In this document: piece by piece, positions 1 through 64,000 of the stretch
Layout of the letters: every line of letters starts with the position of its first letter
Position numbering within the stretch: position 1 is the stretch's first letter
Assembly (NCBI RefSeq): GCF_001423965.1
Contig: NZ_LMPV01000001.1
Location: 819,908-883,907 of the forward strand
DNA from: Exiguobacterium sp. Leaf196
GTDB lineage: Bacteria > Bacillota > Bacilli > Exiguobacteriales > Exiguobacteriaceae
Direction: 5' to 3'
DNA: 64,000 bases
Notes under the pieces: model-generated
What the model saw: the letters and a program-made list of their open reading frames with translations, nothing else
Databases searched by the model: none
Told to the model about the DNA's origin: nothing
Program-made: the position numbers and the translations under genes

Positions 1-37
1 AACGAGCACACGTCCAAAGTCGGACATGTGCTCGTTT
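1..37 (-). terminator. Hairpin terminator at window edge
   Basis: Inverted repeat of about 15 bp (AACGAGCACACGTCC and GGACATGTGCTCGTT, one mismatch) with a 6-nt loop. It lies just past the stop of the leftward gene ending at 46. Any U-tract on the minus strand would fall outside the window, so the terminator role is inferred from position. Confidence 0.6.
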
Positions 38-45
38 GCTTATGC

Positions 46-363
46 TCAAATGATCGGCACCGTTGGTAGAAACAGCGTCGCGAACAGACTGATACTCAAG
101 AACATCGAGTATCCGAAAAAGGTCGTTTTGGCATTTCCAGCAGCTCGGTTACCTAAGTACATGAAAAAGACGATGGATAAGAACGTCAAACCCGTCAATA
201 CGGACGAGTGGTGTTGATCCGGCGAAGGAGCAAGCGACTGGACAAGATGCGCGAGACCAAGCGGCAGGACAATCAAAAGAAAGTAGTAGCCTAGACGTGC
301 CTCAGACGGGACGTCGACCTGTTCCTGTTCGGTTTCGTAGTCATAACGCGTTTGCGTTTTCAT
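46..363 (-). CDS. Small multi-pass membrane protein, unknown
   Basis: 105-residue protein with a hydrophilic acidic N-terminus (about residues 1-22) and three hydrophobic segments at roughly 25-45, 55-72 and 82-103. The start is supported by GGGAGGTG seven bases upstream. No family was recognised. It is transcribed alone, away from the MFS gene at 539, and is followed by a hairpin at 1-37. Confidence 0.75.
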   Translation of the reverse strand: MKTQTRYDYETEQEQVDVPSEARLGYYFLLIVLPLGLAHLVQSLAPSPDQHHSSVLTGLTFLSIVFFMYLGNRAAGNAKTTFFGYSMFLSISLFATLFLPTVPII

Positions 364-538
364 GGATCTTCACCTCCCTATGCGTTTTAGTATAGCGAAT
401 GAACATGTCGGCTCTGTTACAGATGGGTAAGAATGCCTTAACAGACGATGACGATGTGATGACGAAAAAAGAATGGGCAGCAATTGAGAAAAATTGTAAG
501 ATGAACAAGAAGTCGTTTTAGGAAAGGAATAAAGCATC

Positions 539-1738
539 ATGTCACGTGCGTTTCGTTTTATGTATGTCTCCGATTTGTTATCGACTGTCGGGACGAGTTT
601 TGTTTATATTGCGATTTACTGGTTGAGCGCGGAACAGATTAGTGCTTCTGGTGTCGCCTTGCTTGCAACAGGTGTGTTTTTGATTCGTTTTCTCGTCTCA
701 ACGTTCGTTGGACCGTGGATTGACCGTTTCGTCAGCGCATCGTTGTATCAAACGTCCTTACTCATTCGCTTGCTAGCGCTTGGTATTACGTTAGTGGGAA
801 TCGGTCTGACAGACGTCGTCTTACCGTGGTTACTTTGCTTGCTCGTCGTTCAGACGATCCTGCAAATCGTTGGTGGAAATGCTGTCTTCACGTGGGTCGT
901 TGATTTAGTCGAAGATGACCAATTGCCGCAAGCGAATGCCTATCTCGCAACAATCGAACGGATCGGGACGTTAAGCGGATTCTTACTTGGTGGGATGATG
1001 GTTGCCCACTTCTCGATTGCGAGTATCTTGTGGCTCGATCTGGGACTGCATCTCGTTGCCTGGTTGCTCGTCCGACACATGACGGGACAGGTCGCAGAAG
1101 GAGCGCGTGTCGGATCGTACCGCGAAGCGTTACTCGAAGGGATTCATTACGTCGCGCGTGACGGTCGCTTAAAATGGATCCTTGGTTGTGCGATCCTTGC
1201 GAACTGGATGATCACACCGATGAATACTTTACTTGCACCATATGCCAAGGATGTCTTGTCGGGAAATGCCCAGACGTTTTCTGCACTTGAGCTAGCGACG
1301 GTGATTGGGGGGATCACGATGTCGCTCCTTTACGGCAAGTGGGTCGTCTCGATCAGACAGGATAAGCTGTTTCGGATCGCAGTCGTACTGCAAGGACTCG
1401 CGATTGCAATCGTTGCTTATATGTCGTCCGTGCCCCTTGCGATTGGCGGATTCGTTTTACTCGGCATGGCGCTGACATTGTTCGGGATTCCGTTTGCGAC
1501 ATTGTTACAACGCTCGACGCCTGCGCACTTGCTTGGACGGGTTCGAACGGCGATGGTCGCAACATCAACGGCGTGTTCTGCACTCTGTTACGGATTATCA
1601 TCGTACTTGACGTCGCTCTTTAACATCTCATTTGTTTTCCTACTGTTTTCCTTAAGTGGTCTCGTGTTGACAGCTATCTGGTTACTCATTCATCGTAACG
1701 TTTCCTTTACCGAGGCACGACAGGACAAGGTCGGATGA
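539..1738 (+). CDS. MFS transporter
   Basis: 399-residue major facilitator superfamily permease with about 12 hydrophobic helices. The length and the segment PWIDRF after helix 2 fit the MFS_3 type (enterobactin/macrolide exporter-like). It starts at ATG 539 after AGGAAAGGA. The substrate cannot be read from sequence; drug or small-molecule export is the usual role. A 36-aa membrane peptide follows at 1820 before a shared terminator. Confidence 0.85.
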   Translation: MSRAFRFMYVSDLLSTVGTSFVYIAIYWLSAEQISASGVALLATGVFLIRFLVSTFVGPWIDRFVSASLYQTSLLIRLLALGITLVGIGLTDVVLPWLLCLLVVQTILQIVGGNAVFTWVVDLVEDDQLPQANAYLATIERIGTLSGFLLGGMMVAHFSIASILWLDLGLHLVAWLLVRHMTGQVAEGARVGSYREALLEGIHYVARDGRLKWILGCAILANWMITPMNTLLAPYAKDVLSGNAQTFSALELATVIGGITMSLLYGKWVVSIRQDKLFRIAVVLQGLAIAIVAYMSSVPLAIGGFVLLGMALTLFGIPFATLLQRSTPAHLLGRVRTAMVATSTACSALCYGLSSYLTSLFNISFVFLLFSLSGLVLTAIWLLIHRNVSFTEARQDKVG

Positions 1739-1819
1739 AATATCCGCCTTGAGGTGGAGGTAAGCGGTTTCGCGCTTATATACACTAGAGATAGAAATGA
1801 ACGATGAGGAGTGGAGTCG

Positions 1820-1930
1820 ATGGAGAGTTTATGGATCACGGCATTATTGTTTTTGATTCCGATCAGTGGGATGACGGTCTTTTTGAATGTACTATGGCGT
1901 CGAATGGCAACGGAAGGCGTTTCGGAGTAA
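1820..1930 (+). CDS. 36-aa single-span membrane peptide
   Basis: Short ORF starting MESLWITALLF and ending GVSE, with one hydrophobic helix at about residues 4-25 followed by a basic WRR segment, the pattern of a type-I or inner-face small membrane protein. AGGAG lies nine bases before the ATG and an intrinsic terminator follows at 1949. It sits in the same orientation 81 bases after the MFS gene. It may be an accessory peptide of that transporter, which is inference only. Confidence 0.55.
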   Translation: MESLWITALLFLIPISGMTVFLNVLWRRMATEGVSE

Positions 1931-1948
1931 AATTAGGATGAAAGTAAC

Positions 1949-1982
1949 AAGAACTTGAACACCTTGTTCAGGTTCTTTTTTT
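1949..1982 (+). terminator. Intrinsic terminator
   Basis: Hairpin AGAACTTGAACA / TGTTCAGGTTCT followed by a run of seven T, closing the MFS and small-ORF unit. Confidence 0.85.
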
Positions 1983-2024
1983 AGTGAAGTGAGTATGATG
2001 TCTTGATTATGGGGAATGAACAAC

Positions 2025-2663
2025 ATGAAGAAAATGAGTCCGCTACAAATCGATCAATTGGATATCTTCTTTTATTGGATCGTCGAACAAAGAAGAGAAA
2101 CAATCGAGCAATTTTACATACGTAGCAACGAAAACTTTTTAGAACACGAATTACTGAAAGAGCGTTTACCGGATAAGGTAGTATTTCGTGCCCGAACGGC
2201 TGACAAAACCATGTTTCGCTCGTTTGATTTTGCCTGGAGTCACTGGGATACAAACTATGAGTATTTTTTCATGCTGAGACAAAATTGGCAGATCATTTGG
2301 GAATGGTTTTACCAGAAGCATTTATATGACGAAACCCCTTTTCAAGTGTATCCTTCCTCGATTGACGAGACACGAAATCGATATGGTGAAGCGAGTGAAC
2401 AATTCCAGACCGAAATGAGGCAGTTGCCTGCCGTCAAAGAAGAAGAATATCTGTATTGGGAAGTAAACGATTTTTCAAGCAATCACTATGATTTGATGAG
2501 TCTTGTCTTAGATTTTGAGGAGGATCGTCATAACACTGAGGAAGTCATGCGAAACGATGGATTATACTATGAAGAGGTACTGAATACATGGATCGATCTC
2601 GCTTATTCGTTACCAGCGATAGGTCGAGCGATTCAAAGTTTAGACATCAATCAAAATGAGTAG
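2025..2663 (+). CDS. Hypothetical protein, acidic and tyrosine/tryptophan-rich
   Basis: 212 residues from the ATG at 2025. This start is preferred over the ATG at 2016 because GGGGA at 2011 is nine bases from it but directly abuts the earlier one. The protein is soluble, without a signal peptide or membrane segment, and rich in aromatic and acidic residues. No family was recognised. It precedes the reductase-like gene by 23 bases and is probably cotranscribed with it. Confidence 0.7.
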   Translation: MKKMSPLQIDQLDIFFYWIVEQRRETIEQFYIRSNENFLEHELLKERLPDKVVFRARTADKTMFRSFDFAWSHWDTNYEYFFMLRQNWQIIWEWFYQKHLYDETPFQVYPSSIDETRNRYGEASEQFQTEMRQLPAVKEEEYLYWEVNDFSSNHYDLMSLVLDFEEDRHNTEEVMRNDGLYYEEVLNTWIDLAYSLPAIGRAIQSLDINQNE

Positions 2664-2686
2664 ATGACAAGAGAGGATGGATCATC

Positions 2687-3427
2687 ATGAAAGCGATTAT
2701 TACAGGCATGAATGGTACGGTAGCGCCTGTCGTTGCGGACGTCTTAGCAAAGCACGATATCGAGACAGTCGCGTGGGATCGGACGAAAGTCTCAACGACT
2801 GACGAGTCTCAGATGCGGACGTTTTTAGAAACGGAACGACCGGATTATTTCCTACATATTGGGATGGGGTCCGTCAGTTGGACGGAAGCGCTCGTCCGTT
2901 TGTGCCAGGAATATCAGATTCCGTTCTTTTTCACGAGTACAGTATCTGTTTTTTCGGACGACGTACCAGCACCGATTGAAAAGGACGCTGTACCGGATGC
3001 GACCGATGAGTATGGTGCCTATAAGATTGCTTGCGAGCAAGCGATTCAAGCAATTGATCCTCAAGCAAAAATCGTCCGAATCGGCTGGCAGATCGGGACG
3101 GAGGCAGGTTCGAACAACATGGTCGACTTCTTCACGAACGAGATGAAGCAACACGGTGTCATTCAAGCAAGTCGAAACTGGTATCCGTCGAGTTCGTTGC
3201 TTGAAGATACAGCAGAAGCGCTCGTTACGATTTTACTTGAACGCGAAGCGGGGCTTTATCAGTTGAACGGAAACGATCGTTATTCGATGTACGATTTAGC
3301 GCATGCCTTAAATACACTCCACGCGAAAAACTGGACGATTGAACCAGTCGATGAACCGCGCCGGGATAACCGGATGGCGACAGATGTCGTTTTGGTCCGT
3401 TCGTTGTCAGAACGATTGCCACTCTAA
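2687..3427 (+). CDS. NAD(P)-dependent SDR / RmlD-like reductase
   Basis: 246-residue Rossmann-fold protein of the extended short-chain dehydrogenase group. Residues 7-13 form the nucleotide-binding GMNGTVA, the active-site YxxxK appears as YGAYK at about residue 108, and the TST preceding it fits the catalytic Ser/Thr. It most resembles dTDP-4-dehydrorhamnose reductase-like proteins, but no sugar-nucleotide genes surround it. The substrate is therefore unknown. Confidence 0.75.
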   Translation: MKAIITGMNGTVAPVVADVLAKHDIETVAWDRTKVSTTDESQMRTFLETERPDYFLHIGMGSVSWTEALVRLCQEYQIPFFFTSTVSVFSDDVPAPIEKDAVPDATDEYGAYKIACEQAIQAIDPQAKIVRIGWQIGTEAGSNNMVDFFTNEMKQHGVIQASRNWYPSSSLLEDTAEALVTILLEREAGLYQLNGNDRYSMYDLAHALNTLHAKNWTIEPVDEPRRDNRMATDVVLVRSLSERLPL

Positions 3428-3430
3428 TCA

Positions 3431-3478
3431 AACATCCCGCTCTCCTTGACCTGTATCAAAGAGAGCGGGATGTTTTTT
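3431..3478. terminator. Bidirectional intrinsic terminator
   Basis: A 14-bp stem AACATCCCGCTCTC / GAGAGCGGGATGTT, T-rich on the plus strand, lies between the convergent reductase gene and hmp. Confidence 0.9.
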
Positions 3479-4616
3479 ACTGCGTGACTGGCGTTTCCGC
3501 GGCAAAAGCAAGCGTTGGTCCAAAGATTTCGTAATGCAGTTTATCTGGTGACGCCGTGAAGTGTTTAATGACGTATTGAATCATCGCTTCCGGCCCACAG
3601 ACGTATGTCGGATCCGTGATGCCTGCGATAACGTCTTTCGGCAGGCGACCTACTTGATCCGTCGCCTGATGCTCTGCGTAGCGAATGACGCGTGCGCCAC
3701 GCTGCTCAAGCAAGGCAAGTTGCTCGTTAAATGGACGATTGCGTTCGTCTTGGACGGCGTGATGTAACGTTACCTGTCGACCAGCAGCTAAAGATTCGTC
3801 TGCCATCGCAAGCATCGGTGTGATGCCGATTCCACCAGCAATCAGAACGACGGGTTCACCTGATGCATCAAGCGTGAAGGCCCCAGCTGGCGCACTGATT
3901 AACACCGTGTCACCGATTCGAGCTGCATGTAAGTAGTTCGAGACGATGCCTTCTCGTTTGACACCAATCGTATAAGTCGTCGTGTTTGATGCCGTCGTCA
4001 GACTGTACTGACGATTGTGCCATAAGCCGTCGCTATCTTGAATCCGTATCGTGATGTATTGCCCTGCTCGATAATCAGGGAGCGGATTGTCCGTTTTGAA
4101 AGTCAGCGAGCGGATGCCGTCTGCTTGTTCCTGGATATCCGAAATCTTGACGGACTGATAACCGGAAAAGTCTTTCGCCTGTTCGTCCTGCGTGTATAGT
4201 TCGGCTTCGAGTGTGATGAACAAATCGGCAATCTCCCCGTACGCTTCACCCCACGCTTGCAGGATTGCAGGCGTTGCGGCTTCCCCTAAGACGTCTTGCA
4301 TCGCTCCGAGTAATTCTTGACCGACGAGTGGATACATCTCCGGCTTGATTTGTAGACTCCGGTGTTTATGCAGCACTGGTAATAAGACTGGTTTTAACGT
4401 CTCGAGTCGATCGATGTGAGCAGCAGCGGCATAAACGGCTGTAGCGAGTGCTTGCGATTGTCGGTCACTCCGTTGATTCGATTGATTGAAGACATGTTTG
4501 AGTTCTGGATGAGCTTGAAATAAACGTTGATAAAAGACTTTCGTAATTGCGGCGCCATGCGATGCAAGGACCGGGACGGTTGATTGAACGATTTGAATGG
4601 TAGAGGTTGATAACAT
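3477..4616 (-). CDS. hmp: Flavohaemoglobin, nitric oxide dioxygenase
   Basis: 379 residues, close to the usual length of about 400. An N-terminal globin (1-135) carries Tyr29, Gln53 and proximal His85 in KHRSLQIKP. An FAD-binding ferredoxin-reductase domain (about 150-250) contains RQYS, and an NAD-binding domain includes GIGITPML and the C-terminal CGPEAM. It oxidises NO to nitrate with O2 and NAD(P)H in the cytoplasm. AAGGAAG precedes the ATG. A weak NsrR-like site lies upstream. Confidence 0.95.
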   Translation of the reverse strand: MLSTSTIQIVQSTVPVLASHGAAITKVFYQRLFQAHPELKHVFNQSNQRSDRQSQALATAVYAAAAHIDRLETLKPVLLPVLHKHRSLQIKPEMYPLVGQELLGAMQDVLGEAATPAILQAWGEAYGEIADLFITLEAELYTQDEQAKDFSGYQSVKISDIQEQADGIRSLTFKTDNPLPDYRAGQYITIRIQDSDGLWHNRQYSLTTASNTTTYTIGVKREGIVSNYLHAARIGDTVLISAPAGAFTLDASGEPVVLIAGGIGITPMLAMADESLAAGRQVTLHHAVQDERNRPFNEQLALLEQRGARVIRYAEHQATDQVGRLPKDVIAGITDPTYVCGPEAMIQYVIKHFTASPDKLHYEIFGPTLAFAAETPVTQ

Positions 4617-4681
4617 AAGACCACTTCCTTTTCACTAAGTAATGAACACAGTCTTAGTATTTCGTAGCCTCGTCATTAATA

Positions 4682-4698
4682 CAACATTTAAAATACTA
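4682..4698 (-). promoter_or_regulatory. Possible NsrR-like operator of hmp
   Basis: On the minus strand, TATTTTAAATGT matches 11 of 12 central positions of the B. subtilis NsrR consensus (ATRTATYTTAAATATAT, recalled from memory), but the flanks do not match. It lies about 70 bases upstream of the hmp start. It is a candidate only, since the sequence is simply AT-rich. Confidence 0.3.
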
Positions 4699-4755
4699 GA
4701 TTAAAGAACTTCGTGCGTTTTGTCACAAGCAAGTCAAAATATCGACAAGGATTCG

Positions 4756-6390
4756 TCACGATTGATTGGATATCCAGAGCTTTGAGAAATCAAAATAACC
4801 GAATGAATCAATCGTGATATTTTGCAGCTCGATCGGATACGGAATTAGTCGTGTATCGTGATAGAACGGGATGAAATACGATTCGTTAATCAAGTAGCGT
4901 TCGATTGCTTGATGAATCGGAAGCCAGTCTTCGAACGGTGTTGTATCGTATTGTTCAATCCATGTCAGCATCTCGGGCATCTGCTGAAATAGCCGGATCG
5001 GTGGTGAAAAAGTATTCGTCATGAACTGATAGAAGGCGTACTGGACATTCCGCTCGAACACTTCGGCATGAATGGCGAGATCGATCGTATCGTAGACATG
5101 AAAATCCGTAATACTCTCTTCGAATCCGACTTCGACGAACTCATACGGAATCCCGTCCTGATCAAATCGCTGACAGAGCCAACGTGTTATTTTGTCCGTA
5201 AAATCAGTCAACTTGATCCGGATCGGTTGCGTGAACAAAACAGCAGGACCGTCCGGGACGGTATACGATGGACTATAGGACTCAAGAAAACCAGAGTCGT
5301 TCGGTTGTGTCCGTTCATGGAAGTCATGAATGCCATCACGGACTTCTTTGATGAGCCGATGGATATAATGTCGCGCTGCTTTTGATTCAAACGGACCACC
5401 GGCGCGTGGATGGAGAAAGACGAGACCAAATCCGGACTGCGTCGCGATCGTATCAATCGGACTGGAGTCAGATGCTGATGTCCGGTAGACCGGGTCATAT
5501 TGCTCCGGCATCTGGATGAACTCAATTCGGTCGAGCAGGGCGCGGATGCCAAAGTAATTCGGAAATGCCGTCAGAACGGTTTTCTTATCGTCATGTTGCG
5601 TCAGTTGAAATGGTCCCGTTCCAATGCCATCTTTGATGATGCTCGTATGTATCGAGGCGAGCTGCGGCAAAATCGAACTCCTGCGCTGATCGAGTGTGAG
5701 ATCGACCCGGTACGGACCGTTTGAGACGATATGTTTGACGTGCCGATAAGAAGAGGCATAAGCCGGATAGTTGATCAGAGCACGGAGACTCTTCGTCACC
5801 TCCTTACTCGTCAGGAGGGAACCGTCATGAAAGCGGACGTCCTTACGTAAGAAGAGACTGAGCATCGGACCATTCCAGGCATAGTGATGTGCCAGTTCGC
5901 CTTGGATGTTGCCGTCGACGTCAATCGTAAACAAACGGTTGAAGACGTTTTGGACGAGGTGAGCACTATGAATGTCAGCTGCTTCTAACGGGTGTGTCGT
6001 CAAGAAGTTGCGTTTCCGAGGAATCAGCAAGGCGTCCGATGTCGTTTGCGTATAGCCAAACTTTCGCTCGAGTTGGCGCATGAAGCGTCCTGCTTGTGCC
6101 GGTGACCAGTCCCACGACAGTTCTTCCGTCACTGATTCGATCGAATCACGGTCGATCCGCTCGAGCATCCGTTTCGCATACTCCCGTTCGACGTGGCGTA
6201 ACCAGACGAGTTCACTTAAGTTGCCCCGTCCGCGACCACTCGTGTAATTCATCCAGCCTTCTTCCTGCCATTTATTGAGATATCGTTTTGTTTGTTTAGG
6301 ACTTAAATGGATCGCTTCCGCGAGTGTCGTGATCGGATAATGTCCATTTCGGCAAGTCTTCCATAACATAAAAAGATAAGCATCCATCAT
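4756..6390 (-). CDS. SgrR-family regulator with solute-binding domain
   Basis: 544 residues from the ATG six bases after AAGGAGG. An N-terminal winged-helix domain (about 1-110) contains LSPKQTKRYLNKWQEEGW. A C-terminal region (about 145-460) resembles the extracellular solute-binding family 5 fold (VRFHDGSLLTSKEV, GTGPFQL). There is no signal peptide, so it is a cytoplasmic ligand-sensing transcription factor like E. coli SgrR. It is divergent from the MFS gene at 6490, which is the likely target. Confidence 0.85.
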   Translation of the reverse strand: MMDAYLFMLWKTCRNGHYPITTLAEAIHLSPKQTKRYLNKWQEEGWMNYTSGRGRGNLSELVWLRHVEREYAKRMLERIDRDSIESVTEELSWDWSPAQAGRFMRQLERKFGYTQTTSDALLIPRKRNFLTTHPLEAADIHSAHLVQNVFNRLFTIDVDGNIQGELAHHYAWNGPMLSLFLRKDVRFHDGSLLTSKEVTKSLRALINYPAYASSYRHVKHIVSNGPYRVDLTLDQRRSSILPQLASIHTSIIKDGIGTGPFQLTQHDDKKTVLTAFPNYFGIRALLDRIEFIQMPEQYDPVYRTSASDSSPIDTIATQSGFGLVFLHPRAGGPFESKAARHYIHRLIKEVRDGIHDFHERTQPNDSGFLESYSPSYTVPDGPAVLFTQPIRIKLTDFTDKITRWLCQRFDQDGIPYEFVEVGFEESITDFHVYDTIDLAIHAEVFERNVQYAFYQFMTNTFSPPIRLFQQMPEMLTWIEQYDTTPFEDWLPIHQAIERYLINESYFIPFYHDTRLIPYPIELQNITIDSFGYFDFSKLWISNQS

Positions 6391-6489
6391 GTTCATCCTC
6401 CTTAAAAGGGGACATCTTTTTTATATGACGTCCATTTTTCTTATGTATTGTCTTGTTTATGATACAGGTAGAGAATGGAAGGTGACAAT

Positions 6490-7725
6490 ATGAAATGGAA
6501 AGAAATACCGAAACCAATTAAAGTACGTCTCATCACATCGTTTTTCAACCGCGCTGTCTCGTTTTCGATCATGCCGTTCATGGCTCTCTTGTTCGTCAAG
6601 GCATTCAACGAAGTCATCGCCGGTGCGTTTTTGATCGCGATGGTCTTCGTCAGCTTCATCACCAATCTACTCGGCGGATATCTCGCCGACCGCTTCTCTC
6701 GTAAACGCCTACTCGTCACGACATCTGCGCTCACGGCGTTGACGTTCATCACGATGGCGATCTCGTTGACGCTCGACTGGATGCTGCTGTTCATGGTCAT
6801 TTACGCCGTCTTCTCGGTGACGAGTAATCTTGGTCGTCCGGCAATGGGGGCGATTATCATCGATGCGACGACGAAGGAGAACCGCCAAGCGGTCTACGCG
6901 CTCGACTACTGGTTGATCAATCTCTCGATCGCCATCGGAACGGCGCTCGGAGGTTGGCTCTACGTCAGTAATCAATTGCTGTTGTTTTGGATCTTGAGCT
7001 TTACGTCGTCCGTTTTACCGATTGCGTACTACCTGTTTCTCGACGACACACCACGGACGTGGCAACGTCAGAAACTACGTGGTGTCATCACGGATATCTT
7101 TACAAGCTATCAACTCGCTTGGCGGGACCGTCCGTTCGTCAAGGTCGTCTTTGGTTCGATGTGTATCTTAGCGGCTGAGTTTTCGATGGGGAGTTACGTC
7201 GCTGTCCGCCTCGCTGATTCGTTTGAACCACTATCGTTTACCGGGTGGTCGATCAACGGGGTTCGGATGATGAGTATCATCAACATCGAAAATACGTTGC
7301 TCGTCGTCACGTTGACGTTCATCGTCCAGCGGCTTGCGAAGCGTCTGTCTCCGCGCTGGACGCTCGCTGCAGGTCTGATGCTGTACACGATCGGTTACGT
7401 CGTCGTGACGAGTGCCAACAGTATGACGGCACTGATGGTCTTCATCTTCATCGCAACGATTGGCGAGTTGCTCTACTCTCCGGTCTTAAACACACAAAAA
7501 GCGAACATGATGCCGGCGGATCAACGCGGAGCGTACTCAGCGTTCGCCGGAACGTCGTTTGCTGGAGCAGACTTACTCTCTCGGTCGACGATTCTAGTCG
7601 GGACATTCTTGATCCCGTCGATGATGAGTGTATACCTCGGATTGATCCTCTTGACGGGATTTGGATTAGTCTATACGAGTCTGTTCGTGAAGGAATCGGT
7701 CGAACGAGAGCGAAACGTATCTTAA
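6490..7725 (+). CDS. MFS exporter, MdtG-like
   Basis: 411 residues with about 12 membrane helices. The MFS motif A region reads GGYLADRFSRKRLL (about residues 61-74). The ATG at 6490 is chosen because GGAAGGTG lies five bases before it; the earlier in-frame ATG at 6475 overlaps that site. It is a DHA1-type drug or metabolite exporter by similarity. It shares a divergent promoter region of about 100 bases with the SgrR-type gene. Confidence 0.85.
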   Translation: MKWKEIPKPIKVRLITSFFNRAVSFSIMPFMALLFVKAFNEVIAGAFLIAMVFVSFITNLLGGYLADRFSRKRLLVTTSALTALTFITMAISLTLDWMLLFMVIYAVFSVTSNLGRPAMGAIIIDATTKENRQAVYALDYWLINLSIAIGTALGGWLYVSNQLLLFWILSFTSSVLPIAYYLFLDDTPRTWQRQKLRGVITDIFTSYQLAWRDRPFVKVVFGSMCILAAEFSMGSYVAVRLADSFEPLSFTGWSINGVRMMSIINIENTLLVVTLTFIVQRLAKRLSPRWTLAAGLMLYTIGYVVVTSANSMTALMVFIFIATIGELLYSPVLNTQKANMMPADQRGAYSAFAGTSFAGADLLSRSTILVGTFLIPSMMSVYLGLILLTGFGLVYTSLFVKESVERERNVS

Positions 7726-7740
7726 TAAGGGGGAATACAG

Positions 7741-8304
7741 ATGAACTTACCAGATACTATCGAAACACCACGGCACCTGTTACGCCGTTGGCAAGAAAAC
7801 GATGCAGCCGCATTGTATGCTTACGCGAAGGATCCAAATGTTGGACCAAAAGCAGGCTGGGCGCCGCATGCGTCACTTGACGAAAGCCAGGAAGTGATTG
7901 GCATTTTCCAAGCGTCACCTGGTGAATATGCCGTGACCGATAAGGAGACGGGGGCAGTCATCGGGAGCTTCGGATTTCACTTTAATCGTCGGCCGGACGA
8001 TTCAATCACCCATGACCGTCAAGTCGAGATCGGCTATGTCCTCGCGCCTAACTACTGGGGAGAAGGGCGGATGCCGGAAATCGTTGAAGCAATACTTGAT
8101 TTCATCTTCCGGGAACTGCCGATCGATGTCGTTTGGTGTGGTCACTTTGATTTTAATGACCAGTCACGCCGTGTCGTTGAGAAACTCGGTTTTAAACCTG
8201 TTCTTGACCGACCATTCGTATTAGAGCGAATCGACGGACGGACCGTAACGAGTCATGTCTATAACTGGACGCGTGAGCGGTATGAAGCAATACAAGGGAA
8301 TTGA
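7741..8304 (+). CDS. GNAT N-acetyltransferase, RimJ/RimL type
   Basis: 187 residues with the Acetyltransf_3 layout: ETPRHLLRRW at the N-terminus, the acetyl-CoA strand and loop region IGYVLAPNYWGEGRM (about 99-113) and NDQSRRVVEKLGF near 139-151. AAGGGGG precedes the start and the gene follows the exporter by 15 bases, so it is likely in the same operon. The acceptor is unknown; candidates are protein N-termini or small amines. Confidence 0.85.
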   Translation: MNLPDTIETPRHLLRRWQENDAAALYAYAKDPNVGPKAGWAPHASLDESQEVIGIFQASPGEYAVTDKETGAVIGSFGFHFNRRPDDSITHDRQVEIGYVLAPNYWGEGRMPEIVEAILDFIFRELPIDVVWCGHFDFNDQSRRVVEKLGFKPVLDRPFVLERIDGRTVTSHVYNWTRERYEAIQGN

Positions 8305-8311
8305 TAAATAG

Positions 8312-8355
8312 ATAAAATAAAAAGGCGTGCACCGGTGCACGCCTTTTTATTTTAT
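8312..8355. terminator. Bidirectional terminator, 44-nt perfect palindrome
   Basis: Two 22-base arms centred at 8333/8334 are perfectly complementary, with the GC-rich core GGCGTGCACC flanked by A/T runs so that both strands end in a U-tract. It separates the convergent GNAT and DinB-like genes. Confidence 0.9.
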
Positions 8356-8396
8356 ATAGTGATGTCTAAATAGACATTAAAAACGAATACATTCTG

Positions 8397-8912
8397 TTAT
8401 GGCTTAACTTTCATATCTTCATACCAAAAAAGAGAATAATCCATCATCAATGAGGATTCATTTTGCTGCCTTAACATGGTAGTAATGTTCCCCAGGTGAT
8501 ACGTACCGTGATTGGCTACATGTAAAAGAATTTCTTCAAAAGTCGTTTCCCGTGGACCAGACCAAGGATTATCCACATGTATCGTCATAGTAAGATTTGA
8601 GTTCTGATTTATAAATAGTTGATACTTTGATGCTATATTTTTGAATGCTGTTTTGAATTCTTCAATTGTATATGCATCAGTTAATGGTAATTGACTCATC
8701 GCATCTTGTAGCGCTTGTTGAAATTCTACTTTTTCTAAAAAATGAATCCACATAGTATCAACTGCAAGAATATGACTAAGTGTTTTAGCGATTGTCGGAT
8801 AAGAGCTTTTCACCTCTTTATTTAATAGATTTTCAGGTAATGCATCCATATGATCTAACATCAACTGCATCGCCCAGTTGTGATATTCATACATCGTTTT
8901 TCCGGCATTCAT
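8397..8912 (-). CDS. DinB-family protein
   Basis: 171-residue four-helix-bundle protein of the DinB/YfiT group. The metal-binding histidines are visible in LSHILAVD (about residue 46) and HVANHGTYHLGN (about 132-143). Family members are putative metal-dependent enzymes, some thiol S-transferases. AAAGGAG precedes the start. The coding sequence is more AT-rich than the neighbours before 8.3 kb. Confidence 0.85.
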   Translation of the reverse strand: MNAGKTMYEYHNWAMQLMLDHMDALPENLLNKEVKSSYPTIAKTLSHILAVDTMWIHFLEKVEFQQALQDAMSQLPLTDAYTIEEFKTAFKNIASKYQLFINQNSNLTMTIHVDNPWSGPRETTFEEILLHVANHGTYHLGNITTMLRQQNESSLMMDYSLFWYEDMKVKP

Positions 8913-8988
8913 CCAAATCGCTCCTTTAATTGTAGTAAGAACTGTCTAACTACGTTCATTATAAAAAAGGATATATGACATCTGAGTG

Positions 8989-9894
8989 TCATATATCCTC
9001 ATATAGATTAACTATTTTTTTGGCTTCATTTCTTAATATGTCTTGTAAGTACAAGGGATGAATAACAACTACACCTGATCTGAAGCTTAATAAAATGTTG
9101 ATTAACCATTCCGCATGTAAAGGTGAAGGTAACAATAAAGTCATCGTAACACTACCATCTTCTTCAAAAACCATCGATTGATGCTGAAAATGGTTTAAGA
9201 CTACATGAATGGATTCAGGATGAACTCTTAACGTGATACTTTCCCGTGCGGGTTTCACGACAGCTCTGTCTCCAGGAATGGGATGGTTATCCTGAATAGA
9301 TGTTGAAAGTCTTTGAAGGTTGAGCATATGTGACACTTTGAATTCGCGGTAATCATTTCTTAAATAACAATAAGCATAAAGGTACCATGTACGAAATTTA
9401 TATCGTAGAAAAATGGGATCTACTTCTCGAATGGTCTGTTCCTTTTGAGCACTGATGTATTGAAACAGAACTCTTTTTGATTCTTTGATACTCTTTTGAA
9501 GATCAATTAAGAAAGTAGGCTCAATGGATTGATCAGCTAAATCAATGTGTAAATGGTTATTTTGTTCTTCTGTCGTAAGAATCGATAGCCGTTCTAGCGT
9601 ATTTTTTAAATCTTGATCATGTAATTGCGCTGATAAACTTTTCATTAAAGATAGAACATCGACCATAGAAGACGCATTTAAAAAGGTCTTATCCCATTTA
9701 TAATTCTCAATAATACCGAAACCTCCATTAGTTCCATGATAAGAAGTAACGGGAATTCCAGCTGCACTAATGGTTTCGATATCTCGATAAATCGTTCTCT
9801 GAGAGACATTTAATTCACTAGCTAATTGAGCGGCCGAGATCGTAGAGCGATGCAGTAACTTAAATATGATAGTCAGTAATCGTTCGAGTTTCAA
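8989..9894 (-). CDS. WYL-domain transcriptional regulator
   Basis: 301 residues from a TTG start. AAAGGAG lies six bases upstream of this TTG, while the in-frame ATG at 9948 has no ribosome binding site. The N-terminal HTH (about 2-60) reads AAQLASELNVSQRTIYRDIETI and a WYL ligand-sensing domain follows (about 130-300; RTWYLYAYCY). It is a YafY/DeoR-like regulator, probably for the adjacent DinB gene, though no operator was identified. Confidence 0.85.
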   Translation of the reverse strand: MKLERLLTIIFKLLHRSTISAAQLASELNVSQRTIYRDIETISAAGIPVTSYHGTNGGFGIIENYKWDKTFLNASSMVDVLSLMKSLSAQLHDQDLKNTLERLSILTTEEQNNHLHIDLADQSIEPTFLIDLQKSIKESKRVLFQYISAQKEQTIREVDPIFLRYKFRTWYLYAYCYLRNDYREFKVSHMLNLQRLSTSIQDNHPIPGDRAVVKPARESITLRVHPESIHVVLNHFQHQSMVFEEDGSVTMTLLLPSPLHAEWLINILLSFRSGVVVIHPLYLQDILRNEAKKIVNLYEDI

Positions 9895-10319
9895 AAAATT
9901 CTCCTTTGTATTAAGCACGACTATAGTTTGAACCGTCATTCCATACAAATAATTACGTTTAGTATAATTGATTTATTCGTTCTATGGAGAGATTAAAAAG
10001 TACTTCGTAATGAATTGAATCAAAATCCAAAGAAAAAAGTATGCATCGCGCATACTTTTTGTGGTTTTCCTTATCTTATTAGATATGTTTGAGTTGTGAA
10101 TCTAATTCAATATGTAATTTTGACCTATTTCTTTAAGAATTTATTCGGCGATAAGACAGCTACCACTTTGAAGTCGGGAAGCTAACACCAAAAAAATGAA
10201 AATTACTTATGAATCATAAAAATGTAAAATCAAGGGTTACGTATGGAAAAGGAAGTATGTTAAAATTCGGTTCAATTCAAATAAAGTCCTTATCTAAATA
10301 AGAAGGAGAGTGGGAAAAA
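9895..10319. other. AT-rich intergenic stretch
   Basis: 425 bases without a recognisable gene. They hold the hairpin at 10034-10060 and a run of weakly paired sequence at about 10,150-10,190 (GATAAGACAGCTACC onward) that matched no riboswitch I know. The ribosome binding site of the 33-aa ORF follows at 10302. Confidence 0.4.
10034..10060. terminator. Hairpin with A/T flanks
   Basis: An 11-bp stem AAAAAGTATGC / GCATACTTTTT with a 5-nt loop, ending in T on both strands. It resembles a stand-alone terminator. The same stem recurs at 10515. Confidence 0.6.
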
Positions 10320-10421
10320 ATGAATCAGGTTGCAGCCATAAGTATGCTAGGAAACGTCTTTATTTTTATAGTCGTTTTATACTTTATTTACAAAATGATT
10401 CAATACATTCGACTGAAATGA
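10320..10421 (+). CDS. 33-aa single-span membrane peptide
   Basis: Short ORF beginning MNQVAAISML with one hydrophobic helix at about residues 5-24 and a basic C-terminus (KMIQYIRLK). AAGGAGAG lies ten bases before the ATG. A hairpin terminator follows about 90 bases later. No homologue was recognised. The ribosome binding site and clean membrane profile argue for a real small protein. Confidence 0.5.
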   Translation: MNQVAAISMLGNVFIFIVVLYFIYKMIQYIRLK

Positions 10422-10514
10422 TCCGTCATCCTATAAAATGAACAATGGATGGTTCGATAAAAAAATAATGAGATACATTTTAATGAAACATAGTTGAAAG
10501 TGAATGCTAAAGAG

Positions 10515-10546
10515 CAAAAAAGTATGCGCCGGCGCATACTTTTTTG
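10515..10546. terminator. Perfect palindromic terminator
   Basis: 32-nt palindrome centred at 10530/10531 (AAAAAAGTATGCGCC and its complement), with T-runs on both strands. It sits between the 33-aa ORF and the broken DUF2164 gene. Confidence 0.8.
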
Positions 10547-10581
10547 TAGAGGATGACAAAAGATCTCTGCTAAAAAATATA

Positions 10582-10823
10582 TTATGGAGATACGGGACGC
10601 TTGAGCGTTAACAATTCATCGTCGAGTGACGCGAATGACTTAACACAGCCGCATGAGCGTCTTGAATTCCAATATTATAAAAGTGAATAGCAACTGACTC
10701 TTTGATGAAATCAAAAACACGTTCTGCGGCGAACTCAGACAGCTCTTCGTTGCGCTCTTCTAAGAAAAAATCTTAAATAGACTGGATAATTTGTTGTTGT
10801 TCTTTACTAAATCGATTGAACAT
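10582..10823 (-). pseudogene. DUF2164 gene, disrupted
   Basis: Reading leftward from ATG 10823 gives MFNRFSKEQQQIIQSI, then a TAA at 10775-10773, then DFFLEERNEELSEFAAERV and FIKESVAIHFYNIGIQDA in the same frame. The expected C-terminus (SLDDELLTLKRP) appears only in another frame, ending at 10582. DUF2164 proteins typically read IQDFF here, so CAA to TAA plus a frameshift is the simplest history. The product cannot be made intact. Confidence 0.8.
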
Positions 10824-10936
10824 AACGACACTCTCTTTATTTTTGTTGATCTCTGAATGATCTAAAAAAATTACAAGAGAATGTATTTTAAAATCACAGT
10901 CTATATTTTGTCGTAAAAAAATGTACATGCCTTCCT

Positions 10937-11350
10937 TTAAAATGTTGCTTTCAATTTCTGAAGCATCCCATCCCAACCTTGGTCCATAAAGTTACGGACA
11001 CGACCTTGTGGCTGATTTGCTTTCGGCACAAGGTCATCAGCGTTTTTCCATCCGCTGTGTGTCACAGTGAAAAGGGTAAGGTCGTTCAATGGAGTTAGGG
11101 AGAAGGTCACGATCCATCCATCTTCATCCCAACTAAACGATAATTCTCTTTCTGGTTGTACGTTTAATACCGTGCAAGGAGATGGACCAAAAGGAGATTG
11201 AATATGAAACACACATCCTGTTTGTGCGACAAGGTCGTTTGGCATAAACCATTTAGATAAAGAGCGAGCCGTCGAGACATTCGCCCATACCTGTTCAATG
11301 GGATTGTTGATCTTAATGGAATGTTGAATATCTTTCACAGATTGATTCAT
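10937..11350 (-). CDS. SRPBCC / AHSA1-family protein
   Basis: 137 residues with the START-like AHSA1 pattern: IEQVWANVSTARSLSKWF at the N-terminus, strands around FSWDEDGWIVTFSL, and the C-terminal helix FMDQGWDGMLQKLK. Such proteins bind small hydrophobic ligands or assist chaperones; many are uncharacterised. AGGTGG precedes the ATG. It may be cotranscribed with the broken DUF2164 gene downstream. Confidence 0.8.
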   Translation of the reverse strand: MNQSVKDIQHSIKINNPIEQVWANVSTARSLSKWFMPNDLVAQTGCVFHIQSPFGPSPCTVLNVQPERELSFSWDEDGWIVTFSLTPLNDLTLFTVTHSGWKNADDLVPKANQPQGRVRNFMDQGWDGMLQKLKATF

Positions 11351-11424
11351 CGTTTACAACCACCTATTCTTTTTTAATATATTTTATTCTAATTCTATCC
11401 TCAATTTTTTCTCAATGATATACA

Positions 11425-11452
11425 AAAATGATCTTAGCGCTGAGGTCATTTT
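11425..11452 (-). terminator. Terminator of the PadR-HAAS unit
   Basis: On the minus strand, AAAATGACC and GATCATTTTT pair with one G-U and are followed by T. It lies 25 bases beyond the stop of the membrane gene. Confidence 0.75.
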
Positions 11453-11476
11453 AAGTATCAGAACCAAATCGTTGCT

Positions 11477-12235
11477 TCAGTGCTTTGAGACGTTTGACTG
11501 ATCTTGTTTAGATTCGCGAATAAAAGCGACTGTCATTGTAATGGCAGCAACAGCATATCCGACGAGTACAGAGGTCAATTCCGACCAATCAAATACAGAA
11601 CGGAGAATGATTTGGGGAACAAAATAGACGAGCAATGCACTCGGCAAAATCCATGTCTTCGTCTTCCATGCCGTGACGAGAATCCAGAGAATCAATAGGG
11701 CACCAATCATCCAGCTGACGCTTGGGGATAACGTGATCTTTGGTGAATCGACAAGTCCGTTGACGATCAATAGTCCGACGATTAACAGAAAATGAATACT
11801 ACCATGAATGCCGTAACGCATGATAAGAGGGCGCGCTCCATCACGTAAAGCATCTTGACGGAAGAGAAACGCCAAGGTGGTCAGGTAAACGGCACTAATC
11901 AACAGGAAACCGCCAACGAGCAAGATACTGAACGTCGTTGTACCATTCAAGAGGTTTTGAAGATAGAGAAAACTGGATGCGCCGAGAAAAACTTGCAAGA
12001 CGATCCAAAACGCTTCTTTTGGATCAAATGCCATCTCTTTAGAAATCGATTGGATGTAATCAGCGGGACTATCACCCGTGATCGCGCGAACGGATTTTCC
12101 GTCTGCTTCCGCTTCGATCAGGTGATCTTCGAGTTCTTTGACAATCTCGTTCGTCGCCAATTCATTTTTACCCGAAGCAAGTAGGTATACCTTTAAGTCT
12201 TCCAAAAATCGTGTTGATTCCGTCGATAGGGTCAT
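11477..12235 (-). CDS. HAAS-domain membrane protein
   Basis: 252 residues. A soluble N-terminal HAAS-like region (about 1-70; LLASGKNELATNEIVKELEDHL) is followed by about six membrane helices. HAAS domains are commonly encoded next to PadR regulators, as here, where the start follows the PadR stop by one base. Its function is unknown. By context it is a membrane effector controlled by the PadR protein. Confidence 0.75.
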   Translation of the reverse strand: MTLSTESTRFLEDLKVYLLASGKNELATNEIVKELEDHLIEAEADGKSVRAITGDSPADYIQSISKEMAFDPKEAFWIVLQVFLGASSFLYLQNLLNGTTTFSILLVGGFLLISAVYLTTLAFLFRQDALRDGARPLIMRYGIHGSIHFLLIVGLLIVNGLVDSPKITLSPSVSWMIGALLILWILVTAWKTKTWILPSALLVYFVPQIILRSVFDWSELTSVLVGYAVAAITMTVAFIRESKQDQSNVSKH

Positions 12236-12236
12236 C

Positions 12237-12560
12237 TCATTCGTCCTCCTTTAAAATGCTTTCGACACTCGTTGAAAGGTGATGCCATCTTTGTTTGAAA
12301 GCGGCGAGTTCTTCAACACCGCTCGTCGTGATCGAATAATACTTTCGTTTTGGACCGGACGGGGAGACGCGAGAGGTTGCTTCGATCCAGTCCAGTTTTT
12401 GCATCCGAATCAATAGAGGATAGATCGTTCCCTCACTGATGTCGGCGAATCCGTACGCTTTCAGTTTCGTCGCCAGTTCATAGCCATAAATCTCTTCTTC
12501 CGCAATCAGTGCGAGTAAGCAACCGTCGAGAATTCCTTTTAACATTTGCGTCGATGACAT
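12237..12560 (-). CDS. PadR-family transcriptional regulator
   Basis: 107 residues from the second ATG, seven bases after GGAAG; the ATG at 12566 is too close to that site. It has the PadR winged helix: ILDGCLLALIAEEEIYGYEL, then EGTIYPLLIRMQKLDWIEA and the wing KRKYYSITTSGVEEL. It probably represses its own operon through the repeats at 12585 and 12618. Confidence 0.9.
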   Translation of the reverse strand: MSSTQMLKGILDGCLLALIAEEEIYGYELATKLKAYGFADISEGTIYPLLIRMQKLDWIEATSRVSPSGPKRKYYSITTSGVEELAAFKQRWHHLSTSVESILKEDE

Positions 12561-12584
12561 CCGCATCTTCCTTTCGCTACTTGG

Positions 12585-12632
12585 TATTACAAGGTAATGA
12601 TACGCTATGCTATTTTGTATTGCAAGGTAGTG
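12585..12632 (-). promoter_or_regulatory. PadR promoter with two repeated operator elements
   Basis: Minus-strand promoter with -35 TTGCAA (12620-12625), a 17-base spacer and -10 TATCAT (12597-12602). Two near-identical 15-mers, TATTACAAGGTAATG (12585-12599) and TATTGCAAGGTAGTG (12618-12632), are offset by 33 bp and cover the -10 and -35 boxes. This placement suits autorepression by PadR. Confidence 0.6.
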
Positions 12633-12685
12633 AGTAAAATAAATCCAATGAATTTTAGGATGGTGCTTTCGCGATGAATTGATAT

Positions 12686-12697
12686 GTAATATATTAC
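12686..12697. promoter_or_regulatory. Palindrome ahead of the GntR gene
   Basis: The perfect palindrome GTAATATATTAC ends four bases before the start codon at 12702. It is a possible autoregulatory site for the FadR-type regulator. It is short and AT-rich, so could be chance. Confidence 0.35.
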
Positions 12698-12701
12698 TTG
12701 T

Positions 12702-13367
12702 ATGAAACCTACAAATGATTTAGCCATTGCACGACTTCCTTTAAGTGAGGAAGTGTATCGACGCTTGCAACACCACATCATCACCTTACGTCTTGCCCCA
12801 GGAGAAAAGGTGAACGATCAAGCACTCGCGGAAGCGTTCGGTGTCAGTCGGACACCGGTCCGCGAAGCCTTGAAACGACTCGAAGAGGAGGGATTGATTT
12901 TAGCAAAACGGGGTTCACGGACGATCGTGACGGAACTCGATGCCGAACAGGCACAGCAAACCTATCCAATCATTGCGACACTGCATGGGTTAGCGGCGCG
13001 TTTAGCAGGACCAATGCTGACGGATGACGATCTAACGAGTCTAAAGTCGATTCATCAACAATTCACGACGGCAATTGATCAGCAGGATACAGAGGCGGCA
13101 CTAGCACTTGACGATGCCTTTCACGATGTCTTCGTGCAGCGCAGTCAAAACGATCAACTACGAGAGACAATCCGTCGGTTGACCCCGTTGATCCGCCGGC
13201 TCGAATATGCTCAGTTTGATCGTCTCGGACGCCAGTCGATTGCCGATCATGCAACGATTTTAGATGCATGTCAACAACAGGATGTCGAGCAACTCGTCCA
13301 GGCGACGGAGCATAATTGGAACGGGCTCGGACGTCTACTCGTCTCGACACTAAAGGAGGAGAGCTGA
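12702..13367 (+). CDS. GntR-family regulator, FCD/FadR subfamily
   Basis: 221 residues. The winged helix (about 13-75) includes LRLAPGEKVNDQALAEAFG and SRTPVREALKRLEEEGLI. An all-helical FCD effector domain (about 85-215) carries the metal-site Asp and His residues (DDAFHDVF). No Shine-Dalgarno sequence is visible before the ATG. The stop overlaps the next start (TGATG), so it is translationally coupled to the transporter it probably controls. Confidence 0.9.
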   Translation: MKPTNDLAIARLPLSEEVYRRLQHHIITLRLAPGEKVNDQALAEAFGVSRTPVREALKRLEEEGLILAKRGSRTIVTELDAEQAQQTYPIIATLHGLAARLAGPMLTDDDLTSLKSIHQQFTTAIDQQDTEAALALDDAFHDVFVQRSQNDQLRETIRRLTPLIRRLEYAQFDRLGRQSIADHATILDACQQQDVEQLVQATEHNWNGLGRLLVSTLKEES

Positions 13368-14299
13368 TGCGACCGATCATTTATGGAATTTTAGCGGCAA
13401 TGTTTTTTGCCGTCACCTTCATCTTGAATCAATCGATGCAAGGGGCAGGCGGTCACTGGATTTATAGTGCATCGCTTCGCTTTTTCCTGATGTTGCCGTT
13501 CTTTATCGTCATCGTCATGATGCGACGGGGGATCGGGCGCGTCTTCCAGGCGCTTCGAGCCGATATCGGCTTTTGGTTACTGTATGGAACGATCGGCTTC
13601 GGACTGTTCTACGGCAGCATCTGTTTTGCTGCTGACTACGCACCAGGCTGGTTGATTGCCGGGACATGGCAGTTGACGATTTTAGCGGGACCGTTGCTTG
13701 CCCCCTTGTTCAACCAACGGATCCCGTGGTCAGCACTGAAGTATTCCGTCCTGATCGTCCTCGGTGTCGTCGTCATGCAACTATCGGTCGCGGGAAGCCT
13801 ATCGCTGCAGTCACTGTTGTTCGGTGCCTTACCGGTCCTCGTCGCGGCAATTGCCTATCCACTCGGGAACCGGAAGATGATGGAACGCTATGGGAACGAG
13901 CTCGATGTGTTTGAACGGATTCTCGGAATGACACTTGCCAGTCTACCGTTTTGGATCGTTCTTTCCGTGATTGCCTACATACAGGTCGGATTGCCGAGTG
14001 TCAATCAAGTGACCCAGTCCGGATTCGTCGCGTTGTTCTCCGGCGTCATCGCAACGTCGCTTTTCTTCTACGCGACGTCGCTCGTTCGGACAGATCCGGT
14101 TCGGTTAGCAGCGATCGAAGCAACGCAATCGTTCGAGATTGTCTTTACCGTATTCGGAGAGATTCTTTTCCTTCACGCGGCACTACCAACGGGACTCGCG
14201 ACACTCGGAATCATCCTCGTCATGCTCGGGATGACGTTGCATAGTTTGAATCAGGCAGAGCGAACCGTCGTTCGTTCCGCTAAACGAAAAATCAATTGA
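13367..14299 (+). CDS. EmrE-type DMT superfamily transporter
   Basis: 310 residues with about ten membrane helices, starting MRPIIYGILAAMFFAVTFIL. The AAMFFAVTFILNQSM start and GTWQLTILAGPLLAPLF fit the putative multidrug-resistance efflux family (Pfam EmrE, drug/metabolite transporter). The start overlaps the GntR stop by one base, after GGAGAG. The substrate is unknown. It forms an operon with gntR and the DUF554 gene. Confidence 0.85.
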   Translation: MRPIIYGILAAMFFAVTFILNQSMQGAGGHWIYSASLRFFLMLPFFIVIVMMRRGIGRVFQALRADIGFWLLYGTIGFGLFYGSICFAADYAPGWLIAGTWQLTILAGPLLAPLFNQRIPWSALKYSVLIVLGVVVMQLSVAGSLSLQSLLFGALPVLVAAIAYPLGNRKMMERYGNELDVFERILGMTLASLPFWIVLSVIAYIQVGLPSVNQVTQSGFVALFSGVIATSLFFYATSLVRTDPVRLAAIEATQSFEIVFTVFGEILFLHAALPTGLATLGIILVMLGMTLHSLNQAERTVVRSAKRKIN

Positions 14300-14315
14300 G
14301 AAAGTAGGCTGTCAG

Positions 14316-15020
14316 ATGGTTTTAACAGGTACACTCGTCAATACCGTCCTGATCATCATCGGGACGTTGCTTGGATTAATGTTCCACCGGATTCCGGAAC
14401 GCATGAAGGAGACCGTCCTGCAGGCGATTGGACTTGCTGTCGTCGTGCTCGGAATGCAGATGGGGATGAAAAGCACGAACTTCTTGATCGTCATCGGTAG
14501 TCTTGTTCTCGGTGGTGCAATCGGCGAGTGGTTTCGGCTCGATGAGAAACTCGACCGGATGGGAGTGTGGCTCGAACGTAAGATCAGTCGTGGTCGTCCG
14601 TCGAACATCGCGGAAGGATTCGTGACAGCGACGTTAATTTTCGTCATTGGCGCGATGGGTGTGTTAGGAGCCCTCGACGGTGGACTACGCCAGGATCACG
14701 ACGTCCTTTATACGAAAGGATTGATTGACGGTTTTACGGCTCTCGTCCTTAGTTCAACGCTCGGGATCGGTGTCATGTTCTCAGCGATTCCCGTCTTTCT
14801 CTATCAAGGGGCGATTGCATTAAGTGCTGTTGCGATCACGAAATTCATTCCCGACGCCGCACTGCAGGAATTTATTCTTGAGATGACGGCGACTGGTGGG
14901 GTGATGATTGCGGCAATCGGTCTTAATCTCGCTGGCATCACGAAGATTCGTGTTGCGAACTTGTTACCGGGAATCGTCATCGTCGCAGTTATCGTCACCG
15001 GTCTCCATCTGTTCTCATGA
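14316..15020 (+). CDS. DUF554 membrane protein
   Basis: 234 residues, YqgA/YdfK-like, with six or seven membrane helices and the family patterns GTLVNTVLIIIGTLLG at the N-terminus and GSLVLGGAIGEW at about 57-68. The biochemical role is unknown. It starts 16 bases after the transporter stop and is closed by a strong terminator, making it the third gene of this operon. Confidence 0.85.
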   Translation: MVLTGTLVNTVLIIIGTLLGLMFHRIPERMKETVLQAIGLAVVVLGMQMGMKSTNFLIVIGSLVLGGAIGEWFRLDEKLDRMGVWLERKISRGRPSNIAEGFVTATLIFVIGAMGVLGALDGGLRQDHDVLYTKGLIDGFTALVLSSTLGIGVMFSAIPVFLYQGAIALSAVAITKFIPDAALQEFILEMTATGGVMIAAIGLNLAGITKIRVANLLPGIVIVAVIVTGLHLFS

Positions 15021-15060
15021 AAAATCCCCACTTATCCGATAACGGACGAGTGGGGATTTT
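15021..15060. terminator. Bidirectional terminator
   Basis: Stem AAAATCCCCACT / AGTGGGGATTTT with inner TCCG/CGGA pairs, between the convergent DUF554 and Nudix genes. Confidence 0.9.
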
Positions 15061-15064
15061 CTGT

Positions 15065-15541
15065 TTATGTCTCGATCAATTCGTGTGTCTCGTAAGCAGT
15101 GATTGTATGTCCATCGTAATGGAAGTCATGCAACAACGGTTGATCCGTTGACAAAGCGACCGGTAAGTAATGCCGGAGATTGCTGATGATTCCCATGTTT
15201 TCATCGTTTAAGATCCAGTCGAGTGTTTTCCAATCAAGGATGCCTTCGATCGTCATGACCGGTGTCGGAAATGGGCGGTCTTTTAGTTCAGCAAGATAGA
15301 GATACATGCCAGACGTTTCTTCCCCGTGTAAGCGAACGATGCCTTTTAGTGTCACCGAATCTAACGGGATGCCGGTCTCTTCGAACGTCTCGCGGATGAC
15401 AGCAACTTCCGGTGTCTCGCCCGGTTCAATCTTGCCGCCGACACCGTTCCACATGCCCATCGCTGGTCGTTTTTGGCGGTTGACGAGTAAAAAACTATCC
15501 GCGTGGCGAATTAAACAAAGCGTATATCGATCCATGTTCAT
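15065..15541 (-). CDS. Nudix hydrolase
   Basis: 158 residues. The complete Nudix box GX5EX7REXXEEXGX is visible as GKIEPGE (about 37-43) followed by RETFEETGI. It resembles 8-oxo-dGTP diphosphatase/MutT proteins, hydrolysing nucleoside diphosphate-X compounds with Mg2+. Its start overlaps the stop of the upstream acetyltransferase (TAATG), so the two are coupled. MDRY two codons later is an alternative start. Confidence 0.9.
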   Translation of the reverse strand: MNMDRYTLCLIRHADSFLLVNRQKRPAMGMWNGVGGKIEPGETPEVAVIRETFEETGIPLDSVTLKGIVRLHGEETSGMYLYLAELKDRPFPTPVMTIEGILDWKTLDWILNDENMGIISNLRHYLPVALSTDQPLLHDFHYDGHTITAYETHELIET

Positions 15542-16284
15542 TACTCCTGTCCTAAAAAGTGAGACTGATACAGCATCTCGAATTGAGCGGGACCTGCGAC
15601 CGGCAATTCGGTCGTCGTCGTGTCTTCGATTCGTAACGTCTGCTCGGTCAACGTCTTTTGACCGCTTGGAGTCCGCATTGCGATGAGACGACCTTTGTTG
15701 AACGGTGAAGCTTCGCTCTGCTGGATGATCTGTTCCATTTTCGATAAGTCACCCTTTGTAATTGCCTTCTCACGGTCGAACTTGTAGCCAGTCACGAACT
15801 CGGCTTGTCCTGTCCGCTGCATTTCGAGAACATCACCTTTGCCAATCCGGTAACTACCGCTAGCGGAATGAACCGTCTCCCCACTCAACGGAACCGGAAC
15901 GAGCGGTAAATTGACACCGAAGCCGGTATCAAGTAGGTGTGTCTCATTCCAAATGATTGCAACGTGTGTCGGTCCCGTCGCTGACCAGGCTGCTGATTTC
16001 TGATCATAGACGGTCGCTTGTACGAGGCGAACGGGACAATTCAGTTCTTGTAGGACACGATGCAGCAGTCCGTTCAAGTCATAACAGACACCACCACGTC
16101 GCTCCGTCAGAAACGTTTCAATGAAGCGCTCGTCGTTAAACGGACGGATTCGTTTCTCAAGCACAGTCGTATTCTCAAACGGTAACTGGTAGGCAAAGGC
16201 TTCGAGTAAGCGAGGTAACTGATCAAACGTGATCGTCTCAAGCGAAAATCCGAGCCGTTGTTCCAAGTCTTTCATCCAATCCAT
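15541..16284 (-). CDS. Arylamine N-acetyltransferase
   Basis: 247 residues. The catalytic triad is visible: Cys67 in RRGGVCYDLN, His in GPTHVAI (about 108) and Asp in LLDTGFG (about 120). It transfers acetyl from acetyl-CoA to aromatic amines or hydrazines in the cytoplasm. AAAGGAGG precedes the ATG. It is the first gene of a two-gene unit with the Nudix hydrolase. Confidence 0.92.
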   Translation of the reverse strand: MDWMKDLEQRLGFSLETITFDQLPRLLEAFAYQLPFENTTVLEKRIRPFNDERFIETFLTERRGGVCYDLNGLLHRVLQELNCPVRLVQATVYDQKSAAWSATGPTHVAIIWNETHLLDTGFGVNLPLVPVPLSGETVHSASGSYRIGKGDVLEMQRTGQAEFVTGYKFDREKAITKGDLSKMEQIIQQSEASPFNKGRLIAMRTPSGQKTLTEQTLRIEDTTTTELPVAGPAQFEMLYQSHFLGQE

Positions 16285-16421
16285 CTGTAATCCCTCCTTT
16301 ATCTACTAACTGATTATCCCATATTGCTTCAGAAAATGTGAATTTGAGCATATATTATCTGAAAATAAGGATAACCCTTTTGTTCGATGGGAATCTTTGA
16401 TATGCTGAAACAGGATTAATT

Positions 16422-16440
16422 AAGAATGATTCTCAATGTC
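16422..16440. promoter_or_regulatory. Fur box
   Basis: AAGAATGATTCTCAATGTC matches 14 of 19 positions of the Fur consensus GATAATGATTATCATTATC. It lies 28 bases before the start of the iron-binding lipoprotein gene, as expected for iron-repressed uptake. Confidence 0.75.
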
Positions 16441-16467
16441 GAATCACGAACTAAAGGAGGTCTCATC

Positions 16468-17388
16468 ATGAGACGGAAAACTTGGATGACAGCGTTGACG
16501 CTCCTCCTGTTGAGCAGTTTGATGCTTGCGGCCTGTTCAGGTCAAGCAGAACAAACAAACGAAAAGACGCGGACGATTACGCATGAGGCAGGAAAAACGA
16601 AAGTGCCGGAGCACCCGAAGAAGATTGTCGCACTTGAATACTCATTCGTTGATGCGTTAGACGAACTTGGGATTATACCAGTCGGAATCGCACAAGAAAA
16701 TAAGACCGATGTCTCCGGATTACTCGGAAAAGACATCGCGTTCACGGAAGTCGGTACACGTCAACAACCGAATCTTGAAGTGATCAGTTCCTTGCAGCCG
16801 GATTTAATCATCGGCGACTTCAACCGTCATAAAGGAATCTACAAGCAACTGCAAAAAATCGCACCGACGATCATCTTGAAGAGTCGGAATGCGACGTACG
16901 AAGAGAACATCGAATCGTTCAAGACGATTGCGGAAGCAGTCGGGAAAACTAAACAGATGGATGACCGACTTGCCCTGCATGAAGAACGATTGAATGTAGC
17001 GAAGAAAAAGGTGGATCCAAACGACGACCGAAAAGTAATGGTTGGTGTCTTCCGCGCCGATTCACTGACGGCACACGGTGAGACGTCGTTTGATGGTGAA
17101 TTACTCGAGAAGATCGGTATCGAGAACGCTGTTACGAAAACAGCGGAACCTACCGTTACGATTACGTTAGAGCAGATGGTCAAATGGGATCCGGACGTCA
17201 TCTTCATGGCGGAAGCCGATCCGAAACTGCTGAAGGAGTGGAAAAACAACCCGCTCTGGAATCAGATCACAGCGGTTAAGAACAAAGAAGTTTATGAAGT
17301 CAATCGTGACCTCTGGACACGCTATCGAGGACTTGACGCTGCAGAACAGATCGTTGACGAAGCGATTCAATTGTTACAACAGAAATAA
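16468..17388 (+). CDS. Iron(III)-chelate-binding lipoprotein, YfmC/FecB-like
   Basis: 306 residues from the ATG after AAAGGAGG; the longer in-frame start at 16426 lies in the Fur box and is unlikely. It has a lipoprotein signal with lipobox LAAC, then a periplasmic-binding-protein-2 fold (VALEYSFVDALDELGIIPVGIA at about 55-76). It most resembles ferric citrate/hydroxamate binders. It delivers Fe(III)-siderophore to the permeases encoded next. Confidence 0.88.
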   Translation: MRRKTWMTALTLLLLSSLMLAACSGQAEQTNEKTRTITHEAGKTKVPEHPKKIVALEYSFVDALDELGIIPVGIAQENKTDVSGLLGKDIAFTEVGTRQQPNLEVISSLQPDLIIGDFNRHKGIYKQLQKIAPTIILKSRNATYEENIESFKTIAEAVGKTKQMDDRLALHEERLNVAKKKVDPNDDRKVMVGVFRADSLTAHGETSFDGELLEKIGIENAVTKTAEPTVTITLEQMVKWDPDVIFMAEADPKLLKEWKNNPLWNQITAVKNKEVYEVNRDLWTRYRGLDAAEQIVDEAIQLLQQK

Positions 17389-17389
17389 T

Positions 17390-17424
17390 GAACGACAAAA
17401 GCCGGAGCAATCTGGCTTTTCGTC
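17390..17424 (+). terminator. Intercistronic hairpin / partial terminator
   Basis: AAAAGCC (17397) pairs with GGCTTTT (17414-17420), extended by ACG/CGT across a two-base bulge, followed by a weak T-rich tail. It lies between the binding-protein gene and the permeases. It probably limits permease expression relative to the binding protein. Confidence 0.55.
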
Positions 17425-17446
17425 TTGATGAAAGGGGAACCATCCG

Positions 17447-18430
17447 GTGCAGCGGAAACGTCTGATTTTTGTACTTCTATTACTCGGTTGCTTGGCGGTT
17501 TATAGTAGCCTGTTCTTTGGCATCACACAGATGAATCCGATTCACTTAGTCCAAGAGTGGATCAGTGGCACGACATCAAAAGCAGGGCTCGTCCTGACAA
17601 ATCTGCGCTTACCGCGGCTCTTACTCGGATTGTTGCTCGGAGCGAATCTTGCCGTTGCAGGGGCAATCATGCAAGCCGTGACACGAAATCCGCTCGCCTC
17701 ACCGCAAGTCTTTGGTGTCAATGCCGGTGCGTCATTTCTCGTCGTCTTAAGCCTTCTCGTCTTTCCGTCGCTCGGAACGGCAAATTTGATCTACTTCGCC
17801 TTTGCCGGTGCCTTAGTCGGTGGAGTGCTTGTCTTTTCGTTTGCCTCCGTTCGCGGGATGACAGCATTAAAACTTGCCCTCGTCGGGATGGCGATCCATC
17901 TCTTGTTGACGTCGCTGACGAAAGGCTTGATCTTGTTCAACGACCGGATCACGAACGTCTTGTACTGGTTGTCCGGTTCGCTCAGTGACGCGAGCTGGCT
18001 TGAACTACGGATCGTCTTACCGTGGTCGCTTGCCGGTTTGCTTCTTGCGGCGAGTCTCGCGAAATCGCTCGCTGTCTTCCAACTGGGACAAGACGTCGCG
18101 GTCGGTCTCGGTCAAAAAGTGACGCGAATTCGCTTGCTTGCTGGGATCAGCGTCGTCTTACTCGCAGGCGTCACTGTTGCCGTCGCCGGAGCGATCGGTT
18201 TCATTGGATTAATGGTTCCGCACATCACGCGGCGCCTCGTCGGGGAAGATTACCGGATCGTTCTGCCGGTCGCTGCCGTCATCGGTGGACTTCTGCTGAC
18301 GTATGCCGATGTCCTCGCGCGGTTCATCGCCTATCCGTATGAGTCACCAGTCGGCATCGTGACGTCATTGCTCGGTGCACCATTCTTCCTTGTTCTGGCA
18401 CGTCGTCAGATGAAAGGGGGATTACGATGA
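17447..18430 (+). CDS. FecCD-type iron chelate permease 1
   Basis: 327 residues from a GTG start, nine bases after AAAGGGG. It is a BtuC/FecCD family permease with about nine or ten helices; RLPRLLLGLLLGANLAVAG and the cytoplasmic ATPase-contact region GAIGFIGLMVPHITRR (about 251-266) are typical. It forms the membrane channel with the second permease, whose start overlaps its stop (ATGA). Confidence 0.92.
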   Translation: MQRKRLIFVLLLLGCLAVYSSLFFGITQMNPIHLVQEWISGTTSKAGLVLTNLRLPRLLLGLLLGANLAVAGAIMQAVTRNPLASPQVFGVNAGASFLVVLSLLVFPSLGTANLIYFAFAGALVGGVLVFSFASVRGMTALKLALVGMAIHLLLTSLTKGLILFNDRITNVLYWLSGSLSDASWLELRIVLPWSLAGLLLAASLAKSLAVFQLGQDVAVGLGQKVTRIRLLAGISVVLLAGVTVAVAGAIGFIGLMVPHITRRLVGEDYRIVLPVAAVIGGLLLTYADVLARFIAYPYESPVGIVTSLLGAPFFLVLARRQMKGGLR

Positions 18431-19395
18431 AAGACATGCGTCGGATTTTGATTGTTGCGGTGCTCGTGTTCTTCGCGAGTTTTGCCTTACTGTCGGTCGG
18501 CTCGATTCAGTTATCGTTATCGGAACTATGGCAGTCGTTCTTTGGTGGAAAGGATGCCTTCATCGTCCAAAATTACCGTCTGCCGCGAGCTGTTCTTGCT
18601 TTCTTAGCAGGTGCGAGTTTCTCACTTGCCGGAGTCATCTTACAAAGTGTCATCCGTAATCCATTGATTTCGCCTGACGTGATCGGTGTGACGAATGGTG
18701 CGTCACTGTTCGCCGTCTTAACGATTGCCCTCGTGCCGGATGGTCCGCTCTTGTTAACACCAATCGCTGCTTTTATCGGAGCAGCACTCGTCATGCTGGC
18801 ATTGATGATGCTTGAGCGGGGTGGGAATGTCTCCCGCAGTTCGTTTGCGTTACTTGGTATCGCGGTCAGTGCGATTTGTGCTTCCGGGACGGAATACTTG
18901 TTGATCAAGTTTCCGCTCCAAACGAACGATTCACTCGTCTGGCTCGCTGGGAGTCTGTTCGGGAAAGGGTGGCAGGAAGTGATGATCTTAGCGCCCGTGC
19001 TCGTCGTGATTGGTGCAATCATCTTCTATCGCCATCGTCAACTCGATGTCTTATCACTCAGTGAAGAAGTCAGTATCGGTCTCGGATTACCAATTCAGCG
19101 GACGCGGCACATCTTCTTGGCGCTCGCGGTCATTCTAGCTGGTGTTGCCGTCGCGACGGTCGGTGCGATTGGTTTCATCGGACTGATTGCGCCACATATG
19201 GCACGGCGTCTCGTTGGTCATAAGCATCTTGCTGTGTTGCCGATGGCGCTGTTGCTCGGCGGAGGGTTACTCGTCGTGGCGGATGCACTCGGTCGAGGGG
19301 TACATCCACCACTTGAAGTACCAGCCGGATTGATCACAGCGATCATCGGTGTGCCGTATTTCCTGTATCTTTTACGGAGAGAACGGACGGCATGA
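18427..19395 (+). CDS. FecCD-type iron chelate permease 2
   Basis: 322 residues, the partner of the preceding permease. It has YRLPRAVLAFLAGASFSLAG near residue 45 and GAIGFIGLIAPHMARR near 246-261, the conserved coupling segment. The ATGA overlap with permease 1 implies coupled translation. No ABC ATPase gene follows; a terminator closes the operon at once. Confidence 0.92.
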   Translation: MKDMRRILIVAVLVFFASFALLSVGSIQLSLSELWQSFFGGKDAFIVQNYRLPRAVLAFLAGASFSLAGVILQSVIRNPLISPDVIGVTNGASLFAVLTIALVPDGPLLLTPIAAFIGAALVMLALMMLERGGNVSRSSFALLGIAVSAICASGTEYLLIKFPLQTNDSLVWLAGSLFGKGWQEVMILAPVLVVIGAIIFYRHRQLDVLSLSEEVSIGLGLPIQRTRHIFLALAVILAGVAVATVGAIGFIGLIAPHMARRLVGHKHLAVLPMALLLGGGLLVVADALGRGVHPPLEVPAGLITAIIGVPYFLYLLRRERTA

Positions 19396-19408
19396 TGTTC
19401 GATCTACC

Positions 19409-19449
19409 AAAATGGAGTCCTAGCGATTACGCGAAGGACTCCATTTTTA
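19409..19449 (+). terminator. Terminator of the iron uptake operon
   Basis: A 13-bp stem AAAATGGAGTCCT / AGGACTCCATTTT followed by T, starting 14 bases after the last permease stop. Confidence 0.9.
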
Positions 19450-19500
19450 TGAAAGGAAAGAAGTACGCACTTGACGAATCATGGCGACATCTTTCTATAT

Positions 19501-20076
19501 TTATTTGGCTTCAAGTTGGTTTGATTTTTCTATTTCCTCTTTATACTTTTCTAAAAATTCATCAACTGAAACGTTATTAGCGTTTGGATTCGATTCAATG
19601 GTTAATTTACTCGAAGAAACCGATGTGCTTTGATCGTCTACATGTGATGGAATTTCAAGTACCAATTGATCACCTAAACCCGTTTCAAGACCACTTTTTC
19701 CGAAGTTAAAAGTTCGTGTGACATACGCTTCAGCATAATTTTTTTGATTCTCTGAATAGACTTTGACATCAGAAATGTTGTATTTGAATGAATTCAGCTG
19801 AATTTTATCGACTTCCGTAGTGGATAGAAAAATCAATACGGCCTCGTCCCCTTCAGATAACTTTGAAAGGTTAGTATGCGCTAACGGAGTATTGTTCAAG
19901 AAATCTGCTTTTTGTTGCTCAAGCACTGTAGTGAAAAAATTGAAGGCTTGTTCCTCTGTGATGCTACTCTTAGATTTTTCTTGTGCAACATTAGAATCGG
20001 CAATCGCATTACTCCATAAGAAACCAGCATATAGGATGACACCTAAAGTGAGGGATGAAAAAATAGTTTTTTTCAC
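19501..20076 (-). CDS. Secreted hypothetical protein
   Basis: 191 residues from a GTG start after AAAGAGGT. A signal peptide is visible (MKKTIFSSLTLGVILYAGFL, cleavage probably after about residue 26). The mature part is polar, with no known motif. The sequence is more AT-rich than the flanking iron and ABC genes, as is the facing gene at 20152, which suggests accessory DNA. No function is assigned. Confidence 0.7.
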   Translation of the reverse strand: MKKTIFSSLTLGVILYAGFLWSNAIADSNVAQEKSKSSITEEQAFNFFTTVLEQQKADFLNNTPLAHTNLSKLSEGDEAVLIFLSTTEVDKIQLNSFKYNISDVKVYSENQKNYAEAYVTRTFNFGKSGLETGLGDQLVLEIPSHVDDQSTSVSSSKLTIESNPNANNVSVDEFLEKYKEEIEKSNQLEAK

Positions 20077-20151
20077 GATCGCGACCTCTTTCTATTGTTT
20101 GATTCATGTTATTATATAACAAAAAAAACCAAAAAAGGAAAGGGAATAAAA

Positions 20152-20484
20152 ATGAGTAAATCGAATTTTAAGAAAAAAAGGAAAAAGAAAGTATTGGTAC
20201 TATTTTTAGGAGTTATAGCCCTCATTGTATTACTCATGCCGGTACTATCACCTATTCTGTTTACGGATGCTACGCCTAAAGGTGCTCTTAGACACGAACT
20301 ATACAAACAAGGCTATTACTATCAAAATTACTTTGCGGTCATTACGGAACAAGATCCTGTTGCAGAACGGTACCATATGTTTTGGTATGATTGGAAAAGT
20401 GAAACGGGAGGAACACCTTTTATCTGTTATTCAAAGAAGGTAAACGCGGAAAAGTATGCTGTTTCCTGCGGTACGGGTCCTTAA
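20152..20484 (+). CDS. Small membrane-anchored hypothetical protein
   Basis: 110 residues from the ATG after GGAAAGGG. A strongly basic N-terminus (SNFKKKRKKK) is followed by one hydrophobic helix (about 13-35) and an extracellular tail of about 75 residues rich in Tyr and containing two Cys (FICYS and VSCGTG), which could form a disulphide. No family was recognised. Confidence 0.65.
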   Translation: MSKSNFKKKRKKKVLVLFLGVIALIVLLMPVLSPILFTDATPKGALRHELYKQGYYYQNYFAVITEQDPVAERYHMFWYDWKSETGGTPFICYSKKVNAEKYAVSCGTGP

Positions 20485-20521
20485 AGTGGTATCTTATATA
20501 AAATAGAATTGAGCTACATAA

Positions 20522-20573
20522 ATCAGGCTTCCTGACATCGTATATTCACGATGCTAGGAAGCCTGATTTTTAA
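20522..20573. terminator. Bidirectional terminator
   Basis: ATCAGGCTTCCT pairs with AGGAAGCCTGAT, with inner ACATCGT/ACGATG pairing and a T-tail, between convergent genes. Confidence 0.9.
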
Positions 20574-20602
20574 TTCATAATGTATCGATTCAAAACGAGT
20601 GT

Positions 20603-21532
20603 TTAAGCCGAGCGACTTTCTGTGCCTAGATTCAAGAAGATTTCTTCTAAGGACGCTTCTTCTACTTCGAGTCGATAGACATGGATCTGTTGTGAGACAA
20701 GATAAGAATTGATCGTCGCAATATCCTGTTCACTTTGGACGATGAACGTTGACTGAGTCGGGGAGACATTGACGTCTTTCGCAAGCGTCGACAACTTGGA
20801 CTGCAAGTGTAGTTGCATCTCATTGTCGAGCAACGCATGTTTGACATGAACAGTGATGTTTTTCTCATATTGTTCCCGTAACTCTTCCATCGTACCTTGC
20901 GTTTGGATTGATCCGTCCTGCATGATTGCAATCTCCGTACATAGTTTTTCGACTTCGTCCAAGTTGTGGGACGTTAGAAATATCGTCGTTCCGTCTGCTG
21001 CAATCTTGCGAATCAAAGAGTGAATTCCGAGAATCGAGTTGGCATCGACGCCAGAAGTCGGTTCATCTAAAAACAAGATATCCGGTCGATTGATTAAAGC
21101 TTGGGCGATGCCGAGCTTTTTTTTCATCCCGAACGAGTAGTTCTTCGTTTTCATATCAATCGCGTCTTCGAGTTGTACTTCACGGAGGACTTGTTTCAAC
21201 TCATCCGTTGTTGTCTTCAGACCAAGGACTTTACTGAAATACTTCAAGTGATCGAGCGCCGTGAAGTTTTCGTAAAAGGTCGAGTAATCCGGTAGAACAC
21301 CTATCCGTGTTCGGACATCTTTCAAGGAATCGTTCGGCGCTCCGAGTAACTCGAACGTCCCGGACGTCGGGCGGACCAGTCCAGTGATCATATTGATGAA
21401 CGTTGATTTACCGGCGCCATTTTGACCTAGGAATCCGAAGATAGCCCCTTGCTCGATCTCGAGATTCAGCTGGTTGACGACGTTCTTATTGCCGTATTGT
21501 TTCGTTAGATTGGTTGCACGAAGGGCTAACAT
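20603..21532 (-). CDS. ABC transporter ATP-binding protein
   Basis: 309 residues. Walker A is GQNGAGKS (about 37-44), the signature region is SFGMKKKLGIAQAL, Walker B is ILFLDEPTSG and the H-loop is LTSHNLDEV. A C-terminal extension of about 90 residues follows, as in CcmA/NatA-type drug or lantibiotic exporters. The start overlaps the permease stop (TGATG) after AAAGGAGAG. It energises the permease encoded upstream. Confidence 0.93.
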   Translation of the reverse strand: MLALRATNLTKQYGNKNVVNQLNLEIEQGAIFGFLGQNGAGKSTFINMITGLVRPTSGTFELLGAPNDSLKDVRTRIGVLPDYSTFYENFTALDHLKYFSKVLGLKTTTDELKQVLREVQLEDAIDMKTKNYSFGMKKKLGIAQALINRPDILFLDEPTSGVDANSILGIHSLIRKIAADGTTIFLTSHNLDEVEKLCTEIAIMQDGSIQTQGTMEELREQYEKNITVHVKHALLDNEMQLHLQSKLSTLAKDVNVSPTQSTFIVQSEQDIATINSYLVSQQIHVYRLEVEEASLEEIFLNLGTESRSA

Positions 21533-22221
21533 CAGAGATCTCTCCTTTTAAAGATAATCAGAGTCGTCAAGACGAAAACAGCGATATGAATCAAAACAAG
21601 GTAAGTATAAGCAGTGTTTTCTTGCGTATAGTAATAATACGGCGTTAAGTAAGACAACGTATCAACGATGACATTCTTCGAAATAAGACTCCACATCCCG
21701 ATGACCGGAAGCGCGATCGAGATGAAGATTCCGACGAACATCGTCATCGAGGAATTATTGACGACTGTTGAAAGAAACAACGACAATCCAATGAAATAAG
21801 AGACGAAGATGATGCTTTGAATCAAATCGACGAAATGAAACGACTTTGAAAACGGAACGATTAATATGAAGGCAACTGTCAGGCAGAGGACCCAAAACGA
21901 TACGTTGCCTAAAAACTTCCCGAAAATGATGTTTTCACGGGACGTTTTTGTTGCAAGAAAACGAATCGTCTTCGACTCGATCTCTTTATTGACACTACTA
22001 TGAGAAATACTTGTCACGAATAAAGGAGCAGCTAAAAACAGAAGTAACATCAATCCGATGATATACGCATTGTTACCTAGACCAAGATCACTGAGTTGCT
22101 CTTTGAACTGGCTGACGAGTTTAGCAGAACCAGTCGTCACGCCGAACAAGACGACGATGATCAGGATGGCGCGGATGCTTTGAAAAAGTGATTTGAATTC
22201 GCGAAGCGTAATGGCAAACAT
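21532..22221 (-). CDS. ABC-2-type permease
   Basis: About 229 residues from the ATG at 22221; a GTG at 22233 overlaps the AGAAAGG site and is less likely. Six membrane helices are visible, with a long extracellular loop after helix 1. It is an ABC-2 family permease paired with the ATPase downstream. The substrate is unknown; relatives export peptides, antibiotics or Na+. Confidence 0.85.
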   Translation of the reverse strand: MFAITLREFKSLFQSIRAILIIVVLFGVTTGSAKLVSQFKEQLSDLGLGNNAYIIGLMLLLFLAAPLFVTSISHSSVNKEIESKTIRFLATKTSRENIIFGKFLGNVSFWVLCLTVAFILIVPFSKSFHFVDLIQSIIFVSYFIGLSLFLSTVVNNSSMTMFVGIFISIALPVIGMWSLISKNVIVDTLSYLTPYYYYTQENTAYTYLVLIHIAVFVLTTLIIFKRRDL

Positions 22222-22249
22222 ATGTAGACGCACCTTTCTCTAAGTAAGA

Positions 22250-22672
22250 TTAATATTGTCGCGCTAGCTTCTTATTCTTTGATACATTCGTGATACCGGC
22301 AATCAAGTAAGCGATTGAACCGAAGGCGCCGGCGAGTAACGTAAAGATTCCCCCGAGAATCGCTGTAATGATCAATAGCTTTCCAGCAGAACCGTTTTTG
22401 CGAATCCGGACGATTGAGAAGATGCCTCCTAATGTACATAAGAGCGAGACGGCACCAAGGTACAAGAAGAATTGTTGAAAGGATGTGAGGATTTGATTAG
22501 CCGTGACATCCGTGATGTTCTCATCGCGAATGAATTGATCGACCAAATCTTTCATGCCAGCGTGATCCGCAATCGAGCCAGACAATAGAAAACCGCCTAA
22601 GCACAATGATCCAAACAAAACGATACCAATGACTGCAAATATGTACTCTGTTGTTCTTTTCAAGTAAAACAC
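22250..22672 (-). CDS. DUF4064 membrane protein
   Basis: 140 residues. Helix 1 starts after YLKRTTEYIFAVIG, a loop of about 40 residues follows, then three further helices. The layout fits DUF4064 proteins, which often accompany ABC-2 transporters. It is the first gene of a three-gene leftward operon (DUF4064, permease, ATPase). Confidence 0.75.
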   Translation of the reverse strand: MFYLKRTTEYIFAVIGIVLFGSLCLGGFLLSGSIADHAGMKDLVDQFIRDENITDVTANQILTSFQQFFLYLGAVSLLCTLGGIFSIVRIRKNGSAGKLLIITAILGGIFTLLAGAFGSIAYLIAGITNVSKNKKLARQY

Positions 22673-22850
22673 TCCTTTTCCTTATTTTTCCGATTTGACA
22701 TTCCTAAACTACCATGACTTGAATCTCTATGACAAGTGGGAAAATGAATATATTTTAATTTTTTATTGGTTAAATGTTTAATTAAAATCAAAAATACTTT
22801 AACTTTATTTAAATAAATGCTATTGTGAATACATGGGAGGGAAATGGTAA

Positions 22851-23153
22851 ATGAAGAAAGATGATGTTCCCGATTGGATTTTATCTCTAGAATTGGAAGA
22901 AGTGGAATTCGTGAAAAAATTCATCGTAAGCTCAGGTTCCTTGAAGGAACTAGCAAAACATTATGATGTGTCCTATCCGACCGTCCGAATTCGTGTCGAT
23001 CGTATCATTCAGAAAATCGAAGTGAATGAGAAAATCGAGAATGAACCGTTCATCACATATATTAAACAAATGGCAATCGAGGATCGCATCACGATTGAGG
23101 ATGCCAAAAAAATCATCGAAAAATATCGACTTGAGAGGGGTAACAATCAATGA
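22851..23153 (+). CDS. DUF2089-family regulator-like protein
   Basis: 100 residues with a helix-turn-helix-like core (LKELAKHYDVSYPTVRIRVDRII, about 32-54), as in DUF2089 proteins, which resemble sigma-factor region 4 HTHs. It is divergent from the DUF4064-ABC operon and overlaps the next membrane gene. By context it may regulate that ABC transporter, which is not shown by sequence. GGGAGG precedes the start. Confidence 0.8.
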   Translation: MKKDDVPDWILSLELEEVEFVKKFIVSSGSLKELAKHYDVSYPTVRIRVDRIIQKIEVNEKIENEPFITYIKQMAIEDRITIEDAKKIIEKYRLERGNNQ

Positions 23154-23434
23154 ATTTCTTCGTTTCTGCTTTACTTATCAGTATCTGTTTAGGAATACAG
23201 TATTTCTTATCGAGTCGTCACAATCCATATCTCGGCATCATCATGCCGATCATTTTAGTGATCGTGATGACGTGGCGTTACTTTGATGGTAGATATAATA
23301 GCCTATTAGCCTACGTGTTGATTTTAGGAATCGGGTTGATTTCACTTTGGGAACAATGGTCGCGTGGTCGAAAAGCTTTAAAAAAGAATCAAGAAAAAGA
23401 ACTAGAACGAATGCGAGTCCACGATACGCTGTAA
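23150..23434 (+). CDS. Small membrane protein paired with DUF2089
   Basis: 94 residues with three hydrophobic segments (about 2-17, 25-40 and 48-65) and a charged C-terminal tail (RGRKALKKNQEKELER). It overlaps the DUF2089 stop by four bases (ATGA), so the two are coupled. Such a membrane partner could sequester the regulator, which is inference. Confidence 0.7.
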   Translation: MNFFVSALLISICLGIQYFLSSRHNPYLGIIMPIILVIVMTWRYFDGRYNSLLAYVLILGIGLISLWEQWSRGRKALKKNQEKELERMRVHDTL

Positions 23435-23460
23435 AGTCGTACATATAGTTTCACATACAG

Positions 23461-23487
23461 ACGATCTTGAGAGAGATCGTTTTTTTC
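23461..23487 (+). terminator. Intrinsic terminator
   Basis: Stem ACGATCT / AGATCGT with a 6-nt loop and seven T, closing the DUF2089 pair. Confidence 0.85.
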
Positions 23488-23493
23488 ATGAAA

Positions 23494-23542
23494 AATGAGA
23501 GTACCCTCTGCATTGATGATGAAACAGAGGCTACTCTCATTT
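23494..23542 (-). terminator. Terminator of the FtsX-family permease
   Basis: AATGAGAGTA pairs with TACTCTCATT, with inner CTCTG/CAGAG. On the minus strand it is followed by a T-run. Confidence 0.8.
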
Positions 23543-23573
23543 ACGTGTTATGCGCTCGATTCATATATCGTTT

Positions 23574-26500
23574 TTAATCGAGTTCAATCTTTACTGTCGT
23601 ATCCTTTGGGAATGCATCATCTGCCGCAAAGAGAACGAATATTTTCTGGTCGACAGGAACTTGATAGACCAAATCGACGGTTGACTTATAGGGAGAGAAG
23701 TATTGATAACTATTCCTGAACGCTTTCTTATTATGATTAACGTAATCAACGGTTTCATATTCTTTTCCGTCGAGTGACGTTATCGTAAATGTGCCAGGTC
23801 GGTAAATCCCAAATGCATTTTTTTCTGTGGTGTATGGATCGTACAAAACAACAGGAATCGTGACATAGCGATAACCGGTCTTTTCCTTTAGATTAAGTTC
23901 TTTTGGTGTTGGAATGAGTGATTTAGCATAGAACAGTTCAGATGTAGCTTCCGGATCACCCGGATAGGTTTGAATAACCCCTTTCTTCATCAGTTTTTTA
24001 AGTGCTTTTTGATCGTCTGTTTTCTTGTCAGCGGATGTTTTTGTTTCCGAAGCCAAGTCTCTTAATTTTTGTCCGCTCGTCTGTTGTTTCGGCGGCGCAC
24101 TCTGTGGTGTAGTCGTCGAGGATTCGGTTGAGGCGAACAAGAACAGGCTCGCAACCCCGATACACAAGGAAGCAGCAATCGATCCGAGAGCCCATTTGAA
24201 ACGTCGTTCTGTCGCCTGTGTATTTTCAACGACACTACCGAGTGCCGCATTCGGTGTGATGCGGACAGCGCGCTCAGCAGGAAGTAAGGCACCTAATACG
24301 CCAGTGATCACAGGAATCAAGAGCATGACGCTAAGGAAACCGAGCTCTTGAACCGGGAATTGTCCGTAAACGAAACCGATCATTCCAAGTGCAGTCAAAA
24401 GACCAATCACACCAGCACAGAGTCCCGTCATCATCCCTTCACTCAATACAAGTAAACGGATTTGCACGTCTTGCCAGCCTGTCGCTTTAAGAACAGCAAG
24501 CTGACTCTTCCGTTCATTGACGTTTTGCCACATGATTTCGGTCGTCGTTAGAATAGCGATTAATAGAGCGACGCCCATCGCGACGTAATGCATCGTCCCG
24601 ACTTCAAGCGCGACATATTCGCCGAGCCACGTTGCGTACAAGACGCCTTTTAAGCGGAACGTGATGAAGAGAAAGAAGATGAACAGACTCGTCGGTAAGG
24701 CAATCGCGACGACCGAGAGTCCTGTCCGTTGCCAGTACGTGACAAGCTGATTGGTACTCATCCCAAGCACGCTACGCGCGCGGACGAAACGACGACCTTT
24801 TGAGACTTCACCAGAACGCATGCTTTCATACGGTTTGATGCGTCGGATGAGCGTCATCGGTACGAGCGTTCCACCCCAGTAAATGAGTAAACCAGCAAGA
24901 CCGATCAATAGAATCCGATCGATTGCAATCGGATTGTCCGTCGTGACCCAGAACGAACCGAGAATCGTCCAAGCAATCAAGACGACAAATGTACCAAGTA
25001 TTGTTGCTTCGAGGAACAGCAGTTTCGAGAGTTGACGCGGGCGCCAACCGAGCGATAGTAAAATCGCGAACTCTTTCTTTCGAGCGTAGAGCAAGATGAT
25101 ATTCGAGCTGAAGACATAGACGAGTGCGACGGCGATGACACTGGCGATGATGCAGCTCATCCCAACTTTTGCTTCCTGAAAGATCGCAATCGACGAGCCG
25201 AGCTTAATCCACGGTTGCTGAACCCAGCCAAGCGCTGATTCGTCTTTTAGCCCCGGTAAATAGGTCAAAGCGAGTTGCGGCGAGGAACCAAGTGTCACAT
25301 CCGTGATTAGACCTGTCTTCTGTTCGATTTCTGTCGCCACCTGTTGGAGCTTTTTCTCGCTAGCAGCGTTCATTGTCTCGACACCTTTGACGTTGACGCG
25401 GATGGCTGAAATCGCTTTGTCGCCACGAATTTTGAACGCAGCATCGAGCGTCGTCAGCATCGACGGTGGTTTCGTCAGGAAATCATACGGATCATTCGTT
25501 GGTTTAACGTCTCGGACCGGATTGACGGGACGTTCATTCTTGTCCATCACCCACTGGGCTTTTGACGGGAAGTACGTCTCCATCGGCAGTTCTGTCAGCG
25601 GGTCTTTCGAGATATTCAATTTCTTCGGATCGAAGACCCCAATATAGTTCAAGTTGACTTTGGGCCAATCCACGCTATCTTTTCCAAACATGCGCGCTTC
25701 CCGGTACATACTGCGTTTAGCGAGCAAGGAATCTTGGTCGACTTGTTTTGGTTGGACTTGATAAGTGAACGGCCAACGTGAAGCGTAAGGACTTTTGATC
25801 GAACGGTAGTCGATCGGAGACGGTTTTAAGACGATCCACGTAAAGGAGTTGCTGTTCGTCTCTTCAGCGGTCGGTAACGTGTGTTTCAAAATATCATTGA
25901 CGAGCTTCTTCTGGACATCTTGTGTCGTGATCGTATAACGTTTCGCATCGCTTGTCGGTAAGGAGTCTAAGTATTCTTTTCCGCCTTTTTGTTCGACGTA
26001 TTGCACCATGTCGTTGATGGATTTCTTTTTAGACGGAAGCTCGACTTTTTCGTACGTGTAGATGCGTGACGCATCGACATATTCACGATTGTTCAACAAG
26101 ATTGGGATTTGAACACCGTCTTCCCCGAACGAGATGACCTGATCATCTTTTGAAAAATAGTTACTATAGGTTCCTTTTGTCGTCGCTTGGTCCAAGCCGA
26201 CGAGTGCGGCTTCCGCTTCGGGATCAACCCCTGCAATCATCACCTGACTCCCGTATTCATATAGAGGCTGCTTTCCAAGGAGGAGGGGAGACACCCCTGA
26301 TTTTTTTGCATCCCCTGTAGGTTCCCATCCTGCTGCTAAGAAGGTGACGCCACTCGAGGATTCGTTCTGTAACCCGGTGTCTTGCGTGTCTTTGATCGTC
26401 AGTTTATAAATCCCTTCTTGATCAATCGTATGCGTACCGATACTCGAAAGTGTTTGATTGTAGCCGATCATCGCGATCGGGGCAGCGACCTCGACGTCAG

Positions 26501-26795
26501 TGACTTTTTTGATCGTCTCGTATTGTTTGCGGGTGATCCCACCATCGAGACCACTCATATAGTTGGGCTCGAGTAACTTCAAGTCTTCCGTTACGCTGCG
26601 GCTGCCTTCCGGGCGGACGACGATGTCGTAAGAGGAGCCCCAACGCTTTTGCAGTTCATCGACGACGGTTCCGTTATTGGCTTGCGTCGTACCGATCAAA
26701 TAACTCAGTCCGGTACTGACGATCAGGACACCGACGAGCAGCAGGATGAAGCGCTCTTTATTGCGCCACCAGGAATTCCAGATGAACTTAAGCAT
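23574..26795 (-). CDS. FtsX-family ABC permease, very large
   Basis: About 1073 residues from ATG 26795 (AGGAGG nine bases upstream; a TTG at 26801 is too close). One N-terminal helix (about 15-38) is followed by an extracellular domain of about 500 residues. Two FtsX four-helix units follow at about 540-670 (LYARKKEFAILLSLGWRPRQL) and 735-865 (ERKSQLAVLKATGWQDVQI), then another helix and an exported C-terminus of about 160 residues. No ABC ATPase gene is adjacent. The start overlaps the 42-aa ORF. Confidence 0.88.
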   Translation of the reverse strand: MLKFIWNSWWRNKERFILLLVGVLIVSTGLSYLIGTTQANNGTVVDELQKRWGSSYDIVVRPEGSRSVTEDLKLLEPNYMSGLDGGITRKQYETIKKVTDVEVAAPIAMIGYNQTLSSIGTHTIDQEGIYKLTIKDTQDTGLQNESSSGVTFLAAGWEPTGDAKKSGVSPLLLGKQPLYEYGSQVMIAGVDPEAEAALVGLDQATTKGTYSNYFSKDDQVISFGEDGVQIPILLNNREYVDASRIYTYEKVELPSKKKSINDMVQYVEQKGGKEYLDSLPTSDAKRYTITTQDVQKKLVNDILKHTLPTAEETNSNSFTWIVLKPSPIDYRSIKSPYASRWPFTYQVQPKQVDQDSLLAKRSMYREARMFGKDSVDWPKVNLNYIGVFDPKKLNISKDPLTELPMETYFPSKAQWVMDKNERPVNPVRDVKPTNDPYDFLTKPPSMLTTLDAAFKIRGDKAISAIRVNVKGVETMNAASEKKLQQVATEIEQKTGLITDVTLGSSPQLALTYLPGLKDESALGWVQQPWIKLGSSIAIFQEAKVGMSCIIASVIAVALVYVFSSNIILLYARKKEFAILLSLGWRPRQLSKLLFLEATILGTFVVLIAWTILGSFWVTTDNPIAIDRILLIGLAGLLIYWGGTLVPMTLIRRIKPYESMRSGEVSKGRRFVRARSVLGMSTNQLVTYWQRTGLSVVAIALPTSLFIFFLFITFRLKGVLYATWLGEYVALEVGTMHYVAMGVALLIAILTTTEIMWQNVNERKSQLAVLKATGWQDVQIRLLVLSEGMMTGLCAGVIGLLTALGMIGFVYGQFPVQELGFLSVMLLIPVITGVLGALLPAERAVRITPNAALGSVVENTQATERRFKWALGSIAASLCIGVASLFLFASTESSTTTPQSAPPKQQTSGQKLRDLASETKTSADKKTDDQKALKKLMKKGVIQTYPGDPEATSELFYAKSLIPTPKELNLKEKTGYRYVTIPVVLYDPYTTEKNAFGIYRPGTFTITSLDGKEYETVDYVNHNKKAFRNSYQYFSPYKSTVDLVYQVPVDQKIFVLFAADDAFPKDTTVKIELD

Positions 26796-26916
26796 CGGCA
26801 AAAACCTCCTGCGTTTGAATGTACGGTCTCGTTATTAACGGATTTCGATGAGTCGATCTTGCGTTAAGCATCGACTGAAGTGAAGTATGACTGAATGCGT
26901 GTAACGAATTGGTCAT
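26788..26916 (-). CDS. 42-aa ORF translationally coupled to the permease
   Basis: It starts ATG 26916 with AAGGAGG eight bases upstream and ends with a TAA inside the permease start (GCCGATGCTTAAG, read in two frames). The product begins MTNSLHAFSHTSLQSM and ends TQEVFADA, is polar and basic, and has no membrane segment. Its C-terminal coding part also carries the permease ribosome binding site. It could be a leader peptide, a real small protein, or the scar of a deleted ATPase gene. Confidence 0.5.
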   Translation of the reverse strand: MTNSLHAFSHTSLQSMLNARSTHRNPLITRPYIQTQEVFADA

Positions 26917-27125
26917 ACGTAAAACCTCCTTAATGACGATTTAAATTCCATATGTAAGTAAATAAATCCAATACCTACCTAATTATAACCATAGACAAAA
27001 TGAAAAGAGAAAGTTAATAACTGAAAAATTAGTCAATTTACATATTTACCAAATAAATGTACTAGGATGAGCGACTGTTTTTCTGAAATGTAATGGATGA
27101 ATTATTAAACGAACGTTGTCAATGT

Positions 27126-27153
27126 TTTACAGAACTATACGTTATGTTAAGAT
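27126..27153 (+). promoter_or_regulatory. Putative SigA promoter
   Basis: TTTACA and TAAGAT separated by 16 bases, about 90 bases before the start of the membrane gene at 27241. Confidence 0.4.
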
Positions 27154-27169
27154 AGGTGAATCGAGCGAT

Positions 27170-27218
27170 AAAGACAGTAGGAACCTCAGTTCATAGAGGC
27201 TTTTACTGTCTTTTACTA
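27170..27218 (+). promoter_or_regulatory. Terminator-like hairpin in a 5' leader
   Basis: AAAGACAGTA (27170-27179) pairs with TACTGTCTTT (27204-27213), with inner CCTC/GAGG. It is followed by T-rich sequence and sits between the putative promoter and the ATG at 27241. Such placement suggests attenuation rather than ordinary termination. Confidence 0.5.
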
Positions 27219-27240
27219 TTTTCGAAAGGGGGAGGCATCT

Positions 27241-27714
27241 ATGAAAAAGCGAGTATTGCAGAAAATGAAGGCAATTCTGTTGATGAGTCTTCATTTTGGA
27301 TTCATCTATTTATTGATGAATCCAGTGAACCTCGGGAGTGTTGAAGAAAATCTATTCATGACGATATTCGTTCTGATCGAGGTCTATGTCGTGACGGTCT
27401 TTTATACGAGTTTGATTTTTTTAGGGATCGGGACACCGCTATCATTAGGGATTGAATATATCGTGAGTCAGCAAAAGCATAAGCGTAGATGGTCGATCGT
27501 CCTGCACCTGCTGTTAGGAGGAGTTCTGACATTATTAATTCTTCTTCTATTTGGCATCTTGCCACCATTTTCAGCGTGGATGGATACGGAGATTCTATTG
27601 AAAGTAATCTTCTTATTGTTCTACCCAGTAGGGTCTCTTCTCGTATTTGAACGAATGATCAATCGTCGGAAGTCTGCTCGTCAAGAGAAATACCAACAAG
27701 CAGAAAACAATTGA
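27241..27714 (+). CDS. Membrane protein, four helices, unknown
   Basis: 157 residues with hydrophobic segments at about 10-28, 38-60, 80-105 and 115-135, a basic loop (QQKHKRRW) and a charged C-terminal tail. AGGGGGAGG precedes the ATG. No family was recognised. It is expressed alone, possibly under control of the hairpin in its leader. Confidence 0.65.
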   Translation: MKKRVLQKMKAILLMSLHFGFIYLLMNPVNLGSVEENLFMTIFVLIEVYVVTVFYTSLIFLGIGTPLSLGIEYIVSQQKHKRRWSIVLHLLLGGVLTLLILLLFGILPPFSAWMDTEILLKVIFLLFYPVGSLLVFERMINRRKSARQEKYQQAENN

Positions 27715-27730
27715 ACAGTCATCGACCGAC

Positions 27731-27768
27731 AAACAATCCCTCACTCTAATCAGAATGAGGGATTGTTT
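27731..27768. terminator. Bidirectional terminator
   Basis: AAACAATCCCTCA pairs with TGAGGGATTGTTT, between convergent genes. Confidence 0.9.
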
Positions 27769-27779
27769 CGTTTCATCTA

Positions 27780-28157
27780 TTAGACCGTCAATTCAATCAC
27801 ATTACCTTCCGGGTCCGCGATCGTACTTTCATAATACCCGTCACCCGTCGTCCGAGGACCGTCAAGATGTTGTATACCTTCATCCTGTAACCGAGCTGTC
27901 CAGTCATCGACTGCTTGTTTACTGCCGAGCGTAAAGGCGAGGTGGGCATAACCGAGCGCATTCATCGTCCGTTCCGTGATATCCGTCCGTTGCATCAATT
28001 CAAGACGCGCACCACTCGAGAACGTCAGGAAATATGACGTGAACCCTTTCATCGGATTATGATATCGCTCGCCTGTCGTAGCATCAAAATGTGTTTCGTA
28101 GAATTGACGCATCCCTTCCAGATCTGCCACCCAAAGGGCGATATGTTCAATCTTCAT
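27780..28157 (-). CDS. VOC / glyoxalase-family protein
   Basis: 125 residues from ATG 28157, seven bases after AGGAGG; longer starts lie inside the upstream MFS gene. It has the paired beta-alpha-beta-beta-beta units of the VOC fold: MKIEHIALWVADLEGMRQFY at the N-terminus and YAHLAFTLGS, then DPEGNVIELTV at the C-terminus with the metal Glu. The substrate is unknown. It is the last gene of the ROK-MFS-VOC operon. Confidence 0.88.
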   Translation of the reverse strand: MKIEHIALWVADLEGMRQFYETHFDATTGERYHNPMKGFTSYFLTFSSGARLELMQRTDITERTMNALGYAHLAFTLGSKQAVDDWTARLQDEGIQHLDGPRTTGDGYYESTIADPEGNVIELTV

Positions 28158-28174
28158 CTTCATTCCTCCTTTTT

Positions 28175-29338
28175 TCAAGACGCTTTTGCCAATCGCTGTC
28201 TGAATAACATCCGGTTCAATCCTTCCGTAGCGATCAGCATCAAGAAGATGAGACTGATCGTGAACCAATGGAACAACGATAAGGAGTAGGACGTCGCCAG
28301 CCATCCGAAAAATGGCGGCATGAAGGTACTACCGGTATAGGCGAATGCCATTTGTACCCCCATCAGCCGTTGCGCCGCGGCCTCCCCGAAGCGAACCGGC
28401 GTCTCATGGAGCATTGCCGGATAAATCGGTGCGAGACCAAGCCCGACAAGTACGAAACCAAGCGACATCCAGGCAGCAGGTGCGAGGATGAAACAGGTGG
28501 CTCCGACGAATGCCGTCCATTGACCGACACGAATCAAACGACGATTCGACCAGCGCAGCGATAGAAAACCACTGATGAAGCGCCCCGCGGTGATACTTCC
28601 GTAGTAGACGGAAATCCACGTCGCTGCTGATGTTACGGAAAAGGACCGGACTTGGACAAGATAACTGCTGCCCCACAGCCCGACGACCGCTTCGGCTCCA
28701 CAATAAAAGCAGAAGGCAGCGAGAGCGGCAATCAATCCGCGTGGTTTTCCTGACGACGTACTCACGGTCTGAACCTGTTGAGACACATGTTTCGGAGCCC
28801 GCTTCCAGAGGGGTAAGCTGACGATTAAGACAATCATCAAGACGAGTTGCAATGCGCCGACGACGAGGTAACCAAAACGCCAGCCGGAATCGAGCAATAC
28901 ACCAGCCATGATGAGCGGACCAGCCGTCGCACCGATGCCCCAGAAGCAATGGAGCCAGTTCATATGATGCGCTTGATAATGCGTGGCGACGAAATGATTC
29001 AACGCCGCGTCGACGACTCCAGCGCCCAGTCCAAGCGGAATCGCAAGGACGAAGAGCCAAATCAAGGACAGAGCAACGTAAAAACCAATCAATGCCAGAG
29101 CCGTCAAACCGGCAGAAGCTGCCGTGATCGGACCTGTTGAATAACGTTCGATCAGTCGACCGCTAAACAGACTCGAGACGATCGTTCCGGCAGCGATCGT
29201 CATGAAGAGCCAACCTGCCATGTCGAGCGGGGCGTCGAGATCGAGCCGCATCACAGGCCACGCCGTACCGAGTAACGCATCTGGAAGACCAAGACTGATA
29301 AAAGCGAGATAAATCAAAGGTAATAGTAGACGGGTCAT
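28175..29338 (-). CDS. MFS transporter, FucP/sugar-permease-like
   Basis: 387 residues, 12 helices. LPDALLGTAWPVM at helix 1 and the mid-protein WLHCFWGIGATAGPLIM resemble the FucP/YfkF-like branch. The start overlaps the ROK repressor stop (ATGA) after GGAGGT, so they are coupled. The ROK neighbour suggests a carbohydrate or related metabolite as substrate. Confidence 0.85.
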   Translation of the reverse strand: MTRLLLPLIYLAFISLGLPDALLGTAWPVMRLDLDAPLDMAGWLFMTIAAGTIVSSLFSGRLIERYSTGPITAASAGLTALALIGFYVALSLIWLFVLAIPLGLGAGVVDAALNHFVATHYQAHHMNWLHCFWGIGATAGPLIMAGVLLDSGWRFGYLVVGALQLVLMIVLIVSLPLWKRAPKHVSQQVQTVSTSSGKPRGLIAALAAFCFYCGAEAVVGLWGSSYLVQVRSFSVTSAATWISVYYGSITAGRFISGFLSLRWSNRRLIRVGQWTAFVGATCFILAPAAWMSLGFVLVGLGLAPIYPAMLHETPVRFGEAAAQRLMGVQMAFAYTGSTFMPPFFGWLATSYSLSLFHWFTISLIFLMLIATEGLNRMLFRQRLAKAS

Positions 29339-30318
29339 CGGGCGAGACCTCCTAACGGAATTTGTTCAATGAATGACTGGATGCTGAGTTGCATCAAACC
29401 ATCTAAATAATCGGTTTCCCAGTCGCCTTTTCGCAACTGAGGTAATTTGCTGAGCGGAAAGCGCTTGGCGCATCGATCCGTCAATCGAGCTAACCCGTCA
29501 TCCGAGACATCTGACGCTGCGAACAAGATGACATCCGGATTTAAGGTGGCGCTAAACGAGAGGATGATTCGACTTAACGCCTCATACCAGTCGTCTGAGT
29601 GTGGTGTAGTCGTCGCGAGGGCTTGTCCGACATTTCGTTTGTCGTCAAACGGGATGAACGAGATCTCTCCAGCGAAGTGATGCGCTCCGTGGACGACATG
29701 ACCTGAAACGGCGACACCGGCTCCCGGTCCGTTCGTTCCGAGATACATATAGACGGTCGTCTCGTTATCAGAAGCTTGCGCACGGACCGCAGCGTTCATA
29801 TCATTTTCGACGATGACGGGTCGCCCGAACCGTTCAGTCAGTTCTTGTTGTAAGGGGCGACCGTCTAGCGTCGGATAATCCGGGGCGAATAGGATTGTGC
29901 CGGTCGTATCAACGGCACCGGCGACACCAATCGCAAGCGTCTGAATACGTGGATGATCGTTAAGTAATGCTGTCAGCGTGCTCAATAAAACAGATCCATG
30001 ATCCGTCGAATCGAAGTTCAGGCGATCCGTTGCGATCACATGTCCACCGACGTCGTGGATGCGATACTGCAGATACGTCCGTTCGAGATAAAGAGCGAGT
30101 CCGTGAAAGTGATTCACGCGATAGCGATACCGTTTTGCCGGACGACCACCGCGAACCAATTCAAGTGGTGTCTCTTCAATTTCCCGAGCAGTGATCATCT
30201 GATCAATCTGTTTGCTCGCAGTCGGAAAACTGACGTCTAGGACGTTCCGAATCACCGGAATCGTATCGAGATGGTCGATCAAAAAAGCGTGACGCGTACG
30301 AGAGAGGACTTCAGTCAA
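29335..30318 (-). CDS. ROK-family transcriptional repressor
   Basis: 327 residues from TTG 30318, eight bases after GGAGG. An N-terminal winged helix (about 1-70; VSFPTASKQIDQMI, GGRPAKRYRY) is followed by a ROK sugar-kinase-like domain with AIGVAGAVDTTG and ENDMNAAVRA. The ROK zinc motif CxCGxxGC is not visible; the region after GEISF reads IPFDDKRNVG instead, so sugar and zinc binding may be lost or altered. It likely represses its own operon. Confidence 0.85.
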   Translation of the reverse strand: MTEVLSRTRHAFLIDHLDTIPVIRNVLDVSFPTASKQIDQMITAREIEETPLELVRGGRPAKRYRYRVNHFHGLALYLERTYLQYRIHDVGGHVIATDRLNFDSTDHGSVLLSTLTALLNDHPRIQTLAIGVAGAVDTTGTILFAPDYPTLDGRPLQQELTERFGRPVIVENDMNAAVRAQASDNETTVYMYLGTNGPGAGVAVSGHVVHGAHHFAGEISFIPFDDKRNVGQALATTTPHSDDWYEALSRIILSFSATLNPDVILFAASDVSDDGLARLTDRCAKRFPLSKLPQLRKGDWETDYLDGLMQLSIQSFIEQIPLGGLAR

Positions 30319-30341
30319 AGGATAAACCTCCAATTTGGATT

Positions 30342-30365
30342 ACTTATTAAAATATTTTAATAAGT
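30342..30365. promoter_or_regulatory. 24-bp perfect palindrome, probable ROK operator
   Basis: ACTTATTAAAAT and its exact complement, centred at 30353/30354. It lies just downstream of the -10 box of the repressor promoter, overlapping the expected transcription start. Confidence 0.65.
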
Positions 30366-30374
30366 TTTGATTTA

Positions 30375-30402
30375 AGTATAGCAGGTCGGGAAATATAGAC
30401 AA
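30375..30402 (-). promoter_or_regulatory. Promoter of the ROK-MFS-VOC operon
   Basis: Minus-strand TTGTCT (30397-30402) and TATACT (30375-30380) with a 16-base spacer, immediately upstream of the palindrome. Confidence 0.6.
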
Positions 30403-30578
30403 CAAAAAAGAGGAAAGAAATAAATCCACTGAAAATCATGTTTCATTCTTACTCTCTCTGGATAATAATAAAAGAAGTGAAAAAATTTTAGTCATATATC
30501 TTTAATTCATACTATTCCGATTTGTAATATCTTGGATAGCCTGTAACGGGAGGTAGATGGCGAGAGGAGCTTGTAATC

Positions 30579-31484
30579 ATGACCACACAACTATCAACCG
30601 ACCTGGGATCCCAAGATATTGTAGCCTCCTTGCGCGATAACGTCGCGATGATTCGATTCGATCGGCAACGTCGTGTCGTTGATGTCAATGGCTTGTTCGC
30701 GAAGACGATGAAATATAAACGAGAAGAGATGATTGGGATGCAACATCATCTATTCTGTACGACGGAGTTCGCAATGAGCGACAATTATCAAGCATTTTGG
30801 CAGAAGCTTTTCAGCGGCTTCAGTACGGCGGATAAAATTGAACGGATCGATGCGTATGGTCAATCGATTTGGCTAGAAGCGACCTATATGCCGATATACG
30901 ATGGAACAGAAGTGACCGGTGTCTTGAAGATCGCCTCTGATATCACCGATCGTCAGCAGACGATTCAACAATTCGCGACTTCGTTTGATGCGATCGCCAG
31001 TGATCTGAGCACGCGGTCGACGCATGGCGAGCGGGAGAGCAAAGCGTTACGGCAAACAATCGAGCAGATGGCTGAGACGACCCGTGATAACCATCAGACG
31101 ATTGAACGCTTGCAGCGCCAGGCGCAAGATATCGCCCAAGTGACCGAGACGATTAAAACGATCGCGTCCCAGACGAATCTCTTGTCACTCAATGCCTCGA
31201 TTGAAGCAGCACGAGCCGGTGAACACGGGAAAGGGTTCAATGTCGTCGCGACAGAGGTCCGCAATCTCTCGAAACTCGTCGAGCAAGCCGTCGTTGATGT
31301 CCGGCAAACGACACAGCGAATGAACGATGAACTACAGCGGATTGCCCGTGCGATGACGCAAGCAACGACCGATGCACAAGCAAGCGTCATCGTCGTTGCG
31401 GAAACGGTTGATCGTTTCCATGACGTGCAGAGTGCAGCATCGTCGTTAACGGAGACAGCGCGAGATTTTACAAAAGCAATTTAA
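30579..31484 (+). CDS. Soluble PAS-MCP chemoreceptor
   Basis: 301 residues, no membrane segments. The PAS domain (about 12-128) reads [20 protein letters not shown] and ends [12 protein letters not shown] short MCP signalling domain follows, with the hairpin tip [20 protein letters not shown] at about 194-213. It would act in the cytoplasm with CheA/CheW. AGGAG precedes the ATG. A weak SigD-like -10 (TCCGATTT) is upstream. The signalling module is short for an MCP. Confidence 0.9.
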
Positions 31485-31491
31485 GTGAGAG

Positions 31492-31523
31492 ACGGCATTC
31501 CGATAAACGGAGTGCCGTTTTGT
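31492..31523 (+). terminator. Intrinsic terminator
   Basis: ACGGCATTCCG pairs with CGGAGTGCCGT (one G-T), loop ATAAA, followed by TTTTGT. Confidence 0.85.
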
Positions 31524-31593
31524 ATAAAAAGTACCCCTACACTTTGGAATAATATGTTAATATACTACAAAACGAAAAGGGAGCGAATTTCTG

Positions 31594-32082
31594 ATGAATA
31601 TCCGTACTGCCCGCCCTGACGATTTTCAGGCGTTGATTCCGCTATTCCAACAAATTCATGAGCAGCATGTAGCTTTACGCCCCGATCACTACCGTCCGCA
31701 CGAGATGCCGGTTTCGGAAGACTTATTTTTGTCGCAACTCGACCGATCAGATTTCGAAATCTTCGTCGCGGAATACAAAGGACTTGCCGGTGTGATCGTC
31801 TTAAAGGAAGATATCATCGAAGGGAGCGGCTTCGTCTTTGATAAACATTACTTGCGGGTCATCAGTCTCGTCGTTGCGGATACGCATCAGAAGCAAGGCG
31901 TAGGCAAGCGATTGATGCAAGCCGCTTACGCGCATGCGGAAACAATTGGTTGCGACCGGATCGAACTCGGCGTCGATGACGCCAATCAAGAAGCGATCGC
32001 CTTTTACGAGGCACTCGGAATGTCTGTCCGCTCAAGACGGATGGAATGGAACGTGACGTCTAGCAGGGAAACGACGTCGTGA
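31594..32082 (+). CDS. GNAT N-acetyltransferase
   Basis: 162 residues with Acetyltransf_1 features: MNIRTARPDDFQALIPLFQQ at the N-terminus, the acetyl-CoA loop DTHQKQGVGKRLM (about 94-106) and DDANQEAIAFYEALGM. AAAGGGAG precedes the ATG. It is the first of three consecutive GNAT genes on this strand. The acceptor substrate is unknown. Confidence 0.88.
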   Translation: MNIRTARPDDFQALIPLFQQIHEQHVALRPDHYRPHEMPVSEDLFLSQLDRSDFEIFVAEYKGLAGVIVLKEDIIEGSGFVFDKHYLRVISLVVADTHQKQGVGKRLMQAAYAHAETIGCDRIELGVDDANQEAIAFYEALGMSVRSRRMEWNVTSSRETTS

Positions 32083-32116
32083 CGTCAAACAACAGTTACT
32101 AGAAAGGGGAGAGGTC

Positions 32117-32695
32117 ATGTTCAGGTTACAAGTGTCCGATCACGTATCGCTTCAATTGTTCGAACGGCACCATGCGGAAGAATTATTCGCCCTCGTCGAT
32201 GCCAATCGCTCACATCTTCGCGAATGGCTCGGTTGGGTTGATGGTACAACAGATACCATTACATATCAGGAAGTAGTCATCCCAGCATGGCTGCAACAGT
32301 TCGCCGATGGCAACGGCTTTACGTGTGGCATCTATCTTCAGGACGAGCTCGTCGGAACGATCGGTTTGCATGCAATCGATCGGCATCTCGGGCAAACGTC
32401 GATCGGCTATTACTTAGGAGAAAAAGGACTCGGGAAAGGTGTCATGACGGACGTCGTCCGGTTCGTCACGCATTATTGTTTCGAGACGCTCGGCTTGAAC
32501 CGCGTCGTCATCGAGTGTGCGACTGGAAACGTCCGGAGCAGACGGATCCCGGAACGACTCGGGTTCACGGAAGAAGGCGTCTTACGGGACGCTGAGAAAT
32601 TGTACGGGACTTATCACGACCTCCAGGTCTATGCGATGTTACGACGGGACTGGACGAAAACGCAGGAGGTAGCAGCATGCGCATCGAGCCAATGA
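32117..32695 (+). CDS. GNAT N-acetyltransferase, RimJ/RimL type
   Basis: 192 residues: HLREWLGWVD near 35-44, IGYYLGEKGLGKGVM (about 95-109) for acetyl-CoA, and NVRSRRIPERLGF near 137-149. This matches ribosomal-protein serine acetyltransferase-like proteins (RimL/YdaF). It starts 34 bases after the previous GNAT, with AAAGGGGAGAGG upstream, and overlaps the next gene by 19 bases. Confidence 0.88.
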   Translation: MFRLQVSDHVSLQLFERHHAEELFALVDANRSHLREWLGWVDGTTDTITYQEVVIPAWLQQFADGNGFTCGIYLQDELVGTIGLHAIDRHLGQTSIGYYLGEKGLGKGVMTDVVRFVTHYCFETLGLNRVVIECATGNVRSRRIPERLGFTEEGVLRDAEKLYGTYHDLQVYAMLRRDWTKTQEVAACASSQ

Positions 32696-33153
32696 AACAA
32701 GCGACCTATGAGGTGTATCTACCCGTGGCAATCGAGGAGTATGCGGCAGATAAGTGTCGCGCCGGTACGTGGTCAGAGAACGAGGCGCATAATAAGTCGA
32801 CAGATGAGTTTGCGACGTTGTTGCCTGAAGGTCTGAAAACGAAGGATCATTATTTGTTTACGTTTCGTGACGAGACAGACAGCGACATTGGAATGGTCTG
32901 GGTTCACGTAAAAGAAGAATCACGCGGACGTTCCGCTTTCATCTTCGATGTCAAGATTACGTCCGATAAACAAAACCAAGGGTACGGCAAAGAAGCACTC
33001 CGATTACTGGAAGTGATGTTAAAACGGATGAACGTCAAAAAGATTTCGTTACACGTCTTCGCGCATAACGAACGGGCGATTCATGTGTATGACTCGCTTG
33101 GGTATGAGAAAACGGATTATTATATGTCGAAACGACTAGACGTTTCCCAGTAA
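32677..33153 (+). CDS. GNAT N-acetyltransferase
   Basis: 158 residues. It starts MRIEPMKQATYEVYLPVAIEE, six bases after AGGAGG lying inside the previous gene. The acetyl-CoA loop is DKQNQGYGKEALR (about 102-114), followed by FAHNERAIHVYDSLGY. The acceptor is unknown. It closes the three-GNAT operon before a strong terminator. Confidence 0.88.
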   Translation: MRIEPMKQATYEVYLPVAIEEYAADKCRAGTWSENEAHNKSTDEFATLLPEGLKTKDHYLFTFRDETDSDIGMVWVHVKEESRGRSAFIFDVKITSDKQNQGYGKEALRLLEVMLKRMNVKKISLHVFAHNERAIHVYDSLGYEKTDYYMSKRLDVSQ

Positions 33154-33190
33154 AAAGATGCCTCTTGCGCAAGCAGGAGGCATCTTTTTC
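33154..33190. terminator. Bidirectional terminator
   Basis: AAAGATGCCTC pairs with GGAGGCATCTTT, T-run on the plus strand, between convergent genes. Confidence 0.88.
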
Positions 33191-33192
33191 GT

Positions 33193-34245
33193 TTAACGCC
33201 ATGTCTGAAGTGTATTTGCAAACTGGATGGTCGTCTCAAGTTCTCCTGTGATTTCACTTGCTGTAAAGTCATTGCCGGCAAGCCAGTCAGCAAAGTCGAA
33301 CGTGACCGGTTCCTGATCACCACCGAGCGCGAACCATACCTTTAACTCTTCCGGGAAGTAGGCAGACGTATGGATCGTTCCTGCCCACTGCGCATACAAA
33401 TCAGCAAAGACACCTTTATCGGTATCATTCAGGAGTCGAAAAGCAGACTCTGCATCTTGAATCATATGTTGATGTGTCTTTAGCTCCATCATCCGACGTT
33501 TTGAGTCATCCAGGTGATAGCGGTTTTCGTGCTGTAGCAAATCGAAGTGATTGGTACACATGTTCGATTCCCGCACTTGGACGTCGCGTGCCGTCGCCTC
33601 GATGACAAACGAACGCGCGGATTTATCGTGGACGACGTACGTGAACGATCCGCGATGAGGAATCTCTTTGACGAGTGAGATCGCATCGTCGACCGACGTA
33701 CACATCTCGAGGATGATCCGTCCGATCATGAAGCTGACGAATCCATCTCCCGGCCGCCGACGATTGATGAAGTTATAACCCATCGCAAGACCATGTTCGT
33801 TCATCCCGTCCATTCGACCGGTCACCCGAGATGCCGGGCCGATGATCGCTGAACCGCCATCGTTCGGTTGAAAGACGGAAAATCGTCCGTCGTACGTCAT
33901 CGGATGATAATCATAATTGCGAACGAGAAAATTATCACCGGTCATGATCGAACAACCACTTTTAGGACCTTCAACACGGTAATGTCCGAAATGGAGTAAG
34001 GTGTCTGGTAATGATAGTTCGAGTTCGTCTTGCAGTCCGAGCAACTCGTCCCAGATGTGCGGAGCATACCGAAGGAACATCTCCTTCGTCTCGACCGGAT
34101 CGACTTGAAAGCGAGGAACACGGATTTTCCAGTTGTCCTCTCGGTTATGGAGCAACTGATTTCGTTTGACGTAACGCCCTTGTTCGCGACCGAACTCATA
34201 ATGACTGCCGCGGAATTGCGTGATTTCATTGGCTACTCGTTGCAT
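33193..34245 (-). CDS. C45-family acyltransferase/hydrolase-like protein
   Basis: 350 residues from ATG 34245, chosen because AAAGGA lies eight bases upstream; the ATG at 34254 abuts that site. It is an Ntn-hydrolase of the acyl-CoA:6-APA acyltransferase (AAT) type. The putative nucleophile is Cys in [20 protein letters not shown] (about residue 97), followed by [17 protein letters not shown]. Relatives mature by self-cleavage before this Cys. The natural substrate is unknown. Confidence 0.8.
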
Positions 34246-34360
34246 GGGACTCATCCTTTCTTCAACTGCTGTATGCTGATTATATCGAACGCAAGGGAGA
34301 AAGTCGTATGGCAAGTCTTTACTAAAGCACATCTAAAGTATGGGAATATTGAAAAAATAG

Positions 34361-34387
34361 TCAACTTTTTCAATCCTGAACCGATAA
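34361..34387 (+). promoter_or_regulatory. SigD-like motility promoter
   Basis: TCAA (34361) and ACCGATAA (34380-34387) with a 15-base spacer, close to the SigD consensus TAAA-N15-GCCGATAW, 20 bases before the chemoreceptor start. Confidence 0.6.
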
Positions 34388-34407
34388 CAAAAACGGGAGG
34401 GGATGGA

Positions 34408-36114
34408 ATGAAACATATGTCAGTCAGACGGAAGATACAAGCTTTGATCGCAACAGCCGTCGTTGCGATGCTACTCATTGCGGGAGCAGGACTCTATTTC
34501 TTGAACCAGATGTCAAACGCTTCCCGAGCGATGTATCAGGAGAACTTGATTCCGATCCAAGAAGTGGCACAGATTCGGATCGATACACGGGCTCTCGATT
34601 CCTTTTTAGTGGAGATGATCCTAACGAAGGATGAAGCACGAATCACGGAACTCCAAGCCGATATCGATACGCGACAGGCTCAGATTCGGTCGTCGGTCAC
34701 GAAGGTTGAAAAAACGGGACAATTTGATGCGCGAGAAAAGAAACAACTCGAGGAGTTGAAGGATAATGTCCTCGCCTACGACAACTCGATGACGCTCGTT
34801 CAAGATGCGGCGACACGAAATGAAGAGGAAGAAGCCTACACGGCGTATTCCGATGGTTTGGAACAAATCCGGGATAACGTCGCGAACTCGGCAAAAGCAT
34901 TAATGGCCTCAATGACGAAACAAGCGAAGATGTTAGATGCCCAGAATCAAGCGGAAAAACAAACCGCCTTTTACTTAATGCTCGGTATCTTTTTACTGGC
35001 GGTCCTCTTGTTTGCAGGACTTGCCTTATACATCACACGTCTCATCACACGTCCGATTCGTCAACTGCAGGGTTGGATGAATCAGTCAGGTAAAGGTGAC
35101 TTGACTGTCCGAGGTCACTATGATTCGAAAGACGAACTTGGTCAATTGACGACATCGTTTAATGAAATGATCGCCTCACAACAACAAGTCGTCCTTGAAC
35201 TTACGGGAACGGCAGACCGCGTCGCCGTTGCGTCGGATGAGCTTAGCGTCAATGCGGAATCAACGACGAAAGCGACAGAGATGGTCGCTGTGACGATGGA
35301 AGAGATGGCAAGCGGTGCAAGTCAACAGCTGCATCAAGTGTCCGATGCTTCACGGACGATTGAAGAGTTGACGACGTCCGTCCGCTACGTCGCCGGCAAT
35401 GCGCAACAGATGACGGAACGGACGGCGGACGCGATGGAAAAAGTCGCACTCGGGGGGAAGGTCGTCGGATCACTCGGAACGCAGATGGGACGTATTCAAG
35501 AAGACGTGTCGCGTCTCAGCCAAGTCATTGATGGTCTTGGCAACCGATCACAGGAAATCGGTCAAATCACGGATTCGATCAAAGGTGTCGCGGCACAGAC
35601 GAACCTCCTCGCTTTAAACGCAGCAATCGAGGCAGCACGCGCTGGTGAACAAGGACGCGGATTTGCCGTCGTCGCAGCGGAAGTCAAGACGCTTGCGGAA
35701 CAATCGGCGGTCTCGGCAAAACAGATCGAGTCCTTGATTCGGGTCATCCAACAAGAGACAGAAGCATCGGTCGCCTCGATGGAGAAGGTCTCGACCGAGA
35801 TGACGAGCGGGATTGCCGTCGTCGATCAGGCAGGGACATCCTTCTCGGAAATCGAGACAGCGATCACCGACGTGACAGGGCACGTCGAAGAAGTGTCCGG
35901 CGCCGTTCAGGAAATGGCGGCAGCGAGTGAACAAATCGCTTCTGTCATGCGGACGATTCAAGCGGTGACGGAAGGAACCGCTGCCGGGACACAAAACATC
36001 TCCGCTTCGACCGAGGAGCAGATGGCGTCGATGGAAGAAATTTCGTCTGCATCGCAATCGCTCGCGACGATGGCGGATGATTTAAAACAAGTCACAGGCA
36101 GATTCAGCGTGTAA
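34408..36114 (+). CDS. Transmembrane methyl-accepting chemotaxis protein
   Basis: 568 residues from the ATG after GGGAGGGG; earlier in-frame codons are antisense to the C45 gene. TM1 (about 12-33), an extracellular four-helix-bundle sensor (about 34-185), TM2 (about 187-210, [20 protein letters not shown]), HAMP (about 212-265) and a signalling domain with tip [20 protein letters not shown] near 391-410. It senses small molecules outside and signals to CheA. Confidence 0.93.
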
Positions 36115-36127
36115 GATATTGCACTAA

Positions 36128-36160
36128 GACCATGAGGGGTAACCGTCATGGTCGTTTTTT
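36128..36160 (+). terminator. Intrinsic terminator
   Basis: GACCATGA pairs with TCATGGTC, followed by a run of T, 14 bases after the chemoreceptor stop. Confidence 0.85.
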
Positions 36161-36256
36161 TATTTGTGGTAATGACTGGAAAACGGGCAGGAGAGTAAGT
36201 TTGTTTCGTCGTATGTACATCACTAAGGATGACGAAAGGTAACAGATGGACGGATG

Positions 36257-36760
36257 TTATGAAAGTGATTGAAGAAACTGTTTGACAGCGCGGCGGGACC
36301 GCAAATGAACGATTTGTTTATCGGACGTCGCTTTAAGCGTTGAAAGGATACTCGGTCGCTTATCGATCGGAAACCGCCAAATCCATTTCAGAAAATCAAG
36401 CGACAGTTTCTCGGGACAGCCTGCCGCCATATCCGGTCGGCCGGTCTTACGATAGCGCAAGGTCCGTTTCAGCGCACGGTACAGACAAAGCGTCCGCGGC
36501 AGATCAAGGAAGATGACCGTATCAGCGGCATCGATTCGTAAGTCAAGCGTTCCACCGTAATTACCGTCGATGATCCATGGATCACGCGATATGAGTGTTT
36601 GTTGAATCTGGCGTTGTTCCTCACGCGAAACCGCCTCCCAGTTCGGACGCCACAATAAGCTGTCGAGGTGATCAACGGGATAACTTAGTTTTTTGCCCAT
36701 CTCGCGGGCAAGCGTCGATTTACCGGACCCACCAGAACCAATCAGGATGATTTTTCGCAT
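36257..36760 (-). CDS. P-loop nucleotide kinase, FlaR/topology-modulation type
   Basis: 167 residues from the second of two tandem ATGs, six bases after AGGAGG. The P-loop GSGGSGKST lies at about 8-16. DHLDSLLWRPNWE, IIDGNYGGTLDLRI and VIFLDLPRTLCLYRALKR are typical of the small adenylate-kinase-like FlaR/YqaC proteins. The phosphate acceptor is not established for this family. It is monocistronic. Confidence 0.85.
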   Translation of the reverse strand: MRKIILIGSGGSGKSTLAREMGKKLSYPVDHLDSLLWRPNWEAVSREEQRQIQQTLISRDPWIIDGNYGGTLDLRIDAADTVIFLDLPRTLCLYRALKRTLRYRKTGRPDMAAGCPEKLSLDFLKWIWRFPIDKRPSILSTLKATSDKQIVHLRSRRAVKQFLQSLS

Positions 36761-36897
36761 CATAGACCTCCTATTTTTTGTCATAGGAATTGATCATATC
36801 ACGGTTTTCTAGTCGAGGATAGAACGAAAGGAGTGAATGAGATGGTACCAAATTTCATAATCGAAGGGATGACGATTGTTTTTCTATTTCTCTTACT

Positions 36898-37197
36898 GGG
36901 ATGCAGAACAAGCGTATCTGAAACAAAGCTTTATGAATCGGTGTCGGGTTATCTTGAGCAGCTTTTGTGACATTCGTAAACAGCAGTTAAGTGATATATA
37001 ACTAAGCGATACAACTGATGACATATTCAAGAGGAGCGGGGTCGTCACGAGCCAGTCGATGTAGAGGATTTCAGTCAGAAAGCCATCAATTTTCGATAAT
37101 GATCCGGAGTCACCAACGGCTTGTTTCATGAAATAGCAACTGACGATACAAACTTCAGCCACCACTTCGAAACGCTCTAGATGTGCTTTCTATCAAC
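36898..37197 (-). pseudogene. Decayed bacterial rhodopsin gene
   Basis: Leftward, residues YFMKQAVGDSGSLSKIDGF and then YIDWLVTTPLLL (37063-37028) reproduce the helix B-C region of Exiguobacterium-type proton-pump rhodopsin, including the DW of the acceptor site. The Arg normally before YIDW is Leu. In another frame from 37025, YVISCIA*LYIT*LLFTNVTKAA then NPTPIHKALFQIRLF matches the helix E-F region, with stops at 37004-37002 and 36989-36987. Helices A, D and G (retinal Lys) are missing. It is clearly non-functional. Confidence 0.85.
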
Positions 37198-37237
37198 GTT
37201 TTGAAAACATTTTGACACACTTGAGGAGGAATGACGG

Positions 37238-37678
37238 ATGCCAATTAAACGAACGGATCATATCAGTCTGAACGTCGTGAACCTAGAAGAAGCGATTCAC
37301 TTTTTTTCGCTTTGCGGGCTCGAAGTACGTGGACGATGGGAAATGGAAGGGAAGTTGCTCGATCGTTTGTTGAATCTAGACGGGGCAAAGACGGAATGTG
37401 TCGCTCTTGGGTTACCAGGTGAAGCAATCTGGCTCGAACTGGTTCGGTTCAAACGACCAGTTGAGACGTCCACTGTCGTTCAGCACGTTTATTCCAGTGG
37501 ATTGCGTCATCTCTGTTTTGAAGTGACAAGACTCGATACAATCCTCGAACGGTTAGCGAATCATGGATATCAACCGATTGGGGAAGTCGCGAATTACGAA
37601 AATGAGTATCGCCTATGTTACGTAAGAGGACCTGAAGGTGTGATCATAGAGCTAGCAGAAAAAATCGATTCCGTATAA
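37238..37678 (+). CDS. VOC / glyoxalase-family protein
   Basis: 146 residues: DHISLNVVNLEEAIHFFSLCGLEV at the N-terminus (written in part), SGLRHLCFEVTRLD in the second half and RGPEGVIIELAE at the C-terminus with the metal Glu. It is a typical two-module VOC metalloenzyme of unknown substrate. GAGGAGG precedes the ATG. Its upstream region abuts the rhodopsin relic. Confidence 0.88.
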   Translation: MPIKRTDHISLNVVNLEEAIHFFSLCGLEVRGRWEMEGKLLDRLLNLDGAKTECVALGLPGEAIWLELVRFKRPVETSTVVQHVYSSGLRHLCFEVTRLDTILERLANHGYQPIGEVANYENEYRLCYVRGPEGVIIELAEKIDSV

Positions 37679-37697
37679 ACACGGGATCGATTTTTTA
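37661..37697 (+). terminator. Intrinsic terminator overlapping the VOC stop
   Basis: AAAATCGATTCCGT pairs with ACGGGATCGATTTT (one G-T) and is followed by T. The stem starts inside the last codons. Confidence 0.85.
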
Positions 37698-37701
37698 TTT
37701 C

Positions 37702-37729
37702 TTGTTGTATAACCAAATGGTTATATTAT
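37702..37729 (+). promoter_or_regulatory. ars promoter and ArsR operator
   Basis: TTGTTG (37702) and TATTAT (37724) flank the inverted repeat TATAACCA-AA-TGGTTATA (37708-37725), which fills the spacer. This is a typical placement for ArsR repression relieved by arsenite. Confidence 0.7.
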
Positions 37730-37757
37730 ATCCTGATGAAGAAAGGACGGGAAACTC

Positions 37758-38087
37758 ATGACACGATTTGATCCAGAAATAGAAACGATGAGTCAGTATC
37801 TCAAAGGGTTAAGTGATCCGGTACGGCTGGATATCTTACGTCGATTACAGGTGCGCGAACACTGTGTCTGTGATTTGACCGCAGCATTCGATATTTCACA
37901 ACCCGCGATCAGTCGACATTTAAAACGACTTCGAGAACAAGCGATCATCTCCGAACGCCGCGATCGGCAATGGATCTATTATCGCTTAAATCGGGAACAT
38001 CCTTATTACGGTCAACTGGAATGGATGCTAAGACGGCTGGATACAGCAGATGTGCGCTCCAGTTCCTGTACCGTATTAGAAATCTAA
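37758..38087 (+). CDS. arsR: Arsenical-resistance repressor ArsR
   Basis: 109 residues, winged helix with the ArsR metal-binding motif EHCVCDL (Cys36, Cys38) at the start of the recognition region, followed by FDISQPAISRHLKRLREQAI. As(III)/Sb(III) binding releases DNA. It starts the operon with arsB 10 bases downstream. A third cysteine, as in some ArsR proteins, may be Cys104 near the C-terminus. Confidence 0.93.
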   Translation: MTRFDPEIETMSQYLKGLSDPVRLDILRRLQVREHCVCDLTAAFDISQPAISRHLKRLREQAIISERRDRQWIYYRLNREHPYYGQLEWMLRRLDTADVRSSSCTVLEI

Positions 38088-38097
38088 CAGAAATGAA

Positions 38098-39402
38098 GTG
38101 AATCAATTGACAGCATCACAATGGCTTGCGATCGGAATATTTCTGATCACCTTATTTTTGATCATCAAACAACCGAAAGGGCTAGGTATCGGATACTCAG
38201 CGATCGGGATGGCGATTGTCGCGCTTTTAACGGGCGTTGTCGAACTGGGAGACGTCGCGACCGTCTGGGGGATCATCTGGAACGCGACGTTCACCTTCAT
38301 CGCCTTGATCGTCATCTCATTGATCTTAGATGAGATCGGCTTCTTTGAATGGGCCGCGTTACATATGGCCCGAATCGCCCGCGGTGGCGGTCTTAAACTA
38401 TTCATCTACATGACGTTACTCGGTGCCCTTGTCTCGGCCTTGTTCGCGAATGATGGGGCTGCCTTGATTCTGACACCGATCGTCCTCGCGATGGTCCGTC
38501 ACTTGAAGTTACCGGATGCGGTCGTCCTGGCATATGTCTTCGCCTCCGGCTTTATCGCCGACACGGCAAGTCTTCCGTTCGTCATCTCGAACCTCGTCAA
38601 CATCGTCTCGGCGGACTTCTTTCACATCGGTTTTACAGAGTATGCGGCACGGATGGTCTTCGTCAACGTCTTTTCGGTCGCTGGTAGTCTGCTTGTCTTG
38701 TACTTCTATTTCAAGAAGCAGATCCCGAAAGTCTATGCCGTCGAGGATTTGGCGAATCCGACGTCTGCGATTCGCGATATGCGGATGTTCCGTGCTTCAT
38801 GGATCGTCCTTGGCTTGTTGCTCGTCGGGTACTTTACGAGTGATGCGATCGGCATTCCGGTCAGTCTCGTTGCTGGCATCATCGCCGTCTTTTTCTTATT
38901 CCTGGCGCAAAAATCACCGAGTGTCCCGACGAAGAAGGTCCTTGCCGGTGCCCCGTGGGCGATCGTCTTCTTCTCACTCGGTATGTATATCGTCGTCTAC
39001 GATCTGCGCAATGCGGGACTGACTCAAGTCCTTGCGGAGTTGATCGAGTGGATGGCGACGAACCTCGTATCGGCGACGTTTGGAATGGGCTTCCTTGCCG
39101 CTCTGTTGTCTTCTGTCATGAACAATATGCCGACCGTCATGATCAATGCGTTATCAATCGAGCATACGGCAACGACGGGAGCGATTCGTGACGCCTTAAT
39201 CTACGCAAACGTCATCGGGAGCGATCTCGGTCCAAAGATCACACCGATCGGAAGCCTTGCAACCTTACTGTGGCTCCATGTCTTGCGCTCAAAAGGGGTC
39301 CGGATCGGTTGGGGACAATATTTTAAAATCGGTACCGTTTTGACGATTCCGACGCTCGCCATTGCGTTGCTCGGACTCTACATCAGTTTATTACTCTATT
39401 AA
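38098..39402 (+). CDS. arsB: Arsenite efflux permease ArsB
   Basis: 434 residues with about 12 helices, of the ArsB/NhaD ion transporter family. LFANDGAALILTPIVLAM and SSVMNNMPTVMINALSIEH are the hallmark re-entrant segments. It expels As(OH)3/Sb(OH)3 with the proton gradient. The GTG start at 38098 has only a weak ribosome binding site, so translation may be coupled to arsR. No arsA ATPase is present. Confidence 0.93.
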   Translation: MNQLTASQWLAIGIFLITLFLIIKQPKGLGIGYSAIGMAIVALLTGVVELGDVATVWGIIWNATFTFIALIVISLILDEIGFFEWAALHMARIARGGGLKLFIYMTLLGALVSALFANDGAALILTPIVLAMVRHLKLPDAVVLAYVFASGFIADTASLPFVISNLVNIVSADFFHIGFTEYAARMVFVNVFSVAGSLLVLYFYFKKQIPKVYAVEDLANPTSAIRDMRMFRASWIVLGLLLVGYFTSDAIGIPVSLVAGIIAVFFLFLAQKSPSVPTKKVLAGAPWAIVFFSLGMYIVVYDLRNAGLTQVLAELIEWMATNLVSATFGMGFLAALLSSVMNNMPTVMINALSIEHTATTGAIRDALIYANVIGSDLGPKITPIGSLATLLWLHVLRSKGVRIGWGQYFKIGTVLTIPTLAIALLGLYISLLLY

Positions 39403-39417
39403 GAGGAGGACATGAAT

Positions 39418-41076
39418 ATGGCGAAACTACTTATCATCGGCTCGATCGCTGCCGGCACATCAGTTGGGGCGAAGGCACGCCGTAATAGCGAAGACTTAGA
39501 GATCACGATCTACGACCGGGACGAGGACATTTCCTATTCCGGTTGTGGGATTCCCTATTTCGTCGGCGGTGAAGTCGCTGAGCTCGATGAATTGACGCCA
39601 CGCGACGCAGCGTTCTTCAAGAAACGTTACAACATCGACGTTAAGACGCGTCATAACGTCGAAGCGATTGATCACGAGACGAAGACAGCGACGATCCGTC
39701 ATCTGGATTCGAGTGAGACATTCACGGATACGTACGATACGCTCGTTTTCGCGACTGGTGCCTCTAGCATCATTCCGCCGCTACCGGGCGTCGATCTCGA
39801 AAACGTCTTCCCGGTCCGTAACATCCGTAATGCAGATGCGATTCGTCGGTACGTCGACGCGCAAGCTCCAAAACGTGCTGTCATCGTCGGCGGTGGATTC
39901 ATCGGACTCGAGATGGCGGAACAGTTGACATATCGCGGAATCGAAGTGACACTCGTCGAACGGTTGGCGCAAGTCATGCCACCGCTAGACGTTGATATGG
40001 CAAAACGCGTTAGTGACCATCTTGAAGCGAACGGCGTCATCTTGCGACTCGGTGAGTCCGTCGCTTCGTTCGAAGGGGAGAAAACGGCTCGTGCAGTCGT
40101 TCTTGCAAGTGGCGAGACGATCGAGACGGATCTCGTCATCCTGTCAGTCGGTGTCAAACCAAACACGCAACTCGCACAAGAGATCGGTGTGACGATCGGG
40201 CAGACGGGTGCGATCGCCGTCAATCGACAGATGCAGACGAACATCGAAGGCGTTTATGCGGTCGGCGATGTCGCCGAGAGCTTTTCGCTCATCACCGGTC
40301 AACCCCTTTACCGCCCGCTTGGTTCGACGGCGAACAAGATGGGGCGGATTGCTGGGATGGTCATCACCGGTGAAGCGATTGAACACCGGGGAATCCTTGG
40401 AACGGGAATTTTTAAAGCATTCGATTTGACGGTCGCCCAGACCGGATTGACTGAAAAAGAAGCCCGCGACGCCGGGTATGATATCGAAGTGTTACACAAC
40501 ATCAAGCCGGATCGCCCGGAATATCTCGGCGGGAAAGAAATGGTCATCAAGGCGATTGCAGATCGGAACGATGGTCGTGTCCTCGGTGCCCAAATCGTTG
40601 GTCCGCAAGGGGTCGATAAACGGATTGATGTCCTTGCGACCGCAATCAGCTTCAAGGCAAAAGCGGAAGACTTATTCCATCTTGATCTGGCCTATGCGCC
40701 GCCATTCTCGACGACGAAGGACCCCATTCTTTACACCGGGATGGCCCTCGATAACGCGATCAAACGAACGGCCCGTCTGAAAACACCGAATGCTTTGATG
40801 GAAGAGGTCGCTAAGGGTCAGGTCTTCCAAATCATCGATACGCGCTCACGCGCTCAGTTCGAGAAGAGTCATGTCGACGGGGCAATCCATATTCCGCTCG
40901 GTGAGTTACGTGAGCGGGCGCAGGAACTTGATCCGACGGTACCGACAATCGTTTACTGCAATAAAGGTGTCACAGGAAACGCGGCACAGAACGTCTTGAA
41001 GAATCTCGGGTTCAGGGACGTCTGTAACTTATCCGGTGGCAATCAAAACTATCAACACATCAAGTCATGTCTCTGA
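39418..41076 (+). CDS. CoA-disulfide reductase with C-terminal rhodanese domain
   Basis: 552 residues from the ATG eight bases after AGGAGG. The FAD/NAD(P) disulfide reductase core (1-440) starts GSIAAGTSVGAKARR and has the single active Cys43 in SYSGCGIPYFVGG. The rhodanese domain (about 460-552) has Cys in VYCNKGVTG (about 514). It matches Bacillus CoADR-RHD proteins, which reduce CoA disulfide or persulfides. Its place in the ars operon suggests thiol redox support during arsenite stress. Confidence 0.9.
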   Translation: MAKLLIIGSIAAGTSVGAKARRNSEDLEITIYDRDEDISYSGCGIPYFVGGEVAELDELTPRDAAFFKKRYNIDVKTRHNVEAIDHETKTATIRHLDSSETFTDTYDTLVFATGASSIIPPLPGVDLENVFPVRNIRNADAIRRYVDAQAPKRAVIVGGGFIGLEMAEQLTYRGIEVTLVERLAQVMPPLDVDMAKRVSDHLEANGVILRLGESVASFEGEKTARAVVLASGETIETDLVILSVGVKPNTQLAQEIGVTIGQTGAIAVNRQMQTNIEGVYAVGDVAESFSLITGQPLYRPLGSTANKMGRIAGMVITGEAIEHRGILGTGIFKAFDLTVAQTGLTEKEARDAGYDIEVLHNIKPDRPEYLGGKEMVIKAIADRNDGRVLGAQIVGPQGVDKRIDVLATAISFKAKAEDLFHLDLAYAPPFSTTKDPILYTGMALDNAIKRTARLKTPNALMEEVAKGQVFQIIDTRSRAQFEKSHVDGAIHIPLGELRERAQELDPTVPTIVYCNKGVTGNAAQNVLKNLGFRDVCNLSGGNQNYQHIKSCL

Positions 41077-41082
41077 CGAGGA

Positions 41083-41111
41083 AAGTCTTCGCGAAAGCGG
41101 AGGCTTTTTTT
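41083..41111 (+). terminator. Terminator of the ars operon
   Basis: AAGTCTTCGC-GAAA-GCGGAGGCTT, ten pairs including two G-T, followed by T. Confidence 0.88.
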
Positions 41112-41184
41112 GTTTACTTAAGATCGGAATCAGGAAAGGATTAAGGACGAGGAACATGTCAATTCAAAAGGGGAGGATGAACGG

Positions 41185-41802
41185 ATGGTACGCGCTTTAT
41201 TTTTGAACTGTACTTTAAAAGCATCACAAGAACCATCGAACACGGAAGCGTTGATTCGCGACGTGATTTCGTACTGGGAGCATGAGGACGTTGATTCAGA
41301 AATCGTTCGAGTCGTCGATCATCAAGTCGCATTCGGTGTGACGGAAGATGAAGGGAACGGCGACGAATGGCCGGCACTCTTCGACAAAGTCAAACAAGCA
41401 GATATCGTCGTCATCGGGACGCCGCTGTGGCTCGGTGAAAAAAGTAGTGTCGCGACACAAGTCATCGAACGGTTATACGGGGGAAGTGGCTTGACGAACG
41501 ACGTTGGACAAGCCATCTATTATAACAAGGTCGGTGGTGTCATCGTCACCGGCAACGAGGATGGGGCGAAACACGCGTCCGCGTCGATTTTATACGGTCT
41601 GTCGCACATTGGATTCACGATTCCCCCCAATGTCGATGCGTACTGGGTCGGTGAAGCGGGACCTGGACCGTCTTACATCGAAGCCGGACGTGACAATGAC
41701 TTCACGAAACGGCATGCCCAGTTTTTAGCTGCCAATCTTTTGCATCTTGCTCGGCTATTGAAAGCGCACCCGATTCCAGCAGAAGGGAATGTGATGGAAT
41801 GA
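41185..41802 (+). CDS. Flavodoxin-fold NAD(P)H-dependent FMN reductase family protein
   Basis: 205 residues. The flavodoxin-like fold starts VRALFLNCTLKAS and has DIVVIGTPLWLGEKSS (about 73-88) for the flavin phosphate and ring, plus GGVIVTGNEDGAKH. It likely binds FMN and reduces quinones or other small acceptors. AGGGGAGG precedes the ATG. It overlaps the next gene by ATGA. Confidence 0.82.
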   Translation: MVRALFLNCTLKASQEPSNTEALIRDVISYWEHEDVDSEIVRVVDHQVAFGVTEDEGNGDEWPALFDKVKQADIVVIGTPLWLGEKSSVATQVIERLYGGSGLTNDVGQAIYYNKVGGVIVTGNEDGAKHASASILYGLSHIGFTIPPNVDAYWVGEAGPGPSYIEAGRDNDFTKRHAQFLAANLLHLARLLKAHPIPAEGNVME

Positions 41803-42284
41803 AGAGAGGATATGTTACAGGATACGGTGTTGCGACCTTATTTGCGATGAGTCTAATAGTAGCAGGATGCGGGAACGACGAAACGGCGTCGGACAAGGTC
41901 GAGGACGGATCTACAAACTCGAATACGACCGACAATACGATGAAAGATAAGGATGCGGTCACGAAAAATGCAGATACGGATTATGGATTCACCAGTTTAT
42001 CGATTGAAGCGGACGTCAATGGGGATATGGACGCCATCGACATCAGCTATGACCGAGAGAATGACGGCACGGAAGCCGAATACCAGTATAAAGATGAAAA
42101 CAAACGCGGGGACGCGGCGATGACGGAACTCGACGCGAAGTTCAAGAACTTAAAAGTAGATGCGGATACATCTGAGAAAGATGTCATTGCAGAAGTGGAG
42201 CGTGTATTTGCGATTCAAGATGCGTCCCGCCTCGAGGTGGAGATCGACTTCTCGGACGGAACAGAAAAAGAATATAAAAAATAA
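41799..42284 (+). CDS. YusW-like lipoprotein
   Basis: 161 residues. A lipoprotein signal ends in the lipobox IVAGC (Cys at about 24), then comes a Ser/Thr/Asp-rich linker to about residue 60 and a globular domain of about 95 residues (YGFTSLSIEADVNG, FKNLKVDADTSEKDVI, LEVEIDFSDGTEKEY) like YusW. It is probably anchored outside the membrane. The function is unknown. It is coupled to the flavoprotein by the ATGA overlap. Confidence 0.75.
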   Translation: MKRGYVTGYGVATLFAMSLIVAGCGNDETASDKVEDGSTNSNTTDNTMKDKDAVTKNADTDYGFTSLSIEADVNGDMDAIDISYDRENDGTEAEYQYKDENKRGDAAMTELDAKFKNLKVDADTSEKDVIAEVERVFAIQDASRLEVEIDFSDGTEKEYKK

Positions 42285-42531
42285 ACGACGGGGCTGACTC
42301 ACATGTCGTCCTCTAAAGATAAGGGTGGCAGAATGATGATCTGCCACCCTTATCTCGTAAAAAAAAATGACGCGTCACACGCCACTCCTACAGGAAAAAG
42401 CGCATTATGCGCTGTCAGAGACAAACAAGACCCGCTTTCCTGCTTGAATGAAGCAAGAAAACTGGCTTGTGTCTCACCTGAGGAAAGGGCGTAAAAAGAC
42501 GCGTCATTCTTTTTTGAGTCAGCCTCGTTGT
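42285..42531. repeat. 247-nt nested inverted-repeat element (structured RNA or MITE-like)
   Basis: Outer arms 42285-42301 (ACGACGGGGCTGACTCA) and 42515-42531 are complementary at 15 of 17 positions. Inside are a perfect 15-bp hairpin (42318-42332/42340-42354) and a long rod AATGACGCGTC (42366-42376)/42498-42508. The rod continues through 379-383/488-492 and 386-394/477-484 to a three-way junction. Its two arms are 42399-42413, and 42418-42429/42466-42475 capped by 42436-42445/42451-42460. No ORF explains it. It also separates convergent genes, so it may end transcription both ways. Confidence 0.75.
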
Positions 42532-42532
42532 A

Positions 42533-43318
42533 TTAGTGAATCGTCATATGGGCGAGGACACCATAATGATCGCTTGGTATGACGTGATGGGGCAGTCGTT
42601 CATGTCCGATCAATTGAACGCGTTGTAAGGTCACTGGTGCCGGTGAGCGTTGACACAATAACCAATCGTACCGGGCAGGTGTCGTGATTCCGTCATTCTT
42701 TTTAGCATACGAATTCGTCACAGGATCAAGTGTCACAGGAGCAAGTTGACCGGTCCGCATGGCAAAACAACCAGCGAGATCGACCCACTCCTTAAGCGTT
42801 GCTTGATGCAGAGCAGAATTTGGACAATCATTAAAGTCACCACCAAGGAACTCGATCGTCGCGTCATCCGTCTGTGAGGCAATCCATTCGTTGACGAATC
42901 GAAGTTGATCGAGTCGAATGTCTGAAGCACGCCAGTTGAAATGAATGTTCGTCACGGCAAAACGGACACCTTCAATCGAAAACGGAATCCGAATCGCACA
43001 GTGATGGTTGATGTTTGCTGTCGCGGCGGCACTCGAATCCGTTCGCTCAAACGGCAGTTTCGTTAAAATGGCAAGTCCTTCATCCGGTGAATCCATATAA
43101 GGATCCATCATCCAATAAGGATAACCGGTCGCCTCTGCGAGATGTTCGGCGATTGAGACGAACGGTTCATCCGGATGAAACGTCGACATCACTTCCTGCA
43201 GAAGAAGAACATCCGGTTGATGCTGATTGATTTCCGCACACAATGCCGCAAACCGTTCCTGACGCTTGTATGGATAATGCCAAATGTTATACGTCGCGAT
43301 CGATAATGAGAAACTCAT
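42533..43318 (-). CDS. Endonuclease/exonuclease/phosphatase-family hydrolase
   Basis: 261 residues with every EEP motif: TYNIW at the N-terminus, LLQEV (catalytic Glu, about 41), TNIHFNW, GGDFNDCP (about 160-167) and PSDHYGVLAH at the C-terminus. It is an Mg2+-dependent phosphodiesterase acting on DNA, phosphoinositides, sphingomyelin or others; the substrate is unresolved. No signal peptide. The start overlaps the upstream GNAT stop (ATGA). Confidence 0.9.
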   Translation of the reverse strand: MSFSLSIATYNIWHYPYKRQERFAALCAEINQHQPDVLLLQEVMSTFHPDEPFVSIAEHLAEATGYPYWMMDPYMDSPDEGLAILTKLPFERTDSSAAATANINHHCAIRIPFSIEGVRFAVTNIHFNWRASDIRLDQLRFVNEWIASQTDDATIEFLGGDFNDCPNSALHQATLKEWVDLAGCFAMRTGQLAPVTLDPVTNSYAKKNDGITTPARYDWLLCQRSPAPVTLQRVQLIGHERLPHHVIPSDHYGVLAHMTIH

Positions 43319-43845
43319 AACGCTAAGCCCATCAGGACAGTATCATAATAACAGCCGTCCGACAGCAACCGGTCGTGGCGTAGTCGTCCTTCTTCTAGGA
43401 AACTGTGACGTTGGTAGAGTCGGAGCGCCCCGTGATTCGTCTCGACGACTTCGAGTTGGATTTTCAGAAGCGACTGCGTCTTCGCCCAGGCGATCATCCG
43501 GATCGTCAATTGGGTGCCGATTCCTTGTCCCCAATCCGAACGCAGGACACCTAAGCCGAACGATGCTTTATGGGCAAAGCGCTTTAATGCAAATCCACGA
43601 CACCTGGAGTAAGCAATGATTTGTTCCTCCCGTTCAACGACGAGGATTTGATCCGGAACCGATGAATGGTGTAACTGATCAACGAAATCGGTCGCCGTCA
43701 TCACGTCCTCACCAGGCATCCGGTCGAAGTACTCCGTTTCCGCGTCGAGTGCTTGACGTAGTGCAGCAAGTGCTTCAGCATCACTAAGACGAGCCGGACG
43801 AATGTGGTAACATTGCGTATTAAATGAGCGGTGCGTCGTTTGCAT
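43315..43845 (-). CDS. GNAT N-acetyltransferase
   Basis: 176 residues: YHIRPARLSDAEALAALRQ at the N-terminus (about 13-31), LGVLRSDWGQGIGTQLTIRM for acetyl-CoA (about 97-116) and VVETNHGALRLYQRHSF. The substrate is unknown. GGGAGG precedes the ATG. It is transcribed leftward with the EEP hydrolase gene, which starts within its stop codon. Confidence 0.88.
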   Translation of the reverse strand: MQTTHRSFNTQCYHIRPARLSDAEALAALRQALDAETEYFDRMPGEDVMTATDFVDQLHHSSVPDQILVVEREEQIIAYSRCRGFALKRFAHKASFGLGVLRSDWGQGIGTQLTIRMIAWAKTQSLLKIQLEVVETNHGALRLYQRHSFLEEGRLRHDRLLSDGCYYDTVLMGLAL

Positions 43846-44007
43846 ATGTTAGCCTCCCATCTAGATAGAATATGCCATCATTGTGGCATTGTTGTCGGAT
43901 TGTAATCGGTCACATGTATATGCTAGGGAAACGGTGTATCACGAATAGGGTCAACTGACGGACCATCCGGAGCAGGCGCAAACTCAATAGTCCTTCGTCA
44001 AACGATG

Positions 44008-44484
44008 TTAGCGGCGAACGTGGACGATCCAAGCGGTCATATAGGTAAGTGTTCCAACCGATAGGACGAGCGCGATCGCATAAAACGGAAACGAAGGATA
44101 CCGTTCAAGTAGTGGCTGTTCAAACAAAAAGGCAATCATCAGGATAGGAAGACTGATCAAAAAAGCAACGTACGCTGCGCGGGTCGCCTTACCAGTGATG
44201 AGGGCCTCTCGTTCGTCCGAGTCAGAGAATTCTGCTGTTGACGTCGACCATTTTGAAAATGACCGGGAGCGATCCGTTCGTGAGAGATAGCCAATGCATG
44301 AGACGACAATAGCGATGATGATCAGTGGTAGCATGATGCTGAGATCGAGCTCAAACGACAGACCGGTACCGGATACAGGATCATCTTGAAATAATTGAAG
44401 TTTGTCATGAATCGCACTGATGAGAGACGCAGCTAAAAAATAGAGACAACAATTTAAAACAGATTGGGTTATGACGCGGTTCAT
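44008..44484 (-). CDS. Membrane protein paired with Xre regulator, DUF2178-like
   Basis: 158 residues from the ATG that overlaps the Xre stop (TGATG), after GAGGAG. Four helices (about 8-25, 48-66, 100-120 and 130-150) flank a cytoplasmic loop with SDEREALITGKATRAAY, similar to DUF2178-type proteins commonly encoded with small Xre regulators. The function is unknown. Confidence 0.7.
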   Translation of the reverse strand: MNRVITQSVLNCCLYFLAASLISAIHDKLQLFQDDPVSGTGLSFELDLSIMLPLIIIAIVVSCIGYLSRTDRSRSFSKWSTSTAEFSDSDEREALITGKATRAAYVAFLISLPILMIAFLFEQPLLERYPSFPFYAIALVLSVGTLTYMTAWIVHVRR

Positions 44485-44690
44485 CAAGACTCCTCCTCTA
44501 ATTGAAATAATTCCTCTACTGGTCGATCGAAGACGCGAGCAATTTGCATTGCAAGTAATAAGGATGGCGTATAGCTGCCTTTTTCAAGCGAGATGACGGT
44601 CTGGCGTGTCACGCCGATCCGTTCAGCGAACTGTTCCTGCGTCCACTTCTGTTGTTGGCGGTAAATCCGGACTTGATTCGTCAGCTTCAT
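44484..44690 (-). CDS. Xre-family HTH regulator
   Basis: 68 residues forming almost only an HTH_3 domain: VRIYRQQQKWTQEQFAERIG, VTRQTVISLEKGSYTPSLLLAMQIA. It resembles YozG/YvaO-type small regulators that control a neighbouring membrane protein. AAAGGAGG precedes the ATG. Two inverted repeats lie immediately upstream. Confidence 0.92.
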   Translation of the reverse strand: MKLTNQVRIYRQQQKWTQEQFAERIGVTRQTVISLEKGSYTPSLLLAMQIARVFDRPVEELFQLEEES

Positions 44691-44720
44691 CCAGCGACCT
44701 CCTTTCCCGTTGTTTATATT

Positions 44721-44757
44721 GTAAAGCCTGTTTTACATTTTGTAAAGTGAACTTTAC
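44721..44757. promoter_or_regulatory. Twin inverted repeats, probable Xre operators
   Basis: GTAAAGCCTGTTTTAC (44721-44736, five-base arms) and the perfect palindrome GTAAAGTGAACTTTAC (44742-44757). They share the half-site GTAAAG and are centred 21 bp apart, directly upstream of the Xre gene. Confidence 0.6.
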
Positions 44758-44772
44758 TTTTTAAATGGGAAA

Positions 44773-44803
44773 AAGCCAATGAATCAAGACGATACATTGG
44801 CTT
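44773..44803 (-). terminator. Intrinsic terminator
   Basis: On the minus strand, AAGCCAATG and CATTGGCTT pair and are followed by TTT. It ends the unit of the membrane gene at 44870. Confidence 0.8.
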
Positions 44804-44869
44804 AGTCGTAAGCGATACATTCAAATTGGTTTATATTGCAATGGGAATGAAGCGAGCCATTTGCAAACA

Positions 44870-45151
44870 TTACATGACGTGCGGCGTTACAATGATGGCT
44901 ACGAGACATACGAACGTCGTAATGACGTGATGTCGTCGTAAGGACAAGGGAAGCAAAACAAGCCCTGCGATCGTGACACCAGTAACGATCCATCCTAAAA
45001 GAAATTCCGTGTCATGGGAAGCGATCGGAATACTCAATAGATACGCTGTCGCGTGCGGAAAGTAGCCCAGTGCATCGAAAAGGATCCCGCTAAAAACACC
45101 AATCAATAGCAAACTGATCGCTAGCTGAAACCGTTTTTTGGATTTAATCAT
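44870..45151 (-). CDS. Small membrane protein, three helices
   Basis: 93 residues from the ATG seven bases after GAGGAG (an upstream ATG at 45166 overlaps that site). Hydrophobic segments lie at about 10-30, 40-62 and 70-90 after a basic N-terminus (MIKSKKRFQ). No family was recognised. It is monocistronic, followed by its own terminator. Confidence 0.65.
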   Translation of the reverse strand: MIKSKKRFQLAISLLLIGVFSGILFDALGYFPHATAYLLSIPIASHDTEFLLGWIVTGVTIAGLVLLPLSLRRHHVITTFVCLVAIIVTPHVM

Positions 45152-45366
45152 ATAGATGCTCCTCATCTGTTTGTTTGACGCATGACTTCGTGATCGGTGC
45201 GTCTACCTTCTAGTCATTCGTCAAAATGAATCGAATTCCTGACTGTTATCTTTCTCGGAACTTTATCAAAAATCCTTGCTTCTACGCACCAATCGGAATA
45301 TTCAGATAATAATCGGGTATCATCATGAAAACACCATCGCCGATTCAGTGGAAAGGAGAAGAGAAG

Positions 45367-45543
45367 ATGATGCCTGAACTGATACCGGATGACCGGGAGC
45401 TCGAACGAAGGATTCGAATCGTCCATCTGTTGCGAAAACTGGGTAAAACAGACGAAGCAATTGCAAGGTCCCTCTATGTACCGATTGAATGGGTCCAGTC
45501 GATTTATGAAGAAGACGACTGGCAGCAAATGCAATCATCCTAA
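45367..45543 (+). CDS. Small HTH-like hypothetical protein
   Basis: 58 residues from the ATG eight bases after AAAGGAG. The sequence RIRIVHLLRKLGKTDEAIARSLYVPIEWVQSIYEEDDW looks like two helices and a turn, as in small sigma-like or Sxl-type HTH proteins (quoted region spans about residues 14-51). DNA binding is plausible but unproven. A terminator follows directly. Confidence 0.6.
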   Translation: MMPELIPDDRELERRIRIVHLLRKLGKTDEAIARSLYVPIEWVQSIYEEDDWQQMQSS

Positions 45544-45545
45544 GG

Positions 45546-45570
45546 CAAGGGCGTCTCGTCCTTGTTTTTT
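45546..45570 (+). terminator. Intrinsic terminator
   Basis: CAAGGGCG pairs with CGTCCTTG (one G-T), loop TCT, followed by six T. Confidence 0.85.
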
Positions 45571-45676
45571 CATCTGTTCTGTTAGACTTATCTTATAAAA
45601 ATGAAATCAAGATGTCAGAAATCAAAGATACATAACAACACGGTGTGTGATCTGAAAACTGGACAGGAGGAGACAG

Positions 45677-46588
45677 ATGATTGAAATATTGCACTATGAT
45701 GTGTTTACGGCGACACCAGGAACCGGTAATCCAGCCGGAGTTGTCTTAAACGCCGATCGATTGTCGGAGCTTGAGATGCAACGGATTGCTCGGACGAGTG
45801 GATTCACGGAAACGACATTCATCCTCTCTTGCGAGCAGGCAGATTATCAAATGCGTTTCTTTGCACCGGAACGGGAGATGGACTTATGTGGACATGGTAC
45901 GATCGCTGCATTGACGGCGATCGATTCACATATTGGTGTACCTGCAACTTGTCAAATCAAGACAAAATCAGGCATCTTGCCTGTGATTCGTTTAGCGCAT
46001 GGCATGTTTCGTTTACGACAAGGGCGACCTTGTCTGCACCCATTTGATGGTGACGTTGAGGCAGTCTTAGCATCGATTGGATTAGAAATGAAACATTTAG
46101 ATGAACGATTTCCGGTCGTTTATGGAAGTACCGGGAATTGGACGCTTGTGTTGCCGATTCGTCATCTCGTCGATTTTCAACGGATGATGCCAGATCATCA
46201 ACAATTTGCATCCGTTTTGACTGACTATCCTCAAGCATCGATTCACCCTATCTGTTTCGATACATATGATGCGCAGGCGACTTTACACGGGCGTCACTTC
46301 TCAGCAACGGGATCAGGTAGCGTCGAAGATCCGGTAACAGGAACGGCGAGTGGTGTGATGGGTGTCTATTACCGAAAATTCATGAAGCCATCCGTCTCAG
46401 GAACGATGATCACTGTCGAGCAAGGTCATGAGATAGGACGATCAGGTCAGGTGAGAATCCATGTCTCCGGTGAAGGACTTAATCACAACGACTGGAAGGT
46501 CGAGATGGACGGACAAGCCATCTTTGTTGGAGTAAAGAAAGTGGGAGAGGAAGAGGCAGATGTTGAAACACTTCATTTGGGATTTTGA
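45677..46588 (+). CDS. PhzF-family isomerase
   Basis: 303 residues with the diaminopimelate-epimerase-like double-hotdog fold. GNPAGVVL (17-24), the catalytic Glu45 in GFTETTF, EMDLCGHGTIA (about 67-77) and TGSGSVEDPVTGTASG (about 212-227) are the family signatures. The reaction is unknown; PhzF itself isomerises a phenazine precursor, but no phenazine genes are here. GGAGGAG precedes the start; it overlaps the next gene by 29 bases. Confidence 0.92.
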   Translation: MIEILHYDVFTATPGTGNPAGVVLNADRLSELEMQRIARTSGFTETTFILSCEQADYQMRFFAPEREMDLCGHGTIAALTAIDSHIGVPATCQIKTKSGILPVIRLAHGMFRLRQGRPCLHPFDGDVEAVLASIGLEMKHLDERFPVVYGSTGNWTLVLPIRHLVDFQRMMPDHQQFASVLTDYPQASIHPICFDTYDAQATLHGRHFSATGSGSVEDPVTGTASGVMGVYYRKFMKPSVSGTMITVEQGHEIGRSGQVRIHVSGEGLNHNDWKVEMDGQAIFVGVKKVGEEEADVETLHLGF

Positions 46589-47165
46589 TGGCACTTTGTT
46601 CGATACATATCCAGTGTTGATCGATGTTTTTGTGGACATGCTCGAGAGCGAGGGGCAATCGGTCGATCGAGAACGTGTCGCTGAGCTGATGGCGATCTCG
46701 GCAAAGACGATGTATGGGGCGTTTGCGGTGTCCGAAGCGTTCATTACGAACTACAAACAACAAAAGGCGACGATTGAGCGCGAACGGTCCGGTCCGTTTC
46801 CGGGAATTCATGAATTGCTTGAGACATTATCGGCAAGTGGTGCGACGCATCATATCGTCACCCATCGCGGAACATCCATTCATGCGTTGCTTGCAAAACA
46901 CGAATTGACGCATCATTTTCAAGACATCCTGACTGCAGAACATGGCTTCGTCCGTAAGCCGGATCCGGAAGCTGTCACGTACTTGATTAATCGGCATCAG
47001 ATGGCTCTAGACGAGACGATCATGATCGGGGACCGGGAACTCGACGTCTTAGCGGGACATCGTGCGGGTATTGCCACATGTCTGATCAACGAACGATCAA
47101 ATGAGACGGTTGCGACCTATACGGTACCGAGACCTGAACAATTACACGAACGATTGCTGACATAA
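46560..47165 (+). CDS. HAD-superfamily phosphatase
   Basis: 201 residues, subfamily IA. Motif I is WDFDGTLFD (nucleophile Asp8), the cap domain spans about 15-80, motif II is IVTHRG, motif III has Lys in RKPDP and motif IV is MIGDRELDV. It resembles phosphoglycolate phosphatase-like proteins; the substrate is unknown. The start lies inside phzF, so translation is probably coupled. Confidence 0.9.
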   Translation: MLKHFIWDFDGTLFDTYPVLIDVFVDMLESEGQSVDRERVAELMAISAKTMYGAFAVSEAFITNYKQQKATIERERSGPFPGIHELLETLSASGATHHIVTHRGTSIHALLAKHELTHHFQDILTAEHGFVRKPDPEAVTYLINRHQMALDETIMIGDRELDVLAGHRAGIATCLINERSNETVATYTVPRPEQLHERLLT

Positions 47166-47167
47166 CG

Positions 47168-47207
47168 ACAGCCCCGCTTCCAGTGATGGGAACGGGGCTG
47201 TTTTTTT
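47168..47207. terminator. Bidirectional terminator
   Basis: ACAGCCCC pairs with GGGGCTGT, with inner TTCC/GGGAA, then seven T, between the convergent HAD and MFS genes. Confidence 0.9.
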
Positions 47208-48387
47208 AAGAAGACAAACGATCCGATTCAGTTACTTCAGTACGTGGCGCATGCCAGAAGTATGTCAGTAAAATACCGACCGCAAGCATCATCGTCGCGA
47301 AATAAAACGGATAGTTTAGGTTGACGTCAAACAATAATCCGCCGACGATCGGTCCGAGAATATTCCCGATACTCGTAAACATCGAGTTCATTCCACCGAC
47401 AAAACCTTGTTCATCCCCGGCAATCTTCGAAAGATAGGTCGTGACGGCAGGTCTCATCAAATCAAAGCCAACGAAGACGACCATCGTCACGAGAATGATC
47501 GAGACATAGTTCGTCACGAACGTCATTAAGACGACGAGCAACGTCGAACCAATCAAGCTGTATCGGATCAAGCGAATCTCGCCGAACCAACGTGTCAAAC
47601 GATCGAACAGCCCGACTTGGACGATGACGCCGACAATCGCACCAAGGGAGATCGCAAGCGCGATATCTTTCGCCGTAAAGCCGAACTTCCGGTCAACGAA
47701 CAGCGCGAACAAGGACTCGAACGAGGCGAGACCGAACGACGAGATCAATAGGACTAGGAAAGCGATGAAATAGAGTGGACTAAATACTTTCCGAAAACCC
47801 GTCTGTTGTTTGATGGTCGTCGCCTCATAATGACGGTTAGGTTCCTTGAGCGTAAAGATAGATAACACCATTGCCGTCAGACCGAACGCTGCAGCAAAGA
47901 AGAACGGCGTCCGCGTGCCGAGGTCAGCAAGGAACCCGCCGATCCCGGGTCCAATGATGAAACCGGTCGAGATGGCGGCAGACATATAGCCAAGCGCTTT
48001 CGGACGGGTTTCGTTCGTCGTGATGTCAGCAATGAAAGCGGTGACGGCTGGCATGATGAAGGCCGCACTGACACCACCGAGAATCCGTGATGCGAACAGG
48101 ACTTCGACCTGTTGACCGAGACCGAACAAGAGCTCAGACATGCTAAAGATGAATAAACCGATGATGATCATTGGCTTGCGTCCGTACTTATCGACGGCGC
48201 GTCCTGCAAGCGGGGACAGAATCAATTGCGCGAAGGCGAAGGCAGATACCATGTAACCGACCGTCGCCCCGGAGATGCTTAACTCATTCATGATCGTCGG
48301 TGTGACAGGAATGACGAGTCCGATTCCGAGAAAAGCGATGAATAAGTTGAGCAGGAGTGTACTTAAAATCAATGTATTGTTTTGCAT
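47206..48387 (-). CDS. MFS multidrug efflux transporter, NorA/Bmr-like
   Basis: 393 residues, 12 helices of the DHA1 family. LGIGLVIPVTPTIM in helix 1, motif A SPLAGRAVDKYGRKPMI (about 58-74) and motif C ALGYMSAAISTGFIIGPGIG are typical of NorA, Bmr and Blt. It exports diverse cationic drugs by proton antiport. It starts eight bases after the TetR gene, which likely represses it. Confidence 0.9.
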   Translation of the reverse strand: MQNNTLILSTLLLNLFIAFLGIGLVIPVTPTIMNELSISGATVGYMVSAFAFAQLILSPLAGRAVDKYGRKPMIIIGLFIFSMSELLFGLGQQVEVLFASRILGGVSAAFIMPAVTAFIADITTNETRPKALGYMSAAISTGFIIGPGIGGFLADLGTRTPFFFAAAFGLTAMVLSIFTLKEPNRHYEATTIKQQTGFRKVFSPLYFIAFLVLLISSFGLASFESLFALFVDRKFGFTAKDIALAISLGAIVGVIVQVGLFDRLTRWFGEIRLIRYSLIGSTLLVVLMTFVTNYVSIILVTMVVFVGFDLMRPAVTTYLSKIAGDEQGFVGGMNSMFTSIGNILGPIVGGLLFDVNLNYPFYFATMMLAVGILLTYFWHAPRTEVTESDRLSS

Positions 48388-48395
48388 AGGTCACC

Positions 48396-48998
48396 TCAAT
48401 TGTTTGGAATCGTTTTCGACATGCCACGCCAGACGATTGGCCAGACGGCTTGCTGTCTAGCGTGAAAGGCGTCGACGCCGTTATAGACAAGTTCTGTCAG
48501 CGTACCTTCAGCAACCGTCAAATAAGCAAGCGCTGCACTTTTGTAGTCCGTCGAATAGAGAATCTGTTCCGTTCGGTCACGTTCGCGTAACAGACGCGTC
48601 AATAAATCATGCAGTGAATCGAAGAACGGGTTGAAGCGCTCTGTCATCTCTTGTTCGAGTTTTTCTGGTGGAAAATAGGCTGCCCGAAGGATGAATCGCA
48701 TCAGGACATCATCCTGCTGCTCTAAAATGAACCAATCGAAGAAGCCGTGCAAGGATTGCTCGAGCGGTTGCTGTCGTGTTTTTGTGAAATACGTAGCGAA
48801 ACGACGCTTTTGTTCCTGCAAGGCATATGTCGTCGCTTGCAAAAATAGGTCGTCTTTGCCTTTATAATGCGCGTAGATGGACGGTTTTTTGATACCGACT
48901 TCTGTTGCGATCTCTTGTAGCGATGCTCCTTCATAACCATGCGCTGCAAAATGATGGATGCTCGTCTGTAACAATTGTTGCGCTTTCAGATAAATCAC
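48396..48998 (-). CDS. TetR/AcrR-family repressor
   Basis: 200 residues if read from GTG 48998. The HTH (about 10-55) reads FAAHGYEGASLQEIATEVG, then IKKPSIYAHYKGKDDLF. The start is unclear: GTG 48998 abuts AGGAAGG, while a CTG at 48989 sits eight bases away from it. No ATG lies near. It probably binds the palindrome at 49002-49017 and represses the efflux pump downstream. Confidence 0.88.
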   Translation of the reverse strand: MIYLKAQQLLQTSIHHFAAHGYEGASLQEIATEVGIKKPSIYAHYKGKDDLFLQATTYALQEQKRRFATYFTKTRQQPLEQSLHGFFDWFILEQQDDVLMRFILRAAYFPPEKLEQEMTERFNPFFDSLHDLLTRLLRERDRTEQILYSTDYKSAALAYLTVAEGTLTELVYNGVDAFHARQQAVWPIVWRGMSKTIPNN

Positions 48999-49001
48999 CT
49001 T

Positions 49002-49017
49002 CCTAACGGTCGTTAGG
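49002..49017. promoter_or_regulatory. TetR operator
   Basis: CCTAACGGTCGTTAGG, seven-base perfect arms around two bases, directly before the TetR start and overlapping its ribosome binding site. Such half-sites (CTAACG) are common for QacR/TetR-type repressors. Confidence 0.65.
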
Positions 49018-49073
49018 TAATACTGTAACAGGAAATTTCATGGACAGTCAATGAGAGTGTCCTACCGCACAAA

Positions 49074-49105
49074 AAAACTGACTCCGCCATGGCGGAATCA
49101 GTTTT
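49074..49105. terminator. Intrinsic terminator
   Basis: AAAACTGA and TCCGCC pair with GGCGGA and TCAGTTTT across one mismatch. It ends the leftward YrzE-like gene. Confidence 0.85.
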
Positions 49106-49116
49106 ATAAGGAATCA

Positions 49117-50169
49117 TTATTTATTCATGACACGACCACGTGTTGCGACGCGTGAACCGACAATCCCAGCGAATGATGTGAAGATCAGTGTCAGAAGGAG
49201 ACCGACGAACGCCCAGATCGAAACTTTCGATGCCGTTTGTGTCGCTTGTTCCGTTTGCTGACGAACATCTTGAACCGTTTTCTTCAAGTCAGCTGATGTC
49301 TCGTCAAGTGTTTGTTTCGCATTATTGATTTGTTGCGTTGTTTCTTTTGTTGCCGTGTTTAAACCATCGACAATGTTTTGCGTCGCTTTATCTGCCTCGG
49401 CGCCTGTAAGATCCGTGTTCTTCGCAACAGCGTCAGCGATTTTCTTTTCATCGACGGATTTCTCGATTTTCTCAGATCGTGCTGTCAATGAATCACCGAG
49501 ATCCTGAACGATTTTGTCGAAGTCTTCTGGTTTCGTAATAGCCTCTTTACCGGCAGACGTGACGTCATCTTTGACAGCATCCAGTTGACTTTGCAGGTAG
49601 TTAGGTTGTAATTCTTTGATGTCTGTATCCTTAAGAATTTCTTCGACGTTGCCATCAAGTTCCTTCGTATCGATATTTGAGACGTTCTTCGTAACGGAGT
49701 CGAACCCTTTCGTGGCAGCATCTTTTGCAGTCGACGCGACAGACCCGATGCCGCTACCGGCAGCTCCACCGACTGTTCCGAGTAATGAACCGACCGATTG
49801 TAACGTATTGACGGTCGTAAACGTCAAGAGAGCGAACAAGAGGATGACGCTCGTCGACCAAGTCAAAAATCCGTGAATGAGACCGGCTCGAGCTGACGTC
49901 ACACCAGAGACGAATCCAGCAACGAATAACGAAATGAGCAATGACAGAATCGCCCAGATGATCAAGCCTGTTCCGACGCCATCGAATGGGTTATTCGACG
50001 TGACGTCCGTGACGCCGAGACCGATCGCCGATCCAATCAGACTGAAAAGAATTAATAAAGATAAGAATGATACCACACCGGCAAAAATTGAACTCCATGA
50101 AATGTTACGACCCGCACCGTCCGCTTCCGCTCGGAAGTGGGATGAAAAGCCTTTATTTGTTTTTTCCAT
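49117..50169 (-). CDS. YrzE/PhnA-like membrane protein with long coiled coil
   Basis: 350 residues from ATG 50169 (upstream GAGAGG). Three or four N-terminal helices lie at about 25-48, 65-90 and 98-118 (ISWSSIFAGVVSFLSLLI). They are followed by a Gly-rich linker, a heptad-rich soluble region of about 190 residues (about 130-315, repeated Lys/Asp/Glu/Gln) and a final helix (about 320-342). The N-terminus resembles YrzE/PhnA-like envelope proteins. The function is unknown. Confidence 0.7.
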   Translation of the reverse strand: MEKTNKGFSSHFRAEADGAGRNISWSSIFAGVVSFLSLLILFSLIGSAIGLGVTDVTSNNPFDGVGTGLIIWAILSLLISLFVAGFVSGVTSARAGLIHGFLTWSTSVILLFALLTFTTVNTLQSVGSLLGTVGGAAGSGIGSVASTAKDAATKGFDSVTKNVSNIDTKELDGNVEEILKDTDIKELQPNYLQSQLDAVKDDVTSAGKEAITKPEDFDKIVQDLGDSLTARSEKIEKSVDEKKIADAVAKNTDLTGAEADKATQNIVDGLNTATKETTQQINNAKQTLDETSADLKKTVQDVRQQTEQATQTASKVSIWAFVGLLLTLIFTSFAGIVGSRVATRGRVMNK

Positions 50170-50396
50170 AATCAGCACTACCTCTCCCAAAATTAATCTT
50201 TCAAGTTTGAGATGTTCATGAATAGCAAAGCTTCATCTCAAGTTTCTTACGCGCATAGCTCTTATATTTCCGGAAAGTAACAAAGAGAAACCTAGTATTA
50301 CAGTTACATGATTAATGATCGTATGAACTTCAAAATATACGGAATATTCCAACATGTAGTTACCATGACATGTAGAAAGAGACTAACGTTTCCCTT

Positions 50397-50422
50397 TAAA
50401 GGTCAATCAACGGTGACGATAT
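50397..50422 (+). promoter_or_regulatory. SigD-like motility promoter of hemAT
   Basis: TAAA (50397-50400) and GACGATAT (50415-50422; consensus GCCGATAT) with a 14-base spacer, or 15 counted from TTAA. It lies 38 bases before the hemAT start. Confidence 0.6.
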
Positions 50423-50460
50423 AAGAGGTGAAGTGAAATTAAAAACAAGGAGATGAATAT

Positions 50461-51753
50461 ATGAATTGGTTTAAGAAATCACCTTCACCTTCCTTTGACG
50501 CGCTCATTGAAGTCGAACGCACTCATGTCATATTGAATGTTCCAGCATCTTTACATGAACAATTACGTCTAATCGGTCTACACGCCATCGATTTACAAAT
50601 TGCACGAGTCATCCGCGAGGATGTTTCCCGTTGGATGCCGAGCATGGTCGATGCGTTCTACGAGGAGTTAGTCCGGGTTCCGTCTCTCCGTCAGTTGATT
50701 GAAAAACATTCGACACTTGAACGGTTGAAAGGCACCCTCGCTCGGCACATCTTACAAATGTTCGATGGTCAGGTGACAATGGACTACATCGAAGCCCGGC
50801 GCCGGATTGCTGAACGGCATGTTCGGATTGGTTTGCACAATAAATGGTACATCGCTGCCTTCCAGAAAGTCTGGAACGTTCTCAGTGAGAAGATTGACGA
50901 CAGTGCTTGGCCGGAAGCAGAGCGTGTCCGAATCATGCGGGCAGCGGGAAAACTATTCAACCTCGAACAACAGATCGTCATGACGATGTATGAGGATCAA
51001 ATCGATGAAGAACGCCAAGCGATCGCGACAGCAAAACAACACGTCGGGGATGGCGTTCAAAAATCGACCGAGGAACTCGCTGCGATGAGTGAGGAGTCGT
51101 CAGCAAACTTCCAAGAGATTGAACGGCACGCTAAACACGTCTCAACGACGACAAACGCGATTTCGATCCAGTTGACGGAAGCGGTCAGTGAAGCAGAAGC
51201 GGGTGTCGTCCTGGTTGAAGAAGAGACACGGCGCTTTGAGCATGTCGTTGCAGATTTATCACGGACGACCGAACAAGTCGCTGAACTGTCCCGTCTGTCG
51301 CAGGAAATCGAACGGATCGCTGGGATGGTGACGACGATTTCTGATCAGACGAATCTACTCAGTTTGAACGCCTCAATCGAAGCGGCACGTGCCGGGGAGA
51401 TGGGACGCGGGTTCACCGTCGTTGCGCAAGAAATTCGGAAGCTTGCCGAAGAGAGTAAACAGTCGGCAACAGAGACGTCGCTCATCGCCCAAGAGATTAC
51501 GCAAAAGATGCTCGTCGTCTCAGAGCGGATGGGAACGACGGAGACAGCGGTCGTCCGGACGACGACAGAGATGCAACAAGTCGTCCGTGCCTTTTCACGG
51601 ATTTCGGAACAGACCGACAATGTCTCGCGGCAAATTCATGAACTATCGACTGATACGAAGGATGTCGCCGGCACGATCGAAGGCATGCGTAAGATTGCAG
51701 AAGCGATTGCTGAGACAGCGGATGATTTACAAGAAGTCGCCGCGACCCTCTGA
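50461..51753 (+). CDS. hemAT: Haem-based aerotaxis transducer HemAT
   Basis: 430 residues, usual length. A globin sensor domain (1-180) carries proximal His120 in [13 protein letters not shown] and distal-side Tyr67 in VDAFYEEL. An MCP signalling domain follows with tip [20 protein letters not shown] near 295-314. It is soluble, binds O2 and signals to CheA/CheW for aerotaxis. AAGGAG precedes the ATG; a SigD-like promoter is upstream and a terminator downstream. Confidence 0.95.
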
Positions 51754-51756
51754 TTT

Positions 51757-51790
51757 AGTCCTCCTTTCCATGTGAAAGGAGGACTTTTTT
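51757..51790 (+). terminator. Intrinsic terminator
   Basis: AGTCCTCCTTT pairs with AAAGGAGGACT, followed by six T. Confidence 0.92.
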
Positions 51791-51831
51791 GACGTTTTAT
51801 GGAAAAATAAAGTTGGAGGTGTGAAAGGTTT

Positions 51832-52434
51832 ATGGTGCAGAGTCTATTATTGATTGTTTTATGCTTTTTCGCTTTGATCGGACATTACCTGACGACAGGG
51901 GAACTTGCTCCACGTGAGTTGTATGGATTACTTGGTTTAACGGGCGTCGCTTTCTTGATCGGTGGAGTCGAATGGTGGCAAATCCGGCGTGATTTGCGTT
52001 ATCGTGGACGAGAGGCAGGGGTGTCCGTTCACTTAGCGGACCGGGCGACCCAAAAGACGAATACGGTTTTTCTCGCGCATGAACAATGGCTGACGTTCTC
52101 ACGACGTTATGCCACGTGGTGGCAGGCGATCCTTGTGCGCTTCAAGAAGTTTGAATCGTTTTTCCTCGATGTAACGTTCGACGGAGAAGGAACCCTTCTG
52201 CAAATTAAAGAAACGAGAACGGAATGGCTTCGCAATACGACACATTTCGTGATTCGTAAAGATGGACGTGACGTCGGTACAATCCGTACCGATCCGGCAC
52301 TTCGTCAGCAATTGCGACTACAAGAAGTCTTACTCGTCTCGTATGCCGGTCAGGAGTATCAAATTCGTTCCTCAACAGTCAAAAGAAAGATCGGCGTTTA
52401 TCAAAACGGGGACTGCATTGCGACGGGTTCATGA
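51832..52434 (+). CDS. Membrane-anchored hypothetical protein
   Basis: 200 residues. Two N-terminal helices (about 3-21 and 30-50) precede a cytoplasmic or exported domain of about 150 residues, rich in beta strands (FESFFLDVTFDGEGTLLQI, HFVIRKDGRDVGTI). No family was recognised. GGAGG precedes the ATG. No clear terminator follows. Confidence 0.65.
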   Translation: MVQSLLLIVLCFFALIGHYLTTGELAPRELYGLLGLTGVAFLIGGVEWWQIRRDLRYRGREAGVSVHLADRATQKTNTVFLAHEQWLTFSRRYATWWQAILVRFKKFESFFLDVTFDGEGTLLQIKETRTEWLRNTTHFVIRKDGRDVGTIRTDPALRQQLRLQEVLLVSYAGQEYQIRSSTVKRKIGVYQNGDCIATGS

Positions 52435-52562
52435 CACGGGGCGCAACTTGACTTTGATTGTGAGACGAATATACGTCTAGTAGCTGTCGCAAGCATGATC
52501 GTCTTTCGACTTGTTTATTCAAAATGATTTTATTTCAAATACCTTATTGCTGTTAAAATAAA

Positions 52563-52911
52563 ATGAATCGGTTTCAAGGGAGTACGGCATTACATACTAA
52601 ACGGCTCCGATTACGAAAAATCCGACTGGCTGATACGGAAGCGATGTTTAGAACGGATTGTGGAACAATGGAAATGGTAGCGAGGCATTAGCTGCAGTCC
52701 TTGTCTTTGGTTTTCAAGAATTGCTCCTTTATAAGGTTTCAGTCGCCCATAATATCGATAAAGCTCCAGGAGGAATCATGCAGAAAGTCGGTATGATTCA
52801 AGAAGGACTGTATGGGTGATGATTCGCAATGCGACTGGAAAATATAAGGATTGTGCAATCGATGGGTTGCTTCGTGAAACATATGATCTAAAAAGAACGA
52901 ATAACGAATGA
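52563..52911 (+). pseudogene. RimJ/RimL-type GNAT, disrupted
   Basis: The N-terminal piece MNRFQGSTALHTKRLRLRKI continues to ADTEAMFR, then reaches a stop within about 40 codons. A later frame gives ELLLYKVSVAHNIDKAPGG and IMQKVGMIQEGLYG, the C-terminal acetyl-CoA-side helix of GNATs, then two stops. IRNATGKYKDCAIDGLLRET follows, ending at 52911. The middle of the enzyme is missing and frames are broken, so it is a relic. Confidence 0.8.
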
Positions 52912-52922
52912 GGTGTGATACG

Positions 52923-53873
52923 TTGCAAGAAATGACACTGTATCGGAATTTTAACGAACTGGCAGATGATGTATTGGAATTAGCGAAAGAGATTCTACCT
53001 GATCAATTGTTATATTTAACGACGATCGAAGAAAACCAACAGATGATTTTACGACTCTCAAATGATCATCAACGAATCGAGATTCGAGCAGGACAAGTGT
53101 TTGAGATGGAAAAGACACTTTGTCGTCACATCAATTTCGAACAGAACGAACCCATCTGGTATGAGTCCATTAGCGATGACGAGCGCTTAGAAGATATGCA
53201 GGACGCATTAAAAGCGTTACAGATCGAGTCCTATCTCGGGATTCCAATCAGTTTAACGAATGGTCAAACCTTTGGTACGTTGTGCGCTGTCCATGATGAA
53301 GCAAGTCGATTCGAAGAGAAGAGCATTCAACTTCTCCAACGGATCGCGAAACTGTTTTCGTATTACCTTGAGCTCGAACAGTTTGCTTGGAAGGACACGC
53401 TAACACAATTGTATAACCGACGTTATTTGACGAGACAGTGGGAAACGGAACAGCAACATTCCGGTGCGCTGTTTTATCTTGATCTCGACGGATTTAAGCA
53501 AGTGAACGACGTGTATGGGCATGAGACCGGCGACAAAGTCTTGATCGACGTCGCGAAACGACTACAGGATAGTACACGTTCTTATAAAGACGCGTTTTCT
53601 GTCCGGATCGGGGGAGACGAGTTCTTGATTCGTTTCACCCATCAGAAGACGAAAAAGGAGTACGAACGAATTGCGCAGCAGCTCCTTCAGAAACTTGGAA
53701 CATGGCAGACGCCATATGCTGTCTCGACCAGCATCGGGATCGTGCTGTTTGATGATGAAACCATTACGCTAAAAACGATCATTCAACAGGCAGACCGTGC
53801 GTTATATGCCGCAAAAAAAGACGGTAAGAATACGTTTCGTTTTGCGGATGCTGTCTCACAACGCATCCAATAA
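52923..53873 (+). CDS. GAF-GGDEF diguanylate cyclase
   Basis: About 316 residues from a TTG seven bases after GAGGTG; an ATG at 52932 is the alternative. A GAF domain (about 15-145) senses an unknown ligand. The GGDEF domain (about 150-310) has LYNRRYL, LDLDGFKQVND and the intact IGGDEF active site, so it should make c-di-GMP. The inhibitory RxxD site is not present in standard spacing (RSYKD instead). No membrane segments. Confidence 0.9.
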   Translation: MQEMTLYRNFNELADDVLELAKEILPDQLLYLTTIEENQQMILRLSNDHQRIEIRAGQVFEMEKTLCRHINFEQNEPIWYESISDDERLEDMQDALKALQIESYLGIPISLTNGQTFGTLCAVHDEASRFEEKSIQLLQRIAKLFSYYLELEQFAWKDTLTQLYNRRYLTRQWETEQQHSGALFYLDLDGFKQVNDVYGHETGDKVLIDVAKRLQDSTRSYKDAFSVRIGGDEFLIRFTHQKTKKEYERIAQQLLQKLGTWQTPYAVSTSIGIVLFDDETITLKTIIQQADRALYAAKKDGKNTFRFADAVSQRIQ

Positions 53874-53881
53874 TCAACGAA

Positions 53882-53921
53882 AAAACGCGATGTTTCCTCA
53901 CAAGGAGGAGCATCGCGTTTT
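53882..53921. terminator. Bidirectional terminator
   Basis: AAAACGCGATG pairs with CATCGCGTTTT, with inner TCCTC/GGAGGA, between convergent genes. Confidence 0.92.
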
Positions 53922-53924
53922 CAA

Positions 53925-54545
53925 TTAACCGGTCTTTCGAATCGATTCGAACAAGCGTCCCTTATAGACATCAGCGATCGTATTGAGGAACGTCTCGCTC
54001 AGTTTTTTCGGGAAGAACGGTTTTGCATAGACATACTGGTAGGCTTTCTTCAAATCATCCCATTGTGTACACGGTTCGGTTTGACGGAACCTTGCGACAT
54101 CGATGATCCGTGTTCCATTTGCCGTTAACAAAATATTGCGTAGATGAATATCTGATGGATTAAGACCTACGGCGCGTGCCTCTGCTAGCGCTGCATCGAC
54201 TGTCGTTAAGACGGATTCTGGAATATAGGTCCCGCTGACGAGGCATTCGAATAACGTTTGTCCCTCAATGTATTCGAGCACAAGGTAATCGGGTCCATAT
54301 TCGAACATCCTCGCATACGTCGAAAACGTCGTCAGTTGTTCATAAATGCCGCCTTCTAACTCAGCGAGAGGACGAAATGACGGATAGAACTTCTTGATGA
54401 CGCGGTCGGTGCCACGAACCCGGAATACATAGGCGCTACGACCGGTGCCGATCCAGTCGAGCTCTTTTGGGAGATGTTCGATCGTACAGACCGGACCCGT
54501 TTCTTTCAACTGAATCAAATCGGCTAACTCAGCGTCTGTCTTCAC
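53925..54545 (-). CDS. Protein-kinase-fold protein, YrzF-like
   Basis: 206 residues from GTG 54545, about eight bases after AAAGGAA (a GTG at 54554 abuts it). Kinase-like lobes are visible: a glycine-rich loop at GTGRSAYVFRV, Lys in RVIKKFY, YLVLEYIEGQTL at the hinge, DIHLRNILL as catalytic loop and IIDVARF where DFG is expected. It resembles B. subtilis YrzF and lipopolysaccharide/RIO-type kinases. The substrate is unknown. Confidence 0.78.
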   Translation of the reverse strand: MKTDAELADLIQLKETGPVCTIEHLPKELDWIGTGRSAYVFRVRGTDRVIKKFYPSFRPLAELEGGIYEQLTTFSTYARMFEYGPDYLVLEYIEGQTLFECLVSGTYIPESVLTTVDAALAEARAVGLNPSDIHLRNILLTANGTRIIDVARFRQTEPCTQWDDLKKAYQYVYAKPFFPKKLSETFLNTIADVYKGRLFESIRKTG

Positions 54546-54700
54546 TGTTGCCACTTCCTTTCGCTCTGCTTGATCGTATGTTCATTATACGCTCATCTGA
54601 CGGGAAAAGTTTCAAAAATCATTCGTGTGTGAAAGTTTTGAACATTTTGTGATATGCTAAAAATGCTACACTGTTACATACTTCAAGGGGGTCTCTAATC

Positions 54701-56179
54701 ATGTCAACGACACAACAATGGCGCGACCATTTTGATGGTCTTCGCGCATACGAAGAAGCCGTCGCATTACTATACTGGGATATGCGGACATACATGCCGG
54801 ATCAAGGTGCAGCGAACCGTTCCGCTTCAATCGGATTCCTCTCAACAGAGAGCTTCCGTCGCCGGACAGGAAAAACGTACCAACAATTACTGGCAGCGAT
54901 GGAGCAAGAGACGCTGACGGGCATCGAAGCGATCTCGTTCGCGAAAGCAAAAGAAGCATTCGATCGCGACTCGAAGATTCCAGAAGCCGAGTATCAAACG
55001 TTCATCACGTTGATTTCGGAAGCCGAGAGTGTCTGGGAAAAGGCGAAGGACGCGAATGATTGGTCGATGTTTGAACCATATCTCGAGAAAATCGTCGCGA
55101 TGGAACGCCAGTTTGTTGAGTATTGGGGTTATGACGCGCACCCGTATGACGCGCTCCTGCATGACTATGAGCCAGGGATGACGGTCGCAACACTCGATCC
55201 ATTGTTTGCGGAACTCCGTCAAGCAATCATTGGTTTGCTCAGTCAGCTCGAAGGAAAAGACTTCCCGACGCTTGATTGGTCAGCGGACCGCAAGACACAG
55301 ATCGCCTTGAATCAAGAATGGCTCCGTGATATCGGTTATGACTTCACGTCCGGTCGATTGGATGAGACGGTTCACCCGTTCCAAACGACGATCAACCGGA
55401 AGGATGCGCGGATCACGACGAAATATGATGAGAACGACTACCGGAACTCCGTCTTCGGCACGATGCATGAAGCCGGACACGCGACGTATGAGCAAGGTAT
55501 CGAACCGGAACTCGATTCTCTCGGTCTCGGTGAAGGTGCTTCGATGGGGATCCACGAATCACAATCACTGTTCTTCGAGAATTTCATCGGACGTAATCAA
55601 GGCTTCTTATCAGCACGTTATCATGGTCTACAACAAGCAATCCCGTCGCTTGCTGATGTTCCGTTTGAACGCTTCTACGCAGCGGTCAACGAAGTCAAGC
55701 CGTCACTCATTCGGATCGAAGCCGATGAATTGACATATGCCCTTCATATCATCATTCGGTATGAGCTTGAAAAGCGCCTGATGACGAAAGAACTCGAAGT
55801 GAAGGATCTCCCGCAAGAATGGAACCGTCTCTATAAAGAGTATCTCGGCGTCGATGTCCCGAGTGACGATAAAGGGGTCTTACAAGACGTCCACTGGTCA
55901 GGAGGCTCGTTTGGTTACTTCCCAAGTTACGCGCTTGGTCTCGTCTATGCAGCACAATTGAACGAAGCGCTTCGTCGTGACGTCGAAAACGTCGATGGTC
56001 TGATTGCAGCTGGTACACTCGCACCGATCAAAAGCTGGCTGAAAGAAAACATTCACCGTCACGGGAAATCGAAGACACCGGCTGAACTGATCGAAGCAGC
56101 AACGGGTCAATCGATCTCGGTCGCACCCCTCGTCAACTACTTGACGAAGAAATACACGCGTGTCGTCGAGGCACTCTGA
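54701..56179 (+). CDS. M32 metallocarboxypeptidase
   Basis: 492 residues, usual length for carboxypeptidase Taq/YpwA. The zinc motif HEAGH lies at about 258-262 in GTMHEAGHATYEQG, with the later third ligand in GIHESQSLFFENF. It removes C-terminal residues (not Pro, poorly Asp/Glu) from cytoplasmic peptides. CAAGGGGGT precedes the ATG. The stop overlaps the GDPD start (TGATG), so the two are coupled. Confidence 0.94.
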   Translation: MSTTQQWRDHFDGLRAYEEAVALLYWDMRTYMPDQGAANRSASIGFLSTESFRRRTGKTYQQLLAAMEQETLTGIEAISFAKAKEAFDRDSKIPEAEYQTFITLISEAESVWEKAKDANDWSMFEPYLEKIVAMERQFVEYWGYDAHPYDALLHDYEPGMTVATLDPLFAELRQAIIGLLSQLEGKDFPTLDWSADRKTQIALNQEWLRDIGYDFTSGRLDETVHPFQTTINRKDARITTKYDENDYRNSVFGTMHEAGHATYEQGIEPELDSLGLGEGASMGIHESQSLFFENFIGRNQGFLSARYHGLQQAIPSLADVPFERFYAAVNEVKPSLIRIEADELTYALHIIIRYELEKRLMTKELEVKDLPQEWNRLYKEYLGVDVPSDDKGVLQDVHWSGGSFGYFPSYALGLVYAAQLNEALRRDVENVDGLIAAGTLAPIKSWLKENIHRHGKSKTPAELIEAATGQSISVAPLVNYLTKKYTRVVEAL

Positions 56180-56901
56180 TGTTATGGTTTGCACACCGCG
56201 GCGTCAGTGACCGTTTTCCGGAGAACACGCTCGAAGCCATCGCTGCTGCGATTGAAGACGACGTCGATGGGGTCGAGTTCGATGTCCATTTCTCAAAGGA
56301 CGGTGTCGGTGTCATCATTCACGATGAGACCGTCAACCGGACGACGAACGGGAAGGGGCGCGTCATCGACATGACGGTTGCCGAACTGCAGGCGCTGGAT
56401 GCTGGAGCACGATTCAAAGGGGAACCAATCAAGACGAAGATTCCGACGCTTGACGAAGTACTCGCAATCCTTGCACCAGTGACCCTGCGGCTCAACATCG
56501 AGCTGAAGACGGATACGATCCGCTATGACGGGCTTGAAGCGTATGTCCTTGAACGCTGTGCAGCGCACGGCATTTCGACGGATCGGTTGTTGTTCAGTTC
56601 GTTCAACCATTATTCGGTTGCTCTGATTCGCAAGCTTGACCCGAGCGTCGAGACGGCGATTCTGTATCCGTATCCGATCTATCATCCGGAAGAACAAGCC
56701 CTCCGGATCGGTGCGACAGGGATTCATCCCGATTACCGACGCGTGACGGAGGCGGATGTCGCGTTCGCTCACGCAAAAGACGTCACGGTTCGGGTCTATA
56801 CCCCGAAGACGATCGACGATGTCCGTCAGATGCAAACGATCGGTGTTGACGCCGTCATCGTCAATGATCCAAAAGGAATGCGCGACACACTCGAAGGATG
56901 A
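56179..56901 (+). CDS. Glycerophosphodiester phosphodiesterase
   Basis: 240 residues, GDPD TIM barrel. HRG (6-8), ENTLEA, VEFDVHFSKDG (metal Glu/Asp, about 32-42) and IIHDETVNRTTNG (catalytic His) are all present. It hydrolyses glycerophosphodiesters to glycerol-3-phosphate and an alcohol. No signal peptide, so it is cytoplasmic. It is coupled to the M32 peptidase gene upstream. Confidence 0.94.
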   Translation: MLWFAHRGVSDRFPENTLEAIAAAIEDDVDGVEFDVHFSKDGVGVIIHDETVNRTTNGKGRVIDMTVAELQALDAGARFKGEPIKTKIPTLDEVLAILAPVTLRLNIELKTDTIRYDGLEAYVLERCAAHGISTDRLLFSSFNHYSVALIRKLDPSVETAILYPYPIYHPEEQALRIGATGIHPDYRRVTEADVAFAHAKDVTVRVYTPKTIDDVRQMQTIGVDAVIVNDPKGMRDTLEG

Positions 56902-56914
56902 GGAGGAGGAAGGG

Positions 56915-57364
56915 ATGCGCAAGGAATACGTATTCGTCATCAGTTTGTCGCTCGTCGCTTTATTCGTCGGTCTCCAGCTCGGCTTTGCCCGCTTGCCGGA
57001 ACCAAAACCGAAACAAGTGACGACGACACCGATGCGCCCTGCGGATTATGAGGCAGGACTTGCATCAGCGAAACGTGAATTGAAGCAGATTCAGCGCTTC
57101 ACCTTGAAAAGCACCCTTCCTGCTAATGGAACGACGGTGACTTGGATCTATGAGACCCCATCCGATGAACGGATTGCGGTCGATTGGTACTATGTTGAGA
57201 GTTACCCGGAAGCTCAAGTCCAGATGACACGTAATGAGACGTCCCGGATCATCTCGTATGAACGCTACTTGATCGTCATCCGACCAATATACGGGACGGT
57301 CGTTGATAGTGAACTAGAACAGTTCGCGCTCCGCTTTACAGGTTATTTCACGACACAACAATAG
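56915..57364 (+). CDS. Membrane-anchored hypothetical protein
   Basis: 149 residues from the ATG after GAGGAGGAGGAAGGG. One N-terminal helix (about 6-24) is followed by a Pro-rich linker (RLPEPKPKQVTTTPMRP) and an exported domain of about 105 residues. No motif was recognised. It sits 13 bases after the GDPD gene and 10 bases before the guanylate-kinase-like gene, in one operon. Confidence 0.7.
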   Translation: MRKEYVFVISLSLVALFVGLQLGFARLPEPKPKQVTTTPMRPADYEAGLASAKRELKQIQRFTLKSTLPANGTTVTWIYETPSDERIAVDWYYVESYPEAQVQMTRNETSRIISYERYLIVIRPIYGTVVDSELEQFALRFTGYFTTQQ

Positions 57365-57374
57365 GGGGAAAACG

Positions 57375-57932
57375 ATGTCAGGTAAAATCATTCTCTTGAT
57401 TGGTGGATCGGGCAGCGGAAAGTCTTCCCTAATCAAACGTCTGCGGACGGAATACGCACACGTCCGGTTCATCCCGTCCGTGACGACACGACCGAAACGT
57501 CCGACGGAAATTGATGGAGCAAGCTATCACTTCGTCGACGTCAAGACGTTCCAGCAACTGATCCAAGAGAACGGGTTCATCGAATACGCCCATGTTCACC
57601 GCGCGTGGTACGGAACACCACGGCAAGCGTATGTCGATGTCCTCGAGCAGGATCAAATCGTCATCAAGGACATCGATCCAAAAGGAGCAGCAAACTTTAA
57701 ACGTCTGTTTGGTGACCAAGTCATCACGATCTTCGTCTCGGTCCCACCCGATTTGATGAAGGAGCGATTGTTAATGCGCGGTGATACACCGGAGTTCGAA
57801 GCGCGACTCGTCGATTACGAGGAAGCGTGGAAAGACCGCGATCACTACGATTATATGATCGAAAACATCGATTTCGAAACGGCGTATGCCGATCTGCTTG
57901 AGATCATTGCCAGCTATATCCCACAGGCATGA
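57375..57932 (+). CDS. Guanylate-kinase-like protein
   Basis: 185 residues. P-loop GGSGSGKSS (9-17), SVTTRPKRPTEIDG with the GMP-binding region (about 35-48), YHFVD and GFIEYAHVHRAWYGTP are all as in guanylate kinase. It probably phosphorylates GMP, but as it lies in a mixed operon away from rpoZ it may be a second, specialised copy. AGGGGG precedes the ATG. Confidence 0.85.
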   Translation: MSGKIILLIGGSGSGKSSLIKRLRTEYAHVRFIPSVTTRPKRPTEIDGASYHFVDVKTFQQLIQENGFIEYAHVHRAWYGTPRQAYVDVLEQDQIVIKDIDPKGAANFKRLFGDQVITIFVSVPPDLMKERLLMRGDTPEFEARLVDYEEAWKDRDHYDYMIENIDFETAYADLLEIIASYIPQA

Positions 57933-57934
57933 CG

Positions 57935-57964
57935 AAGAGGACGCAAGTAAGCGTCCTCTTTTTG
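57935..57964 (+). terminator. Intrinsic terminator
   Basis: AAGAGGACGC pairs with GCGTCCTCTT, followed by T. Confidence 0.88.
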
Positions 57965-57983
57965 TCTTCAGAAAGGAGTCTTC

Positions 57984-58871
57984 ATGCTACCAGATCATCC
58001 ATTACTGACTGATATCGATAGCGTTAGACGGCTTACCGGACACTCGCACCAAGCCGTCTGGTCCGTCAAGACGGCAACAGCACACTACATCGTCAAGGTC
58101 GTGACGGACCCATTAAGTCGTCAGTTTGAACGTGAGACGGCTTTAATGATCCCAGAACAAAAGGGAATTTCTCACGCCTTACCGCTAGCGACCGGACGGA
58201 CTGCGACGACCGCGTACGGCATTTATCCATACCTACCCGGACGAACCGTTCGAAGCGTGCTTCTCGAGTCACCAGAATTAGCCCCTCGACTCGGTCAGGA
58301 GGCAGGGCGAGCATTGAGATGCATTCATGACGTGATAGCACCGAGCGGGACGGCGGCATGGAAGGAACGTTGTCAGGCGAAACATGACCGCTATCGCGCA
58401 GCGGTTGATGGGTTGCTTGAGCCAGAGTGGATCGAGAGACTCGATCGGTTCATCCTTTTGAGGCTCTCCCTTTTAGCTGAGCGTCCGAATCAACTGCAAC
58501 ATGACGATGTCCATCTTGATAATCTTCTTGTTGAGAATGGACATCTCTGTGCCTTCCTCGATTACGGGAACCATGATTACGGCGATCCGTGGCATGACTT
58601 CGTCAAATGTGGGTTGTTTCAAGTCGAGACGAGTCCCGTCTTTGCCCGTCACATGATCGATGGATACTTTGAGAACGAAGTACCTTCTAACTTTTGGAAA
58701 ATCTACAGCCTCTATATGGCGATGGTCGTCTTCTCGTCTCTCGTCTGGGCAAAACGGTTCGATGTAGACGGATTGGAGGCAATGCAACGACGTGTTCAGC
58801 GGATCATCCGAGACCACGATGGGTTTCAGTGTGAAATACCGCTTTGGTATGAGAGGCAAAGCCATGACTAA
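57984..58871 (+). CDS. Aminoglycoside-phosphotransferase-family kinase
   Basis: 295 residues with the APH/choline-kinase fold. The catalytic loop QHDDVHLDNLLVE (about 171-183) and the metal Asp in CAFLDYGNHDYGDPWHDF are intact. It transfers phosphate from ATP to a small hydroxyl compound. Clinical aminoglycoside resistance cannot be inferred, since many chromosomal members act on other substrates. GAAAGGAG precedes the ATG. Confidence 0.88.
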   Translation: MLPDHPLLTDIDSVRRLTGHSHQAVWSVKTATAHYIVKVVTDPLSRQFERETALMIPEQKGISHALPLATGRTATTAYGIYPYLPGRTVRSVLLESPELAPRLGQEAGRALRCIHDVIAPSGTAAWKERCQAKHDRYRAAVDGLLEPEWIERLDRFILLRLSLLAERPNQLQHDDVHLDNLLVENGHLCAFLDYGNHDYGDPWHDFVKCGLFQVETSPVFARHMIDGYFENEVPSNFWKIYSLYMAMVVFSSLVWAKRFDVDGLEAMQRRVQRIIRDHDGFQCEIPLWYERQSHD

Positions 58872-58918
58872 AAAAATGGATTCGTCTCTCACTTGAAGAG
58901 AATCGAATCCATTTTTTT
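58870..58918. terminator. Bidirectional terminator
   Basis: AAAAAAATGGATTCG pairs with CGAATCCATTTTTTT, with inner TCTCT/AGAGA. Confidence 0.92.
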
Positions 58919-58945
58919 GAGTGGACCTTTAAATGAAAAGGGAGA

Positions 58946-59191
58946 TTACCATTCGAATCCTTCTTCACTATACTTGCCGTTCGAATTGAAGAACCGTTCT
59001 TCTGTTTTACCGTTTACCGTATTCGTATAAATCACGTAGACGTCGAGATGATCGTTTTGATCCGCCATCTTCTTAGCGGCTTTCTTAGCATCCGCTTCAG
59101 TCGTATATGTTTCTGACTTACTTGCCTTGCCGTGTTTTTCTTGCCCTTGTTCTTCATAACCTTCTACTGTCCATACTTTTTTTGATGACAT
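58946..59191 (-). CDS. Small soluble hypothetical protein
   Basis: 81 residues from one of two tandem ATGs after GGAAAGGAAG (59194 is the alternative). The product is very polar: VWTVEGYEEQGQEKHGKASKS, then a Lys/Ala helix DAKKAAKKMAD and beta strand VYVIYTNTVNG (first stretch about residues 6-26). No family was recognised. Transcribed leftward after the TPR gene region but with its own start. Confidence 0.65.
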   Translation of the reverse strand: MSSKKVWTVEGYEEQGQEKHGKASKSETYTTEADAKKAAKKMADQNDHLDVYVIYTNTVNGKTEERFFNSNGKYSEEGFEW

Positions 59192-59274
59192 CATTAACTT
59201 CCTTTCCTGCCAAAAGCGAGTCCGCTTAGCTGTTACATTATGCTGTGCGAACCAATCCATCGTCAACTGTTGCT

Positions 59275-59760
59275 TTATTCCGTGTCGATCTCGTCCAAAT
59301 GATCGGCATAATAACGAAGTGCCCGGTTAAATGTCTGAATCGAGGCGTCCGACGACGTCGCAGCAAGACTCTTGAGTAACCGACCGACAGCCTGATTGAC
59401 TTGACCAAGGTTGTACTCCGTCATCGCGAGGAATGCTTGTAAGGCGTGGGCGTCTGGAAATTCAAGCAACGCGCTTCGGAAAACGCTTGATGCTTCTTTG
59501 AACTGACCGATGACGCGGTATGTACTGCCGAGCCCGATATAAGCTTGCAAGCGGTCCTCACCAGCAAGACCGAGCGCAAGTGCTTGTTCATAGTAGGGGA
59601 CAGCAGCCTGTTCCTCACCAAGACTATCATGACACCAGGCCATCTGATAGAGGACCGTCGGATCGTTAGGGGCTGTTTCGACATACTGACGGACGAGTTC
59701 CTTTGCTGCTTCATACTGCCCTGTCTTTCGTAAGTGTTGCACTGATTCGAAATCAAACAT
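59275..59760 (-). CDS. Tetratricopeptide repeat protein
   Basis: 161 residues made of about four TPR units: YEAAKELVRQYVETAPNDPT (about 16-35), then units starting near 37, 70 and 105 with the W/L/G/Y-A/F pattern (AVPYYEQALALG, ASSVFRSALLEFPDA). It is probably a protein-protein interaction scaffold. No enzymatic domain or signal peptide. GGAGGAAA precedes the ATG. Confidence 0.85.
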   Translation of the reverse strand: MFDFESVQHLRKTGQYEAAKELVRQYVETAPNDPTVLYQMAWCHDSLGEEQAAVPYYEQALALGLAGEDRLQAYIGLGSTYRVIGQFKEASSVFRSALLEFPDAHALQAFLAMTEYNLGQVNQAVGRLLKSLAATSSDASIQTFNRALRYYADHLDEIDTE

Positions 59761-59785
59761 CGTGTTTCCTCCTAATCGATTACTA

Positions 59786-59820
59786 AAAAACGGATCCGAT
59801 CGCTTTTGACCGGATCCGTT
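59786..59820 (-). terminator. Intrinsic terminator
   Basis: AACGGATCCG pairs with CGGATCCGTT. On the minus strand it is followed by T, downstream of the MarR gene. Confidence 0.85.
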
Positions 59821-59832
59821 CCATCGAACAGC

Positions 59833-60276
59833 TTAGACTGTTTTTTCAAGCTTCGTTAAGAGCGAACGGAACAACTCCAGTTCCTGATCCGAGAAGTCCT
59901 CAAAGACGTCTGCAAGGTAATCCATCTTCATCGACTCGAGTTTTTCGTAAAGCTCGATGCCTTTCGGTGTTGCTCGCAGTTCGACGACACGACGATCGAG
60001 CTCGCTCCGCTCACGTGAGATCAACTCTTTTTTCGTCAATTCGTCTGCCAGAGCTGTAATCATGCTTGCTGAAAACTGGAACTCTTGTGAGAGCGCTGAA
60101 GCAATTTGAGGACTGTTCGCACAAAGTGATTTTAAGATGAAGAACTCGTTACGTGTCAAGTAAGTCGTAAACATGCTACGCACGTCCTTTTTGATCGCGC
60201 GGTAGTTCATCCGTAATCCTTTTTCCGTATCAACGATCAACTGATCGCGTAGTGCTACTTCTAGTGTAGTTGCCAT
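59833..60276 (-). CDS. MarR-family transcriptional regulator
   Basis: 147 residues. The winged helix (about 40-115) includes LTRNEFFILKSL, FSASMITALADELTKKELI and ERSELDRRVVELRATPKG. The ligand is unknown. It is transcribed from its own good promoter that overlaps the end of the upstream RelA/SpoT-type gene. No target gene is adjacent in the same direction except after the terminator. Confidence 0.88.
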   Translation of the reverse strand: MATTLEVALRDQLIVDTEKGLRMNYRAIKKDVRSMFTTYLTRNEFFILKSLCANSPQIASALSQEFQFSASMITALADELTKKELISRERSELDRRVVELRATPKGIELYEKLESMKMDYLADVFEDFSDQELELFRSLLTKLEKTV

Positions 60277-60322
60277 GTATCCTTCACTCTTTCTATACCG
60301 TAGTTTCTTTCACTCGTGATTT

Positions 60323-60351
60323 AGTATAGTGAAAAATTTTAGTTTAATCAA
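60323..60351 (-). promoter_or_regulatory. SigA promoter of the MarR gene
   Basis: Minus-strand TTGATT (60346-60351) and TATACT (60323-60328) with a 17-base spacer. The -35 box overlaps the last codons of the RelA/SpoT-type gene. Confidence 0.7.
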
Positions 60352-61424
60352 TATTTTTCTCTTGAATCATCTGACTCGACGACACGGGCGACTTGAGCGA
60401 CGATTTCTTCGACGTTACGTAACTCCGGATAGAAACGGCGGAAGAAGTAGTCAATGCGATGCGTATCTTCGCCAGCGATCGTCAATGCCATACAGATATA
60501 GGCGATCCCGATTCCTTGACGAGGCAAGAATGGGTTCGGCATGACCTTTGCACAACGTAAGGCGAGCGGACTATGTGTCGAGACCGCTTCAATCAGTTCA
60601 CCGTACGTCCGGATATCGACGTAATGGAACATCCGGATCAGTTCGTTGATCAACTGTTGATCGGAATCGAGCATCATTTGTGACGTGACGAGACGTTTGT
60701 CGAGCTCGCTGATGACGGGGGAGTGGTCGATGAAATAGTTCAAGTTATCTGCCGTGATCCGGACTTGATGGGGATCAGACAAGATTTGTTGGACCGTCTC
60801 ATCTTCGAATTGTTTCAATTGCTTCTTGATGTTGACGAACTCCTGATCAGCGATCTCTAGAAGTCCTGCCACTCGACTGAAGCTGCGCCGGACTTCTGCC
60901 GGGACGCTGTTCGGATTTTTATATCCGAGATCATGCTCGATCTCCGCCCAAGCGTGTTGCAGGATCGAGCGGATTTGGATCTCAGCCGTATAGTCCTTGA
61001 AACGTCCATACTCGCTCAAGGCAAGCCGCTGTTCACTGAGTGACGCGACGAAGTGGACCGAGAGGTAACCAAATTCCGTCGTATCAAGCAAGGTCGACTT
61101 ATCGACCGATTGATCGCGATCGATTGCGAACTCATTCTCGATGATGCGTGCCGCTTCCCGGACATCGTCATGGAAATAAGTGACGATCCGGATCCCGGTC
61201 AAGTCATGGACGTCCTTGAGCGAACGGTATTTATTCGGTTGCCGTAAGACCTTTTGATACAGGCTCTCGGAGTCTTTCGTCCGGGCGACGATTGAGTGGT
61301 ATTTGATGCCTGCCGCGTCGAGCAACTCGGACAAGAGCATCTTCAACTTGTCGGCATAGGCATCATATTCTTCCTTATCATTGACGTATTCGAGCATCAT
61401 CGTATTTAAATCTTGTGATTGCAC
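60348..61424 (-). CDS. RelA/SpoT-domain (p)ppGpp synthetase-like protein
   Basis: 358 residues from a GTG after GAGGAAGGTG. The synthetase domain (about 30-200) has DLTGIRIVTYF, FGYLSVHF, AEIQIRSILQHAWAEIEHDLGYK (quoted in parts) and no HD hydrolase domain. The C-terminal 150 residues are helical and unlike the short YjbM/YwaC enzymes of about 210 residues, so it belongs to a longer small-alarmone-synthetase subgroup. It would make (p)ppGpp from GTP/GDP and ATP. Confidence 0.87.
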   Translation of the reverse strand: MQSQDLNTMMLEYVNDKEEYDAYADKLKMLLSELLDAAGIKYHSIVARTKDSESLYQKVLRQPNKYRSLKDVHDLTGIRIVTYFHDDVREAARIIENEFAIDRDQSVDKSTLLDTTEFGYLSVHFVASLSEQRLALSEYGRFKDYTAEIQIRSILQHAWAEIEHDLGYKNPNSVPAEVRRSFSRVAGLLEIADQEFVNIKKQLKQFEDETVQQILSDPHQVRITADNLNYFIDHSPVISELDKRLVTSQMMLDSDQQLINELIRMFHYVDIRTYGELIEAVSTHSPLALRCAKVMPNPFLPRQGIGIAYICMALTIAGEDTHRIDYFFRRFYPELRNVEEIVAQVARVVESDDSREKY

Positions 61425-61564
61425 CGTTTCGCACCTTCCTCATCCTGTAGTCATCTAGCCATATTGTAGCACTCTGCTTCGTTAAACGCACAGCAAGACC
61501 CTGTTTGAAGCAGTACGATTCGTGGGAAAAAGACAAGTAGTACGTGTCCGGGAGGAGATTAATC

Positions 61565-62701
61565 ATGGAAATAGTGGATGCCCGTGCTTTACCCGCCGAT
61601 CATATGGATGTCTTGCATGTCACACCATCGTCGATCTATTTTCGACGTCGTCTTGATGACGCCCGTTACCACATCAGCCGATATGATCTTGAAGATCAAG
61701 AACAGGTCGATCTAACGCCAGAAGCCTTGACGGATCACGGACCGACCCGACCGTTCGTGCGGCACGGAAGAGTCTATTGTTTGAATGAACATACGCAAGA
61801 GCAGGGCGGGGAGACGGAAGTGCTCGTTATCGATCTCTTGTCCGGTAAACGGGAGCAGATTGCGTCGTTTTATGTCGAAGGGGATTTGACGCTCTACTGG
61901 GTGCTCAATGAGAACTATCTCGTATTCTTACAAACGACCGATACGACGTCCGCGTTTCTATATGACGTCAAGGACGAATCACGGCAGACGATTCGCGATC
62001 CACGGCTCTACGGGATGACGGAGAATTACCGGGAACTCTATTTCTTTCTCGTCACGCTCGAAGAGAAGGAGTACATCGTCTGTAACGCTCGGCTCGATGA
62101 GTTCTCGTTCTATGACGCCCTTGAAAGTGGTGTCATCTCACCAGAAGATCCGATTGATCACTCCGAAAGCTTGTTGATTGCTCCGCTGCCGACCTTGATC
62201 GAAGAAATCGAACACGGTGTCGAGCATTTATCGTTTGCGACACTATTGAAATTAGACGGGGAAGGGGACACCGTCCAATATCTCGGGGAACAAGAAGGGC
62301 ATCTTATCTTTAGTGCCTATACCGATCGTCTGAACGAAGAAATCTTTTACCGGATCGATACGGAAGCGAGTGTCGAAGAGGTCGCCCGGATCCAGTGGAG
62401 TGACTATGAACCGCTTGACTTCACGTACGATGACGTTGAGTCGACGATCTTCATCGTTAATGACCGTTCCGAGCACCATCATGAAGTAATCAACTTACGC
62501 AACGGTGCCCGATTCCTTGATAAAGAACCGTTCGAACGTGTCTTACGCGGACGTTTCTATCTACACGAAGCGGTTGGAGACAACGCGGAACCAATGGTCA
62601 CCGTCTATGACGCAGAACATAATGAACGCTATCGCTTCGAAGATGCCTATTATGTCACTGTGTCCGGAGAACTCGTCATCTTATCAGTCCATCAATTATA
62701 A
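61565..62701 (+). CDS. Hypothetical protein, beta-rich
   Basis: 378 residues from the ATG after GGGAGGAGA. It has no signal peptide or membrane segments, is very acidic, and is built of repeated short strands with Tyr/Asp/Arg turns (ISRYDLEDQEQVDL, VLVIDLLSGKREQI, LFYD-like units), suggestive of a cytoplasmic beta-propeller. No family was recognised. It is monocistronic and divergent from the RelA/SpoT-type gene. Confidence 0.7.
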   Translation: MEIVDARALPADHMDVLHVTPSSIYFRRRLDDARYHISRYDLEDQEQVDLTPEALTDHGPTRPFVRHGRVYCLNEHTQEQGGETEVLVIDLLSGKREQIASFYVEGDLTLYWVLNENYLVFLQTTDTTSAFLYDVKDESRQTIRDPRLYGMTENYRELYFFLVTLEEKEYIVCNARLDEFSFYDALESGVISPEDPIDHSESLLIAPLPTLIEEIEHGVEHLSFATLLKLDGEGDTVQYLGEQEGHLIFSAYTDRLNEEIFYRIDTEASVEEVARIQWSDYEPLDFTYDDVESTIFIVNDRSEHHHEVINLRNGARFLDKEPFERVLRGRFYLHEAVGDNAEPMVTVYDAEHNERYRFEDAYYVTVSGELVILSVHQL

Positions 62702-62705
62702 AAGG

Positions 62706-62736
62706 AGCGGTTGTTCTCTGCGCGAGAGCAACCGCT
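62706..62736 (+). terminator. Hairpin after the beta-rich gene
   Basis: AGCGGTTGTTCTC pairs with GAGAGCAACCGCT (one G-T), starting four bases after the stop. No T-run follows, so termination may be weak or the hairpin protects the 3' end. Confidence 0.6.
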
Positions 62737-62787
62737 ATGCCTGCAAATATAAAATTATTTCACATACCAATTGTTTTTTATAAAAAC

Positions 62788-62821
62788 AAAAAACCAGCCG
62801 AGAGTAAACCTCAGGCTGGCT
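62788..62821 (-). terminator. Terminator of the ohr gene
   Basis: On the minus strand, GCCAGCC pairs with GGCTGGT and is followed by a long T-run. Confidence 0.8.
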
Positions 62822-62834
62822 AGAAATGCTACAC

Positions 62835-63257
62835 TTATTCTGCGTCAGTCGTACGTGTGTAGACGTCGACTTGAATGTTTCCAGCAGTTGCACGTGAGTA
62901 AGGGCAGACCGTATGCGCGACTTTCGCAAGTTCAGCCGCTGCTTCTTCCGAGATCCCACGGACGAGAACATCGAGTTCGACGGAAAGCATGAATCCGTCA
63001 GCTGCTTCGTTTAATGTCACGTGTGCTGTGACTTCACTGCCATCGTGTTTGATCCCTTGTTTGCGAGCAACCATGTTCAAGGCAGAGTCGAAGCAAGCAG
63101 AGTATCCTGCAGCAAAGAGTTGTTCTGGGTTCGTTGCTTGTTTTTTCGATCCTGGTACTGGCATTGCGAGGGCGACGTCAAGGATTCCGTCCTCCGATAC
63201 GACGCGTCCGTCGCGACCTCCGACAGCTGTTGCAGATGATGTGAACATTGGTTTCAT
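62835..63257 (-). CDS. ohr: Organic hydroperoxide resistance protein (Ohr)
   Basis: 140 residues of the OsmC/Ohr family. Both redox cysteines are present: Cys55 in GYSACFDSAL and Cys118 in HTVCPYSRAT. It reduces organic hydroperoxides with lipoyl-thiol donors in the cytoplasm. It is divergent from ohrR with the operator between them, as in B. subtilis ohrA/ohrR. Confidence 0.94.
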   Translation of the reverse strand: MKPMFTSSATAVGGRDGRVVSEDGILDVALAMPVPGSKKQATNPEQLFAAGYSACFDSALNMVARKQGIKHDGSEVTAHVTLNEAADGFMLSVELDVLVRGISEEAAAELAKVAHTVCPYSRATAGNIQVDVYTRTTDAE

Positions 63258-63298
63258 GTGTGTAACTCCCTTTCGTTGTTAGATTCAAATAAGTAGCT

Positions 63299-63326
63299 TA
63301 CAATTAGATTGTATACAATTTAAATC
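63299..63326. promoter_or_regulatory. OhrR operator
   Basis: TACAATTAGATTGTA followed by the overlapping TACAATTTAAATCG closely matches the known OhrR site built of TACAATT-AATTGTA repeats, placed between ohr and ohrR. Confidence 0.85.
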
Positions 63327-63365
63327 GAAATGCAACTCGTTTGCTCACGATAGGAGGAATTTTTT

Positions 63366-63797
63366 ATGAACCCGTTAGCTTTAGATGAACAACTCTGTTT
63401 TCCGTTTTATGCGATTTCGCGTGAGATCACGCGTCGTTATCGTCCGTTACTTGAACCCCTCGGTCTGACGTATCCACAATATCTCGTCATGCTCGTCGTC
63501 TGGGAGGAGGAGGGACAATCGCTTAAAGCCATCGGCGAACGGCTCCATCTTGACTCCGGTACGTTGACGCCGTTACTAAAGAAACTCGAAGCAGCAGAAC
63601 TGTTGCGACGCGTCCGTAAGCCGGAAGACGAACGACACATCCAGATTTTTTTGACAGATGCCGGTCGTGCGTTACGGAAACAAGCAGAGACCGTTCCGCT
63701 TGATCTCGTCCAAACACTCGACGTCGATGAAGAAGACTTACGCGTCGTCAAAGCGGCACTGAATCGTCTCGTCATGAAAATGAGCGACCCGGATTAA
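63366..63797 (+). CDS. ohrR: Peroxide-sensing MarR-type repressor OhrR
   Basis: 143 residues. The sensing Cys11 lies in EQLCFPFYAISREITR, equivalent to Cys15 of B. subtilis OhrR. The winged helix reads LTYPQYLVMLVVWEE, LDSGTLTPLLKKLEAAELL and RKPEDERHIQIFLT. With one N-terminal Cys it is the one-Cys type. Oxidation by organic peroxides releases it from the ohr operator. TAGGAGG precedes the start. Confidence 0.94.
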   Translation: MNPLALDEQLCFPFYAISREITRRYRPLLEPLGLTYPQYLVMLVVWEEEGQSLKAIGERLHLDSGTLTPLLKKLEAAELLRRVRKPEDERHIQIFLTDAGRALRKQAETVPLDLVQTLDVDEEDLRVVKAALNRLVMKMSDPD

Positions 63798-63811
63798 CCG
63801 GATCGCTCATT
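63780..63811. terminator. Bidirectional terminator overlapping the ohrR end
   Basis: TGAGCGACCCGG pairs with CCGGATCGCTCA (one mismatch), loop ATTAA, spanning the ohrR stop codon. Confidence 0.8.
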
Positions 63812-63814
63812 GTC

Positions 63815-64000
63815 TTATTTACGGCGGAAGCCTTCTTCTTCAAGATAGTTCGCTGCTTCCTTATACGAGTTGAATGCACCGTCTAAAAGATCACCGGCGT
63901 AGACGAGCCACGTGTCGATGTCTTCATTGAGCAACGTCAATTCGAACTGGTTATCGTTGACCCATGTTTCTTCGAGTGTTTCGACCGATTGGACTGTTGA
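63815..64000 (-). CDS. Partial gene at window edge, unknown
   Basis: The last 61 codons of a leftward gene, open to the window end. The product ends in KEAANYLEEEGFRRK and is acidic, with ELTLLNEDIDTWLVYAGDLL before it. No family was recognised. The convergent terminator with ohrR and continuous open frame support coding. Confidence 0.6.
   Translation of the reverse strand, partial: STVQSVETLEETWVNDNQFELTLLNEDIDTWLVYAGDLLDGAFNSYKEAANYLEEEGFRRK

Follow-up and report, generated by a model that had tools for sequence, protein, structure and literature searches.

The closest described system is the rhodopsin of Exiguobacterium sibiricum (ESR), a light-driven proton pump in which Lys96 replaces the usual carboxyl donor, according to the part of the source available to us (PMC4585134). 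Regarding loss of such pumps, repeated loss in one group of haloarchaea has been deduced by mapping where the pump is present or absent onto an RNA polymerase tree (PMC1885257, available portion), and regarding retinal, the accessible sections of PMC7734400 describe one bacterium that lacks blh and makes retinal by an unknown route and another that pumps only when retinal is supplied. Among the matches listed in a search of the open-licence literature, titles and abstract openings held no report of a rhodopsin pseudogene in Exiguobacterium.

Investigation of the window (the whole stretch of 64,000 nucleotides analysed here, from Exiguobacterium sp. Leaf196, genome G000) revealed a rhodopsin pseudogene of the ESR type on the minus strand at 36906-37139, in two surviving pieces. 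The locus is almost certainly what is left of a single Exiguobacterium rhodopsin gene of this type, encoding a light-driven proton pump, that became a pseudogene and decayed at its ancestral site. The first-pass annotation had likewise read it as the relic of a rhodopsin gene and as the loss of this copy of phototrophy, an interpretation supported by synteny, by the lesions and by the lack of a second intact copy. The nearest intact locus, that of G017, served as the reference for gap lengths, and each of the three gaps may represent one event or several. The features are as follows.

36257..36784, minus strand: P-loop kinase-like gene, intact, syntenic marker
36842..36970, plus strand: small membrane-protein gene, truncated, 42 aa (end read by eye)
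36905..36906, minus strand: junction 3, a 580-bp gap against G017 that removes codons 187-248 (Lys225 among them), the stop codon and the bulk of the small convergent gene
36906..37026, minus strand: second rhodopsin remnant (piece 2), from helix E to helix F, codons 147-186, in another frame than piece 1; 80% DNA identity to G017 over 121 bp
37026..37027, minus strand: junction 2, a 154-bp gap against G017 covering codons 95-146; 1 modulo 3, hence a frame change
37027..37139, minus strand: first rhodopsin remnant (piece 1), from the end of helix B to helix C, codons 58-94; 91% DNA identity to G017 over 113 bp
37139..37140, minus strand: junction 1, a 223-bp gap against G017 that removes the start codon along with helix A and the larger part of helix B
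37140..37237, minus strand: conserved spacer, lying upstream both of the divergent VOC gene and of the rhodopsin start that is now lost
37238..37678, plus strand: VOC/glyoxalase-like gene, intact, syntenic marker on the other side

Regarding the identity of the pieces, blastn of the spacer against G017 gave E = 1.9e-39 for piece 1 and E = 5.4e-25 for piece 2, at the identities and lengths listed. An open reading frame of 90 aa with a GTG start (36893-37165) spans both pieces and was matched by phmmer to the PDB chain 4hyj_A ('Rhodopsin') at E = 2.8e-13 and by the Pfam model Bac_rhodopsin (PF01036) at E = 5.9e-4 over 40 residues (13-52), with a score of 19.8 bits that lies under the curated cut-off of 24.6. 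As judged from these alignments, the homology of both pieces to rhodopsins is far beyond chance. Among solved structures 4hyj is the closest, and its matched part (residues 51-95) is identical letter for letter to the E. sibiricum 255-15 protein, in agreement with the earlier naming of the E. sibiricum proton pump as the best match. Membership of another protein family in frame was also considered and rejected, Bac_rhodopsin being the sole Pfam match of the 90-aa frame at E 0.001. The first-pass annotation had recognized rhodopsin pieces in two frames of the minus strand (YFMKQAVGDSGSLSKIDGF...YIDWLVTTPLLL in one, LLFTNVTKAAQDNPTPIHKALFQIRLF in the other), and had placed a deletion and a change of frame between them, where the 154-bp gap was found; its placement was right, with the limits of the pieces now corrected to 37027-37139 and 36906-37026.

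The spacer between the kinase-like and VOC genes measures 1410 bp in G017 vs 453 bp in the window, and the gaps of 223, 154 and 580 bp, 957 bp together, account for the whole difference. In place of seven helices in one frame, codons 58-94 and 147-186 alone remain, in two frames, the helix boundaries being placed on the relic where we take them to lie in rhodopsins. Lys225, presumably the helix G lysine that binds retinal, is absent together with codons 187-248, and in piece 1 both Pro78 and Arg82 are changed to Leu and Asp85 is retained; the earlier observations that an Arg had become Leu and that the retinal-lysine helix was gone correspond to Arg82 and to these missing codons. Piece 2 is broken by nonsense codons at two places, Trp154 (TAG) and residue 159 (TAA), so that the description of the relic as interrupted by stops holds for the E-F piece but not for the B-C piece, which itself has none. 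Arg82, Trp154 and Lys225 are invariant in seven aligned intact proteins, six from named records and one from G001. With its three gaps and changed frame, its two nonsense codons and the loss of the retinal lysine, the remnant would be unable to encode the pump. Microhomology at the three junctions amounts to 0-1 base as read by eye, and no repeat-mediated mechanism is therefore claimed for them.

The substitutions of the relic look unconstrained. In its 77 surviving codons, private changes number 16 nonsynonymous (nonsense included) and 8 synonymous, vs 7 and 28 in the same codons of seven intact genes pooled (one-sided Fisher p = 3.9e-4), and dN to G017 is 0.102 for the relic vs 0.023-0.028 for the six other intact genes. 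By base, 15 of the 24 private changes are G/C to A/T, 5 are the reverse and 4 are neither. These counts bear on the very improbable alternative that the 90-aa chimeric frame is a new small membrane protein made from rhodopsin pieces and held under selection. The frame at 36893-37165 is indeed open and keeps the helix B-C piece, and a residual peptide would be possible from its sequence alone; however, the corresponding DNA is deleted in the conspecific genome G011, the spacer has the relic form in G000 only among 19 genomes, and the 16:8 ratio was obtained in the rhodopsin frames. Moreover, no clear ribosome-binding site was seen by eye before the GTG, and a simple scan of 36780-37300 detected no promoter-like or terminator-like site, a weakly informative result since shuffled sequences averaged 1.3 and 0.3 such sites.

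Regarding the neighbourhood, an intact rhodopsin gene between the same kinase-like and VOC genes was found, when sought there in relatives as the first-pass annotation had proposed, in seven close relatives of the same clade (G001, G002, G003, G007, G010, G016, and G017). In named records, an intact gene lies within 10 kb of the same C45-type gene in E. indicum HHS 31, an uncultured Exiguobacterium assembly, E. undae DSM 14481, Exiguobacterium sp. KRL4, E. antarcticum DSM 14480, and E. sibiricum 255-15; rhodopsin was absent from the C45-neighbour stretches of sp. s193, sp. RIT594 and one further assembly. The spacer at 37140-37237 is conserved at 87-94% identity over 92-99 bp in six other genomes including G011, and at 84-87% over 69 bp in G003 and G010; these 98 bp may have been kept because they also serve the divergent VOC gene. 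The small convergent membrane-protein gene is intact in G011 and mostly lost in the window with the third gap; the first ~21 codons of its truncated form are homologous to the intact 140-aa G011 neighbour, after which the rhodopsin relic is read through to a stop. No structured RNA was detected in 36700-37300 at Rfam gathering scores.

Several further observations concern the same region. In the window at 33193-36114, the C45/AAT-type gene (minus strand) overlaps a chemoreceptor reading frame that starts with TTG, and the true chemoreceptor start is probably an internal ATG past the overlap. Compared with G017, the spacer is 179 bp longer in G016 and 218 bp longer in G002 owing to an insert with inverted ends (GGGGCTGACTCAAAAG...TTTTTTTGAGTCAGC) that directly follows the rhodopsin stop codon; situated in the interval that separates rhodopsin from the small convergent gene, this insert resembles a small mobile or repeat element and is apparently non-coding. 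In G011 (L097:6322-9067), ~2.4 kb separate the VOC gene from a divergent arsR that is ~60% identical to the arsR of the window, and the interval contains a flavoprotein-like gene, a MarR-like regulator and an acetyltransferase-like gene (names assigned by eye); the arsenic locus thus differs between the strains.

Presence and absence were compared in a genus sample of 19 genomes, that of the window and 18 others. A rhodopsin gene without internal stop was detected in 12 of the 19, and an intact one is lacking in G000, its conspecific G011, G006, G008, G013, G014, and G015. The search of the window's genome for another rhodopsin, which the first-pass annotation had also suggested, gave no match at E 0.001 with the same model that detects the gene in the 12 genomes; the relic itself falls below that threshold, so the result applies to an intact second gene and fragments could be missed. 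The lost copy appears to have been the only rhodopsin copy of this genome. That the relic is an artefact of assembly or sequencing in a strain with an intact rhodopsin has a negligible probability: the strain is represented by one assembly, in 13 contigs, which leaves some room for error, but the 24 private substitutions within the pieces are not producible by a misjoin, the genes around it (kinase, VOC, arsR and arsB) all have open frames and match Pfam models (the kinase under curated cut-offs), and the genome is rated 100% complete with no other rhodopsin match.

On an rpoB tree of the 19 genomes, presence and absence of rhodopsin require five changes, at least four of them forced by well-supported branches, a count that does not register the separateness of the deletions in G000 and G011. 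G013 and G014 share a clean gap that has the same boundary in both genomes on either side, which probably reflects one loss; the rhodopsin-bearing G009 is placed beside G013 on this tree with low support (50/20). In G008, a different reading frame lies between the chemoreceptor and acetyltransferase genes. The syntenic stretches of G013, G014, G008 and G015 contain no rhodopsin remnant above chance (best E 0.21), and G006 gave no match to the rhodopsin model, to the spacer of the window or to the C45-type neighbour. In G008, G015 and G006, the gene may have been lost or never have been present.

The unexpected part of the result is the differently built relic of G011, the other genome assigned to the same species, which is a single contig. 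This strain retains codons 1-16, interrupted by TAG at codon 12, and codons 226-248; everything between is gone through a 627-bp in-frame deletion at an 11-bp direct repeat. The repeat, GGTCGGATTCG, lies in intact genes in helix A (Trp-Val-Gly-Phe) and in helix G (Lys-Val-Gly-Phe), its copies lying 627 bp apart. Among exact direct repeats with copies at least 50 bp apart, the G017 reading frame contains none that is longer; its 11 bases are exact in G017 and G003 and have at least one mismatch in the other five. In the 38 full codons of the G011 relic, private changes are 6:1 nonsynonymous to synonymous vs 5:6 in intact genes (p = 0.11, not significant alone), and the constraint test with both relics combined gives p = 1.1e-4. 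Since each relic holds codons that are missing from the other, neither descends from the other and their last common form was longer than both.

Regarding the timing of decay, the two relics together have 22 nonsynonymous changes vs 10.6 expected if constraint had ended at the split of the strains (p = 0.0014 with the median dS of the flanking genes, nonsynonymous sites being taken by assumption as 78%); the same test gives p = 0.04 with the VOC gene as clock and p = 0.72 with the fastest flanking gene. The dS of the relic to G017 is 0.43, about twice that of VOC, arsB and CoADR (0.22-0.25), which makes any clock doubtful, and there is only a hint that the end of constraint is older than the split of the two strains. 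The first-pass annotation had held the copy to be lost recently; its loss stands, but little of the gene survives, dN to the nearest intact copy amounts to 0.102, and the loss of constraint may predate the strain split.

The flanking genes point to different nearest relatives. Outside the species, VOC is nearest to G017 (dS 0.225 vs at least 0.63), the kinase-like gene is nearest to G002, G001 and G016 (dS 0.35-0.40 vs 0.46 to G017), whereas by rpoB the species falls with G003 and G010. Values for MCP, obtained from an incorrect frame, do not enter the dN/dS comparisons. This conflict indicates that the locus (window 36257-41076) is mosaic, with recombination near the relic, and either relic may accordingly have been imported. 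That both strains received already broken alleles by recombination from other lineages, with no decay in place, would agree with the mosaic but is unlikely: no donor was found, 12 of the 17 genomes outside the species have an intact gene, and among those without one, the syntenic stretches of G008, G013, G014 and G015 hold no remnant above the level of chance and G006 has no match to the spacer. Under decay in place, the reading preferred here, point mutations would have accumulated once the gene was no longer useful, and each strain lineage would then have lost different segments.

Regarding the supply of retinal, the RPE65-type carotenoid oxygenase (PF03055) was not detected in any of the 19 genus genomes, and two of 14 control genomes matched. 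For the blh-type enzyme (PF15461), none of the 19 has a match over the curated cut-off, and the single genus match, in G011 (E = 7.8e-4), is under the cut-off and has two internal stops; across 200 genomes of the class, this model gave two matches, both under the cut-off, and none in the 14 controls, so that it lacks a positive control and its negative outcome in the genus weighs little. Matches to SQS_PSY (phytoene-synthase type) were found in all 19 genomes. The 12 genomes with an intact rhodopsin are thus likewise without a PF03055 match and without a PF15461 match above the cut-off. As the genus yielded no known retinal-making enzyme, its pump may rely on scavenged retinal, and a pump that needs outside retinal would presumably be easy to lose. 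Tentatively, and with rather less than even confidence in the whole, we suggest that constraint lapsed in the shared ancestor of the two strains, when the gene was longer than either relic, that the strain lineages then erased different parts, in one case at the helix A/G repeat, and that the loss of a pump that may depend on scavenged retinal may track habitats without it.

Thus, this is an ordinary event, a well-documented decay of a known gene family and no new system. As a rule, the loss of rhodopsin phototrophy is deduced from the gene not being there; here it is seen mid-decay at its ancestral site, and intact orthologues in sister species with two non-nested relics in one species form a natural comparison, which could ask why a heterotroph retains or loses a proton pump encoded by a single gene and whether the supply of retinal is decisive. 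Like the bacteria of PMC7734400, Exiguobacterium has rhodopsins for which no known retinal synthesis gene was found, but that study, as far as its available text extends, concerns working rhodopsins and not relics, and its main text does not name Exiguobacterium. The relic resembles ESR in being the remnant of an orthologue from the same genus and the same neighbourhood, with 4hyj as its best solved-structure match. It differs from ESR, as the available part of PMC4585134 describes it, in that codons 1-57, 95-146 and 187-248 are gone and with them the start, His57, Lys96 and Lys225; it further differs in the change of Arg82 to Leu, the two nonsense codons and the frame change. As in the haloarchaea (PMC1885257, available portion, in whose main text the word 'pseudogene' does not occur), pump loss in Exiguobacterium appears patchy and repeated; unlike in the haloarchaea, the decaying gene is visible at the orthologous site, in two states within one species.
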